A stretch of DNA of 42,681 nt, taken from a virus. A program made the translations under genes and the position numbers. The stretch spans positions 1 through 42,681 of IMG/VR virus record IMGVR_UViG_3300033571_020069. The stretch is one strand, 5' to 3'. Below the pieces are notes generated by a model. The model had not been told where the DNA came from, did not search any database, and saw nothing but the letters and a program-made list of their open reading frames with translations. Positions 1 through 42,681 of the stretch are shown here, in pieces; the first letter of the stretch is position 1, and every line of letters starts with the position of its first letter.

Positions 1-117
1 ATATTTACGACCAACATATTTTTTATTATTCAATAAATTTGTTATTAAATAAATAAAACCGAATGTGCCTTCCGGAACATTTTCTATCTGTTCCCCTTTA
101 TATAACCAATGTGACAT
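1..117 (-). CDS. GIY-YIG family nuclease-like protein, N-terminal 39 codons (runs off the window)
   Basis: An ATG at 115-117 opens a frame that stays open to the window edge (39 codons). Near residues 20-37 it reads GFIYLITNLLNNKKYVG, which fits the GIY-YIG core (aromatic-I-Y, about 10 residues, Y-V-G). GIY-YIG proteins are single-strand nicking or homing endonucleases (T4 Seg and I-TevI are examples), and many T4-like phages carry free-standing ones. The catalytic Arg and Glu lie outside the window, so activity cannot be judged. The start is 2 nt beyond the upstream stop, so the gene is probably co-transcribed with the 208-aa gene. Confidence 0.7.
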   Translation of the reverse strand, partial: MSHWLYKGEQIENVPEGTFGFIYLITNLLNNKKYVGRKY

Positions 118-119
118 AT

Positions 120-746
120 TTACTTTTCTGTTTCTACTGGGATATTATACATTGATTCTATGTAGTTTATAATATCATTTATTCTATCAGTTGAGCTTGA
201 ATTGGATGCCCATTTATCCTTATATTCTGCTTGAAAATCTTTAGGAAAATAACCAATTGTCGCATTAGGAAGAAATGTAAGTTTATTAATAAGGCTTTTA
301 GTAAGTATTATTTTTTTAATGTATGTTTTAATATTTTTTATACCGCCCTTTTCAATTTCAGGGCCATACCACAACTGTTCCATTTCATCTCCATACGAAT
401 CACTATAATTTTTATTATTTATGTCGGTGTCCTCTGGATTAAAAGCATCATTATATGGAATGCTTCGATATTTATCTGACATTCTATTTCCATCTAACAT
501 TATCGCAAAATCGTCTCCACCTATTTGTTGATTGGTTCCTAATCTTGATTTTGAAAAATTTTTATCGCGAGTTGTTGAAATGGATGCATTAAATCCTGTC
601 ATTTTACCTTGACTGAAATTTCGTGTTGACCATGCCGATTTTAATAAATTACTATCTAATATTTTAAATATGCTCAATATGGCTGTAAAATGATATACAT
701 CTCCAACTTGTTTTCGCTCTTTCAATAATTTAGTAAGTTTTATCAT
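120..746 (-). CDS. YHFT-motif protein, possibly ADP-ribosyltransferase-like, with capsid-targeting-like N-terminus
   Basis: 208 aa. The N-terminus (MIKLTKLLKE, residues 1-10) resembles the basic helix ending in L/I-x-E found on several other proteins in this window. Right after it comes QVGDVYHFT and then a SIFKILDSNLLKS-like stretch, STTRDKNF and a Glu-rich segment near EMEQLWYG. That order (H-x-T, then N/S-x-L-x-x-I-L, then a late Glu) recalls DarT-like and other small ADP-ribosyltransferases, but I cannot confirm the fold. T4 Alt is a precedent for an ADP-ribosyltransferase packaged in the capsid. The ATG overlaps the stop of the upstream lipoprotein gene by one base. No signal peptide is seen. 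Family assignment is inference. Confidence 0.5.
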   Translation of the reverse strand: MIKLTKLLKERKQVGDVYHFTAILSIFKILDSNLLKSAWSTRNFSQGKMTGFNASISTTRDKNFSKSRLGTNQQIGGDDFAIMLDGNRMSDKYRSIPYNDAFNPEDTDINNKNYSDSYGDEMEQLWYGPEIEKGGIKNIKTYIKKIILTKSLINKLTFLPNATIGYFPKDFQAEYKDKWASNSSSTDRINDIINYIESMYNIPVETEK

Positions 747-1369
747 TAGTGTTGATGTTTTGGTATAAAAATATTAGCATTTTTATCAGTTGCTTCTAAA
801 TATCTCTGTTCAACAAATGTATTATTTTTATATATTTGCCAAATTGTCCATTGACTTATATCATCTCTCCAAAAATTATACTGTGCTTGACTTTTATTGG
901 TTGTAGCAACAAGTTTAATTTTATTTGCAGTATGTGTTGTTGATAATAAATTTTCACCTGTTGGTGTATAATTGAATTTATCTAAACCATTTTTTGCATA
1001 AGCAGTTAAAGATTCAGTTGAGTTGTCTGTAAAAATAATTCGTATCTTATAACTTTTACATAACACACCGCCTATATTTGCTAACCCAATTCCTGATGCT
1101 GTAAATTGAATTTCTTTAACTCGTGATTTATTGTAAATATTATATGTGCGAGTTTGAGGTAATAGATAATTGTCTGTAGTTAATGATGTAATATAAAATA
1201 CTAATCCTACATTGGATCTTAATTCTAATTCACCTGTTGATGCGTATAATGTAGTTGTATCTGACTGTGTTTCTGTAGATGCATCTGTTGGAAGTTCTTC
1301 TTTTTCACATTGCACTCCAAATAACAATGGAAATAATATACAAAATACAATTAATAAAAAGCGTTTCAT
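746..1369 (-). CDS. Predicted surface lipoprotein
   Basis: 207 aa. Residues 1-21 form a signal peptide (MKRF, a hydrophobic run, then FGVQ) before a Cys at position 22. The Gln just before the Cys is atypical for a strict lipobox but tolerable in Bacteroidota. The mature end is C-E-K-E-E, which fits the Bacteroidota lipoprotein export signal of a Lys followed by two acidic residues that sends lipoproteins to the outer face of the outer membrane (known from Capnocytophaga and Flavobacterium). The rest is Thr/Ser/Asn-rich with beta-strand character and no recognised domain. The gene lies between a DUF2853-like gene and the 208-aa gene, overlapping the latter by one base. A role in blocking superinfection is possible but unproven. 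Confidence 0.75.
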   Translation of the reverse strand: MKRFLLIVFCILFPLLFGVQCEKEELPTDASTETQSDTTTLYASTGELELRSNVGLVFYITSLTTDNYLLPQTRTYNIYNKSRVKEIQFTASGIGLANIGGVLCKSYKIRIIFTDNSTESLTAYAKNGLDKFNYTPTGENLLSTTHTANKIKLVATTNKSQAQYNFWRDDISQWTIWQIYKNNTFVEQRYLEATDKNANIFIPKHQH

Positions 1370-1370
1370 A

Positions 1371-1814
1371 TTAGAACCCTAATTTGGTCAAATAATTTTT
1401 AACTTTATTCTTTACAGAATCAAAAAATGATTTAGTTTCAGCAACTTCTTCTTTTACTTCCTTTTTAACTTCAGCAGTAATTTTAGAAAAATGAGTTTTA
1501 AGAAGTGCATAAACAAGTACACGATGTTTTTTATTTTTTAATGCTTTCAATTGTTCTAAAACAGATAAAATAGCATCATCTAATTTTGAATCATCAATTA
1601 AATTTAATTTCTTAATTAAGAATTCATTTTTTATTGTATCAAGTTCTTCTTGTGATTTAGAATCTACAAATTTAGAATCAGAATTAAATGCAGATGGACC
1701 TAAATCCTTTGCAATTTCAGTTATCAATTCTTGAGATAATCCCAATTCCAATTTATCAGAATCAGCTTTTAGTTTAGAAATCAAAATTTCAAATTGTGTA
1801 CTAGTTTTTGCCAT
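1371..1814 (-). CDS. DUF2853-like protein
   Basis: 147 aa. The central part contains LGPSAFNSDSKFVDS, then SQEELDTIKNEFLIKKLNL, then a KHRVLVYALLKTHF-like end. This order matches the DUF2853 family, small proteins common in Bacteroidota genomes with no assigned function. The C-terminus (about 115-147) adds a Lys/Glu-rich tail that I do not recognise. The start has an AAAAAAGGAT ribosome site about 6 nt upstream. It follows the 557-aa tail protein after 21 bp and may be read from the same late transcript. Its presence supports a Bacteroidota host, since the gene was probably taken from one. Confidence 0.7.
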   Translation of the reverse strand: MAKTSTQFEILISKLKADSDKLELGLSQELITEIAKDLGPSAFNSDSKFVDSKSQEELDTIKNEFLIKKLNLIDDSKLDDAILSVLEQLKALKNKKHRVLVYALLKTHFSKITAEVKKEVKEEVAETKSFFDSVKNKVKNYLTKLGF

Positions 1815-1835
1815 ATAATCCTTTTTTGTTTATAA

Positions 1836-3509
1836 TTATCCGTCCCATCTTACTAATATATTTATATCTACATCTTCTCTCATTTGTATCGGCTGTCCCA
1901 ATTTTGCAACTGCGACCATATCACCTTTATCATTATACATTCCAATTGCAGTCGCATATGGATTTAAAAGTGAACCTGTCATATCATTTAAAATCAAATC
2001 TGATTTAGGAGATTGAAGTGAAGTTGGATTTGTTGAAAGATTAAAATCGCCTTTTCTAATCTTACATAATACTTCATATTCATAAATTCTATGTGTACCT
2101 TTAAATTCTAAATTGAAATCTGTATTAAATATATTTTTATACTTATTATTTAAAGGTGATAAAACAATGTTTCCTTTTCTGTAAAATACGTTACCAACAA
2201 CTGCAGTATTATACATATAATCTAAATTGGCAACATTTTTATAAAAATCAGTATCTAATACTGAACCTGAATAATATGCTTTTTCTATAAATCTAATTTC
2301 GTCTAACGATCCACTAAACGAATCCAACCCTTGTTGATTTCTTGAGCCAAACATTAATTCAAAATCATTCAAACAATTATCAGTTGAATCTACTGCAGAT
2401 GCTGATATTGGGCCGCCATTCACAACCATTTTTATTTTACTTATATCAGATTCTTTATATTTTGTGACACTTACATGTGACCATTGATTTGCAGATACAG
2501 AACACGATACTTGTGTTATCGTTTTACCATCGGATCGTCTAAAAAATAGTTTATTGTTATGCCATGTAATATCATATGGATAGACATCAGTTGCTCTATC
2601 CCTATATGAACTTGACATATAAACTGCTTGTGTTGTTTGTCCACTACCGATATAAACTTTTTCTTGTTTGCCCCAAGTATTTTCAAATATAGTTCCATTT
2701 TTTGAAATTACTGAACCGGTACTAGATTGCGTTGATGGATTAATCCAGAATGAAAGTGTAAAGTCATCTGTTGAATCAAAATTATATTTTTTATTATGAG
2801 GCGTTCTTATATAGCTATAATTTGAACCATCATATTTAAAATATGCTGCTACACCACATTGTGAACCTGATATTGTAGCACCTGGTAAATATGTTACATT
2901 GGTAACAACACTAGGTTGATTTTTAGTAATTATTTGATATGAATCATACGCATATGTATTTGATATTGTTCCTGTACCATATTTAAAATTTCTAAATTCT
3001 GAATTGAATCCCCAATATCCAATAACATCATATCTTGAAAATGCTACTAAATTTGATTCTAAAGTTTGGTCATACAAATTACCATAACCATCATCAACTA
3101 ATGTAATACTTCCCGACGTTATTATAACTGAACCAGGTTTTATCCTTTCACCATGATCCATATATGGAACTGATAAAATAGATGCTGTAGTATTTAGGTG
3201 TTTAAACGTATAACGACGATTTGGATGTTCAAAAGAGCCATATGATGTATATGGGTCTCTATAATATAAATGATTTATACTTTGCCAAATTACATGCTTA
3301 AATGAACCATCTGAATTTTTAGGGTCATTGTCAGCTCTTGGGTCTCCAATTGGTGTCAATAGATTAGTATAAAATCCTTCTGTTATAGTATACCCACTTC
3401 CAGATTGTAATATTTGCGTTTTAGTAAAATTAAAAGTCTTATACACTTTAACAGGGGTCAAAGTGAAATCTTGTGATTTTACTGGAGCAAATGTTGTAGG
3501 TATTGACAT
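1836..3509 (-). CDS. Tail fibre/adhesin-like protein with LamG-type domain
   Basis: 557 aa. Residues about 215-415 show a concanavalin A/LamG jelly-roll pattern: DDFTLSFWINPS near 248-259, NQWSHVSVTKY near 341-351 and SGSLDEIRFIEKAYYSG near 399-415. Such domains bind glycans, so a role in host recognition is likely. The last ~75 residues contain NPTSL and YATAIGMYNDKGDMVAVAKL, a module also at the C-termini of the 1507-aa and 494-aa proteins just upstream. The module may attach each protein to the same virion site or trimerise it. The start follows a purine-rich AGTGAAGTGGA stretch, and the upstream gene ends 13 bp away. It is the last gene of the structural run. Confidence 0.8.
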   Translation of the reverse strand: MSIPTTFAPVKSQDFTLTPVKVYKTFNFTKTQILQSGSGYTITEGFYTNLLTPIGDPRADNDPKNSDGSFKHVIWQSINHLYYRDPYTSYGSFEHPNRRYTFKHLNTTASILSVPYMDHGERIKPGSVIITSGSITLVDDGYGNLYDQTLESNLVAFSRYDVIGYWGFNSEFRNFKYGTGTISNTYAYDSYQIITKNQPSVVTNVTYLPGATISGSQCGVAAYFKYDGSNYSYIRTPHNKKYNFDSTDDFTLSFWINPSTQSSTGSVISKNGTIFENTWGKQEKVYIGSGQTTQAVYMSSSYRDRATDVYPYDITWHNNKLFFRRSDGKTITQVSCSVSANQWSHVSVTKYKESDISKIKMVVNGGPISASAVDSTDNCLNDFELMFGSRNQQGLDSFSGSLDEIRFIEKAYYSGSVLDTDFYKNVANLDYMYNTAVVGNVFYRKGNIVLSPLNNKYKNIFNTDFNLEFKGTHRIYEYEVLCKIRKGDFNLSTNPTSLQSPKSDLILNDMTGSLLNPYATAIGMYNDKGDMVAVAKLGQPIQMREDVDINILVRWDG

Positions 3510-3522
3510 TCCACTTCACTTT

Positions 3523-6500
3523 TTATTGTGTGATCTTAACAGTAAACAACGACTCATCTGAAAGTGAACTCATAATCGGCTTTGATACTTTACCTATTGC
3601 TAATAATTCCCTCTCTGCATTATATAATCCTACTGATGTAAAGTATGCTTTATTCTGTCGCAAAAATGGAGTTGATATATCACCATTTGAACCTGTTACA
3701 TATGTTGGATTATTTGAGTAATTTAATTGTGAATTTTTCAATGTAATGAAATATCTTGATGCATGTTTTAAATCTATTCCCCTCGCATAAAATCCTAATG
3801 CATCACCCGATGAATCAGTTAAATTTCTATCTAATACTAATTTCATCGAATGAAATAATCTATATGCATTATATCCATTTCTATCAATTGATCTATTTGT
3901 CGCAAATCCAAATTCATCTAATTTTCTACCTGATAAAACAATTATACCTGCACTCGGATATACTACACCAAATGCGTCAGATCTAATTGCAAATAATAAA
4001 TTACCATTAGGCAATTCTGTATAACTTCCTGTACTAGTCGGTTCATTACCATTAGAATCTGCAATATCTAATAATTCTGAAGTATCTAATAAAGCGTCAT
4101 TCAACCAAGAATCTACTCCTAAATAACCATAAGCAGATCCGGTAAGTGCACTTGTTACTATTTGTTGACCTTGTGATGCAGTTACATGAAAATATTCACA
4201 ATCCGGACAATCCCAAATAGGTGGTTTTCCATTTTTACCAAACCCCCATTTTAAAAATCCTGTATAAATTATACTTCCTGTTGTGTATTGAACTGGTGTC
4301 GAAAAAAATGTATCAATGGTTAATTTACCATTACCTAATGGATCATTTATATTTACTGTATTCCAAGTTCCTCGTATGCTTCCAGATATGTTATTCGGTG
4401 TAAATGCGATTGGGCCTGCTGAACCTGTAAAACTTGCTGTATAATATCCTGTATATCCAATTGAATATTGATTTAAATCTTGATAATATGTTTGACTTGT
4501 TTTTTCTAAAGTAAATGAACCAGTAACATTTGTAAATACAAATGGTATCATCTCTGCTCCTGTCACTATTGCAGTGTTGCTTGTTGTAGTTGTACTATTA
4601 ACAACATGTGTTACATCGCCTCTACTTATACTTGCTGATGCAGCGCTTGATGTTACATAGGTAGTTCTGATACCATCTTCTATTGTTCCAATTACTACAT
4701 TATAATTTTTAGAAGTTAAATATACAGCTCCTTGTCTTTGTTCTGTTTTAGTAATTTCATCAACTAATGTAATAATATTATTTCCATAAGTCGCACTCAT
4801 CATTTCTGAAAGTGAACTATTTGAACCTGTTTGCAATGTAAAACTTGCTGATGCTATTGTCAATTGCCAATTTCCAGGGTCTAATGCTTGTTTAAATCTA
4901 TCTCTATTAATATCAATTATATACACATAATCTTCATCGCCACTCCCAAAATTAAATTTTTCTTGACCATGAGGTAAAAGTATATGTGCGTATTGAGTGT
5001 ACATTGCTTTAGTTAATGTCTGATTATCTAAACCACCCAAATCTGTTGCGCCTTTTCCTTCATAATCAGCATAAATTAATTTATATTGTAATTCAGCACT
5101 GCATGTAGGTGAGGTATCAGGTGACTTATCATACACTGGCAATATATAACTTACAGAACCTGAATCTGTTAAACTCGCTGTTGATGGCGTTGTTAAATAA
5201 GGAGTATTACCTGTCCACGCTCCGAATGAAGATATATCTAATGTTTTTAATGTATTTTTAACATCAATTGGATAATACACAATTGCAGAAACAGCAGGCT
5301 CATTTACAACAATCGGGTCTGGTGGTGGGGGGGGAGGAGGAGGATCTATATACCCACACTCTTTTGAATTATTCTGAATTTTTTCAATATATTTTCCACA
5401 ATTCCCATTATGATACTCACCATATAAATCTGAATTTATACAATACGTTCTAATCAATGAGCCTGCTTGTATGCAATTAGGATTAGGTGCAAATCCACAA
5501 AATACAGAATTTGTTTCAATCAATTGCTCATAAGTTCCGCAACTTCCGTTTGCATATATGGCCCATTTTTCAAATTTATTAGGGCTATTAGGATCCTGCG
5601 TGTTTTTACACTCATATCGTATAAATGTACCAGAAGACGGGCATGGATTAGGTAAATCACCTATCGGTTCACTGCATAAGCAAACACGATATTGCCATTC
5701 TATAGTTGTTGGATCAGGCTGACTTCTACATACGCAATATTTCCATCTCCAACACTCATGAATCATGAACAAGAATTGTTCCGGTTCAGGAACTGCGACT
5801 TGTGTCCATAAACCTGTTGGTACGTATCGAGTGGTCAATAATGTACCTTCTATAGGTTCAGGTATTGCATCACATGGCTCACCTGGATTACAACGTGGAT
5901 CATTTGGACATTTATCGCAATCTAATACACAGCCAGGTTTACAATCACCACCCCAACTATCAGGTAAATAACATGGATCACATTGTGGGTGATTTGGATT
6001 CTGCTGACAGAATGTTAATACAGGACTATTATCACCATTACAATTATGCGCAGCAAATGAGTCTACAAAATATGTGTGGTCACTATTTGAATCTAATGTT
6101 AAATCGTATACTATAGTTTCATCGTAAACGCCAGCATTTATAATTTCGAATGATTCAATTAATACAAGACCATTTTCTGTAAAAATATAATCACCTACTT
6201 CAAGTTGTTTTATTATGCCGCCTTCTTGAAGAATTATATCAAATGCTTTAAATGTAGTTTTTGATAATTCAAAATTTGCAGTTACCCAAACATTGTGAAT
6301 TGATTTGAAAACGTGATCTGGTGTTGCAAATGATTTTCCACCATTAAGTGATAATAGACCTCGTGTACCTACTATCGGTGTAATTTTATTTTTTACTTCG
6401 GATATTTCACCATTACTCGTTATTACAGAATCACCAATTTGAACATCACAAATATTTTTATATGTCCCATCAGACATTTTTACTTGTGTATCACCTACAA

Positions 6501-8046
6501 AACAACAAACATCCTCAATTGGTGTAGTCGCTACAGGACATACATTACAATTTGGTATAATAGGTCGCCCTTGTATATTTGCGCCAGTAATTTGTTGTGG
6601 CGACGTTATTTGCTGTTTAGTTATAATTCTAAAACAATTGCCTGGACTCATTGACATCACAATATTAGTCTGATATTCGGTTTGCGAATATCCCGTTATT
6701 GTTGTGTCAACATCAAAACATTTTTCTAATTGATACGTCCAAGAACCATTAGGTAATGTTGTAGGTGTTTGGCAATTAGCTTGACAATCAGTAAGTGAAC
6801 TATATTGACCTTGCCCTGATGTTGCTGCTACACATCCATTTACTGTGCAATTAAATCCTGATGGACCTGGTAATTGACAATTTGCGGCGCATTGTGCCGC
6901 TGTCGTATATTGTGGTTCGTATCCGGTATTTGGGTCATAAATTATTTGTTGACATTGTCCATTTACACAATTGTACCCAATTGATAATGCTGTACCTGAT
7001 ACGCCTGGACCTCCTTGCACTTGTTGTAAAGGGCAATTACACTGTGAATATTTTGGAACATTAGTTATATCAGCATATGGTTGTGATGGTTGTGCACCAT
7101 TAACTTGTTGTTTTGAATAAATTTTAAAACAACTATTACCAATTATAATTGATTGATTTAAATTAAATTCCTGCGTTGCCCAAACTCGTCCACTATTTGT
7201 TGGATCTGTACATTGTTGTACATCATATTCCCAATGTGTTTGAGTTGTAGTTATAGTTGGCGTATCTGTACAATTTGCACAACCACTAATTACACGTTCA
7301 GTATTTCTTATATCAACTGCACCCGCTGGTATATTATTTAATGCAACCTCAATAGGATATCCTGCAGTGTCAATTACTTCAAAACAAAGACCATCGACAC
7401 TTTTTACTGCATATCCTGGAAATAAATCTGTTGTTTGTCTATATGCATCAACTATAGCAGCTGAACTTGTTGCACCACATCTTCTTATTCTATATATGTA
7501 AACATTATTTGAAGAACCAGAAGACCCACCGCTTGGAGGAGGTGGGGGTGGGGGTAAATTACAATCACCGCAAGAATTGAATAATAATCCATTAGTTGTA
7601 TCTAAATCTCCTGGAGTTGTTTGCGTTCCTTCAGATGATAAAACTTCATAACACGTGCCATTTATTTTAACAGCTCCACCGACATATGCATTTAAATTTG
7701 CTACATTTTGACTTGTAGCTAAAATTTGAGCACCACCCACATTTCCACATGGGCGTACAAAATATTTGTAATATGTGTTTATTGTTGGATTTACAAATAT
7801 AGTTGGATTTGTACAAGTAATACAATCTGGAAATAGTAAACTGGCATCAGTAAATGGAGTCATGTCTAACGCACCAATGGGCGTATTTTGCTGAAACCCT
7901 TCATATGATACTACTGAATAGCAAATATTACCAATTTTTACAACCGTTTGCCCAGGTGCTAAATTTGATGACCCCAATTCATCTGTGTAAGCTTGAATTT
8001 GACCACCAGTAGTACAATTTTGTATATTATATACGTAAAATGCCAT
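3523..8046 (-). CDS. Giant Cys-rich virion/tail protein with internal Hint (mini-intein) domain
   Basis: 1507 aa. Residues 1-503 hold five modules of about 80 residues built as Tyr-x-Tyr...Cys...G-x-C-[YF]-x-[VI], each closed by a CxxC or CxC (Cys75/78, 159/162, 256/259, 336/338, 500/503). Two shorter C-x-N-G-C repeats lie near 357-425. Poly-Pro linkers lie near 164-171 and again in the second half. A full Hint domain occupies residues 515-668, followed by a Cys-rich stretch. The C-terminal half (from a VNEP near the second Pro run) is homologous to the 494-aa neighbour (Cys-x-AE, INR-x-R, LD-x-GN) and ends with the shared SNNPT...VGLYN module. The set-up suggests a surface-exposed fibre or adhesin assembled after protein splicing. 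The Hint part is directly visible; the adhesin role is inference. Confidence 0.85.
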   Translation of the reverse strand: MAFYVYNIQNCTTGGQIQAYTDELGSSNLAPGQTVVKIGNICYSVVSYEGFQQNTPIGALDMTPFTDASLLFPDCITCTNPTIFVNPTINTYYKYFVRPCGNVGGAQILATSQNVANLNAYVGGAVKINGTCYEVLSSEGTQTTPGDLDTTNGLLFNSCGDCNLPPPPPPPSGGSSGSSNNVYIYRIRRCGATSSAAIVDAYRQTTDLFPGYAVKSVDGLCFEVIDTAGYPIEVALNNIPAGAVDIRNTERVISGCANCTDTPTITTTQTHWEYDVQQCTDPTNSGRVWATQEFNLNQSIIIGNSCFKIYSKQQVNGAQPSQPYADITNVPKYSQCNCPLQQVQGGPGVSGTALSIGYNCVNGQCQQIIYDPNTGYEPQYTTAAQCAANCQLPGPSGFNCTVNGCVAATSGQGQYSSLTDCQANCQTPTTLPNGSWTYQLEKCFDVDTTITGYSQTEYQTNIVMSMSPGNCFRIITKQQITSPQQITGANIQGRPIIPNCNVCPVATTPIEDVCCFVGDTQVKMSDGTYKNICDVQIGDSVITSNGEISEVKNKITPIVGTRGLLSLNGGKSFATPDHVFKSIHNVWVTANFELSKTTFKAFDIILQEGGIIKQLEVGDYIFTENGLVLIESFEIINAGVYDETIVYDLTLDSNSDHTYFVDSFAAHNCNGDNSPVLTFCQQNPNHPQCDPCYLPDSWGGDCKPGCVLDCDKCPNDPRCNPGEPCDAIPEPIEGTLLTTRYVPTGLWTQVAVPEPEQFLFMIHECWRWKYCVCRSQPDPTTIEWQYRVCLCSEPIGDLPNPCPSSGTFIRYECKNTQDPNSPNKFEKWAIYANGSCGTYEQLIETNSVFCGFAPNPNCIQAGSLIRTYCINSDLYGEYHNGNCGKYIEKIQNNSKECGYIDPPPPPPPPDPIVVNEPAVSAIVYYPIDVKNTLKTLDISSFGAWTGNTPYLTTPSTASLTDSGSVSYILPVYDKSPDTSPTCSAELQYKLIYADYEGKGATDLGGLDNQTLTKAMYTQYAHILLPHGQEKFNFGSGDEDYVYIIDINRDRFKQALDPGNWQLTIASASFTLQTGSNSSLSEMMSATYGNNIITLVDEITKTEQRQGAVYLTSKNYNVVIGTIEDGIRTTYVTSSAASASISRGDVTHVVNSTTTTSNTAIVTGAEMIPFVFTNVTGSFTLEKTSQTYYQDLNQYSIGYTGYYTASFTGSAGPIAFTPNNISGSIRGTWNTVNINDPLGNGKLTIDTFFSTPVQYTTGSIIYTGFLKWGFGKNGKPPIWDCPDCEYFHVTASQGQQIVTSALTGSAYGYLGVDSWLNDALLDTSELLDIADSNGNEPTSTGSYTELPNGNLLFAIRSDAFGVVYPSAGIIVLSGRKLDEFGFATNRSIDRNGYNAYRLFHSMKLVLDRNLTDSSGDALGFYARGIDLKHASRYFITLKNSQLNYSNNPTYVTGSNGDISTPFLRQNKAYFTSVGLYNAERELLAIGKVSKPIMSSLSDESLFTVKITQ
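5327..5334. repeat. G8 homopolymer in poly-Pro codons of the 1507-aa gene
   Basis: Eight consecutive G on the plus strand (C on the coding strand) encode part of a poly-Pro linker. Such tracts are rare in this AT-rich sequence and could slip during replication, shifting the frame. Confidence 0.6.
6043..6504 (-). other. Hint domain / mini-intein (or BIL-type) inside the 1507-aa protein, residues 515-668
   Basis: 154 residues. It opens with Cys515 in CFVGDTQVKMSDG, followed by IGDSVIT (block A). Block B has TPDH (the T-x-x-H motif). Near the end are YDLTLDSNSDHTYFV (block F) and AAHN, followed at once by Cys669 (block G). All residues needed for class 1 splicing are present: first Cys, block B Thr and His, penultimate His, terminal Asn and a +1 Cys. 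No homing endonuclease insert fits in 154 residues. Splicing would join Cys514 to Cys669. The alternative is a BIL-type domain that mainly cleaves. Confidence 0.85.
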
Positions 8047-8052
8047 ATATTA

Positions 8053-9537
8053 TTAGAAATCCAATTTAACTTTTATCAACGCTTCTTCCTTATAAGATTT
8101 TTTAATTGGCTGTGATAATTTAGCAACAGCAACTAAATCTTTATTCATATTATATAAACCCACTGTCGTGATATAAGTTTTAGGATCTGCTATCATATCC
8201 GGATGTCTTAAATCTCCTTCTGAACCTGTTACAAATGTTGGATTATTTGAAAAATTATAATCAGAGTTCTTAACTCTCACAAAATAATGAGTCGATTTTA
8301 CTTTTTCAGATCCTCTTCCTTGAAATCCTAATTGATCACCGCTGCCATCTGTATACAATGCTGAACCTGAAATTGATATAAAGAACCTTCTTAAATTGTC
8401 GCCATCTAATTCTCTTGGTGTAGCTGTCCCGAATGATGCCGATGCATCTAACATCGCTCCATCTAAAACAATTATACCTTTTCGTTTAAACAATTGCCCA
8501 AAGATTACAGGATTGGTCGAATTATAAACTCCGTCCTCAATTGAACCTGATACCATATTATAAACTTCACCACCATTTTTTATTGTGGCTGGATTTATTG
8601 TTGAATCATCAACAAGTCTTAATACACTACCATTGCCTGATAATCTAATTGCACTTCCTGTAAATGAGTTACTTCCACTTGCTGCAATCCATTGTGAACC
8701 AGAAAGGTGTGCTAAATTCAATTCTATATTACCTTCATCTAATGATTCCAACATTCTTGCTCTATTCACATTCACAACATAAATAGAATTTGCAGTTTGA
8801 CCATTAATTATGAAAGCTTCATCAGTTGGATCTAAACATAATAATCTATACTGACCATAAATTGCTCGAGTTGGAGTATCATCAATTTGACCTCCTTGAT
8901 CTACTGAACCTGAACCAAATCTATTACCATATGCAATACTGAATTGTGCTTCGGAATTACATGATGAAATAGATGAGCTATTATAAATTTCAAAATAATA
9001 TTGCTTTTGATCTGTTGTTTGCGCTGAACTTGTAAAGAATGTAGTTAGTGTTCCTACATTACCTGTCCACAATGCTCTTGTAACTGTTTCTTGTTGATTT
9101 GGAACAACATCATCTGAATTGAATACACTAAATAATTTACCTGAACCTACACCTGCCCCTGGAGGTAATGATATAATTCCACCTCCACCTGTACCGATAC
9201 CTGCACCATTACCGTTTCCCGTCATAAACGTATCTCTTGGGGGGGGGCCACCCGGGCCACCCAATGGTCCTCCTAATCCTGTTCCTGTACTTATACCTCT
9301 ATCTTTTCTTGGGTCAACTTCATACACGATATTTTTTTCATCAATCACATAATCTTTCCCTTGTGCATCTCTAAATACTGGAATTGAACCTCCAATAACT
9401 CCCTGCACTGCGGGATTTGTAGATTGTTTTACTTGATCTGCATCAAAATTTGTTGGTTGAATTGATTTACCAGTCTCACGAAGTCTATCAATTAATCCAC
9501 CATCTATTGTTGCGCTTGTTCCAAATCCTATTGCCAT
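8053..9537 (-). CDS. Virion/tail protein, paralogue of the C-terminal half of the 1507-aa protein
   Basis: 494 aa. After an N-terminal ~90 residues comes a Gly/Pro-rich linker (about 85-125). Then the sequence aligns by eye with the second half of the 1507-aa protein: LWTGN, Cys-N-SEAQFSIAYGN, D-x-GGQIDD, Y-x-QYRLLCL, VNVNRARMLESLDEGN, then SNNPTFVTG and YITTVGLYNMNKDLVAVAKLS. The homologous core suggests a tandem duplication in which the neighbour gained Cys repeats and a Hint domain. The start has an AAAAGAG ribosome-site-like stretch upstream; the next gene begins 6 bp after its stop. The role is most likely in tail fibre or baseplate periphery. Confidence 0.75.
   Translation of the reverse strand: MAIGFGTSATIDGGLIDRLRETGKSIQPTNFDADQVKQSTNPAVQGVIGGSIPVFRDAQGKDYVIDEKNIVYEVDPRKDRGISTGTGLGGPLGGPGGPPPRDTFMTGNGNGAGIGTGGGGIISLPPGAGVGSGKLFSVFNSDDVVPNQQETVTRALWTGNVGTLTTFFTSSAQTTDQKQYYFEIYNSSSISSCNSEAQFSIAYGNRFGSGSVDQGGQIDDTPTRAIYGQYRLLCLDPTDEAFIINGQTANSIYVVNVNRARMLESLDEGNIELNLAHLSGSQWIAASGSNSFTGSAIRLSGNGSVLRLVDDSTINPATIKNGGEVYNMVSGSIEDGVYNSTNPVIFGQLFKRKGIIVLDGAMLDASASFGTATPRELDGDNLRRFFISISGSALYTDGSGDQLGFQGRGSEKVKSTHYFVRVKNSDYNFSNNPTFVTGSEGDLRHPDMIADPKTYITTVGLYNMNKDLVAVAKLSQPIKKSYKEEALIKVKLDF
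9239..9247. repeat. G9 homopolymer in the Gly/Pro linker of the 494-aa gene
   Basis: Nine consecutive G on the plus strand encode part of a Gly-Gly-Pro-Pro-Pro-Arg linker. It is the longest G/C run I noticed in the window. A one-base slip would truncate the conserved C-terminal half. Confidence 0.65.
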
Positions 9538-9560
9538 ATTTTATTATCTCTTTTAAATGT

Positions 9561-10244
9561 TTATGGTAAAATTATAGGTGCATCACCTGTAAGTGGTGTG
9601 CCCGGTGTTGTATTCAATGTTTGTTTAGTAACATTTATAGTAAGTACAGTTTGTCCTCCAGTTTCATTACCATAAATTGTCAATGTTGTAGTTTTCGCAG
9701 CAGCAATTGCTGATTTTGCTCTGACTCTGAATGTTTTGCCTACAACTGAAACAGATTGTCCAGGTTCCATATCAGATAGCATTGTAGATGCACTCTTTGT
9801 TCCTAATGCTGCATCTACAACCTCTAAAATTGCAACATCACTATCTGCTAATACTGCTGTATATCCATATGTCGAATTGCCTTCCGCGTAGTTTATAGTT
9901 GAGGGTCGAATAATGTCTTGCTGTCCTGCTGATAATGTTATACTGCTGTTCGGTACAGATACAATAGGAATTCTAACAGTCTTTTTAGGTAATGTTACTA
10001 ATTTATATTTCATCACTTGTGTTTCATCAGGAACAGCCTCTGTTACTGGCAGAGCTTCTATTACAGCACCATAATAGGCAGAACCCAATGGATGGTCTGC
10101 ATTCCATAGTGTATAATCAATTTCATCATCTGCCAATGCAAAATGTGTAATATTAAACTCATTTTGTCCCTTTGCAAGAAGTTCACGTCCTTTTCTTGTT
10201 AAGATTGCATCTACAACAATTGAAGAATTATTTAAATATCCCAT
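9561..10244 (-). CDS. Conserved phage structural protein (MGYLNNSS family)
   Basis: 227 aa. The start MGYLNNSSIVVDAILTRKG, then GRELLAKGQNEFNITHFALADDEIDY, LWNADHPLGSAYYG and AVPDETQVMKYKLVTLP, are characteristic of a structural protein I recognise from many marine and large T4-like phages, where it sits in the tail/fibre module. Its exact function is not known to me. The C-terminal half is Thr/Val-rich and beta-like, which fits a virion protein. It follows a 71-aa gene by 12 bp and precedes the 494-aa gene by 23 bp. An AGGAT ribosome site lies 6 nt before the ATG. Confidence 0.75.
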   Translation of the reverse strand: MGYLNNSSIVVDAILTRKGRELLAKGQNEFNITHFALADDEIDYTLWNADHPLGSAYYGAVIEALPVTEAVPDETQVMKYKLVTLPKKTVRIPIVSVPNSSITLSAGQQDIIRPSTINYAEGNSTYGYTAVLADSDVAILEVVDAALGTKSASTMLSDMEPGQSVSVVGKTFRVRAKSAIAAAKTTTLTIYGNETGGQTVLTINVTKQTLNTTPGTPLTGDAPIILP

Positions 10245-10256
10245 ATGTATCCTATT

Positions 10257-10472
10257 TTATTTTTTATATTTTTTAATTTCAGATTTTACAACCATTTCAA
10301 TCAAACGTTTCAGTTTTTTAACTTTATTAACATTTTCATTTTTTGCTTTATAATTTGAATCTACATAATCAAAAAATTCTTTTTTTTCTGCATCTGTTTT
10401 CAAATCAGCTGGAGAATTTATTTTAAATTTTTTTAACGCATCCTCAAAAAATTTTTTATATTTTTCATCCAT
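10257..10472 (-). CDS. Small Lys-rich protein at the head of the fibre cluster
   Basis: 71 aa, about one third Lys. It contains KKFKINSPADLKTDAEKKEFF and ends in a basic helix (KKLKRLIEMVVKSEIKKYKK). Similar small proteins sit next to the MGYLNNSS-type gene in related phages, as far as I recall, with no assigned function. It is the first gene of the cluster that runs to 1836, and the 55-bp gap upstream contains a TATTTAT element. A DNA-binding or assembly role would fit the charge but is not shown. Confidence 0.65.
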   Translation of the reverse strand: MDEKYKKFFEDALKKFKINSPADLKTDAEKKEFFDYVDSNYKAKNENVNKVKKLKRLIEMVVKSEIKKYKK

Positions 10473-10501
10473 ATTTTTACACTTCTTTTTAATGATTTAT
10501 T

Positions 10502-10508
10502 ATAAATA
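10502..10508 (-). promoter_or_regulatory. Candidate late promoter core (TATTTAT) for the 10472-1836 cluster
   Basis: Reads GATATTTATAATAA on the minus strand, in the 55-bp gap before the 71-aa gene. Spacing to the ATG is 29 nt, longer than at the other sites. Confidence 0.4.
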
Positions 10509-10527
10509 TCAATTATTTAGAAATTTT

Positions 10528-13500
10528 TTATTCAATTCTTAAATTGCCATCAGAATTTCCTGCATTTATAAATATAGAGTTGGGATTAGTTTGTTTAATT
10601 TCAACAACTGGCCCACCATCTACTGTATTTGGCGAGTCAATATTAATTCCTGGACCCTCTAATTTACATCCACCAAATCTTAAATCGTTTACCTTTGAAC
10701 ATTCATTATACTGATAATACCATGTTTCATACGTTGCTCCGACAAATTCTCTTCGTTCTTTGTGTTGATTTCTAATCCAGCCTTCTTCCCATTCAGTTAA
10801 ATAATCATACAACCCGGATGCGTCTGAATAAAAATATGTTGCGGCGCTTGCTGACACATAAATAGTTGTCGAACCAGATGAAATAAAATTAAATTTATAT
10901 CTATTTATCCATTCAGAACTTCCCTTTTTTCCATAACGTATTTTTATAGTTTGATTTAATTTTTCATTCGATGGATTTGCACTTTCAAATACTTTAACAG
11001 TTAAATCTACAACACTTGATGTATCAATTGGTGATGCATATAAATCTAATAAATATCTCGACCCACTCTCTGCTGTGAATGTCTGTTTTAAAACTATACT
11101 GCCACTAAATTGAATATATTCTTTTAATTTATTTTTGTTAATATTTGATCCACTTGCTTCTTGACTACCTGAAGTAGATATGCCTGTAACAGCAACCCAT
11201 GAACTTGTAAAATATGAATCACTTGGAAGATACGCATCATAATGATATATTTTTCTCTCATATCTGCAATCTGGATTTGATTTTGTTACATATAATTGTA
11301 ATGAACCTGATTTAAATCCGCCATATTTATCAATTACGTCAAATTCAACAGAATGTATATCATACCAAGTTGACTCAAATGGCGTTTTTAAATTTACACT
11401 TCCAGATGGATTTTCATATTGAGAACCATTCATTGAATTTTTTAAATCAAAACTACTTGTTGTGACTGTTAAAAATTCATTTTCTCTAATATGTAAAGTT
11501 TTTCCTAATGAACTTGTTATATAATTTCTATTGATAAATAAATCTTCACCAAAATCAATCGATGCTGTTTGATAAAAATAATCTATTTCTGAAGAACCTG
11601 TTAATGAAATTTCATCCGATTTTACTAAATATTCAGCACTTTGAGTAGGTAAATAAACAATTGTATCTGACCATTGTGGATTAGTAACTTCAGGTAATCT
11701 TGAAATTTGAACTTTAGGTCTTTGCAACATATGAGGTTCAACTAATATACCTGCTATCAAATTTGCACGACCGGGAACTAATTGTTTTATTTGCTCAAAG
11801 AATGTATAATCATATGCACTCAAAATTCTAATAAATGAATTTATGTCATATTTATTTTGATACTTTTGAAAATATTCTTGTCGTTTGGTGTCTAAAACAG
11901 GATACGATATTCCAAATTCATGTTCTGGGTCTGAAATCCATTCATCAAGATTTTCATTACCCATATGGTTTGCAATATCCCTATTTATTTGATCTGCAAC
12001 TGAAAATACTATCGCAAGTCGATTTGTGTCATTTGGTTTTTCATCATATTCAGAATTTTCAGCTCTTGCCTGTGGTGATAACTCAAATTTTAGATAACTA
12101 TCTTCCAATCTTATTTTTTCAGATCTTAAAGTACTTCCTGCTATTTGAGGAGTTTCTGAATAATAAGTTTCATTTATACTTGTATATTGTGTATATTGAG
12201 AACCTGTAAAATTTACGTATTCTGATAATGTCGGAGTATAAGTTACTTGGTCTGGTTGCGACCCTGATACAAATTTTATTATTGTGCGGTCTTCTCTTTG
12301 TAAATCTACACCAAATGGAATATATCTATATAATGAATAGAATGAACCTGATAATGAATCTACATTATATGCCCTGGGATTTTTTACATGATTGTAAAAT
12401 GTAGCATCATCATATGTAGTAAAATATTCTTTATATGCTTGTACAGAACCTGAAAAGAAACTCGATGTAAATGAAAGCGACGTTTGAGAATTTGTTTCCA
12501 AAAATGTATAAAAACTGCCACTGCCTCCACCTAAAAAGTTATTTGTTATTTTATAAACATCAGAAGACATTGAAACAATAGACTCTTGTGCAATTCTACC
12601 ATATAAACTATCTGATGCTCTTGCTATATGAACTACGGAATCTACACTTCCTGTATTTAAAGGTGTTGTATCATAAATTCTAACTGTCCATAAATCACCA
12701 TCAAATAAAGGTAAGTAATCACTATACGCGTATGTTGGAGTCGTTCCAAATGTTTCAAATAAAACTTTTCCATATTGATAACTTCCAGAAATTGATGCCG
12801 ACCCTTCTAATTGTAGAGAAGACACAACACTTAATGCAGCCTTTACTGCATTTGAACTTCCTGATGTTTGGAATAAAATTGGATACGCACCATATGAACT
12901 TGATTGTAATGTGCTGAATCTAAATTCATAAGTATCTGGGGTTCTTAATGCTTGTGTGCCACTTCCTGTTTGTCCACACCAAGCTCCATTACCCCATCCA
13001 TAAACATATGCATTTATTTGATCTTGAGGTATTTTTACATAAGAACCACTTTGAATATTTAACTTATATGCATATGTATCTTCTATTAAAATAGGCAAAT
13101 CATTATCAATTCCAGGACCACCATATTCTTTTATAGAAATAAATGATTGAGGAATCCCATAAATTGCCATCAATGCTTTTATAGATCTTGATGTACCTTT
13201 TGTTTTTAAAAGATAAGGTAAATTATTTACAATCCTTCGCCAAATTTGTTGAGTTTGATTTTCATGAGCGTTTACTAAAAAATCCGGTGATTGCTGTAAA
13301 CTACCAGTTGAATCAGTTCCTAATTTATATAACCATAAATCTGATAATTGTCGTGCATTTTGTAAATTCCATCCATAACTTTTTGCTATATAATATAATA
13401 AATCATTACTCGCCCCTCTCTGTGGATGTTCATCTCTTTCATGGATTTGAGTCAAACCCTTGATATACATATACATGTTATCAAAATGCTGCCCAATCAT

Positions 13501-14844
13501 TTGTATAAACAATTGATACTCTGAATTATTTTCATCCATCAATATATGTTCAGGCAATGACCACCATAAACTATTGTAATTAGTTTCATCATAACTAATA
13601 GCAGATGTTATGTTTGATTTGTACCAAGTTTCAACAATACTGCTTGTTGCTGAATAATTTAATAATTTATTATTCGCTTCATATTTTGGCCAAGGAGATA
13701 CTGATCCAGATATATCGTGCGTAAATATACTTCCTGTTGGACTATAATATAGCCATCGCTCAAATGAATCAAATGACTCCAATAAAGAATTTATCTTTTT
13801 TTGATTTATGTCAATGTTCGAAATAACGTAATACGATCCGCTACCTGAAGATTGTTGCAGTGTCGAATTATCTATTGAATAAGATTCAATTAATTGCATT
13901 TTATAATTGAAGTTACTCAATCTTTCTTCTGCGGAACTATAAAATATAAAATTTTCCCAATCAGTATAATCTATATTTAATATAGCTTGAGACGAACCAG
14001 ATATTATACTATCTAATATTTTTTGAGTAGTAGGAGCATCTGAAGTTAATAAATCTTCCCAACTTTTATAAATTGTCGCTTGTGAGTCATAATTGTCTAC
14101 ATCAATGTCAAATTTTGGCCCCTTTAGTACGTTTACGGGAGGATCTAATAATTGAGTTGATAAATATATAGTATCAATATATGAATCAATTATTTGATAA
14201 TCAATCCAAGTAGATTCCAAATTTTCAATTTCAACACTTATTGGAGTAGCTACTTTAAAAAATATTGTTGTCGAATCATTTACATTTGTTCTAAAATTTA
14301 CAATTTTATTTATTCGATTCGATCCAAAATTTAAAACTAAATTATTTAAAGTTGATGTATTTTTAAGTTGAGATGCGTATGCAACTAAATTTTCAATGAC
14401 ATATAAGTAATTTATATCTCGTATTGAAATTTGTATTTCAGTTCTATCAGGTGAAATGTCTTTTACATATAAAGGATAATTTTTAGGAGATGACGCTTTA
14501 CCAACAATAGTTGAAAATAAGTTATATACTATTTTATAACTTCCTCGATTTATACCGACATGTCTAAATATATCACGAACATCAAAAAGTATGCTATACG
14601 GACTTTTAGGTTGAGATTCTAATATTGGGGACTTATTATAGACTGAAGTTATATAATCACCTTCAATTGAATATATATGAGTTTCAGCAGATAATTTTAT
14701 TACATCACTTCCGATAGTGGTGAATTTCGGAACAACTACAGATGTATCTATTATAGATAATTGCTTGGAAGTTAGCACTTCTCCAGTTTGTGGTAAATTT
14801 GAAGATTGTATTTTATCTATATTTGCGTATCTATCTAAACTCAT
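10528..14844 (-). CDS. Large tail/baseplate protein with gpI-like tail domain
   Basis: 1438 aa. Around residues 540-575 it contains NNLPYLLKTKGTSRSIKALM followed by YGIPQSFISIKEYGG. This KGT...YGIP...EYGG pattern is typical of phage tail protein domains related to P2 gpI and found in contractile tails. Much of the rest is Ser/Gly/Tyr-rich beta-like sequence (repeated SGS and GSG), as expected for a tail or fibre-connecting protein. Near residue 1060 IVYLPTQSAEYLV marks another segment. It probably sits at the baseplate rim and links to the fibres encoded just downstream. The gene begins 6 bp after the stop of the coiled-coil gene. Confidence 0.8.
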   Translation of the reverse strand: MSLDRYANIDKIQSSNLPQTGEVLTSKQLSIIDTSVVVPKFTTIGSDVIKLSAETHIYSIEGDYITSVYNKSPILESQPKSPYSILFDVRDIFRHVGINRGSYKIVYNLFSTIVGKASSPKNYPLYVKDISPDRTEIQISIRDINYLYVIENLVAYASQLKNTSTLNNLVLNFGSNRINKIVNFRTNVNDSTTIFFKVATPISVEIENLESTWIDYQIIDSYIDTIYLSTQLLDPPVNVLKGPKFDIDVDNYDSQATIYKSWEDLLTSDAPTTQKILDSIISGSSQAILNIDYTDWENFIFYSSAEERLSNFNYKMQLIESYSIDNSTLQQSSGSGSYYVISNIDINQKKINSLLESFDSFERWLYYSPTGSIFTHDISGSVSPWPKYEANNKLLNYSATSSIVETWYKSNITSAISYDETNYNSLWWSLPEHILMDENNSEYQLFIQMIGQHFDNMYMYIKGLTQIHERDEHPQRGASNDLLYYIAKSYGWNLQNARQLSDLWLYKLGTDSTGSLQQSPDFLVNAHENQTQQIWRRIVNNLPYLLKTKGTSRSIKALMAIYGIPQSFISIKEYGGPGIDNDLPILIEDTYAYKLNIQSGSYVKIPQDQINAYVYGWGNGAWCGQTGSGTQALRTPDTYEFRFSTLQSSSYGAYPILFQTSGSSNAVKAALSVVSSLQLEGSASISGSYQYGKVLFETFGTTPTYAYSDYLPLFDGDLWTVRIYDTTPLNTGSVDSVVHIARASDSLYGRIAQESIVSMSSDVYKITNNFLGGGSGSFYTFLETNSQTSLSFTSSFFSGSVQAYKEYFTTYDDATFYNHVKNPRAYNVDSLSGSFYSLYRYIPFGVDLQREDRTIIKFVSGSQPDQVTYTPTLSEYVNFTGSQYTQYTSINETYYSETPQIAGSTLRSEKIRLEDSYLKFELSPQARAENSEYDEKPNDTNRLAIVFSVADQINRDIANHMGNENLDEWISDPEHEFGISYPVLDTKRQEYFQKYQNKYDINSFIRILSAYDYTFFEQIKQLVPGRANLIAGILVEPHMLQRPKVQISRLPEVTNPQWSDTIVYLPTQSAEYLVKSDEISLTGSSEIDYFYQTASIDFGEDLFINRNYITSSLGKTLHIRENEFLTVTTSSFDLKNSMNGSQYENPSGSVNLKTPFESTWYDIHSVEFDVIDKYGGFKSGSLQLYVTKSNPDCRYERKIYHYDAYLPSDSYFTSSWVAVTGISTSGSQEASGSNINKNKLKEYIQFSGSIVLKQTFTAESGSRYLLDLYASPIDTSSVVDLTVKVFESANPSNEKLNQTIKIRYGKKGSSEWINRYKFNFISSGSTTIYVSASAATYFYSDASGLYDYLTEWEEGWIRNQHKERREFVGATYETWYYQYNECSKVNDLRFGGCKLEGPGINIDSPNTVDGGPVVEIKQTNPNSIFINAGNSDGNLRIE

Positions 14845-14850
14845 TTATTA

Positions 14851-15378
14851 CTATTTTTTAGTTTCTTCTATAATTTTTCTAACTGCTTCATTTAACTCAC
14901 CTCTAAATACATTTGTTAGCTGCCCCAATAACCCAGTAGCTGCATCACCTAATACATTACCAATTGCGCCTCCTACGTTCTCTCCTAAAGAATCCTGCAG
15001 GCGATTGGTTACAGTATCTAAACGTTCATTTATATCTTGTGTTAACTCTCTTTGGGCACTTGATATTCGAGAATTTGCTTCTGCTAAAGCTGCATCCGCA
15101 AGAGCTTTAGTTGCGTTTGCTTGTAATTGTGAGGCCAATGCTTGATTATTTGCAGTTTCAGCATTCTGTCTTAAAGATTGCATATTCGTTTCTGCTTGTT
15201 TTTTAGCATCATTTGCTAATGTTGCAGCATCGTTAACAGTTTTTGATAAATCTTCGAACTTGTCAAAAAAAGATTCTGATTCCATATCGGATGACCATTG
15301 ATCCGACATATCATCTACATCGTTAACAATATTTTTAGCTCTATTATATAACCCGCTTATGCCACCAAATAGACTCAT
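14851..15378 (-). CDS. Ala-rich coiled-coil virion protein
   Basis: 175 aa. Residues about 40-130 are a long Ala/Gln/Glu helix (heptad-like, AALAEANSRISSAQREL) that predicts a coiled coil. The last 45 residues are Gly/Leu-rich (GGAIGNVLGDAATGLLGQL), like a small membrane-active or packing helix, and end in a charged tail. There is no recognised domain. Position between two tail genes with 3-6 bp gaps argues for a structural or assembly (chaperone-like) role. Confidence 0.65.
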   Translation of the reverse strand: MSLFGGISGLYNRAKNIVNDVDDMSDQWSSDMESESFFDKFEDLSKTVNDAATLANDAKKQAETNMQSLRQNAETANNQALASQLQANATKALADAALAEANSRISSAQRELTQDINERLDTVTNRLQDSLGENVGGAIGNVLGDAATGLLGQLTNVFRGELNEAVRKIIEETKK

Positions 15379-15381
15379 AAT

Positions 15382-16017
15382 TTATATTACTTCACTTTGG
15401 TTTGTTATTATAAATTTAGCAACTTCTTCTGTAGCGGCTTCTAATGTGAATCCATCTTGTACAAGTTTATTAATCATCGAATTATGAAGTAAATCATCAA
15501 ATTCAGTCAATTCAATTATCCTAATATCTTCAAGTGATTTGTTCCTTTCAAATAACATCACCTCAACAGTTTTATAATTAGGTATTTTTTTAACCATGCC
15601 CATATCAATTACATAATATGTATAATCTTTTTTATCTAAAAATCCTTCACCAACTACTCTAAATATTGTCCCTTCTTCAAAAGAAACAGGTTCAGGAATT
15701 GAATCTGAAAATGGTGTTTCTACAAAATACTCAAAATTGGTACTATTTAAAAATTCTAATGAATAGTCATACATTATTCTTTTCGTCGGTATAAAATTTA
15801 TAAGAACACTTTCATTTTCAATAGGAACTATATATACTCCTGCTGAATTTCGTGTGGTTATTTTGTTTGCATATATGTTTTCAGATTTAATTTGTTCATT
15901 CGTTTTACGAACTTGAAATTCAGACGCATCCGGTAATGTTTGATCAATAGTTTTTAATAAACTTAAATCAATATCATTTAAATTTTCATATATTATATTT
16001 TCGTGTATAAAATTCAT
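15382..16017 (-). CDS. Conserved tail-cluster protein of unknown function
   Basis: 211 aa. No domain recognised. It is acidic, with a mixed alpha/beta appearance, and carries FIPTKRIMYDYSLEFLNS in the middle and a helical C-terminus (EAATEEVAKFIITNQ). Its ATG overlaps the TGA of the upstream gene (ATGA, 4 bp), a sign of translational coupling. Both neighbours encode virion proteins, so a tail or baseplate role is likely. Confidence 0.65.
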   Translation of the reverse strand: MNFIHENIIYENLNDIDLSLLKTIDQTLPDASEFQVRKTNEQIKSENIYANKITTRNSAGVYIVPIENESVLINFIPTKRIMYDYSLEFLNSTNFEYFVETPFSDSIPEPVSFEEGTIFRVVGEGFLDKKDYTYYVIDMGMVKKIPNYKTVEVMLFERNKSLEDIRIIELTEFDDLLHNSMINKLVQDGFTLEAATEEVAKFIITNQSEVI

Positions 16018-17135
16018 AAATATTTTTCTACTTTAAAGTTTATATTACTATCGACTACGTATTCATTTTCATCAGAATCTATCACTTTAATCAAAATTTT
16101 ATAATATCTAACTGGAAGTAGATTTTTCATATTTAAATTTATAAAATGGCCTTTATCATCCAATTGAATTTTTGTACCAATTGTATCAAATGGAACGATA
16201 TCTAATCCAGTTACATAATCAACTACAGAATAATAAGATGTTGATGGTAATTTTTTTTCTGTAATAGCTTCTGTTTTACTTTCGTATGTATAAGTAGGAT
16301 ATGTATCTCTTACACCTATTCGTAATTTTACAATTTCAGAAGTTGTATATTTACTTTTTAGATTTCTACTAAAAATTGTAAAAGATTCTGAAGCTTCTGT
16401 TTTATTTATAAAACTACCTGTATATCCATTATCACTATTCCAAAACACTTCTAATGTTGGAAGATATATTGTATGAGTTTCCCTGCTGAAAAATTTTATT
16501 GATCCATAAATTTGGTCATTTGTTTCAGAATCTTGCGAATGTTTTAAAATTAATCCATAATTAGGAATTGAACCTGATACCCATTGCCTAACTATTGGAG
16601 TTATGTCCATTCTCAAATCAGGTGATTGAAATGAAAATGATTGTGTTGCTTCATAATTTGAATTCCACGTACCTCCACCTGAAACTGATGCATATTGTAA
16701 TGAACCTGACCCACTATCCCACGTTCCCAATTGATACCCATTTCTGTAATACCACGATACACCATTTCTTATTTCAGGCTCATCATTATAATTACCATTT
16801 CCGTTTACCCACGGTTGAGATAATGGGTAAGCGTGCAGTGTGTATTCTGTTTGCAATGATGTGGCATCAGATGAATACAGACGTAAATAATATTTTGCAG
16901 AACCAGTATTAATATTTCCGATAGAAATCTCATTTTGTAATTCCGTTAAATCGAACTGAATCAAGATTCGTGAATTGTAGTTTCTATCCCAAGAAGCATT
17001 TATGTCACTAACATCATCATATTGTTCACCTATAGTGAATTTAGTCAAATCTAGTATTTGATCTATACCAGAATTTCTTTCTGGATGTAATTCGTATATA
17101 GCTGCGTCTTTTTTTGGATATATTAATTTATACAC
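16014..17135 (-). CDS. DNRLRE-type virion protein
   Basis: 373 aa with a GTG start at 17133-17135 preceded by AAGGA at good distance. The first ~230 residues follow the DNRLRE/CBM96-like plan: AAIYELHPERN, SRILIQFDLTEL, KYYLRLYSSDA, TLHAYPLSQPWVNGNG, SWYYRNG, DITPIVRQWVSGSIPNYGLIL. In bacteria this fold occurs in secreted carbohydrate-binding proteins. In the phage a fibre or baseplate decoration that touches surface glycans is plausible. The C-terminal 130 residues are a separate beta-like domain ending in KYL. It heads the cluster running to 10528, with a TATTTAT element upstream. Confidence 0.75.
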   Translation of the reverse strand: MYKLIYPKKDAAIYELHPERNSGIDQILDLTKFTIGEQYDDVSDINASWDRNYNSRILIQFDLTELQNEISIGNINTGSAKYYLRLYSSDATSLQTEYTLHAYPLSQPWVNGNGNYNDEPEIRNGVSWYYRNGYQLGTWDSGSGSLQYASVSGGGTWNSNYEATQSFSFQSPDLRMDITPIVRQWVSGSIPNYGLILKHSQDSETNDQIYGSIKFFSRETHTIYLPTLEVFWNSDNGYTGSFINKTEASESFTIFSRNLKSKYTTSEIVKLRIGVRDTYPTYTYESKTEAITEKKLPSTSYYSVVDYVTGLDIVPFDTIGTKIQLDDKGHFINLNMKNLLPVRYYKILIKVIDSDENEYVVDSNINFKVEKYL

Positions 17136-17152
17136 GACTTCCTTATTTTTAT

Positions 17153-17159
17153 ATAAATA
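17153..17159 (-). promoter_or_regulatory. Candidate late promoter core (TATTTAT) for the 17135-10528 cluster
   Basis: Minus strand reads TATATTTATATAAAAATAAGG in part, 17 nt before the GTG start, with the AAGGA ribosome site between. It lies in the 75-bp gap at the head of the cluster. Confidence 0.5.
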
Positions 17160-17210
17160 TAATATCTCATTAAAAAGTGCATTTCAAAATTATTAGACGT
17201 TATAAAACCG

Positions 17211-17912
17211 TTATAGTAATTCTTTAGATAATTGAACAAACCAGCTCGGTATATTTTTTTCAATATACTTACCAATATCAGGGAATATTTTCTTGTAATA
17301 ATTTGTATTTAATAAATATAACATAATACTATCACAAGTACATTCTATTTGATTAGTTAATCCATAATCAGTTAATGAATACGTAATCGGTATATGTATT
17401 TTATCATCAAAAAAATGCGCTATTTCATGCAAAACATGAGATTTATCAAAAGTATCTCCTGCCCAGTCAATACTCATCTCGTCTTTACCACCAGAAGGTG
17501 AACTATATACACCATTTTTATTAAAATACGAATTAATTTTATACTTTTCTAAAAGGCGTATTAATTCTTCTTTACTTATAGAAGTTGGAGAGTAATTATA
17601 AAATTTAGAATAATCTATAGTTTTTTCTCTTAACCTTAATATTTTTTCGGCATATTTTTTATAATTTGAAAATGATTTAAAATCATTTAAATCTTTAATG
17701 TCGTCTAAATTCGCATTATTAATATAGTCTTCATCATTCCCTTCAATATAATCGTAATTATATTTAGTCTTTAATGTATTTATATATTTTTTTCGTTTAG
17801 AATCATTTTTTTCTAACCCATCAATAATATCAATATACATTTGTATTTCTTCATTATCTGAAGATTGAGTTACTTCATTTAAATATTGATATATGATTTT
17901 TTTTAGTTTCAT
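17211..17912 (-). CDS. HExxH zinc metallopeptidase-like protein with capsid-targeting-like N-terminus
   Basis: 233 aa. Residues 158-170 read SHVLHEIAHFFDD; His162, Glu163 and His166 form an HExxH zinc site. Twenty-three residues after it comes E190-C-T-C-D194, the ExxxD spacing of gluzincins, so the third ligand is visible. The first 13 residues (MKLKKIIYQYLNE) match the basic-helix plus L-x-E signature shared by other proteins here. No signal peptide is present. The gene is set between the gp6-like and DNRLRE genes in the baseplate block, where no protease is usual, so it looks like an insertion. Substrate unknown. Confidence 0.7.
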   Translation of the reverse strand: MKLKKIIYQYLNEVTQSSDNEEIQMYIDIIDGLEKNDSKRKKYINTLKTKYNYDYIEGNDEDYINNANLDDIKDLNDFKSFSNYKKYAEKILRLREKTIDYSKFYNYSPTSISKEELIRLLEKYKINSYFNKNGVYSSPSGGKDEMSIDWAGDTFDKSHVLHEIAHFFDDKIHIPITYSLTDYGLTNQIECTCDSIMLYLLNTNYYKKIFPDIGKYIEKNIPSWFVQLSKELL

Positions 17913-17916
17913 GTAC

Positions 17917-19806
17917 TTATAAATCTATTACTCTACCCTTGATATCAGTTTTAGGATATTTTATTTCAAATACGCATGGGTCTAAACTTGGATACACCAT
18001 TCCGTTTCGAGTAGCTTCCTTTATTGAATATACATTTCCAGAATAGCCTAATTTCGTATCATATAAATTAACAATTTCAATTTCATTTATAGATTGGACA
18101 CCTTCAATTTTATCAAGTTCGGTTCTTATAAGAGATAATTGTACTGGAGCCCCTATTTCCATATTGTCATTTTTTAATAAATCAATAAGGCGTTCATTAC
18201 AACGAGCTAATACTTCAAAACTATTGTAATTGGGACGAATAACTAAATCATAATTAACGCCAATATTTATTATGTACGGATCTTTTATATTTATAGCATC
18301 AGTCATCATCCTATATTGTTTAAGATATTGTCTGATATTCTCCTTCAATGCTCTATTAGCTATAACAAAATTTCCATTTCCATCATATGATAACACATAT
18401 AAATTTAAAGAATACGGATTAGGTATTTTATCATATGAATTCCAACTACTAATTTGAATATCTTGTTCAACGTATGCTTTTGCAATTGCGCCAAATCTAT
18501 CGGGCATTGTGTAACAACGTAGTATATAATCTTCTTTAGTTACTGCACGATTTTGTGCTGCAAAATGTGCTATTGCTTCTTCTCTCATAACTTCTAATGG
18601 CTTTTTGTTCAATCCACCAAAAGATGCTTCTGGATTATTTACAGTCAGTGAGTTTAAAGTTGCTTGATATGTAGCAGAATTAACTGCGTTTATTGGATTA
18701 TTTGCAGTATATGAAATTAATGAATTAATTCTATTAGATGTTACGTTTCCATTCAATCCCCTAGAAACTAAATATTTAACTGTTAATGTTGTGTTTGACG
18801 GAGCCAACCCATATGTTTTTGAATAGAGAAAATTCATTGGGTCTATACTGACATCTTCTATTCTATTAAAATAATCTAGTCCAATACCAACATTATATGG
18901 ATTAGGTAAAATCTCTTCATCAGCTTCTGAACTTAATCCTCCACCAAATTGAATTTCTGTAAAATCGTCCTTTCTTAATCTTGTTATATATCTACGTTCA
19001 GTCTGCTTGTATGATAGAAGATATGGTACTGATGAATTATATTGAGATAATTCTGGGTCATTAAATGGAATATTTCTTATAGATACTGGAGTTAAATCTT
19101 GTGCTAAAAAAGGAACTTCGTACCAAGAATTATTATCGCTATCTGTAACACTTATTATTTCACTTATATTAGTATCACTTATTACTATTTTATCATATGG
19201 TTTTGGGTTTGTAAACGTATAAGTTCGTGTTCTCTCTGAACCTTCGATTGCTCGAGCTTTCTTTTTCAACAAATAAAATTCAACTTCACCTCCATTTGAA
19301 ATAGAATATACAGAAATTTCAGTTGGATCATAACTGCTGCTATATCTAAAGTCTACAGGATGTAATGTTCTAAAAAATACGGAATCGTCTGTAGACGCCA
19401 CTAATCCAGATTCTAAAACTAATGCATAATTGAAATCTGGTCTAATATTTGAACCTTCGCCTATTGAAGGAACTAATTGCATTATATCTAATTCAACTTG
19501 TGATGGTATTAATGTTTTTGGCTTATATCCTAATCCTTGTGAAAGATTGTATAAATTCATACGTTCGTTTACAGTATACAAAAATGATTCTTGTAATTGA
19601 ACGTCCGAATAAAAATTTAACACATCTCCAACATATGCAGCCAATTCTATAAACAGCATACCTGGAGATGATTCGTTAAAATCGCTATAAGTTCTTGGAA
19701 AATAATTTTTAGCATGATTAATTAATGCTAATCGCAATTCACCAAAATCTTTATTAGTGTATTTTATATCACGTTTTATTTTATCTGTTATGGTTTTTCT
19801 TGCCAT
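17917..19806 (-). CDS. gp6: Baseplate wedge protein, T4 gp6 / J-like
   Basis: 629 aa, similar in length to T4 gp6 (660). The N-terminus contains KRDIKYTNKDFGELRLALINHAK and FPRTYSDFNESSPGMLFIELAAYVGDVLNFYSDVQLQES, highly typical of gp6-like wedge proteins of T4-like phages. The middle has VTKEDYILRCYTMPDRFG, as in the J-like core. Gp6 forms the iris ring of the baseplate around the hub. Its stop is 4 bp before the metallopeptidase gene, and its start directly abuts the gp25 stop, the usual gp25-gp6 order. Confidence 0.93.
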   Translation of the reverse strand: MARKTITDKIKRDIKYTNKDFGELRLALINHAKNYFPRTYSDFNESSPGMLFIELAAYVGDVLNFYSDVQLQESFLYTVNERMNLYNLSQGLGYKPKTLIPSQVELDIMQLVPSIGEGSNIRPDFNYALVLESGLVASTDDSVFFRTLHPVDFRYSSSYDPTEISVYSISNGGEVEFYLLKKKARAIEGSERTRTYTFTNPKPYDKIVISDTNISEIISVTDSDNNSWYEVPFLAQDLTPVSIRNIPFNDPELSQYNSSVPYLLSYKQTERRYITRLRKDDFTEIQFGGGLSSEADEEILPNPYNVGIGLDYFNRIEDVSIDPMNFLYSKTYGLAPSNTTLTVKYLVSRGLNGNVTSNRINSLISYTANNPINAVNSATYQATLNSLTVNNPEASFGGLNKKPLEVMREEAIAHFAAQNRAVTKEDYILRCYTMPDRFGAIAKAYVEQDIQISSWNSYDKIPNPYSLNLYVLSYDGNGNFVIANRALKENIRQYLKQYRMMTDAINIKDPYIINIGVNYDLVIRPNYNSFEVLARCNERLIDLLKNDNMEIGAPVQLSLIRTELDKIEGVQSINEIEIVNLYDTKLGYSGNVYSIKEATRNGMVYPSLDPCVFEIKYPKTDIKGRVIDL

Positions 19807-20286
19807 TTATTGTACCTCTAAATTGACATCTTGTTGTTCATTTGCATATATTGTAATTACTCGATTCGCACCATTTTTCATAACACTAAAAATTATTTGT
19901 ATATTTATAGTGTTGTCATCAATTAAATTTACATCGCTTGTATTTATCAGTACATCTTTTAATTCAACATATGGAAGCCAAATTTGTACTTGCTCTTTTA
20001 TTTTTCTACGCAATATATCTGAAATACTTTTCACATTTTGTTCAAATATGTAATATAACAATCCCACACCAAATTGTGGTTGCATAAATCTCTCACCATC
20101 CTTTGTTAACAATAAATTTATAAAATTACTTATAACTTGTTCTTCCGTTGTATATGACATATTAAACAATCCTGCCTTGTTTCTGTATTTAGGATTGTTC
20201 ATTGGAAGTTTTATAGCAAGTGTAGATGCTTCTTTATAAAGATCGTTTGGAAATAACTTATTTTTTATAGTAATTCTACTTGCCAT
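19807..20286 (-). CDS. gp25: Baseplate wedge protein, T4 gp25-like
   Basis: 159 aa. It carries the gp25/W signature: TEEQVISNFINLLLTKDGER, MQPQFGVGLLYYIFEQN, then SDILRRKIKEQVQIWLPYVEL. This small protein joins gp6 in the baseplate core and is homologous to lysozyme-like sheath initiator proteins of contractile systems (TssE in type VI secretion). The E-P-R motif is altered to GERFMQPQFG. A TAGGT site precedes the ATG. Confidence 0.92.
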   Translation of the reverse strand: MASRITIKNKLFPNDLYKEASTLAIKLPMNNPKYRNKAGLFNMSYTTEEQVISNFINLLLTKDGERFMQPQFGVGLLYYIFEQNVKSISDILRRKIKEQVQIWLPYVELKDVLINTSDVNLIDDNTINIQIIFSVMKNGANRVITIYANEQQDVNLEVQ

Positions 20287-20288
20287 TA

Positions 20289-20795
20289 TTACCTATTCAT
20301 TTCTGACATATTATGTCTATTTGCAGAATTTTCCATTATCTGCAATTTTTTCCTAAAATCAGTATTTTGTAAGGTGTTTAAAACTTTTGAAACTGCATCA
20401 TTAGATCTTGTCAATTTTGGGTCATTCATATAATCCAAAACAGATTCAACATCTTCTGAATTTTCATTAAATGGTGTAACATCTTCAAAAATTGATGCAA
20501 TTGGAGACTTTGAATTTTTAAATAATTTTTGTTTTGGTTTCACTTCATAATCATCTTCAACTTCATTCAATATATCGTTTATTGAAAAATTCAACGATCG
20601 ACCATTTGTTGATGTTGGTTTTGTTGGTGAACTCTTTACCATTTTTGAGTTTTCTGCAAGCAATTGATTAACTTGATTAATTGAAGTTTGTAATTTTTTT
20701 ATTTCTTGCAACAATGGTTTTTGAGCATTTGAAACTTCACGTTCAATTAAAATTTTAATCAGTTTGCTGATTTGTATTAATTCATTTTTAGTCAT
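20289..20795 (-). CDS. Coiled-coil protein of the baseplate cluster
   Basis: 168 aa. Residues 1-50 are a strong helix (EIKKLQTSINQVNQLL), followed by a disordered Ser/Pro/Asn stretch and an acidic centre. The C-terminus is helical (VSKVLNTLQNTDFRKKLQI). No family recognised. Lying between the hub and gp25 genes, it is likely structural. It heads the cluster down to 17211 and carries a TACTTAT element 17 nt before its ATG. Confidence 0.6.
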   Translation of the reverse strand: MTKNELIQISKLIKILIEREVSNAQKPLLQEIKKLQTSINQVNQLLAENSKMVKSSPTKPTSTNGRSLNFSINDILNEVEDDYEVKPKQKLFKNSKSPIASIFEDVTPFNENSEDVESVLDYMNDPKLTRSNDAVSKVLNTLQNTDFRKKLQIMENSANRHNMSEMNR

Positions 20796-20812
20796 AATGT
20801 ATTTATTTTATA

Positions 20813-20819
20813 ATAAGTA
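20813..20819 (-). promoter_or_regulatory. Candidate late promoter core (variant TACTTAT) for the 20795-17211 cluster
   Basis: Reads GATACTTATTATAA on the minus strand in the 39-bp gap, 17 nt before the ATG. One base differs from the TATTTAT core seen elsewhere. Confidence 0.4.
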
Positions 20820-20834
20820 TCAAAACTGAATCAA

Positions 20835-22748
20835 TTATCCCCAACAACCTCTACCACCAGAACCACCACCATCAGGATATACTGAAAAATGTGATCCGGT
20901 TATTCTATCTACTACTTTTACAGACCCCTTCAAATTTGGATTTTGTTTTAATAAAAAATCTCGTTCTTCTGCCGTTTTAACTTCCCATTCAAATCGTAAT
21001 CCCTGCTTTTTACCATCTTGAATAACTTTAAGTATTTGATTGGCATTAGGTCGGCCTCCAATAAAATCACAATCAAATGACGTACCATGTTGCTGATGCA
21101 GACTTTTATGACCTCGCCCATCATCTTTATTTATATAATCGTTTGTATCAGTTATAGATAAACCATTATTTCTTAAAACCGGTGCAGCTTTTTCACCTAC
21201 TTCAACTGATAATGGTGTATTAAAATTAGCAGATGCCGGTAAACCACCTGCAATTTTATTTACTTTTTGAAATCCCTTTGCTTTACCTTCTTCTGAAATA
21301 CATTTATTTTTTTTCAACATATTATTTCGTTTATTGGCAAGTTCTAAACTATCAACTCGTTTAGAAGGTCGAGTTGGCAAAAATACGCCAAATGACCCAG
21401 GTGCAGAAGGACCTCCTGTTCCTTGCGAACCAGCACTTGCTCCAGCTGACCCTCCTTCTGCAGCTGAACTACTATTTTCTGCAGCAGATGGTTCGGGTGT
21501 TTGAGATGGATTTGAATTTTGTGAATTTGAACTTGAATCACCGCTACTCGAGTCAGCGTTACTATTAGCCCCATTAGAGTTTATTGCAGAACTTACAGGA
21601 CCAGCGTCTGTTCCATTTGATGCCGATTTTAAAGCTTCAACTGCTGCATCTAATGATGCTCTAATATCTGCATCTGTAATATTACCACATCCCTTTTTCT
21701 TAAATGCTAATTTATAATCTACATTTGCTAATTTTGTAGTTTGTGGTGCGTTTTTTCCCGGACCTGTCGGCCCCATTGCTGTTGTTAAAGGCGATTCTCC
21801 TGTTACTACTTCTCTAAATAAATTTATAAATTTTTTTAACCATAACATCAAATCATCTACATCCACTTTATTTTTATCAGTTTGCAAAATTATTCGTTTT
21901 GCAGATATAATTGATTTATTTTTAGCCAACATAAATGCATTATCATTTTTAGCATTTACGACAATTCTGTCAGCATCAATTATTACTTGTGAGCCTTTAT
22001 CCCAATTCGATATACCTTTTGCATCACAATTATTCGTAGAACCACCTTTGAATCTTAAAATTTTTTGTGATGTTGTTAAATATATACTTGATTGGTCAGT
22101 CTGTATATCTTCTAAATCAAAATTACTTCCCGGAGATGGTCTTTTAACTTTTATTATTGCAATTGGATCTTCAGGTACTCTTGCAGGCCAATATTTTTTT
22201 GAATTGACTTCGTAAATTTTATCACCTGGGGAATTTACATCTTTATAACTTCGAGTAAATCTTATAGTTTGACCGAATCTTCCTTCCCATATATCATCAC
22301 CTTCGAAAGGTTGAAGCATACGAGTTCCAGTCATTTTTTTACTAATTGTATATCCTAATTCTTTTTTATCAGCAAGTATATCTGATTTTTGATTAGGTGC
22401 AAATGGCGGAAGATTTTTATCTCGCTTCCAAAATAATGGAAAATTGTGATTGCTTACATCATTTACAGTATTATATGGTGTAAAATAATAAAATCTTTTT
22501 GTTTTAAAATCTGTAGCAGATGCTTCAACTCCTGGAGCTTCGAATATTAAAACTTGTTCTCCTACTAATGGAATTCGTTTGTTGAATGTTGCAGGAGCAC
22601 ACCATATATTTTTAACTTGGCCTAGAATTGAATCTACGCCTCCTGTTCTAACTAAAATTGATCCATTAAATAATGGATTACCTTTTTCATCTTTTTGATT
22701 AGGTTTATAAGCTTGTTTAGTTTCAATTACTTCAACTACATGAAACAT
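20835..22748 (-). CDS. gp5: Baseplate hub/spike protein, gp5-like OB domain plus M15-like peptidase
   Basis: 637 aa. The N-terminus (NPLFNGSILVRTGG, VKNIWCAPATFNKRIPLVGEQVLI) fits the OB-fold domain of gp5-type hub proteins. A Ser/Ala/Gly-rich linker lies near 390-450. The C-terminal ~170 residues look like an M15-type peptidoglycan peptidase: KSLHQQHGTSFDCDF (near 547-561) supplies His and Asp ligands and GSHFSVY (near 617) the last His. The first motif is not a textbook SxHxxGxAxD, so the assignment is moderate. T4 gp5 carries a lysozyme in the middle; here the wall-cutting domain is different and terminal. The stop is GRGCWG-TAA; the next gene starts 39 bp on. Confidence 0.82.
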   Translation of the reverse strand: MFHVVEVIETKQAYKPNQKDEKGNPLFNGSILVRTGGVDSILGQVKNIWCAPATFNKRIPLVGEQVLIFEAPGVEASATDFKTKRFYYFTPYNTVNDVSNHNFPLFWKRDKNLPPFAPNQKSDILADKKELGYTISKKMTGTRMLQPFEGDDIWEGRFGQTIRFTRSYKDVNSPGDKIYEVNSKKYWPARVPEDPIAIIKVKRPSPGSNFDLEDIQTDQSSIYLTTSQKILRFKGGSTNNCDAKGISNWDKGSQVIIDADRIVVNAKNDNAFMLAKNKSIISAKRIILQTDKNKVDVDDLMLWLKKFINLFREVVTGESPLTTAMGPTGPGKNAPQTTKLANVDYKLAFKKKGCGNITDADIRASLDAAVEALKSASNGTDAGPVSSAINSNGANSNADSSSGDSSSNSQNSNPSQTPEPSAAENSSSAAEGGSAGASAGSQGTGGPSAPGSFGVFLPTRPSKRVDSLELANKRNNMLKKNKCISEEGKAKGFQKVNKIAGGLPASANFNTPLSVEVGEKAAPVLRNNGLSITDTNDYINKDDGRGHKSLHQQHGTSFDCDFIGGRPNANQILKVIQDGKKQGLRFEWEVKTAEERDFLLKQNPNLKGSVKVVDRITGSHFSVYPDGGGSGGRGCWG

Positions 22749-23123
22749 TTATTTTGCCCCCATCTTAACAACTTTGCCAGTGTTTTCTTTTACGTTAGCT
22801 AAAATTTCAGCTCTTTCAGCATCAGTCAATCCAAATGATGAATCCGATTCATTACCTGATATATTCCCTTTTATAAATCTTTGAATAATACCAGCCAATT
22901 TAATTAATTGGTCGTCATTTTTAACACCTACTTCTAAATACTCTGCAACTAATGGAACTAACATTGCAGCATCATCGGGACTTTTAATAAATTCAGTTAA
23001 TTTTTTTATAAGTTGTGCTATTTGCGCCGATTTCTCATTTGAGTTTTCATGAATCTGTTTAAGCAACTTATCAAAAGTTTGCCCTTCATATATTTCTATA
23101 TCTTGAAAATTTAATGAACTCAT
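22749..23123 (-). CDS. Helical protein next to the hub gene
   Basis: 124 aa, predicted mostly helical (FDKLLKQIHENSNEKSAQIA, AAMLVPLVAEYLEV, ERAEILANVKENTGKVV). It directly abuts the hub gene, so it is probably a tail assembly or baseplate protein. I do not recognise the family. It starts a cluster: the upstream gap holds a TATTTAT core and an AAAAGG ribosome site. Confidence 0.6.
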   Translation of the reverse strand: MSSLNFQDIEIYEGQTFDKLLKQIHENSNEKSAQIAQLIKKLTEFIKSPDDAAMLVPLVAEYLEVGVKNDDQLIKLAGIIQRFIKGNISGNESDSSFGLTDAERAEILANVKENTGKVVKMGAK

Positions 23124-23140
23124 GAATTGCCTTTTATATT

Positions 23141-23872
23141 TTATAAATATTTTGAACTATCTATAAATCCATCCCTTTGATAATCCTTGAACATATCAAT
23201 AAATAAATCTTTAAATGTTTTAACCACTTTTGTTATATTTTGAGTATCAACATTTGCACGTTCTCTAATTAATATATAAAAAAATTTTTTGTTGTATATA
23301 TCAAAATCAGAACTATTTCGCATCAATTCAATAACTGAATCTGCTATTCTTTGGTCCTTTTTAGATTTAAAAATTTTTCCAATATTAGCATCACACCAAT
23401 CACACCAATTATGTAAAAAATTTGAAAGTGTTTCTTGATAATTTGATAACACAACTTCATTAATTATATTTCGCTCATCATCTACAACTTGTAATTCCTC
23501 TTTTGTTTTACTCGCTTCATATAACAATTGAGAATTTCGTATTAAATAATTTCTACAGATTATTGTAAAATATGAATATGCTCTACCTTTTGATTCATCA
23601 TAACCTGGCATTTTTGTATATAATTGACAAACTGCTTCTCTTTGCAAATCAGAATAATTTGTTTCATATCTATGGAATTTCCAAGTATTTATGATATTTT
23701 CTGTCAATTTCATAAATGCAGGATAAATAGTACCATTGAATAATCTTGCCTTTTCGGTTATTTGATTTTCTTGTAACTCATTAAATTTAATTATCGCGTC
23801 TTGAACATCTTTCCCAAAATATACTTTCTTTATTTTTTTAGGTTTTTCTATCAACGTCACATCATCAACCAT
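23141..23872 (-). CDS. gp55: Late transcription sigma factor, T4 gp55-like
   Basis: 243 aa. The core at residues 45-115 (FNGTIYPAFMKLTENIINTW, TNYSDLQREAVCQLYTKM, PGYDESKGRAYSYFTIICRN) is the region-2-like segment of phage late sigma factors related to T4 gp55. These replace host sigma at late genes and recognise a single -10-like element (TATAAATA in T4). The gene lies at the edge of the tail block. A plausible partner element, TATTTAT on the coding strand, recurs upstream of gene clusters in this window. It starts within the end of the 108-aa gene (8-bp overlap). Confidence 0.85.
   Translation of the reverse strand: MVDDVTLIEKPKKIKKVYFGKDVQDAIIKFNELQENQITEKARLFNGTIYPAFMKLTENIINTWKFHRYETNYSDLQREAVCQLYTKMPGYDESKGRAYSYFTIICRNYLIRNSQLLYEASKTKEELQVVDDERNIINEVVLSNYQETLSNFLHNWCDWCDANIGKIFKSKKDQRIADSVIELMRNSSDFDIYNKKFFYILIRERANVDTQNITKVVKTFKDLFIDMFKDYQRDGFIDSSKYL
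23143..23149 (-). promoter_or_regulatory. Candidate late promoter core (TATTTAT) for 23123-20835
   Basis: Overlaps the end of the sigma-factor gene, whose last codons (Lys-Tyr-Leu-stop) create AAATATTTATAA. It lies 19 nt before the ATG of the 124-aa gene, with AAAAGG in between. Confidence 0.45.
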
Positions 23873-24191
23873 TTGTTGTCTCCTCTTGTAATGATTTTTT
23901 AATATTTTCCAATTCCTCTTTTAAATCCTCGATTGTTTTTTTGATTGCTTTAAAAACAAACCCAACTTCATCATCAGATTCAAAACTTCCCATTCTATCA
24001 ACACGTTTAAGTTTAGCTAAAATTTTAATGTATACTAATAATAAATTTTCAACTAAATCTACAGCACGAGTTTCTATTTTTTCAATATCATCTAATTGTT
24101 TATATAATACAGAATTTTTTGAATATAAATTTATATTCACATATAGTGAAATTATAAAACATATAGATAAAACAATTATACTGAATATCAT
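23865..24191 (-). CDS. Membrane-anchored coiled-coil protein
   Basis: 108 aa. Residues 1-20 form one N-terminal transmembrane segment (MIFSIIVLSICFIISLYVNI), followed by a helical, charged region (DDIEKIETRAVDLVENLL, KKTIEDLKEELENIKKSL). The layout resembles an inner-membrane spanin subunit, but no partner is evident next door. The last 8 bp overlap the sigma-factor start. Function unknown. Confidence 0.6.
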   Translation of the reverse strand: MIFSIIVLSICFIISLYVNINLYSKNSVLYKQLDDIEKIETRAVDLVENLLLVYIKILAKLKRVDRMGSFESDDEVGFVFKAIKKTIEDLKEELENIKKSLQEETTNG

Positions 24192-24194
24192 ATT

Positions 24195-24998
24195 TTACAT
24201 TTTAAATACTTCCTCAAAACTTGATGCCAAATTCTTACCTAACTCATTTCGTTTTTCTGTTTTATTTTTGGTATCCTTTACTTCGTTTGAAATATACTCC
24301 AATTTACAATCTTCAAGTCGTGTAGTGTTGAATGCATTAGTTTTTTTATTCCATCTTTCAAATTCAAATCTGGCTGCAGCTAAATCCGCATTATGTAAAA
24401 TTTGCGGCATAACATTTCGGAGTTTAGATTTTAATTGATATGATATGAAATAAGATTTGTTTGCATCTTCATATACTCCATCATGAATTCTAATTCCTAT
24501 GTACTCGTTCCATGACAAAGGAATCCTAAATGACTGAAGTAAAAACAATGAACGATCTGATGTGAGTGCATGGGGTATATTTTCATTTGACTCATACATT
24601 TTCCCTTGATTTTTTCGATGCCATTCCGAAGTGTTATAAATATATCCATCTTTTCCATCTCCTATAAATCCTAATTTTCCTAAATCATGATGCATTGCTG
24701 CAAACATCAATTCTTTTACTGTAAAATTACTTATATCAACACCCATTGCTTGATAATGTTTCATTTCTAATAATGCGAAATCCATTACACGTAATACATG
24801 GTCAACATAACCACCTGGAATCGCATTATGATAAAATTGTGTACTGGATGCAGGTGAAAACATTACACGTTCTTCTCCAAAAGAATTATACATTTCCTTT
24901 AATCCAGCAGATCTTTCTGGGAACATTTTATCTATTCTCTCAAATAGTTTTTTGTAATTATTTTGGATTTCTTCTGCTGATAAATTAAATTGTGTCAT
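24195..24998 (-). CDS. HD-domain metal-dependent phosphohydrolase
   Basis: 267 aa. It carries the HD superfamily ligands: His-rich GGYVDHVLRVMDFAL, then FAAMHHDLGKLG (the HD pair with Lys), IRIHDGVYE and LHNADLAAARFEF. HD enzymes cut phosphate bonds in nucleotides or cyclic nucleotides; related proteins occur in T4-like phages. Here it could act on nucleotides or signalling molecules, but the substrate is not visible. The N- and C-terminal extensions are charged. It sits 3 bp from its neighbours. Confidence 0.85.
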   Translation of the reverse strand: MTQFNLSAEEIQNNYKKLFERIDKMFPERSAGLKEMYNSFGEERVMFSPASSTQFYHNAIPGGYVDHVLRVMDFALLEMKHYQAMGVDISNFTVKELMFAAMHHDLGKLGFIGDGKDGYIYNTSEWHRKNQGKMYESNENIPHALTSDRSLFLLQSFRIPLSWNEYIGIRIHDGVYEDANKSYFISYQLKSKLRNVMPQILHNADLAAARFEFERWNKKTNAFNTTRLEDCKLEYISNEVKDTKNKTEKRNELGKNLASSFEEVFKM

Positions 24999-24999
24999 A

Positions 25000-25539
25000 T
25001 TATTGTGTTATTAATTTTTGTTCTAACATTATATTTTTGTTCAAATTAAATGGGCGTTCAAGTTTTTTATCTGTTAGTCTTTCTATCATTGACTCTAATA
25101 CACCAGGTAAAGTTTTAAAAATACCTTCTGAATATGATTCTATTAAAGTTGCTTCACTAACCTTTATTGGAATTCCTGTATATAACAATGGAATCATACA
25201 ATTTAAGAAATAGCATCTTACAGATATCGCCAAAGTTAATCCTTCTATCTGTTTTTGAATATCTAACAAATATTCAGATAAAGCAATGTATTTCATTAGG
25301 TAGTTTTCATTATTGCTGAAATCAGTATAATCAATACAAAAGTTTAAAATAATATCTGGATTTACTTGTGATTTAGTACACTCCAAAATATGATTTCTTA
25401 TGATTGTAGTAATCGAACCTAAATTGGGTCTGTCTATTGAATCTATAGTCACAATTAATTGTCTCGGATATTCCTTTTCAATTTTTGAGTTGAAATCAAT
25501 TCTATCAGGTATTATTTCACCATATATGTTTTCTGGCAT
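25000..25539 (-). CDS. Conserved phage protein of unknown function
   Basis: 179 aa with a mixed alpha/beta look and no recognised motif. Its stop is 1 bp before the HD gene start. It is the first gene of the cluster that contains the sigma factor, with a TATTTAT core 19 nt upstream of the ATG. Confidence 0.55.
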   Translation of the reverse strand: MPENIYGEIIPDRIDFNSKIEKEYPRQLIVTIDSIDRPNLGSITTIIRNHILECTKSQVNPDIILNFCIDYTDFSNNENYLMKYIALSEYLLDIQKQIEGLTLAISVRCYFLNCMIPLLYTGIPIKVSEATLIESYSEGIFKTLPGVLESMIERLTDKKLERPFNLNKNIMLEQKLITQ

Positions 25540-25558
25540 AAAAATATTTTGGTTAAAA

Positions 25559-25565
25559 ATAAATA
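25559..25565 (-). promoter_or_regulatory. Candidate late promoter core (TATTTAT) for 25539-23141
   Basis: In the 53-bp gap after the membrane protein gene, 19 nt before the ATG at 25539. The gap is extremely AT-rich, which lowers confidence. Confidence 0.35.
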
Positions 25566-25592
25566 AAAAAATTTAAATATCAAAATATTTTG

Positions 25593-26747
25593 TTAATTAT
25601 TTTTGTTTTTTAAATAATTTTGCACTGCTTCGTGACTCATATTTCGTATTTGTTCTGGAGATAAATCTGGTAATTCGTGTAAAGATAGGTCAAGGTCTAA
25701 TTCAGGATATTCATCATAAACAAATTCTTCAGTCTGTCCTATATTTCCATCTGCTTCAAATTTAAGGACTCGCCTTTCTTTAACTTTTTTAGGAGTCGTT
25801 TTTCTTTTGTTTTGTATCGTGTTGTAAATCTTTTCAACTGCAGGAGTATTTTCATTATTAGAGACAACTTCACTTTTTTTTTCTTCAACAGACGAAGGCT
25901 CTGAAATGCTACTATTAAGAATACGTGTTTTTTCAGAAATTTCACGTTGCATCTTGTCAAAAGCAAAACTTGAAGCTAATACTAGCGCAATTGCTAATGG
26001 ATCAAATACAAAAATTATCAGTAATAAAAAATAATTTACAATGCGATCCATTGGCAAACCTGTCAATCCACTAATGTATTTCAAAGGCCCTAATTCAGCA
26101 GCAGCGTCAGAATTATTTTCTGTTTCAATTTTTTGAACTTCAAATTTACCTATACTATCAGAGGCAATCTGAATTTTTTTAGTTAATTCATCTCTTCTCT
26201 TAATTGCATCTTCTAATTGAATTTCCAACGATTTTCTTGCTTGAGCATTATTTGATGTTGATGTTACAATCTTACCACTTTTCTTATCTACAAATTGTAC
26301 TTGTCCTGGATTCGCTAACGATTTCCTTAATTCTGAAATAGATTTTATAATTGTTTCTTTTTCAACAGAATATTCAGATTTGGATTGTTCAAATACTTTT
26401 TGTTTAGTATCAATCAATTCAATACCACGAGTTACTATTTTATCTTTATTAGCAGTCAGTTGATATGCATTACTTAAAAATCCATATATACCAGCACTTG
26501 TAATTAGTACAAGAGTTATAGTTGCTATAGTTAGGTATGTTTTAAGTAATAAATTTATTGAACTCCAATATTTATGCAATAAAGTTGCTATCACTAATTT
26601 TGCCACCTCTAAACTCGATGCCATTATTATAACTTGAGTAGATGCTCCAGCAAATAATTTACTCAACCCATATACTGAATAGAATGCAGCAGAACCACTA
26701 ACACTCAATGCGGATAACAAAATTAAATATGGTAATAATTTGTTCAT
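25593..26747 (-). CDS. Polytopic membrane protein with long coiled coil
   Basis: 384 aa. Three hydrophobic segments lie in the first ~95 residues, a coiled coil about 110-215 (VEKETIIKSISELRKSL, LEIQLEDAIKRRDELTKKI), a fourth segment about 235-262 (FLLLIIFVFDPLAIALVL), and a charged cytoplasmic tail ending in LKNKNN. The layout resembles membrane proteins of T4-like marine phages, to the best of my memory, but I know no function. A role in lysis timing or membrane remodelling would be a guess. It is the first gene after a 267-bp gap with a host-type promoter and a terminator for the previous unit. Confidence 0.65.
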   Translation of the reverse strand: MNKLLPYLILLSALSVSGSAAFYSVYGLSKLFAGASTQVIIMASSLEVAKLVIATLLHKYWSSINLLLKTYLTIATITLVLITSAGIYGFLSNAYQLTANKDKIVTRGIELIDTKQKVFEQSKSEYSVEKETIIKSISELRKSLANPGQVQFVDKKSGKIVTSTSNNAQARKSLEIQLEDAIKRRDELTKKIQIASDSIGKFEVQKIETENNSDAAAELGPLKYISGLTGLPMDRIVNYFLLLIIFVFDPLAIALVLASSFAFDKMQREISEKTRILNSSISEPSSVEEKKSEVVSNNENTPAVEKIYNTIQNKRKTTPKKVKERRVLKFEADGNIGQTEEFVYDEYPELDLDLSLHELPDLSPEQIRNMSHEAVQNYLKNKNN

Positions 26748-26896
26748 TTTTTGGCAGACTTATCCTATTATCAATACTATTAACTTTTACCGTTTATATC
26801 TTTTTTTTATATTTTTTATAAACATCTTTTATAATATTTATAAGTATTTTTTGTTTTAAATAATTTTGAAGATGTTATTATTGATAATAATGGTTG

Positions 26897-26928
26897 TAAA
26901 GTTAATACTTTTTTTTGACATATGCAAA
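26897..26928 (-). promoter_or_regulatory. Bacteroidota-type promoter for the 384-aa gene
   Basis: A TTTG (-33) at 26925-26928 and TAACTTTA (-7; consensus TAnnTTTG, last base off) at 26897-26904, 20 bp apart. The leader before the ATG is then about 140 nt, which is long. The gap otherwise shows no gene. Confidence 0.4.
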
Positions 26929-26951
26929 CTTTCAAGTGTTAAAATTTTGTT

Positions 26952-26988
26952 AAAAAATAAAAAAAAAGTCCAACAAATTGCTGGACTT
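26952..26988 (-). terminator. Rho-independent terminator after the 88-aa gene
   Basis: On the minus strand AAGTCCAGCAA pairs with TTGTTGGACTT (one G-U), followed by a run of T. It lies 27 bp past the stop of the 88-aa gene at 27015. Confidence 0.8.
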
Positions 26989-27014
26989 AATTTAACTAAT
27001 TGATTTTCAAGACG

Positions 27015-27281
27015 CTAATAGTGCATACCCCCCAACTTGTAATTTTTATTGAAGTTAGCTAATGCAAGTTCAGCAGTCTCTGATAAACGTTTTAACTCTG
27101 ATAAAGTCAGTTTGAATTCAGACCCCCCAATGCAAAATGTTCCGCATGTAGATGTTTTACTGTTATTCAAAAATTCTCTTTGAGTGTAACCTTCATCAGT
27201 TTCAAAATCAATTGTATGGAACAACTTTCCTAAATGCGCTGTTTTAGTTTGGTTTATTCCAAATCGTTGATTTACTGACAT
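27015..27281 (-). CDS. Small protein of unknown function
   Basis: 88 aa. No domain recognised. It has two Cys in STCGTFCIGG and a helical stretch LTLSELKRLSETAELAL, and ends GGMHY. It is the last gene of a unit closed by a strong terminator. The gene before it is a methyltransferase 21 bp away. Confidence 0.6.
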   Translation of the reverse strand: MSVNQRFGINQTKTAHLGKLFHTIDFETDEGYTQREFLNNSKTSTCGTFCIGGSEFKLTLSELKRLSETAELALANFNKNYKLGGMHY

Positions 27282-27302
27282 ACTAATAATTTTGTGAGTT
27301 AA

Positions 27303-27995
27303 TTAAAAAGATTCCTTTAAAACAACCAATTTTGTAACATTTGGCAAATCACTATTGTCAAATGCAAATTTGGCATTTAATCTATATAAAATTTCTGTTA
27401 TTGGTGAATATGAATAATTTAAATACCCTTCATTATATTCCTTGTCATTTAATAACATGAATACACATCCGATTTTACATAATTCAAGAGATTTGATAAT
27501 ATTCCATTCCAATAATTCATATCGTTTTAATGGATTGGTATTTACATCTGAATGAACACCATAATCTAATGTTAAGTCAGTTATATGATATACCCAATCA
27601 TATTTAATATCAGTCGGATAATCTAAACCGAATTTCTGATTTAACAAAATAAATTTATCAGGAGCTAATTCAGAATATTTTTTCTTACCAACCTCAATCA
27701 TTAATGGACTTAAATCAATTCCTGTGTATTGTATATTCGGGAATTGTTGCAACAAATGATTACCAAAATCTCCGCGACCACATCCAATATCTAATATTGT
27801 TTCGTATCCGGTATTGATTGTAAAGTATTGAGCTGAACGATACACACTATATTGTATTTCATCGTATGCGTATCCTAAAACTATTGAATCGTTTAATAAA
27901 TAATTAGGATACTCGTCAGATGCTTGTTCAGATTTTACATCCGTTTGAGGTTGTAATGTACTTGTGCTTGTATTAATATCTGAAAACTTTTTCAT
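27303..27995 (-). CDS. Class I SAM-dependent methyltransferase
   Basis: 230 aa. Motif I LDIGCGRGDFG at 68-78 and TGIDLSP at 91-97 define the SAM site. The order is typical of small-molecule or RNA/protein methyltransferases rather than DNA ones; no NPPY/DPPY motif is visible. The C-terminal half lacks a recognisable target domain. The first 30 residues are Ser/Thr-rich and probably flexible. A GATATTTAT element 16 nt upstream of the ATG suggests late expression. Confidence 0.8.
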   Translation of the reverse strand: MKKFSDINTSTSTLQPQTDVKSEQASDEYPNYLLNDSIVLGYAYDEIQYSVYRSAQYFTINTGYETILDIGCGRGDFGNHLLQQFPNIQYTGIDLSPLMIEVGKKKYSELAPDKFILLNQKFGLDYPTDIKYDWVYHITDLTLDYGVHSDVNTNPLKRYELLEWNIIKSLELCKIGCVFMLLNDKEYNEGYLNYSYSPITEILYRLNAKFAFDNSDLPNVTKLVVLKESF

Positions 27996-28011
27996 GCAAA
28001 ACTATTTTTAA

Positions 28012-28018
28012 ATAAATA
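28012..28018 (-). promoter_or_regulatory. Candidate late promoter core (TATTTAT) for the methyltransferase unit
   Basis: Minus strand reads AAGATATTTATTTAAAAATAG, 16 nt before the ATG at 27995, in a 33-bp gap. Confidence 0.45.
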
Positions 28019-28028
28019 TCTTTTTTTT

Positions 28029-28295
28029 TCATTTTTCCGTTGATTTTAAATTGCCACGATTTAAAATATTCAAATTAGTATAAATCTGTGCTGCAATTTT
28101 TTGAGTTAATTCCGAATCAATATAATAATCTGAACTTTTGTTATCAACTTTGATAAAATGATGCTCTACACCACTTTCCATTCTGACATTATATACTTTA
28201 GATTTTTGTTTAGTGACCTGACCTACAACTACGCCTATTTTTTTTATATTGTGGTCACTTACAATTACTTGTTTCCCAATTTTAAAATTTGTCAT
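28029..28295 (-). CDS. Small KOW/SH3-like protein
   Basis: 88 aa. The first 60 residues form a compact beta pattern (IGKQVIVSDHNIKKIGVVVG, SKVYNVRMESGVEHHFIK) like a KOW or SH3-type barrel, and the tail is helical. Such small domains often bind nucleic acid or protein, but the match is only by pattern. A host-type promoter lies upstream, so it may be an early gene. Confidence 0.5.
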   Translation of the reverse strand: MTNFKIGKQVIVSDHNIKKIGVVVGQVTKQKSKVYNVRMESGVEHHFIKVDNKSSDYYIDSELTQKIAAQIYTNLNILNRGNLKSTEK

Positions 28296-28312
28296 ATTTT
28301 TATATATTTTGC

Positions 28313-28343
28313 GAAATATACAATTATTTTTTGAATAAACAAA
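28313..28343 (-). promoter_or_regulatory. Bacteroidota-type promoter for the 88-aa KOW-like gene
   Basis: TTTG at 28340-28343 and TATATTTC (-7, one mismatch to TAnnTTTG) at 28313-28320, 19 bp apart, in the 53-bp gap. This leaves a leader of about 10-15 nt. Confidence 0.5.
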
Positions 28344-28348
28344 ATATT

Positions 28349-29281
28349 TTACAAACTTTTTAGCATCGTTACTAATGCAGCTTGAGGAGATACATCTGTT
28401 TTATCTTTTCTGACATTTGTATGCGAAAGTACCCCAGTAATTTTTCCGCCTGTTGCATCCTTTGAATGTTCAAATGCTTCTGCAGGTGACATTTTACTCA
28501 ATCTTTCTTTCAATCCTTTACCTAAATCGATATTGTATTTTGTTGATATCATTTGTAAAAGACTCTCTAAACTATCAATTTGCTTTTGAGTGTATTTATG
28601 CCAATATTGATACCCCCTAAATTTAAATCCCAAATCCTCAACATATTTTGAAGGGACTTCTTGATTTGTATATGTGTAAAATTTTCCATTTTTTTGTGTC
28701 AAATATCCAAAATTACAAATTTCAATACCGATTGAAGTTTTGTGCATTTCAAAATTTATACCATCTTTTGATGTGCTCCCTAAATGCCAACCGAAATACT
28801 CATCAGGAATACATTTAACTATCTCACCATCAAATTTAGCATCATTTGTTTTTAAATTTATACCACCTATTACAAAATGAGTTCCAATTTTACCTCTATC
28901 ATCATTTTCCCAACTTTTTATAGTCGCATAAGGATCATTCCAACCTGAAGTGTGGTGTAAAAATATCTGTTTTCTATTTTTTATTTTACCATATTCAGTC
29001 ACATATTCATCTGAAGATAACATATATTCATCAATTTCATATGCAACACCACTTTCAGTCAAATCGGTTGATGCATCAGAATCTTTTGTTTCAATTTCAA
29101 TTGATTCCAAATTGTATCGTTTTGAAAATGCACTTAATGTATCATCTGTCAATTCACCTGTTGCAGGTATTCCTAATTTAATTTGAAAATTTTTAATTCC
29201 AGCTTTTGTAAATTCATCGTACACGCCAGTTTCTTCGAAACCTAAAATATTTTGTATTTTGCAAATTATATCTGAATTCAT
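28349..29281 (-). CDS. Endolysin: peptidoglycan-binding domain plus N-acetylmuramoyl-L-alanine amidase
   Basis: 310 aa. Residues 1-55 are a peptidoglycan-binding domain (VYDEFTKAGIKNFQIKLGIP, GELTDDTLSAFSKRYN). From ~100 comes an Amidase_2 domain: QIFLHHTSGW (zinc His), IGTHFVIGG, FGWHLGS, SIGIEICNFGYL and the C-terminal ligand set SHTNVRKDKTDVSP. It cleaves the amide between N-acetylmuramic acid and L-alanine to release virions. No signal peptide is present, so a holin or another export route is needed. The start has an AAAGGA ribosome site. Confidence 0.92.
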   Translation of the reverse strand: MNSDIICKIQNILGFEETGVYDEFTKAGIKNFQIKLGIPATGELTDDTLSAFSKRYNLESIEIETKDSDASTDLTESGVAYEIDEYMLSSDEYVTEYGKIKNRKQIFLHHTSGWNDPYATIKSWENDDRGKIGTHFVIGGINLKTNDAKFDGEIVKCIPDEYFGWHLGSTSKDGINFEMHKTSIGIEICNFGYLTQKNGKFYTYTNQEVPSKYVEDLGFKFRGYQYWHKYTQKQIDSLESLLQMISTKYNIDLGKGLKERLSKMSPAEAFEHSKDATGGKITGVLSHTNVRKDKTDVSPQAALVTMLKSL

Positions 29282-29290
29282 AATAATCCT

Positions 29291-29791
29291 TTATGGTAAT
29301 GATTGTAATAAAGCTCCAGTCCATGGGGTTGTCAATCCTGTATAATAATTTGTATATGTGCCTGTCAATGTTAAAATGTGAGCTCTAGACGCTGCCATGA
29401 ACATTTGCATAAAACCTTGAGCATTATTATTATTAGGTATTGCAGGGCCCTTGAAAATACCAGTTGATGTTATAACAACAACACCTGTCGGACCAACACA
29501 AACTTGCCCCGACCAATATAATTTTATTATCGGGCTTATCAATTTAAATATGTTTATTTTTACATAAGACCCTGCTCTTCGTTGCGCCTCAAATACAAGC
29601 TGCATTCCAGCTATTAACAATGGAATTCGTAACCCCCCAGATACAAATTTTCCACCCCCTGTCATAGTTTCTACATGATTTATAACTAAATTATTGTATG
29701 CACGAGCAATTGTTATTGCTTGCTTGTACTTATTAAGATGTGGAGGTCTTAAAGTTTTTAAACATTCTAATTTAAATAATCGATAACTCAT
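29291..29791 (-). CDS. Conserved phage protein, probable virion component
   Basis: 166 aa, with a central Gly/Thr/Ile-rich part (YWSGQVCVGPTGVVVITSTG) and LTGTYTNYYTGLTTPWTG near the end. I have seen similar sequence in large marine phages, but cannot name the function. The ATG overlaps the stop of the beta-helix gene by 4 bp, so the two are translationally coupled, and they may form one structure. Confidence 0.6.
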   Translation of the reverse strand: MSYRLFKLECLKTLRPPHLNKYKQAITIARAYNNLVINHVETMTGGGKFVSGGLRIPLLIAGMQLVFEAQRRAGSYVKINIFKLISPIIKLYWSGQVCVGPTGVVVITSTGIFKGPAIPNNNNAQGFMQMFMAASRAHILTLTGTYTNYYTGLTTPWTGALLQSLP

Positions 29792-30702
29792 TGCTCATTA
29801 CTATAAAATTCTGTTTTTAAATTGTAATCTTCATAATAAGATTGATTAGAGTGATTGCCTTCAGTAATAACATATCTACCGCTTAATCTGCAATTATCAA
29901 CATACGAATCACCTTGTATTTGTGAAGCGTCTTTTAGTATAGAATTATTTACACTACAATTTCCCCTAATAAATGCGCCAGTTTCCAATATAGTATTTGT
30001 TACAATTGCATTTTCAAATATCATTGCAGAATTTTTAACTTGTGTGTTTGTTAATTTTGCATTACCTTTAACTTCACATAAATCTTGTAATGTACTTTTT
30101 ACGATTTGGCAATTCCCATGTATTCTAGCATAATTTTTAATTCTTGAACATTCTATTTTGGAATTTCCAAAAAGTAAGGCACTTTCTGTAACTAACGATC
30201 CGTTCAAAAGTTTAGCGTCATCAAATATTCGTGACCTATTTCCAAGCCAAACAGGATTTTCAGAATCGAAATTATCAATTGATTGGGCATATCCCCCTAT
30301 TGTATGAATTTCAATAGTTCGAGTATCCATTATATTTTTACAATTCTCAATTTTTAGATTTAAATCGTCTAAAATGGAATTCAAATTTTCAAGTAATTTT
30401 TCTTTATTTTGAATATCATTTCTCAACTCATTAACACGTTTAAATTCTTCCTTTAAAGTTAATTCGTCAATTACCTGTGATAAATTTTGAATCTCTTCAT
30501 TTAAATCACTTATTATTAGTTGATTCGTATCTTTTTTTTCTTGAAGTGATTTAAGCTCACTCAAAATTTCAGAATCGTATCTATCAAGTTTGAACGTCTT
30601 CATCGATATGACTCTATATAATTTTGTGTCTTTTTTTGTTATCGGATGTTTAAATACAATTGTATCTGAATCCAATAATCCTATGTATTCATTTTGAACC
30701 AT
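29788..30702 (-). CDS. Coiled coil plus left-handed beta-helix repeat protein
   Basis: 304 aa. Residues about 40-110 form a coiled coil (LKSLQEKKDTNQLIISDLNE, RNDIQNKEKLLENLNSILDD). From ~125 to ~290 short repeats follow, such as GNCQIVKSTL, GNAKLTNTQV and GDSYVDNCRL, giving a left-handed beta-helix (hexapeptide/pentapeptide-like). T4-like phages carry comparable proteins with G-N-A-x-V repeats. A spike or scaffold role is possible. AAAAAGG lies ~8 nt before the ATG. Confidence 0.75.
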   Translation of the reverse strand: MVQNEYIGLLDSDTIVFKHPITKKDTKLYRVISMKTFKLDRYDSEILSELKSLQEKKDTNQLIISDLNEEIQNLSQVIDELTLKEEFKRVNELRNDIQNKEKLLENLNSILDDLNLKIENCKNIMDTRTIEIHTIGGYAQSIDNFDSENPVWLGNRSRIFDDAKLLNGSLVTESALLFGNSKIECSRIKNYARIHGNCQIVKSTLQDLCEVKGNAKLTNTQVKNSAMIFENAIVTNTILETGAFIRGNCSVNNSILKDASQIQGDSYVDNCRLSGRYVITEGNHSNQSYYEDYNLKTEFYSNEQ

Positions 30703-30713
30703 GTGTAACCTTT

Positions 30714-31373
30714 TTATTCGTTTAATAATTTTAAAATCCTTGATACTGCTTCATGCCTATGATTTTCAATTAATTCTGTTACATAGACATAATCAGAATT
30801 TGATATTTTATATATATCATTTACAGCTGACATATTTTTTGTTTGCAAATCTATTTGATTTGGGTCTCCACAAAATATCATTATACTATTTTGACCTAAT
30901 CTACCTATTGCCATCTGTAATTGCATTTTAGTTAAATTTTGATATTCATCAACAATACAGACAGCATTGTCAAATGTCTGCCCTCTGAAGTGGGTTAATG
31001 CAATTAATTCTACAGTCCCATCTTCATACATAGTTTCTATTTTTTTATTATCATACAATTTTAAGAGATTTGATTTTATTGGAACCATCCAAGGTTCCAT
31101 TTTTTCCTTTAAATCTCCTGGCAAAAATCCGTTATTTTCAGTAGATACTGATGGGCGAGTTATTATGATTTTTGATTTTTCTCGTTTAAAAACAAGATCT
31201 AATGCTACTTGGCACGCTAACATTGTTTTTCCACATCCTGCTTCACCATGTATAAAATTGTATGCATGATGTATTATATTTGCTTTAGCCTCCTTTTGCT
31301 CATCACTTAATTTAATTTTAAAATTGATTGGTCCTTTTGGTACGCGCTTTTGTTTTAGTTGTTCTTCGGTCAT
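30714..31373 (-). CDS. phoH: PhoH-family ATPase
   Basis: 219 aa. Walker A GEAGCGKT at 43-50, then IITRPSVSTENNGFLPGDLKEKMEPW, Walker B AVCIVDEYQNL at 137-147 and GDPNQ at 169-173 fit PhoH. PhoH proteins are P-loop ATPases common in phages of marine and Bacteroidota hosts; the true role (RNA helicase or phosphate stress) is unclear. It overlaps the cupin-like gene by 4 bp. Confidence 0.92.
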   Translation of the reverse strand: MTEEQLKQKRVPKGPINFKIKLSDEQKEAKANIIHHAYNFIHGEAGCGKTMLACQVALDLVFKREKSKIIITRPSVSTENNGFLPGDLKEKMEPWMVPIKSNLLKLYDNKKIETMYEDGTVELIALTHFRGQTFDNAVCIVDEYQNLTKMQLQMAIGRLGQNSIMIFCGDPNQIDLQTKNMSAVNDIYKISNSDYVYVTELIENHRHEAVSRILKLLNE

Positions 31374-31645
31374 TCCTTTTCCTCTGTTATCAAAATAATA
31401 AGATCTTCAGAACCTTTTATTACTCTATGAAAACTATATTTTGGTATATAAATTTTCATACCATCACTTAATGAGATTGGCAATTCATCTTCACTTTGAA
31501 ATTTCCAACCACCTGCTTGAATTATTTCTACTAATCTATTTTGTTTATCACGATGCCATACTAATTCATCTGTCTCGACATCACATGATAACACGCGTTT
31601 AAAACTATTTTTTGTAATCTTTTCTTGTGTATATACCATTACCAA
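31370..31645 (-). CDS. Cupin-like protein
   Basis: 91 aa. The sequence VETDELVWHRDKQNRLVEII, GGWKFQSEDELPISLSDGM, IYIPKYSFHRVIKG follows a small cupin barrel with His pairs (WHRD and FHRV). Such proteins appear beside PhoH in many phages. Metal binding at the two His is expected, but the reaction is unknown. It is coupled to PhoH by a 4-bp overlap, and starts inside the 3' end of the 192-aa gene. Confidence 0.7.
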   Translation of the reverse strand: MVMVYTQEKITKNSFKRVLSCDVETDELVWHRDKQNRLVEIIQAGGWKFQSEDELPISLSDGMKIYIPKYSFHRVIKGSEDLIILITEEKE

Positions 31646-32217
31646 AAAGTATTCATATTGTTACCTAAACCTAAACTTTTTGCGTATCTTGGCAACCTAC
31701 ACGCCCAGTATCCAGCACTTGTTTTGTCTGTTTTTTGAGCGCACTTATGCCTATCTGCAAATGCTTTTCTGCGTTTTGAGTCTCTGAATTTTACTGCTAA
31801 CGACCCACCACCATCCTTTGCACCAAAGGATATTTTTCGTGTGTTTCCGCTTTTAGGATCTTTGACATATACATAAAACTTTTTTGACCCGCCTCGTTTT
31901 GGTTTATTTAACTCAACATCTTTACCGGCATATTCAGATTCAACTAATGGTAAATCTAATGGTACTTGTGAGCCGTTATAATCGGCAAATTTGCCTAAAT
32001 CTGTTTCTAATATGAAATGGTCGTTATTATTATAATAAAAGCCCGACAACCACAGTTGACGAGCTTCATTAATAACATCAAAAAATTTTTTGCTTCCGTG
32101 TCTAAAAACGTTATTGCTTATAGGAATTTCATTATCAATATGATATTTTAAATCTTCTGAAACAACTATTTTAGACTCATTAATATACTTTTCAAGTAAA
32201 CTTTTAAGCGTTACCAT
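31639..32217 (-). CDS. Conserved phage protein (RHKC..GYWxCRLPRY type) with capsid-targeting-like N-terminus
   Basis: 192 aa. The last ~85 residues (KRGGSKKFYVYVKDP, NTRKISFGAK, FADRHKCAQKTDKTSAGYW, CRLPRYAK) are a domain I recognise from many large phages, without known function; two Cys and His hint at a metal site. The N-terminus MVTLKSLLEKYINE matches the basic helix plus I-x-E signature of the other candidates, so this may be an internal virion protein. An AAGG site lies before the ATG. Confidence 0.75.
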   Translation of the reverse strand: MVTLKSLLEKYINESKIVVSEDLKYHIDNEIPISNNVFRHGSKKFFDVINEARQLWLSGFYYNNNDHFILETDLGKFADYNGSQVPLDLPLVESEYAGKDVELNKPKRGGSKKFYVYVKDPKSGNTRKISFGAKDGGGSLAVKFRDSKRRKAFADRHKCAQKTDKTSAGYWACRLPRYAKSLGLGNNMNTFW

Positions 32218-32233
32218 GATTGCCTTGTTTCAT

Positions 32234-32240
32234 ATAAATA
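32234..32240 (-). promoter_or_regulatory. Candidate late promoter core (TATTTAT) within a palindrome
   Basis: Minus strand reads TTTCATATTTATATGAAA at 32228-32245, a near-perfect palindrome (8-bp arms). The core is 16 nt before the ATG at 32217, with AAGG in between. Confidence 0.5.
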
Positions 32241-32277
32241 TGAAATACGAAGCAGTTTATTTTGGTTTTAGTAAATT

Positions 32278-32544
32278 TTAATTATCCAAAGGATTATATT
32301 CTTCAGAACCGGTTTTTATTGCGTTTACCATTTGATATACAGCAGTTGTTTTTATACCAATACCATTTTCTTTAACAACAGTTATCGTTTCTGGAAGAAT
32401 CATCGCATTATTATCAGACAATTCTGATATATACAAAGCTTGCGTTATATTGTCAACATCATCTCCCTCATATAAAAACAATGGAAATGGGATTGCAGTA
32501 TTTTTTATTTGCTGTATTTTAAGTGGATGTAAGGTGTTATTCAT
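32278..32544 (-). CDS. Small protein of unknown function
   Basis: 88 aa, mixed alpha/beta, with ALYISELSDNNAMILPETIT in the middle. No family recognised. A TATTTAT core lies 17 nt before the ATG and an AGGGA site lies closer. Confidence 0.55.
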   Translation of the reverse strand: MNNTLHPLKIQQIKNTAIPFPLFLYEGDDVDNITQALYISELSDNNAMILPETITVVKENGIGIKTTAVYQMVNAIKTGSEEYNPLDN

Positions 32545-32556
32545 TTGTATCCCTGT

Positions 32557-32862
32557 TTATAATAAATATTTTTTAGCAGGCATAGGAACAACTTTTAAAT
32601 CACCTAATTTATAATAAGAGTAATGTTTTTTGTAAATAGTATTAGAAAGTTTAGATGCGATTTTGTTGGAATTGAAATCATTAGTTAAAATTTTGTTAAG
32701 ATTTACCTGATATTTTTTTGTATGTGAATCTAGTTCATTTTTTGTCGATACTTCACAACAAATAGCAGAATCAGCCATTTGACTTAAATTTAATAATGGA
32801 TCCTTAACAAACCCAACAAACGCACCCTTTTTATCAATTATCTTAAATACGACATCTATCAT
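32557..32862 (-). CDS. Small protein of unknown function
   Basis: 101 aa, beta then helical, ending in MPAKKYLL. No domain recognised. The start overlaps the stop of the 49-aa gene (ATGA overlap), so the two are coupled. Confidence 0.6.
   Translation of the reverse strand: MIDVVFKIIDKKGAFVGFVKDPLLNLSQMADSAICCEVSTKNELDSHTKKYQVNLNKILTNDFNSNKIASKLSNTIYKKHYSYYKLGDLKVVPMPAKKYLL
32562..32568 (-). promoter_or_regulatory. Candidate late promoter core (TATTTAT) for the 88-aa gene
   Basis: Minus strand reads AAATATTTATTATAAACAGG, within the last codons (Tyr-Leu-Leu-stop) of the upstream gene and 17 nt before the ATG at 32544. Confidence 0.4.
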
Positions 32863-33008
32863 ATCCCAAGCGTATCTTGATATTCATCATCTTCCTCATT
32901 GTCAAAATGTAAATTGATATCCTCAAGAGCACTTGAAATTACATAATACGTTAGTGTGCAAGCTAAAATTGGTAATAGAATAATTGCACCGACTATTAAT
33001 TTTGTCAT
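32859..33008 (-). CDS. 49-aa single-pass membrane protein
   Basis: ATG at 33006-33008 gives a 49-residue reading frame with a TGA at 32859-32861. Residues 4-25 are hydrophobic (LIVGAIILLPILACTLTYYV), followed by an acidic tail (DNEEDDEYQDTLGI). The LAC could serve as a lipobox, but hydrophobic residues after it favour a membrane anchor. The last four bases overlap the next start (ATGA). Such small membrane proteins can act as holin or anti-defence elements; no evidence here. Confidence 0.65.
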   Translation of the reverse strand: MTKLIVGAIILLPILACTLTYYVISSALEDINLHFDNEEDDEYQDTLGI

Positions 33009-33021
33009 AACTTTTTATTTT

Positions 33022-33432
33022 TTATTTTGGATTAAACGGATCGTTGTTTATAAAATTTTCATTGTAACGTTTCTTTTCAGCGTAATTTAATGGTGTTCGT
33101 TTTGATATAGGTATTGATACTGTTATTGAACCTAACACGCCACCTATAAATGTCATCCATGCATCCAATCCCTCGACAGTACCAGTACCAGTGCGATAAT
33201 CATAATATTCTTTACCGCCTGCTACTAATGCTGATGTTAAAATTCCCCATGCATGAGGATTTTTTGAATTACATAAATCTGCAATTGCAGTTATACTTGC
33301 ACCTGTCATATAACCAGCACCTAAATGAAGCAATTTGTCTTGTGAAAATACTTCTTTAACTGGATAAATATGTTGAGAATGCGCATTTGTAAAACAAATT
33401 GATAATAGGATAAATAAAAATAACTCTTTCAT
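33022..33432 (-). CDS. Secreted YfiM-like (DUF2279-like) protein
   Basis: 136 aa from the ATG at 33430-33432; I prefer it to the earlier ATG at 33447 because it puts a signal peptide at the very start (MKELFLFILLSICFTNAHS, cleavage before Q). The mature part has QDKLLHLGAGYMTGA, GILTSALVAGGKEYYDYR and WMTFIGGVLGSI, similar to the YfiM/DUF2279 membrane-associated proteins, which have three hydrophobic stretches. Its stop is 13 bp upstream of the 49-aa gene start. Its function is unknown. Confidence 0.65.
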   Translation of the reverse strand: MKELFLFILLSICFTNAHSQHIYPVKEVFSQDKLLHLGAGYMTGASITAIADLCNSKNPHAWGILTSALVAGGKEYYDYRTGTGTVEGLDAWMTFIGGVLGSITVSIPISKRTPLNYAEKKRYNENFINNDPFNPK

Positions 33433-33453
33433 ATCAATATATATCATCTAAAT

Positions 33454-33479
33454 AAAAAAAGGAGCAGATATACTGCTCC
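33454..33479 (-). terminator. Rho-independent terminator downstream of tRNA-Trp
   Basis: Minus strand: GGAGCAG, loop TATAT, CTGCTCC, then seven T. It sits 11 bp past the tRNA-Trp 3' end and before the signal-peptide gene, so the tRNA is the last part of its transcript. Confidence 0.85.
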
Positions 33480-33489
33480 AAGTAATTTG

Positions 33490-33561
33490 CGCCGCTGTAA
33501 GGATTCGAACCTTCATCCTCGGTTTTGGAGACCGATATTCTGCCAATTGAACTACAGCGAC
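33490..33561 (-). tRNA. tRNA-Trp (anticodon CCA)
   Basis: The 72-nt cloverleaf has acceptor GTCGCTG/CAGCGGC, anticodon loop CTCCAAA closed by TCGGT/ACCGA, and a T-arm with GGTTCGAATCC. The anticodon CCA reads UGG. CCA is not encoded at the 3' end. Confidence 0.93.
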
Positions 33562-33570
33562 AACCTTCGA

Positions 33571-33762
33571 TTAAAGAGATTCTACAGTAATAGTATCAAC
33601 AGCTGTACCGGTTGAATCGACAGGAGTTTGAACTTGTTCTGTTGCACATTTAGTACAACATTCTTCAGTTACACAATTTGTGCAGTCGCATTGTGATTTG
33701 CAACCAACAACCACCATAACTACTACTAATAGAATCGCTCCAAGAATTGCTTTGATTTTCAT
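33571..33762 (-). CDS. Small Cys-rich lipoprotein
   Basis: 63 aa. A signal peptide with lipobox VVGC (Cys at 21) precedes a Cys-rich mature part: KSQCDCTNCVTEECCTKC. Eight Cys counting the lipid-anchor Cys is very dense for a phage protein; they could bind metal or form disulfides. The tail is Thr/Val-rich. It lies just upstream of tRNA-Trp and downstream of the 86-aa gene. Confidence 0.75.
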   Translation of the reverse strand: MKIKAILGAILLVVVMVVVGCKSQCDCTNCVTEECCTKCATEQVQTPVDSTGTAVDTITVESL

Positions 33763-33795
33763 AAACTTTAAAAATTTTGAGGTTAAAAAATAAAA

Positions 33796-34056
33796 TTATA
33801 AATACTTTCTGAACATGTTTCTTAAAAACTGTTCTTCTTCTTGTGTAAATTTATATACATGTTCAATCAATTGATTGAATTTTGATTGATATTCTAATTC
33901 GAGCATGCCTAAATTTTCTTTACCTACATCTTCATCTCTCAATAATTCAGGATATTCATCTTGAATGTATTCAATGACTTCTTTAATGTCGTCATCGTTG
34001 CATTGGTCTAAAAATGAATCGATGCCTATTTCTACATTAGTGTATACGTATCCCAT
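33796..34056 (-). CDS. Small acidic protein of unknown function
   Basis: 86 aa, strongly acidic and helical (DDDIKEVIEYIQDEYPEL, FTQEEEQFLRNMFRKYL). No domain recognised. It sits 5 bp past the lipoprotein gene and 33 bp before another lipoprotein gene. Confidence 0.6.
   Translation of the reverse strand: MGYVYTNVEIGIDSFLDQCNDDDIKEVIEYIQDEYPELLRDEDVGKENLGMLELEYQSKFNQLIEHVYKFTQEEEQFLRNMFRKYL
33798..33804 (-). promoter_or_regulatory. TATTTAT element at the end of the 86-aa gene
   Basis: Made by the terminal Lys-Tyr-Leu-stop codons of the 86-aa gene, 35 nt before the lipoprotein ATG. Spacing is longer than usual, so it may be chance. Confidence 0.25.
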
Positions 34057-34061
34057 ATTAC

Positions 34062-34472
34062 CTATCTTTTAAAAATTAATTGTTGATTATCTCTAAATAA
34101 ATAAATTTCATTTATTGTCAATTTATTAAAATACCATTCACCTTCTAATCGTGTAAACACATTATTTTGAGGTATCCAAAATTTAATTATTGTGCCATCT
34201 GCATAATCGTATATTTCCCAAACCGCCCATATTTCTGAAAGGGGATGTTTAAAAATTAATCTTTCTGCACATGTTGCGTCTTCACTAAAATTTGCCCAAT
34301 ATTTACTCATTATTTTTGTACTGTCACTTCCATTCTCAATATATTTTGATATCATCCAATTTGAAGTGTTATTGAAGATTTTTTTAGGTTCCGCTAATTT
34401 TTTAGGTGTTATTGAATCTTCTTTTGTACAAGCTAATAATGAAATAAATAGTATTAAAAATATTTTATTCAT
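34062..34472 (-). CDS. Predicted surface lipoprotein
   Basis: 136 aa from the ATG at 34470-34472; a longer frame would start inside the neighbouring tRNA, so it is rejected. The signal peptide (MNKIFLILFISLLAC) has lipobox LLAC. The mature end C-T-K-E-D-S fits the Bacteroidota export signal (Lys then two acidic residues). The body is rich in aromatic residues (WMISKYI, AVWEIYDYADGTI, EGEWYFNKL), like small lipocalin-type or beta-barrel lipoproteins. Function unknown. Confidence 0.75.
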   Translation of the reverse strand: MNKIFLILFISLLACTKEDSITPKKLAEPKKIFNNTSNWMISKYIENGSDSTKIMSKYWANFSEDATCAERLIFKHPLSEIWAVWEIYDYADGTIIKFWIPQNNVFTRLEGEWYFNKLTINEIYLFRDNQQLIFKR

Positions 34473-34487
34473 ATATTTGTTTTTTCG

Positions 34488-34572
34488 TACTCGGAGAGGG
34501 AATCGAACCCTCACTCTCGCAATGAGAACAGGATTTTAAGTCCTGCGTGTCTACCTATTCCACCACCCGAGC
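34488..34572 (-). tRNA. tRNA-Leu (anticodon UAA)
   Basis: The 85-nt gene has acceptor GCTCGGG/TCCGAGT (two G-U pairs), anticodon loop CTTAAAA closed by CAGGA/TCCTG, a long variable arm and the T-arm GAGGGTTCGATTCCCTC. The anticodon TAA reads UUA. CCA is not encoded. Confidence 0.93.
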
Positions 34573-34581
34573 ATTTAGGAT

Positions 34582-34890
34582 TTATTCATCCTCATCGTCA
34601 TTTCCCCAATATGCATCATCGGTAGTTGACCAATCCTCCATTTCGTCATCATCACCATCATATATGGAATATAAATCATCAAATGCATCATCTTCATCAC
34701 ATTCGTCACATTCATCATATTCTGTTATGTCTGCATCCACTTCGCTTAATTCACTAAATGCTGTCTCCATAGATTCCAATCTGGTCATCCCCTGATCGAT
34801 GTATTTTTTAGATGCTGCAATAACTGCGTTTCTAATTCCAAGAGATTCCGATTCCATTAAAATTTCTTCAATTAATTGTTCGTTTGTCAT
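34582..34890 (-). CDS. Acidic protein with Asp/Glu-rich tail
   Basis: 102 aa. The first 45 residues are helical (EQLIEEILMESESLGIRN, ESMETAFSEL); the rest is an Asp/Glu-rich, low-complexity tail (DECDECDEDDAFDD, DEEDD-like end). Such tails can mimic DNA, as in Ocr-type anti-restriction proteins, but the fold is not evident. It ends 9 bp from the tRNA-Leu. Confidence 0.6.
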   Translation of the reverse strand: MTNEQLIEEILMESESLGIRNAVIAASKKYIDQGMTRLESMETAFSELSEVDADITEYDECDECDEDDAFDDLYSIYDGDDDEMEDWSTTDDAYWGNDDEDE

Positions 34891-34908
34891 TGTCCTCTTT
34901 TTTTGATG

Positions 34909-34940
34909 AAAAGATAAATAAAAAATATGATATAACCAAA
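34909..34940 (-). promoter_or_regulatory. Weak Bacteroidota-type promoter upstream of the acidic gene
   Basis: TTTG at 34937-34940 and TATCTTTT (one off TAnnTTTG) at 34909-34916, with a 20-bp spacer, in the 95-bp gap. AGAGGA lies next to the ATG. Confidence 0.3.
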
Positions 34941-34985
34941 TATTTTTTTAAAAAAGTTATCGTCCCTTAACGGATTATTTAAAAA

Positions 34986-35306
34986 TTATTTTGTTTGTTT
35001 AGTGGGCTCATACCCATTTTTATACATTTCTGTTAATTTAAATTCTGTCTTATCAATCCTGCTGTCGATATATCTATTAAGTTCAGCAATTTCACGTTGT
35101 AATTGCTCTGTTTTAGAATCGATTAATCGTTGCATTTGATCTAATTCAATATCAATTCTTCTATGTACTTCTGAAATTTCAATAGTGAAATGATTGATAT
35201 CTTTTTCTGTTTGTCCAATTCTTTTTAACATATTAACCATCAGATAAACTTCAAGTCCAATCAAAGCCAATCCAATACCTAATACGAAATAAATTACTTC
35301 TGTCAT
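34986..35306 (-). CDS. Membrane-anchored coiled-coil protein
   Basis: 106 aa. A single N-terminal transmembrane segment (residues ~4-25) precedes a long charged coiled coil (GQTEKDINHFTIEISEVHRR, DQMQRLIDSKTEQLQREI). The layout fits membrane-tethered scaffold or spanin-like proteins; nothing more can be said. It follows tRNA-fMet. Confidence 0.6.
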   Translation of the reverse strand: MTEVIYFVLGIGLALIGLEVYLMVNMLKRIGQTEKDINHFTIEISEVHRRIDIELDQMQRLIDSKTEQLQREIAELNRYIDSRIDKTEFKLTEMYKNGYEPTKQTK

Positions 35307-35342
35307 ATTATTTTCCCATTAATGTCAAAGAACGATAACTTG

Positions 35343-35416
<74 letters not shown>

Positions 35417-35422
35417 ATCAGA

Positions 35423-35614
35423 TTAAGCAAACTTAAATTGCTTAATTATTTCATTTTTAAAAAGTATATATTCGTCAATAATTGTATTAAATAAATGAGG
35501 TTCAATAGGTTCTATTCCTGAAACTGTGTTTGTTTTTTCATCAAAGTGGCAACCTGTTTCAATTGTTGTACCTCCTGCCCATACTGCAACTAATTTTGCA
35601 TTCGCATTATTCAT
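35423..35614 (-). CDS. Small protein of unknown function
   Basis: 63 aa (AVWAGGTTIETGCHFDEKTN, EPHLFNTIIDEYILFKNEII). No domain recognised. It lies just upstream of tRNA-fMet, 6 bp away, with a TATTTAT core 19 nt before its ATG and an AAAAGG site. Confidence 0.6.
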   Translation of the reverse strand: MNNANAKLVAVWAGGTTIETGCHFDEKTNTVSGIEPIEPHLFNTIIDEYILFKNEIIKQFKFA

Positions 35615-35633
35615 AACTACCTTTTATTTTAAT

Positions 35634-35640
35634 ATAAATA
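35634..35640 (-). promoter_or_regulatory. Candidate late promoter core (TATTTAT) for the 63-aa/tRNA-fMet unit
   Basis: Minus strand reads CGTATTTATATTAAAATAA, 19 nt before the ATG at 35614. The 99-bp gap to 35713 holds no other feature. Confidence 0.45.
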
Positions 35641-35713
35641 CGATATAAATTATCAATATTATAATCCAACAAATTCTTATCGTATTTTCATTTAATGGAA
35701 AATAATTTTTCAT

Positions 35714-35935
35714 TTAAAATGGAATTTCAACCGATTCAACTAATTTAAACATAGTATCTGATAATTTATCCACTCTATATATATCATTTCCACATTCAAT
35801 AAAATCAGCGTAGTCTTTATCGAATTGCTCTAATTTAGAATATGCATCTTCTACTGATGTTGCGTGGACAAATACTTCCCAATCAAACTGCTCATTGGCG
35901 CTGGCAGAAACTCTGAAAATTTTAAATTCTGACAT
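35714..35935 (-). CDS. Small alpha/beta protein, possible paralogue of the 84-aa protein
   Basis: 73 aa. The order FKIFRVSASANEQFDW, EVFVHATSVEDAYSKL, DFIECGNDIYRVDKL parallels the 84-aa neighbour (YKVVFKKITPMSA, IFIDAKNHQDAYFKL), with a shared beta-strand, [AT]-x-x-x-x-DAY-x-KL and a C-terminal strand. A distant tandem paralogue is likely. Function unknown. Confidence 0.6.
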   Translation of the reverse strand: MSEFKIFRVSASANEQFDWEVFVHATSVEDAYSKLEQFDKDYADFIECGNDIYRVDKLSDTMFKLVESVEIPF

Positions 35936-35981
35936 AACTCTTTTTTAATTACAATATAAAGATACTAATTTTTTATTATTG

Positions 35982-36236
35982 TCACAACTTAATTAAAACT
36001 TTTTTTCCTAAAATATCATTATATGTTTTAATTTCACCATATTCATCTTCAATATATTGCACCGATTTTTGTTCATCTGATGTCAATTTAAAATATGCAT
36101 CTTGATGATTTTTTGCATCGATGAAAATATAGTACACAGCTGACATAGGTGTTATTTTTTTAAATACAACCTTGTATCTCTCGTTGCTGTTATTTGACAG
36201 AAGTCGTCTTACTTTTCTTTTTAGATACTTTAACAT
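35982..36236 (-). CDS. Small basic alpha/beta protein, possible paralogue of the 73-aa protein
   Basis: 84 aa. The first 20 residues are very basic (LKYLKRKVRRLLSNN); the rest shares the DAY-x-KL pattern with the 73-aa protein. The gene overlaps the 3' end of the upstream gene by 47 bp in another frame, a longer overlap than elsewhere in the window. Confidence 0.55.
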   Translation of the reverse strand: MLKYLKRKVRRLLSNNSNERYKVVFKKITPMSAVYYIFIDAKNHQDAYFKLTSDEQKSVQYIEDEYGEIKTYNDILGKKVLIKL

Positions 36237-36561
36237 GATTTACTAAATTTCCAATTTTTATTTTTTTAATACCATCATAAATCATAGAACATTTTTCATA
36301 AATTTCTAAATCCTCATAAATTTTTAAGTGCTCTTCTAATACTTCCAAAAATTCAGTTCTCTTTACATTTAATTGAATCCACTGGTCTATATCTTCTACA
36401 TAAATTCGAACATCTGTTATTTCTTTAGTATTAGTGGAAATATTTTCTAAAATTTTATTAATAATTAAATCCGATAAATCAGTTCTAATTGAGCAATCGA
36501 ACAATTGTGTAAATTCACTCATAGAACTTACTGAAATATTTGGGATATATTTATTTGCCAT
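36190..36561 (-). CDS. Protein of unknown function with Lys-rich tail
   Basis: 123 aa from the ATG at 36559-36561; the TTG one codon earlier is not needed. The middle is helical (DLIINKILENISTNTKEI, TEFLEVLEEHLKIYEDLEIY) and the C-terminus is basic (KVSKKKSKTTSVK). No domain recognised. A TATTTAT motif 5 nt upstream is too close to serve as its promoter. Confidence 0.5.
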   Translation of the reverse strand: MANKYIPNISVSSMSEFTQLFDCSIRTDLSDLIINKILENISTNTKEITDVRIYVEDIDQWIQLNVKRTEFLEVLEEHLKIYEDLEIYEKCSMIYDGIKKIKIGNLVNHVKVSKKKSKTTSVK

Positions 36562-36573
36562 CAATTATAAATA

Positions 36574-36765
36574 TCATTTATCCGAAGTATCTGATATAAC
36601 TGAATACATCATTGCCAAAGTTCCAAGCATAGCCATAAGTAGGCAGCAAAACAATTCACTTAATGGGTCTGCAAAATAAATATATTTTTGCATATCACCC
36701 GTTAAAAGAGATGCTGAAATTGCCATACATAAAATTCCTAATAAAAAGATTAAAATAACTTTCAT
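36574..36765 (-). CDS. Small two-helix membrane protein
   Basis: 63 aa with two hydrophobic segments (residues ~3-21 and ~38-56, LFCCLLMAMLGTLAMMYSV). The layout is like a small holin or inner-membrane anti-defence protein, but no family fits. It lies 2 bp from the next membrane protein gene, so they may act together. Confidence 0.55.
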   Translation of the reverse strand: MKVILIFLLGILCMAISASLLTGDMQKYIYFADPLSELFCCLLMAMLGTLAMMYSVISDTSDK

Positions 36766-36767
36766 GT

Positions 36768-37220
36768 TTAATTGTTTTTGTTTACAGCATAAAGATACGA
36801 CTTATTTCGAATATTGTCAAATTTTTTTTGTGATTTTGAGCACTTTTTAAATAAAAAAATCATAAAAAGAACAAAAATAATCTTAAAAATTAATTGTGAA
36901 ATAGGGCCACCAATCATTAACCATATTTTGTCTATAAACGCCGTTTGACCTATTCTCAAAATAGGCATTCCCCAAAATAGATTTAGTACGTAATCAAAAA
37001 TTAAATAGAATATAGAAGAGTTTAAAATAAACAATAAAAATGTACATATTGTACAATTTTTGTTCACAGAAAAAATATAAGATATAGCAAATATTACTAT
37101 TGCTCTGAAAATAAATCTGGGTAAATGATTAGTAAAAAAATTAAATGACAAAAATAGTTTAGCATCAAACAACGCAGAACCTACGCCGAATAAAACTGTT
37201 AAAATAATGCTTATAACCAT
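36768..37220 (-). CDS. Polytopic membrane protein
   Basis: 150 aa, with about four hydrophobic segments (SIILTVLFGVGSALFDA, FIFRAIVIFAISYIFSV, TFLLFILNSSIFYLIFDYVL, QLIFKIIFVLFMIFLF), a loop containing GMPILRIGQTAFIDK, and a basic C-terminus. The plan is like small VanZ- or GtrA-type proteins, with no clear match. It may change host membrane or surface. Confidence 0.6.
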   Translation of the reverse strand: MVISIILTVLFGVGSALFDAKLFLSFNFFTNHLPRFIFRAIVIFAISYIFSVNKNCTICTFLLFILNSSIFYLIFDYVLNLFWGMPILRIGQTAFIDKIWLMIGGPISQLIFKIIFVLFMIFLFKKCSKSQKKFDNIRNKSYLYAVNKNN

Positions 37221-37223
37221 AAG

Positions 37224-37496
37224 TTATTTTTTCCAAACATCTCGACTATTTTGCGTATAATATGTGCCTTTATAATTTGATATAACCGATTTAATTGCAC
37301 CCTTAATTGCAGATTGCAAATCTTTCAGTAATAAATTTTGTTCTTTTCCATCTTTTGTCGAAGATATTAAATCGGGATTATGTCTACTTGAAAAATATTT
37401 TAATACAATATCACGTGATAATCTGGTAAGTTCTGAATCATCCATAACTAATTTTTCAGTTATAGTATTTTCATTAATTAGTTTTTTAAGCTTCAT
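37224..37496 (-). CDS. Small protein with capsid-targeting-like N-terminus
   Basis: 90 aa. The first 14 residues (MKLKKLINENTITE) repeat the basic start and the I-x-E ending of the signature family. The remainder is helical and contains ELTRLSRDIVLKYFSSRH and LQSAIKGAIKSVISNYKG. No domain recognised. It lies after a large hairpin. Confidence 0.55.
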   Translation of the reverse strand: MKLKKLINENTITEKLVMDDSELTRLSRDIVLKYFSSRHNPDLISSTKDGKEQNLLLKDLQSAIKGAIKSVISNYKGTYYTQNSRDVWKK

Positions 37497-37505
37497 ATAA
37501 TACCT

Positions 37506-37560
37506 TTAAAAAATAGGGGTTCAATTTCATATTATAAATATTACTTTTGAACCCTATTTA
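37506..37560 (-). terminator. Large-loop hairpin enclosing a TATTTAT element
   Basis: AAATAGGGTTCAA and TTGAACCCCTATTT (one extra C) can pair around a 22-nt loop that contains TATTTAT (37534-37540). A run of T follows on the minus strand. It could end the 106-aa gene transcript or act as a regulator of the 90-aa gene. Confidence 0.5.
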
Positions 37561-37576
37561 AATTAATTATACTGAT

Positions 37577-37897
37577 TTATTTTGTATAATAATCGAAAAT
37601 TTCCTTTTCATTTATACCACCATGTTTTTCAATGACTTCTTCGATAATAGAAATTGGGACATATCCATACACAGATTGTGTAGGATGTCGAGTATCGCTA
37701 TCGATGAATTCAATTATCAGATCCTCCTGTGCAGATGGATATCCTATTTCCATTGCTTCAAATTCTGTTGTGACTTTCTTTGGTATAGAATAACATATCT
37801 CATTCCCTTGTACAGACATTTCGAAACCATCCATACAAACAATTCTTGGACGATATCTTACTGCACCGCATTTGCTCATAAATTCTTTAAATGTCAT
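37577..37897 (-). CDS. Protein of unknown function
   Basis: 106 aa, mixed alpha/beta (ICYSIPKKVTTEFEAM, DLIIEFIDSDTRHPT, GYVPISIIEEVIEKHGG). No family recognised. It is 18 bp downstream of the 63-aa gene. Confidence 0.6.
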   Translation of the reverse strand: MTFKEFMSKCGAVRYRPRIVCMDGFEMSVQGNEICYSIPKKVTTEFEAMEIGYPSAQEDLIIEFIDSDTRHPTQSVYGYVPISIIEEVIEKHGGINEKEIFDYYTK

Positions 37898-37915
37898 TTT
37901 AAGTGATTTAGTTAA

Positions 37916-38107
37916 TTAATAAGATTCTTCTAATATTTCATCAATTTCTTCAATATCATTCGATGTTATAATTCGCTCAATTTTTTTTAATTCGACATTT
38001 GATGGAAGTTTAATGTTTTGCATTGATATGAAATCATCTACAATTGAATCAATAGAACTATTAGTTTCATTGAAATCATTAAAATAGTAATTTTTAATCC
38101 GACTCAT
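37916..38107 (-). CDS. Small acidic protein of unknown function
   Basis: 63 aa, acidic and helical, ending EIDEILEESY. No domain recognised. The gap of 16 bp to the 177-aa gene suggests co-transcription from the promoter at 38681. Confidence 0.55.
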   Translation of the reverse strand: MSRIKNYYFNDFNETNSSIDSIVDDFISMQNIKLPSNVELKKIERIITSNDIEEIDEILEESY

Positions 38108-38123
38108 TTTATTAAGATTGAAA

Positions 38124-38657
38124 TTAACAAATCATGTGAGCCATTCCCATCTCTACCCACATCCACTTTTCAGGGAACTCAATCAATTTATCCACTTGGT
38201 CTGAACGTAAACAAACCTTTTTTCCACTTGGGAATGTTACCCAAAACTCATTTCCTATTGTATGGACAGCTGCTCGTTCTTCTAAAAATGAGCTACGAAC
38301 ATCATACGATTCAGAACGTTCTTTCGCCACTGCCTCTGCTCGTGGGTCTGATTCTGGATGAGCATCTGATTGGTATTTTCCACGAGGCAACGGACCAATT
38401 TTGGATGATTGGAATGGAAACATTTCGATTTCTCCTTCCATTTCTTTAGGTATTTCCACAGGTACATACACTGCAAATTCCCATCCATGTTGCAGATTGA
38501 TGGCATCTGCCGATAGGCTTTCAGGAATCTTGACAGATGTGACACTCGCACACTCGTCAAATGTATCGAATCCTCGCGACCCACGAGGAGAATCTGATTT
38601 CTTAAAACGCTCACCTGGCTTGACCGTTGTGTGAGTAAAATAATAAATGACTTTCAT
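38124..38657 (-). CDS. Protein of unknown function, GC-rich, likely imported
   Basis: 177 aa. No domain recognised; segments include GSRGFDTFDECASVTSVKIP, IEMFPFQSSKIGPLPRGKY and EFWVTFPSGKKVCLRSDQVD. I counted 27-29 G/C per 60 bases in its 5' part against about 15 per 60 in the gene just downstream, so the base composition differs sharply. It is preceded by the best host-type promoter in the window, which suggests early expression and a recent source. Confidence 0.65.
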   Translation of the reverse strand: MKVIYYFTHTTVKPGERFKKSDSPRGSRGFDTFDECASVTSVKIPESLSADAINLQHGWEFAVYVPVEIPKEMEGEIEMFPFQSSKIGPLPRGKYQSDAHPESDPRAEAVAKERSESYDVRSSFLEERAAVHTIGNEFWVTFPSGKKVCLRSDQVDKLIEFPEKWMWVEMGMAHMIC

Positions 38658-38680
38658 AACTATCTCTTTTAATTACATAA

Positions 38681-38711
38681 CAAATATACAACTTTTTTAC
38701 TAACTTGTCAA
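38681..38711 (-). promoter_or_regulatory. Strong Bacteroidota-type promoter for the 177-aa gene
   Basis: TATATTTG (-7, exact TAnnTTTG) at 38681-38688 and TTGA (-33) at 38708-38711, with a 19-bp spacer. It lies about 23 bp upstream of the ATG. Confidence 0.7.
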
Positions 38712-38745
38712 TAGATAATCAAATAATTTTAAAAATATTTTAAAT

Positions 38746-38768
38746 AAAAAAGGCTCGAAAATCGAGCC
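38746..38768 (-). terminator. Rho-independent terminator after the HTH-like gene
   Basis: GGCTCGA, short loop, TCGAGCC, then six T on the minus strand. It lies between the 68-aa gene and the next promoter. Confidence 0.85.
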
Positions 38769-38793
38769 CATATAAACACATGCATTTTTAAAT

Positions 38794-39000
38794 CTAATAA
38801 TTTCGTATTTTTTCATCTTCTATTTTATCCCATGCTTTTAAAATTGCATCTAATCTAATTTTGTTCATTACAATTTTTCCGGCATGATTTAAGTATTGGC
38901 TAATTATAGTTGAATGTACGCCTGATAATTCTGATAATACTTTAGTTTCTCCGTGCTGAATTACTTTTTTTATTGACTTTAATTTTTCTACTTTATTCAT
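38794..39000 (-). CDS. Small HTH-like DNA-binding protein
   Basis: 68 aa. The order GETKVLSELSGVHSTIISQY then LNHAGKIVMNKIRLDAILKAW follows a helix-turn-helix pattern (LSELSGVHSTIISQYLNH), like a short phage repressor or XRE-type regulator. It sits at the border between the accessory region and the capsid-targeting family, and ends in a strong terminator. Confidence 0.6.
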   Translation of the reverse strand: MNKVEKLKSIKKVIQHGETKVLSELSGVHSTIISQYLNHAGKIVMNKIRLDAILKAWDKIEDEKIRNY

Positions 39001-39011
39001 TGATAAAAAAT

Positions 39012-39380
39012 TTACAAACCTAATTCAGAATCTTTAGCTTTATTAGTTGTATTTCCTGTTGCAGCGCCTCTCCATACTTGTCGTATAAATTCTATATCTA
39101 TTCCTTTAGACGCCATAGAAAGTAATTCTTTTTTAATCACATCCAAAGATTTAGAACCGATAGATGTAGATGAATTCGCCATAACCGCAGCTCCATCTTC
39201 TTTAGCGGTATTAATCAATTTTTGCATTTGAGAACTTGAAGGTAAACTTCCTCTATCTGCAATCATTTTAATTTGCTTCAATAGAATTTCTGTTCTTTTA
39301 AATGATGCATCTTCTTTTATAAGTTCTCGCCTAACATACTCACGTATTAAAGTACGAAGTTTTTGTATTTTTTTATTCAT
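39012..39380 (-). CDS. Small protein with capsid-targeting-like N-terminus
   Basis: 122 aa. The first 23 residues are a basic amphipathic helix (RTLIREYVRRELIKE) ending in I-K-E. The rest is helical with a Gly/Ser-rich part (GSLPSSSQMQKLI, SSTSIGSKSLDVIK). No domain recognised. AAAAGG lies before the ATG. It is 18 bp after the 398-aa gene. Confidence 0.6.
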   Translation of the reverse strand: MNKKIQKLRTLIREYVRRELIKEDASFKRTEILLKQIKMIADRGSLPSSSQMQKLINTAKEDGAAVMANSSTSIGSKSLDVIKKELLSMASKGIDIEFIRQVWRGAATGNTTNKAKDSELGL

Positions 39381-39398
39381 TAGATATACCTTTTGAAA

Positions 39399-39737
39399 TT
39401 AGAATGCTGCCTGCATTTTATTGGAATGATCAGGATATTGTTGCTTAAATGTTTGCAATAACATTTTTACATATCCATCTCTCATTTTTATTAATTTTTC
39501 ACGTTCTTTATCATTCATACTCCAATTATCATTCAGTCTGTTTGTGATAGTTTGAAGTGTCTTTTGGGACGGGTCTTTCAATAATTTAGCCAACTCCACT
39601 GCCGCTTCACTATGTAAATTTCTATCTGTCAAAGTAGATATCTTTTTTATGACCTTGTCTAAATTAATTTCAACATTTTCGTTTAGTTGCTTACGAATTT
39701 GTGCTTTTACTATTTTAGTTAAATATCCGTTTCTCAT
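39399..39737 (-). CDS. Possible nested gene inside the ParB-like ORF
   Basis: ATG at 39735-39737 (residue 287 of the 398-aa frame) has AAAGGA 8-9 nt upstream, in a leader almost identical to that of the 41024 gene. It would give 112 aa with its own basic helix ending in L-N-E, then LHSEAAVELAKLL, similar to FHTEAKTLAAQL in the 207-aa protein. In-frame without a stop from upstream. Confidence 0.45.
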   Translation of the reverse strand: MRNGYLTKIVKAQIRKQLNENVEINLDKVIKKISTLTDRNLHSEAAVELAKLLKDPSQKTLQTITNRLNDNWSMNDKEREKLIKMRDGYVKMLLQTFKQQYPDHSNKMQAAF

Positions 39738-40595
39738 TTTTTTAGATTCCTTTACGTCTTCTGGTTTAGGGTTGATGAAGTTTACTATTCCCTTCTTTAA
39801 CAGGGAATCAAAATTAGGGGCATCTCCAGTCTGTGGCATAACATTTCTATCAGGAGCACCAGAAACAGGAGCGTTTTTAGTCTGCATCATTTTAACATTA
39901 TTCCAAATAAAATCGGCTATCGATTCAGGAGTATCACCTTTACCATTCTTTTTAAATATATCAATTGATTTCTGTTGTATATTTGAAGTGACTAAATCAA
40001 TTATTTGACTTTTAGTTGCAGTCAACATATTAATACCTGATGCATTAGATAAGGGCAACCCCCCAGTGTCAGCAGCGATGGCCATGTGTACTGCTTTAAG
40101 TGCATCCAATGGTTTAAGACTCCCATTAATATCCAAAACGTTAACACTAGAGTTTGGATTTACTGCATATATTTGCGACCATCTATGATGACCATCAATT
40201 ATATATTTTCCATTATAAGTAATAACAGGTGGGATATTAGGATTTCCTTTTAAAAAACTATCGAGGGTATTAAATCTATCACTCATTAAATTATTTAAAG
40301 ACGACCCTTGCTCAATGACATTTTGTGTAGGAATTAATTTAGATGCAGGTAACTTTTTTTGGGTCACATTCATCTTTTCATCGTCTTCATTCCCATCGGT
40401 CAATCCAGCACCAATAATTGCGTTTACCTTGGGGTCAGCCGCCATTGACTTAAACTTCGCAACAAATTGCGCAATAGGCATTTTAACGATTTTATTTATG
40501 TCCTCGGCGCTTGCCTCCATTATACGCCTTTGGCGTAAAAAATTTTGAACCTCTTCTCTAACCAATCTTTTTAAATATTGCATGTTGCCTTGCAT
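39399..40595 (-). CDS. ParB-like domain protein with two signature helices
   Basis: 398 aa. The N-terminal helix (LKRLVREEVQNFL, then QRRIME) fits the capsid-targeting-like signature. Residues about 85-180 hold a ParB/sulfiredoxin-like domain: SKLIPTQNVIEQG, YIIDGHHRWSQ (134-141) and GSLKPLDALKAVH. This fold binds or cuts DNA or transfers phosphate. From residue 287 the frame carries a second signature start (MRNGYLTKIVKAQIRKQLNE) with its own ribosome site. It may be a fusion of two former genes or give two products. AAAGGA precedes the first ATG. Confidence 0.75.
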   Translation of the reverse strand: MQGNMQYLKRLVREEVQNFLRQRRIMEASAEDINKIVKMPIAQFVAKFKSMAADPKVNAIIGAGLTDGNEDDEKMNVTQKKLPASKLIPTQNVIEQGSSLNNLMSDRFNTLDSFLKGNPNIPPVITYNGKYIIDGHHRWSQIYAVNPNSSVNVLDINGSLKPLDALKAVHMAIAADTGGLPLSNASGINMLTATKSQIIDLVTSNIQQKSIDIFKKNGKGDTPESIADFIWNNVKMMQTKNAPVSGAPDRNVMPQTGDAPNFDSLLKKGIVNFINPKPEDVKESKKMRNGYLTKIVKAQIRKQLNENVEINLDKVIKKISTLTDRNLHSEAAVELAKLLKDPSQKTLQTITNRLNDNWSMNDKEREKLIKMRDGYVKMLLQTFKQQYPDHSNKMQAAF

Positions 40596-40613
40596 TATAA
40601 AATCCTTTTATAA

Positions 40614-40620
40614 ATAAATA
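40614..40620 (-). promoter_or_regulatory. Candidate late promoter core (TATTTAT) for the 40595-38794 unit
   Basis: Minus strand reads TTGATATTTATTTATAAAAGG in part; two overlapping cores, the better 18 nt before the ATG. It lies in the 150-bp gap. Confidence 0.5.
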
Positions 40621-40642
40621 TCAAAATAGGATTGAAATTGCC

Positions 40643-40686
40643 CTATAAAGATAAAGAGTAATACTCGGACTTCCAAATATTACTCT
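40643..40686 (-). terminator. Hairpin with T-rich tail after the 92-aa gene
   Basis: AGAGTAATATTTGGA and TCCGAGTATTACTCT pair (with a few G-U) around a tiny loop, followed by a T-rich tail on the minus strand. It sits about 60 bp past the 92-aa gene stop, just before the candidate promoter. Confidence 0.6.
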
Positions 40687-40745
40687 CTTTTTTATATCAA
40701 TAAATTTTTAACAATTAAAATACTTTTTTCATGTCCTTATATTGC

Positions 40746-41024
40746 TTATTTATTGCCCAATCCATCAACAACTGCAAAATATGAATCATGTAATCTATCA
40801 ACATTGTTCATTAGTGTATAAATTTTTTTGTCTATTGCAGGATTAAGTCTCTTTTGAGTATTTAGATAATTCCGTAACATCTTTATTTCACTTGAAATTG
40901 TATCAATTGAATTTTTAACATTGGTATTGAATTCAGTAAGTTGGTCGCCAAATTGATCTTCTGTGATTTGACGCTTTACTTCTTCCTTAATCAATTTTTT
41001 CAATAGTTGTGTTTTTGTGTTCAT
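40746..41024 (-). CDS. Small protein with capsid-targeting-like N-terminus
   Basis: 92 aa. The first 22 residues have LLKKLIKEEVKRQITE (ends I-T-E), then a helical body (NTNVKNSIDTISSEIKMLRN, NNVDRLHDSYFAVVDGLG). No known domain. AAAAAGGAAATC precedes the ATG, the leader shared by the family. Confidence 0.6.
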   Translation of the reverse strand: MNTKTQLLKKLIKEEVKRQITEDQFGDQLTEFNTNVKNSIDTISSEIKMLRNYLNTQKRLNPAIDKKIYTLMNNVDRLHDSYFAVVDGLGNK

Positions 41025-41051
41025 TTTTAGATTTCCTTTTTAAAATATATG

Positions 41052-41675
41052 TTATACAATATTGAGACTTTTAATCGCATTGGCTAATTTATGCGAACCA
41101 TCCATTTGCAGTGTAAAAATAATAGCACTTGCTATTAACGCACCGCTCCATTCAGCCTTTGCAGCAATATCAGTACCTAAATCATAGGCAATACTATCGG
41201 CGTCTGCTATATCACCATTTTCATATTCAGGGCTGTTATTCAATTGAGCAGCTAATGTTTTTGCCTCGGTATGAAAATTCGCATCCACTAAAGCAGCATA
41301 AGCAACTTGCGCCATTTTTAATTGATAATCACTCCCCAATTTTTCAGGTGTGAACCCCTTTCTCTTTATTAAGGTTCGAACCTCTTTATTTAGTTGTGGG
41401 TCTCCGATATTGTTTTCTTTTAAAGATGTGTTAGCTTCATTTAAATTCAAAGTATTTTGTGCATTTGATAATCCATCTAAAATTGAATTTATTAGTATTA
41501 TAGCTACTTCTACGTTTCTTTCCTTTACTGCTCGTTCCAATTTACTCACATGGCTCTTTAAGAATTTTACTACAGCATTATCAACTGCAGCCCAGTTCAA
41601 TTCTTCTTTTAAAGCTATTTGGCGCTTGATTTCTTCATTAATCATTCTTTTTAGAAGTTGCACTTTTGGATTCAT
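41052..41675 (-). CDS. Helical protein with capsid-targeting-like N-terminus
   Basis: 207 aa. The N-terminus QLLKRMINEEIKRQIALKE (ending L-K-E) is followed by a helical body. FHTEAKTLAAQL resembles the end of the 398-aa protein. The C-terminus has AEWSGALIASAIIFTLQMDG, a hydrophobic stretch that could touch membranes. No domain recognised. AAAAGGAAAATA precedes the ATG. Confidence 0.6.
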   Translation of the reverse strand: MNPKVQLLKRMINEEIKRQIALKEELNWAAVDNAVVKFLKSHVSKLERAVKERNVEVAIILINSILDGLSNAQNTLNLNEANTSLKENNIGDPQLNKEVRTLIKRKGFTPEKLGSDYQLKMAQVAYAALVDANFHTEAKTLAAQLNNSPEYENGDIADADSIAYDLGTDIAAKAEWSGALIASAIIFTLQMDGSHKLANAIKSLNIV

Positions 41676-41722
41676 TTTTATATTTTCCTTTTAAAGTTTA
41701 AAATATTGTTTTATGCGTTTGA

Positions 41723-42028
41723 TTAAAATCTTGATGATTGTCTACCACCCATAGGATCGGTATAATCATTCAAGTAACGTATCATTTCCTTTTCAGTATC
41801 AAATATGTCTTTATCCGAAGGGTTTTTTGTATTAATCATATATATGCGACCTCCACGATGTTCGACTCTATATTCTCCACCTTTATCACCTTTTTTAATA
41901 ATAGTGCCATCAGCTGATATTGAAGGCCCAGAAAAGGTTATTTCATAATTGCTTTGCAGATGTTGAAATGATTGAGCTTCCAATAAAGCTCTTTTTACTT
42001 CTTCTTTTATCAGTTGCTTTAGATTCAT
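41723..42028 (-). CDS. Possible nested gene inside the 246-aa ORF
   Basis: ATG at 42026-42028 with AAAGGA upstream (6 nt away). It gives 101 aa with the signature ending L-L-E and the beta-rich domain. The strong ribosome site suggests real internal initiation. Confidence 0.5.
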   Translation of the reverse strand: MNLKQLIKEEVKRALLEAQSFQHLQSNYEITFSGPSISADGTIIKKGDKGGEYRVEHRGGRIYMINTKNPSDKDIFDTEKEMIRYLNDYTDPMGGRQSSRF

Positions 42029-42463
42029 GTTTTTCCTTTGATTCTGATTAATATTAGATTCACCTAATGTATCATATTTACGCTTTAAAGTCTGTTTTGC
42101 AAATAACTTCTTTAGATATTTAGTTTCATCCCATATAGTCTTTATATTTTCTTGATTCATCATTCTGCTAATTTGCGCATCTGTGATTTTACCTATCTTA
42201 CCTAATTCTTCTTTATAATGCTTAAAGAGTACTGGAGGCAATTTTTCCGAACCATACCTTTTTTGCTCCATCTCTTTGGACGCATTTTGCTTGGCAGTTT
42301 TCAATTTATCCACTATATCAGAATGCAACGTTACTTTATTTTTATCGTCTTCGGTAGATTCTCTATCTAAATACGCATCGGCAAAATCCTTTCCCATCAT
42401 ATTTAGATACTTGTTATACTTGTCTTGAACTTCTTTTGAATATTTTGATAAATCTGGATTCAT
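41723..42463 (-). CDS. Protein with internal second signature helix
   Basis: 246 aa. The first 145 residues are charged and helical (DKVTL-like start, NASKEMEQKRYGSEKLP, FAKQTLKRKYDTLGESN). From residue 146 a new signature begins (MNLKQLIKEEVKRALLE) followed by a beta-rich end (YEITFSGPSISADGTIIKKG). The frame continues without a stop between, as in the 398-aa ORF. It could be a fusion, or two products from two starts. No domain recognised. Confidence 0.6.
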   Translation of the reverse strand: MNPDLSKYSKEVQDKYNKYLNMMGKDFADAYLDRESTEDDKNKVTLHSDIVDKLKTAKQNASKEMEQKRYGSEKLPPVLFKHYKEELGKIGKITDAQISRMMNQENIKTIWDETKYLKKLFAKQTLKRKYDTLGESNINQNQRKNMNLKQLIKEEVKRALLEAQSFQHLQSNYEITFSGPSISADGTIIKKGDKGGEYRVEHRGGRIYMINTKNPSDKDIFDTEKEMIRYLNDYTDPMGGRQSSRF

Positions 42464-42541
42464 TGTTTTCCGTCGATTAATAATGTATATTAAATATATA
42501 TCTTTTAAATGGGGATTTAGAGTGCCCTATAGGAGAAAAAA

Positions 42542-42586
42542 ATGGGGCTCGCGATGAAGACGGGTAATACAAGACCTATCCTGTAA
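42542..42586 (+). CDS. Possible 14-aa plus-strand mini-ORF
   Basis: ATG at 42542-42544 preceded by AGGAG at 7 nt, encoding MGLAMKTGNTRPIL and a TAA. It is the only plus-strand start with a strong ribosome site that I noticed. A leader peptide or chance match. Confidence 0.2.
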   Translation: MGLAMKTGNTRPIL

Positions 42587-42624
42587 AGGACCTTTACCTG
42601 AACCATGAAATATGCCACCCCCAC

Positions 42625-42681
42625 CCTATAAGAACCCCTTATAACCTATGGGTAACCTATAACAACCTCTTATAACCTATG
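42625..42681. repeat. Two 26-bp tandem repeat units (31-bp period)
   Basis: Units 42625-42650 and 42656-42681 match at 24 of 26 positions, with a 5-bp spacer. Each contains CTTATAACCTATG; the first also has the inverted repeat TATAAG/CTTATA. The array may continue past the window edge. Confidence 0.75.

Follow-up and report, generated by a model that had tools for sequence, protein, structure and literature searches.

A shared N-terminal leader ending in [L/I]-x-E on unrelated proteins of a viral DNA fragment: a candidate capsid-targeting peptide

In phage T4, a capsid-targeting sequence (CTS) is carried by the internal proteins IPI-III and Alt, and is cut by the protease gp21. The injected T4 proteins Ip1, Ip2 and Ip3 act against Type IV restriction enzymes, each disabling another one, and only the packaging leader is common to them (PMC12373910). 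In phage P1, an N-terminal peptide sends the large defence-related protein DarB into the head, and the P1 Dar proteins have no consensus N-terminus in common (PMC9024508). The SPN3US proteins gp53 and gp54 have identical N-termini (PMC5694885). ParB-like and ART-PolyVal domains have already been associated with injected phage proteins (PMC5512222).

The window analysed here (the whole stretch of 42,681 nucleotides) contains a cluster of minus-strand genes at 39–42.5 kb. Four adjacent genes (39012–41675) open with one type of leader, 22–27 residues long, with the consensus LLKxLIxEEVKRxI and ending in [L/I]-x-E. The first (39012..39380, 122 residues) has its leader at residues 1–23 (39380–39312), MNKKIQKLRTLIREYVRRELIKE followed by D. 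The second (39399..40595, 398 residues) starts with a leader at residues 1–27 (40595–40515), MQGNMQYLKRLVREEVQNFLRQRRIME followed by A, and continues with a ParB/sulfiredoxin-like body and an appended helical domain (residues about 309–398). The third (40746..41024, 92 residues) has a small body behind the leader MNTKTQLLKKLIKEEVKRQITE followed by D (residues 1–22, 41024–40959). The fourth (41052..41675, 207 residues) has the leader MNPKVQLLKRMINEEIKRQIALKE followed by E (residues 1–24, 41675–41604), and its single-sequence model comes out all-helical at a confidence too low for use (pLDDT 45). The reading frames and leaders at these four starts are just as originally predicted. The bodies behind the tags are mutually unrelated, the best non-self blastp matches having E of about 0.02–0.07. 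No relatives were found in IMG/VR or among named phages for the bodies of the first and fourth genes, nor for a fifth gene, described next.

This fifth gene (41723..42463, 246 residues) carries a further copy of the same leader type inside the protein. A leaderless first part of 145 residues is fused in frame to the tag and a C-terminal body, with coding codon usage in both fused parts. The tag (residues 146–162, 41978..42028) reads MNLKQLIKEEVKRALLE followed by A. It is preceded by AAAGGAAAAAC-ATG, an AAAGGA box plus ATG as at real gene starts, and possibly serves as a translation start of its own. The original prediction had counted this tag (ALLE, 42028) and another (LNE, 39737) among the gene starts. 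Tags are present at both places, but they are internal (at residues 146 and 287) and are not the starts of the longest frames. The second of these, MRNGYLTKIVKAQIRKQLNE (residues 287–306 of the ParB-like gene, 39678..39737, minus strand), has an AAAGGA box upstream and sits where the ParB-like body meets the appended helical domain. It is doubtful: two orthologues (L066 and L067) have a native C-terminal tail at its position, and it has therefore been downgraded; in the held-out test described below it was matched by 36 of 1000 shuffles of itself, which is not significant. The appended domain was also compared with the next gene of phage Mel-JY01, and this candidate was rejected (no match, E=0.24).

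The family was originally proposed from about ten starts carrying a basic, often amphipathic helix that ends in [L/I]-x-E. The motif by itself is at chance level: in the window it is present in 18 of 57 N-termini and in 93 of 392 internal segments (p = 0.25), and its frequency at N-termini, 32%, equals the 32.1% seen in two control phages of 30% GC. The AT-rich controls are phages for which no gp21-type protease is known. Counts of the bare motif were accordingly dropped as evidence, as was amphipathicity, since hydrophobic moments were no higher than those of shuffled sequences. These two results are what would be expected if an AT-rich genome simply produced look-alike N-termini rich in K, L, I and E. 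For the cluster we nevertheless regard chance as very improbable, because the leaders resemble one another well beyond their composition. Each tag was scored by a leave-one-out HMM, which had not seen it, against 1000 shuffles of itself and 1648 other N-termini. The tags of 39380, 40595, 41024 and 41675, and the internal tag of 42463, each scored above 1000/1000 of their own shuffles, and all of these except that of 39380 also ranked above all 1648 other N-termini. Three pairs of window leaders score at least 42 (BLOSUM62), compared with none among random internal segments, and leader-like N-termini make up 8.7% in the window and its relatives against 3.6% in the AT-rich controls (p=0.023).

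The same cannot be said of four outlying candidates, all on the minus strand, which have another type of leader (MKLK...) and for each of which, taken singly, chance stays a viable explanation. These are 120..746 (leader MIKLTKLLKE, with a VYHFT body for which no relatives were found in IMG/VR), 17211..17912 (MKLKKIIYQYLNE followed by V, adjoining a gp6-like baseplate gene), 31639..32217 (MVTLKSLLEKYINE, with a PHROG 7595 body next to PhoH, the leader not being kept in orthologues) and 37224..37496 (MKLKKLINENTITE, a small body with no relatives found). Their membership in the family is thus weak, and of the original idea of a common tag on differing bodies, it is the five clustered tags that stand. 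The HExxH motif ascribed to 17912 is correct (HEIAH), while the ADP-ribosyltransferase suggested for 746 found no direct confirmation. The leaders of 746 and 17912 resemble leader types found in relatives; leaders of the form MxKLKxLLxE, like that of 746, precede VWHLT or VYHLT bodies in Mel-JY01 and in contig G003.

Identical residues across the window tags are encoded by the same codon in 41 cases, where 48 are expected. The leaders are therefore not recent DNA copies, and it is the peptide that is conserved, not the DNA. Similarly, a pair of leaders in Flavobacterium phage immuto (MKKQILSEQFxRMQxLAGIITE) is identical at 20 of 22 residues, and their codons agree about as often as chance predicts (9, 8.9 expected). 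This randomisation of synonymous sites with retention of the peptide speaks against the leaders being remnants of a DNA-level cassette, a recombining or duplicating element placed where genes begin, with no functional peptide. Leader DNA does get copied in some relatives, identity exceeding the codon expectation in G004 (43 against 26.8) and G003 (24 against 16.8), but as an account of the leaders here we give the cassette the least credence of all.

The case is carried by the comparison with relatives. Orthologues of the ParB-like gene occur in seven other records. Each of them has a short leader of unrelated sequence that finishes in [L/I]-x-E, the last residues ahead of the body being LLKE, FINE, LLE, YLYE or RILE. 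The ParB-like assignment was correct by sequence, DGHHRWSQIY, which includes the GHHR motif, being invariant in the seven aligned sequences. The predicted model matches a ParB/Sulfiredoxin fold in BFVD (E=1.1e-9); Pfam ParBc_2 is matched below its gathering cut-off (E=0.019, 15.5 bits against 23.6), and profile and fold searches of the PDB gave no match. In one record (L066), the gene lies two genes upstream of a terminase-portal-S77-core-MCP block. A gp21-like prohead protease, which the original prediction proposed to look for, is absent from the 42.7-kb window, as are all head genes including the MCP, but the S77 (gp21) family is present in 9 of 25 records, among them both complete relatives, and in 3/3 contigs of more than 170 kb bearing the leader KRMQELAGI. 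Those of the complete relatives conserve H85, S140 and D168 of T4 gp21; in immuto, a cultured phage with a complete genome, the S77 protease is gp070. In the major capsid proteins of relatives that have gp21-type proteases, ISE or VSE followed by A aligns with the T4 gp23 cut site, between E65 and A66, and E65 and A66 are invariant between T4 and three of these relatives.

Leaders common to several proteins of one genome, and ending in [L/I]-x-E, occur in immuto, G003, G004, G006, G007, G010 and G012. Leader-bearing proteins of immuto include gp003, gp076, gp077, gp083 and gp092. The scan that identified such leaders recovered T4 ipII/ipIII as a positive control; it gave no pair in T7 or N4, and one spurious pair in lambda, at a looser threshold only. 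Of the 29 occurrences of KRMQELAGI in public contigs, 26 lie among the first 30 residues, on 17 body families; no mention of RMQELAGI was found in paper texts, and no literature with virion proteomics was found for immuto or Mel-JY01. G003 carries an ART-PolyVal body (E=2.8e-14). For the window leader itself, a single-tag tblastn gave no phage match, and the exact 8-mer LIKEEVKR has 11 matches in viral contigs; most of these fall inside proteins or in noncoding DNA, and one is clearly N-terminal (L171, MKKSELLKLIKEEVKSINES).

Some common N-termini in relatives lack the motif (17 genes in G018, and clusters in Mel-JY01), and 11 of the 26 N-terminal KRMQELAGI proteins have no [LIV]-x-E within 8 residues. 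A similar helix, LIKEAVKEAV, opens a family beside baseplate genes (window 20289–20795; immuto gp114, the best background match in the leave-one-out test), so helices of this type are not confined to head cargo. The helix could thus be a general docking or assembly element that is never cleaved and anchors accessory proteins to the virion or to a replication partner, with [L/I]-x-E arising from composition, as K/E/L-rich helices often meet this motif. We consider this unlikely, given that the motif stands at the border of leader and body in 8/8 ParB-like orthologues despite replacement of the leader, and that most multi-copy leader clusters show it in almost every member.

On sequence comparison, the cluster leaders most probably act as a detachable address by which cargo proteins are loaded into the head. 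We put at roughly 0.68 the probability that they are capsid-targeting propeptides in the style of T4, but with another peptide sequence. The T4 reading had been argued from ten starts, and fails in that form; for the 39–42.5 kb cluster it is the best explanation and is partly supported, by the S77 proteases, capsid cut site and swapped leaders of the relatives. During prohead assembly, the basic, predicted-helical leader would bind the internal scaffold core and pull the protein inside. The S77 protease would then cut after [L/I]-x-E, so that the leader is lost, and the body would be kept inside the head together with the DNA, to be injected later. We infer that this phage encodes an S77 protease, that the leaders bind the core and are cut, and that the bodies are packaged, injected and perhaps active against host defences.

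More tentatively, and at somewhat less than even odds, T4-related phages of Bacteroidota and cyanobacteria may draw on a varied repertoire of N-terminal packaging addresses that recombine and can be exchanged for one another. Some would be private (LLKxLIxEEVKR here; FDLKKFLVENKLT in immuto) and others widespread, such as KRMQELAGI with its 17 or more body families. Each would be recognised by the prohead core of its own phage and removed by S77, and fused cargo genes may yield several injected proteins from one precursor. If addresses are interchangeable in this way, effectors could be found from the leader alone. If the lineage has its own leader families, these would provide a handle for picking probable virion-delivered, possibly counter-defence, proteins among unannotatable genes, and the T4 rule (leader, [L/I]-x-E and S77 protease) would become testable outside the T-even phages.

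The window leaders resemble the T4 CTS in being short, N-terminal, common to unrelated proteins and terminated by [L/I]-x-E; like T4, moreover, relatives encode an S77 protease of the gp21 family and retain the T4 capsid cut site. They differ in that LLKxLIxEEVKRxI (22–27 residues) has no similarity to MKTYQEFIAEA, that relatives have several leader families, that some leaders are internal in fused genes, and that packaging is here a predicted function. The P1 DarB signal is an N-terminal peptide serving as a packaging address, as proposed for the window leader; unlike in the Dar proteins, the window leader is common to several proteins and ends in a protease motif. The head propeptides of phiKZ and SPN3US are cleaved off after x-x-E by a gp21-like protease, as predicted for the window leaders, but several of them exceed 100 residues and their cut sites are A-x-E or S-x-E. 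Finally, the ParB-like body in the window and the ART-PolyVal body in G003 recall the polyvalent proteins (DdrB-like ParB/ART), which are, however, giant multidomain polypeptides, whereas those described here are small proteins with cleavable-looking leaders.

The genes at 39012-39380 (-), 39399-40595 (-), 40746-41024 (-) and 41052-41675 (-) all open with a variant of the leader LLKxLIxEEVKRxI, followed by IKE, IME, ITE and LKE, respectively. Their bodies have no significant mutual similarity, which bears out the original prediction of one leader type on unrelated proteins. The tag predicted at 42028 is also present, but it lies inside the gene at 41723-42463 (-), as MNLKQLIKEEVKRALLE from residue 146. 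An AAAGGA-like box precedes its internal ATG, as it does in the core protein gene of the related locus L066. The suggested HMM of the N-termini was built leave-one-out, each of six tags being scored against a profile of the others: five of the six outscored 1000/1000 shuffles, and four outscored all 1648 other N-termini. Codons are alike at 41 of 98 identical tag positions (48 expected), and the tags are therefore not recent DNA copies; it is the peptide that is conserved.

The [L/I]-x-E motif by itself is uninformative. It occurs in 18/57 window N-termini against 93/392 internal segments (p=0.25), and two Bacteroidota phages of 30% GC taken as AT-rich controls, Flavobacterium phage 11b and Cellulophaga phi14:2, have it in 32.1% of their N-termini (neither is known to encode S77, the gp21-type prohead protease family; phage 11b has an annotated prohead protease of another COG, COG3740). 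The bare motif is thus as common in the controls, and the roughly ten starts originally read as signal do not stand out; nor do the proposed amphipathic helices, as hydrophobic moments are no higher than in shuffles. Under a stricter leader-like rule (net basic, with P and G absent ahead of the motif) the frequency is 10.5% for the window alone, 8.7% once relatives are pooled with it and 3.6% for the controls (pooled p=0.023, only approximate because the genomes are related), and 2/158 in T7, lambda and N4. The case for candidates 746, 17912, 32217 and 37496 therefore depends on their likeness to MKLK-type leaders of relatives; the leader of 32217 is not kept in its orthologues.

Other findings count against reading the tags as capsid-targeting leaders. 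A fast-evolving family whose genes neighbour the gp25/gp6-like ones (window 20289-20795 (-), immuto gp114, L030-L062; e.g. LRRVIREEVRAAVKEILTE) starts with a LIKEAVKEAV-type helix and is the top background match to the tag HMM. In G018 (L145-L146), a relative encoding S77, 17 genes share the N-terminus MKLDKRIK...GYF, which lacks [L/I]-x-E and forms a different N-terminal family. Mel-JY01 likewise has shared N-termini lacking the motif.

At 42.7 kb and 30% GC, the window is a fragment of a virus from IMG/VR; it has gp6-like and gp25-like baseplate genes, PhoH and an endolysin. Compared by the gp6-like protein, its nearest annotated relative is Microcystis phage Mel-JY01 (47.5%), and Flavobacterium phage immuto (40%) comes next; a further 65 IMG/VR loci are also related. 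A 1507-residue tail-region protein (3523-8046 (-)) has a Hint/Hom_end-like segment at residues ~515-582, CFVGDTQVKMSDGTYKNICDVQIGDSV, possibly an intein or Hint domain (PF05203 match below cut-off, E=4.4e-5). The window proteins scanned include no terminase, portal, protease or major capsid gene. The gp21-like protease sought there gave no S77 match. PF03420 (S77) is present in nine other records, both complete relatives among them; its absence from other contigs is uninformative, because many are fragments. H85, S140 and D168 of T4 gp21, which we take to be its catalytic residues, are conserved in an alignment of three relatives. T4 gp23 E65|A66 corresponds in the alignment to ISE|A in two relatives and to VSE|A in immuto; this site borders the 65-residue propeptide, and the catalytic triad of gp21 has been matched to a His, a Ser and an Asp in SPN3US gp245 (PMC5694885).

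Orthologues of the ParB-like protein (39399-40595) occur in Mel-JY01, L066, L067, L069, L070, L071 and L072. The bodies align, with DGHHRWSQIY invariant across all seven aligned sequences, and the leaders differ, every one having an early [L/I]-x-E (LLKE, FINE, LLE, YLYE, RILE). The longest-reaching orthologues stop near window residue 282-298, which leaves the window gene with an extra C-terminal domain, modelled as a separate folded unit (residues 309-398); the BFVD fold matches ranked 2 and 3 are free-standing viral proteins of 84-96 residues, about its size. L066 has its ParB-like gene two genes upstream of a terminase gene, after which come those for portal, S77 protease, core protein and capsid. 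The core protein (7447-8412) carries MKLKSILNNINE internally and its Mel-JY01 counterpart MYQKIVQEVVREVIAE N-terminally; an undoubted cluster of head genes thus shows leader replacement and internal leaders too. A 71-residue window protein (10257-10472 (-)), sited amid tail genes, resembles in its first part the C-terminal end of this core protein (44% over 43 aa), and its own C-terminus, KKLKRLIEMVVKSEIKK, looks like a tag.

An all-against-all comparison of N-termini (~30 residues), limited to gene pairs whose bodies are unrelated, recovered T4 ipII/ipIII as positive control. Immuto has FDLKKFLVENKLT...LLxE on four genes, two directly upstream of terminase (in a 50,697-record collection, found in no phage beyond immuto isolates), and MKKQILSEQFxRMQxLAGIITE on two, 20/22 residues being identical with codon agreement at chance level, which argues for selection on the peptide. 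Other contigs have MKDSRKLLxTIAxGYLxE on three genes (G003), MKTHKLKVTLNEIKRMQxLAGI on three adjacent genes (G004), MKLKxIYExIIxE on four (G006) and MNKKKLxEMIxKILxE (G007 and G012). KRMQELAGI occurs in 29 viral-contig stretches, within the first 30 residues in 26/29, where it is joined to 17 unrelated body families, with [LIV]-x-E next in 15/26; all three >170-kb contigs carrying it encode S77. In L179, L191 and L192 it is internal (residues ~95-110) with [LIV]-x-E after it, as though a longer precursor contained a further leader. One G003 leader precedes an ART-PolyVal protein (E=2.8e-14). The L114:1909-3006 product (contig G003), with leader MTKLKILLEQVLKE, a short YHLTT piece, an internal leader-like KQLIREILKE and ART-PolyVal, is apparently another fused-cassette protein. 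Polyvalent-type ParB and ART domains have already been linked to injected phage proteins (PMC5512222).

In T4, the packaging leader is the sole part that the internal proteins share, gp21 cuts after L/I-x-E, and Ip1-3 each inhibit one different Type IV restriction enzyme (PMC9026906, PMC3012670, PMC12373910); P1 DarB and SPN3US have related arrangements. The window tags are probably a T4-like system, with putative packaging, cleavage and injection, whose leader peptide is not that of T4.
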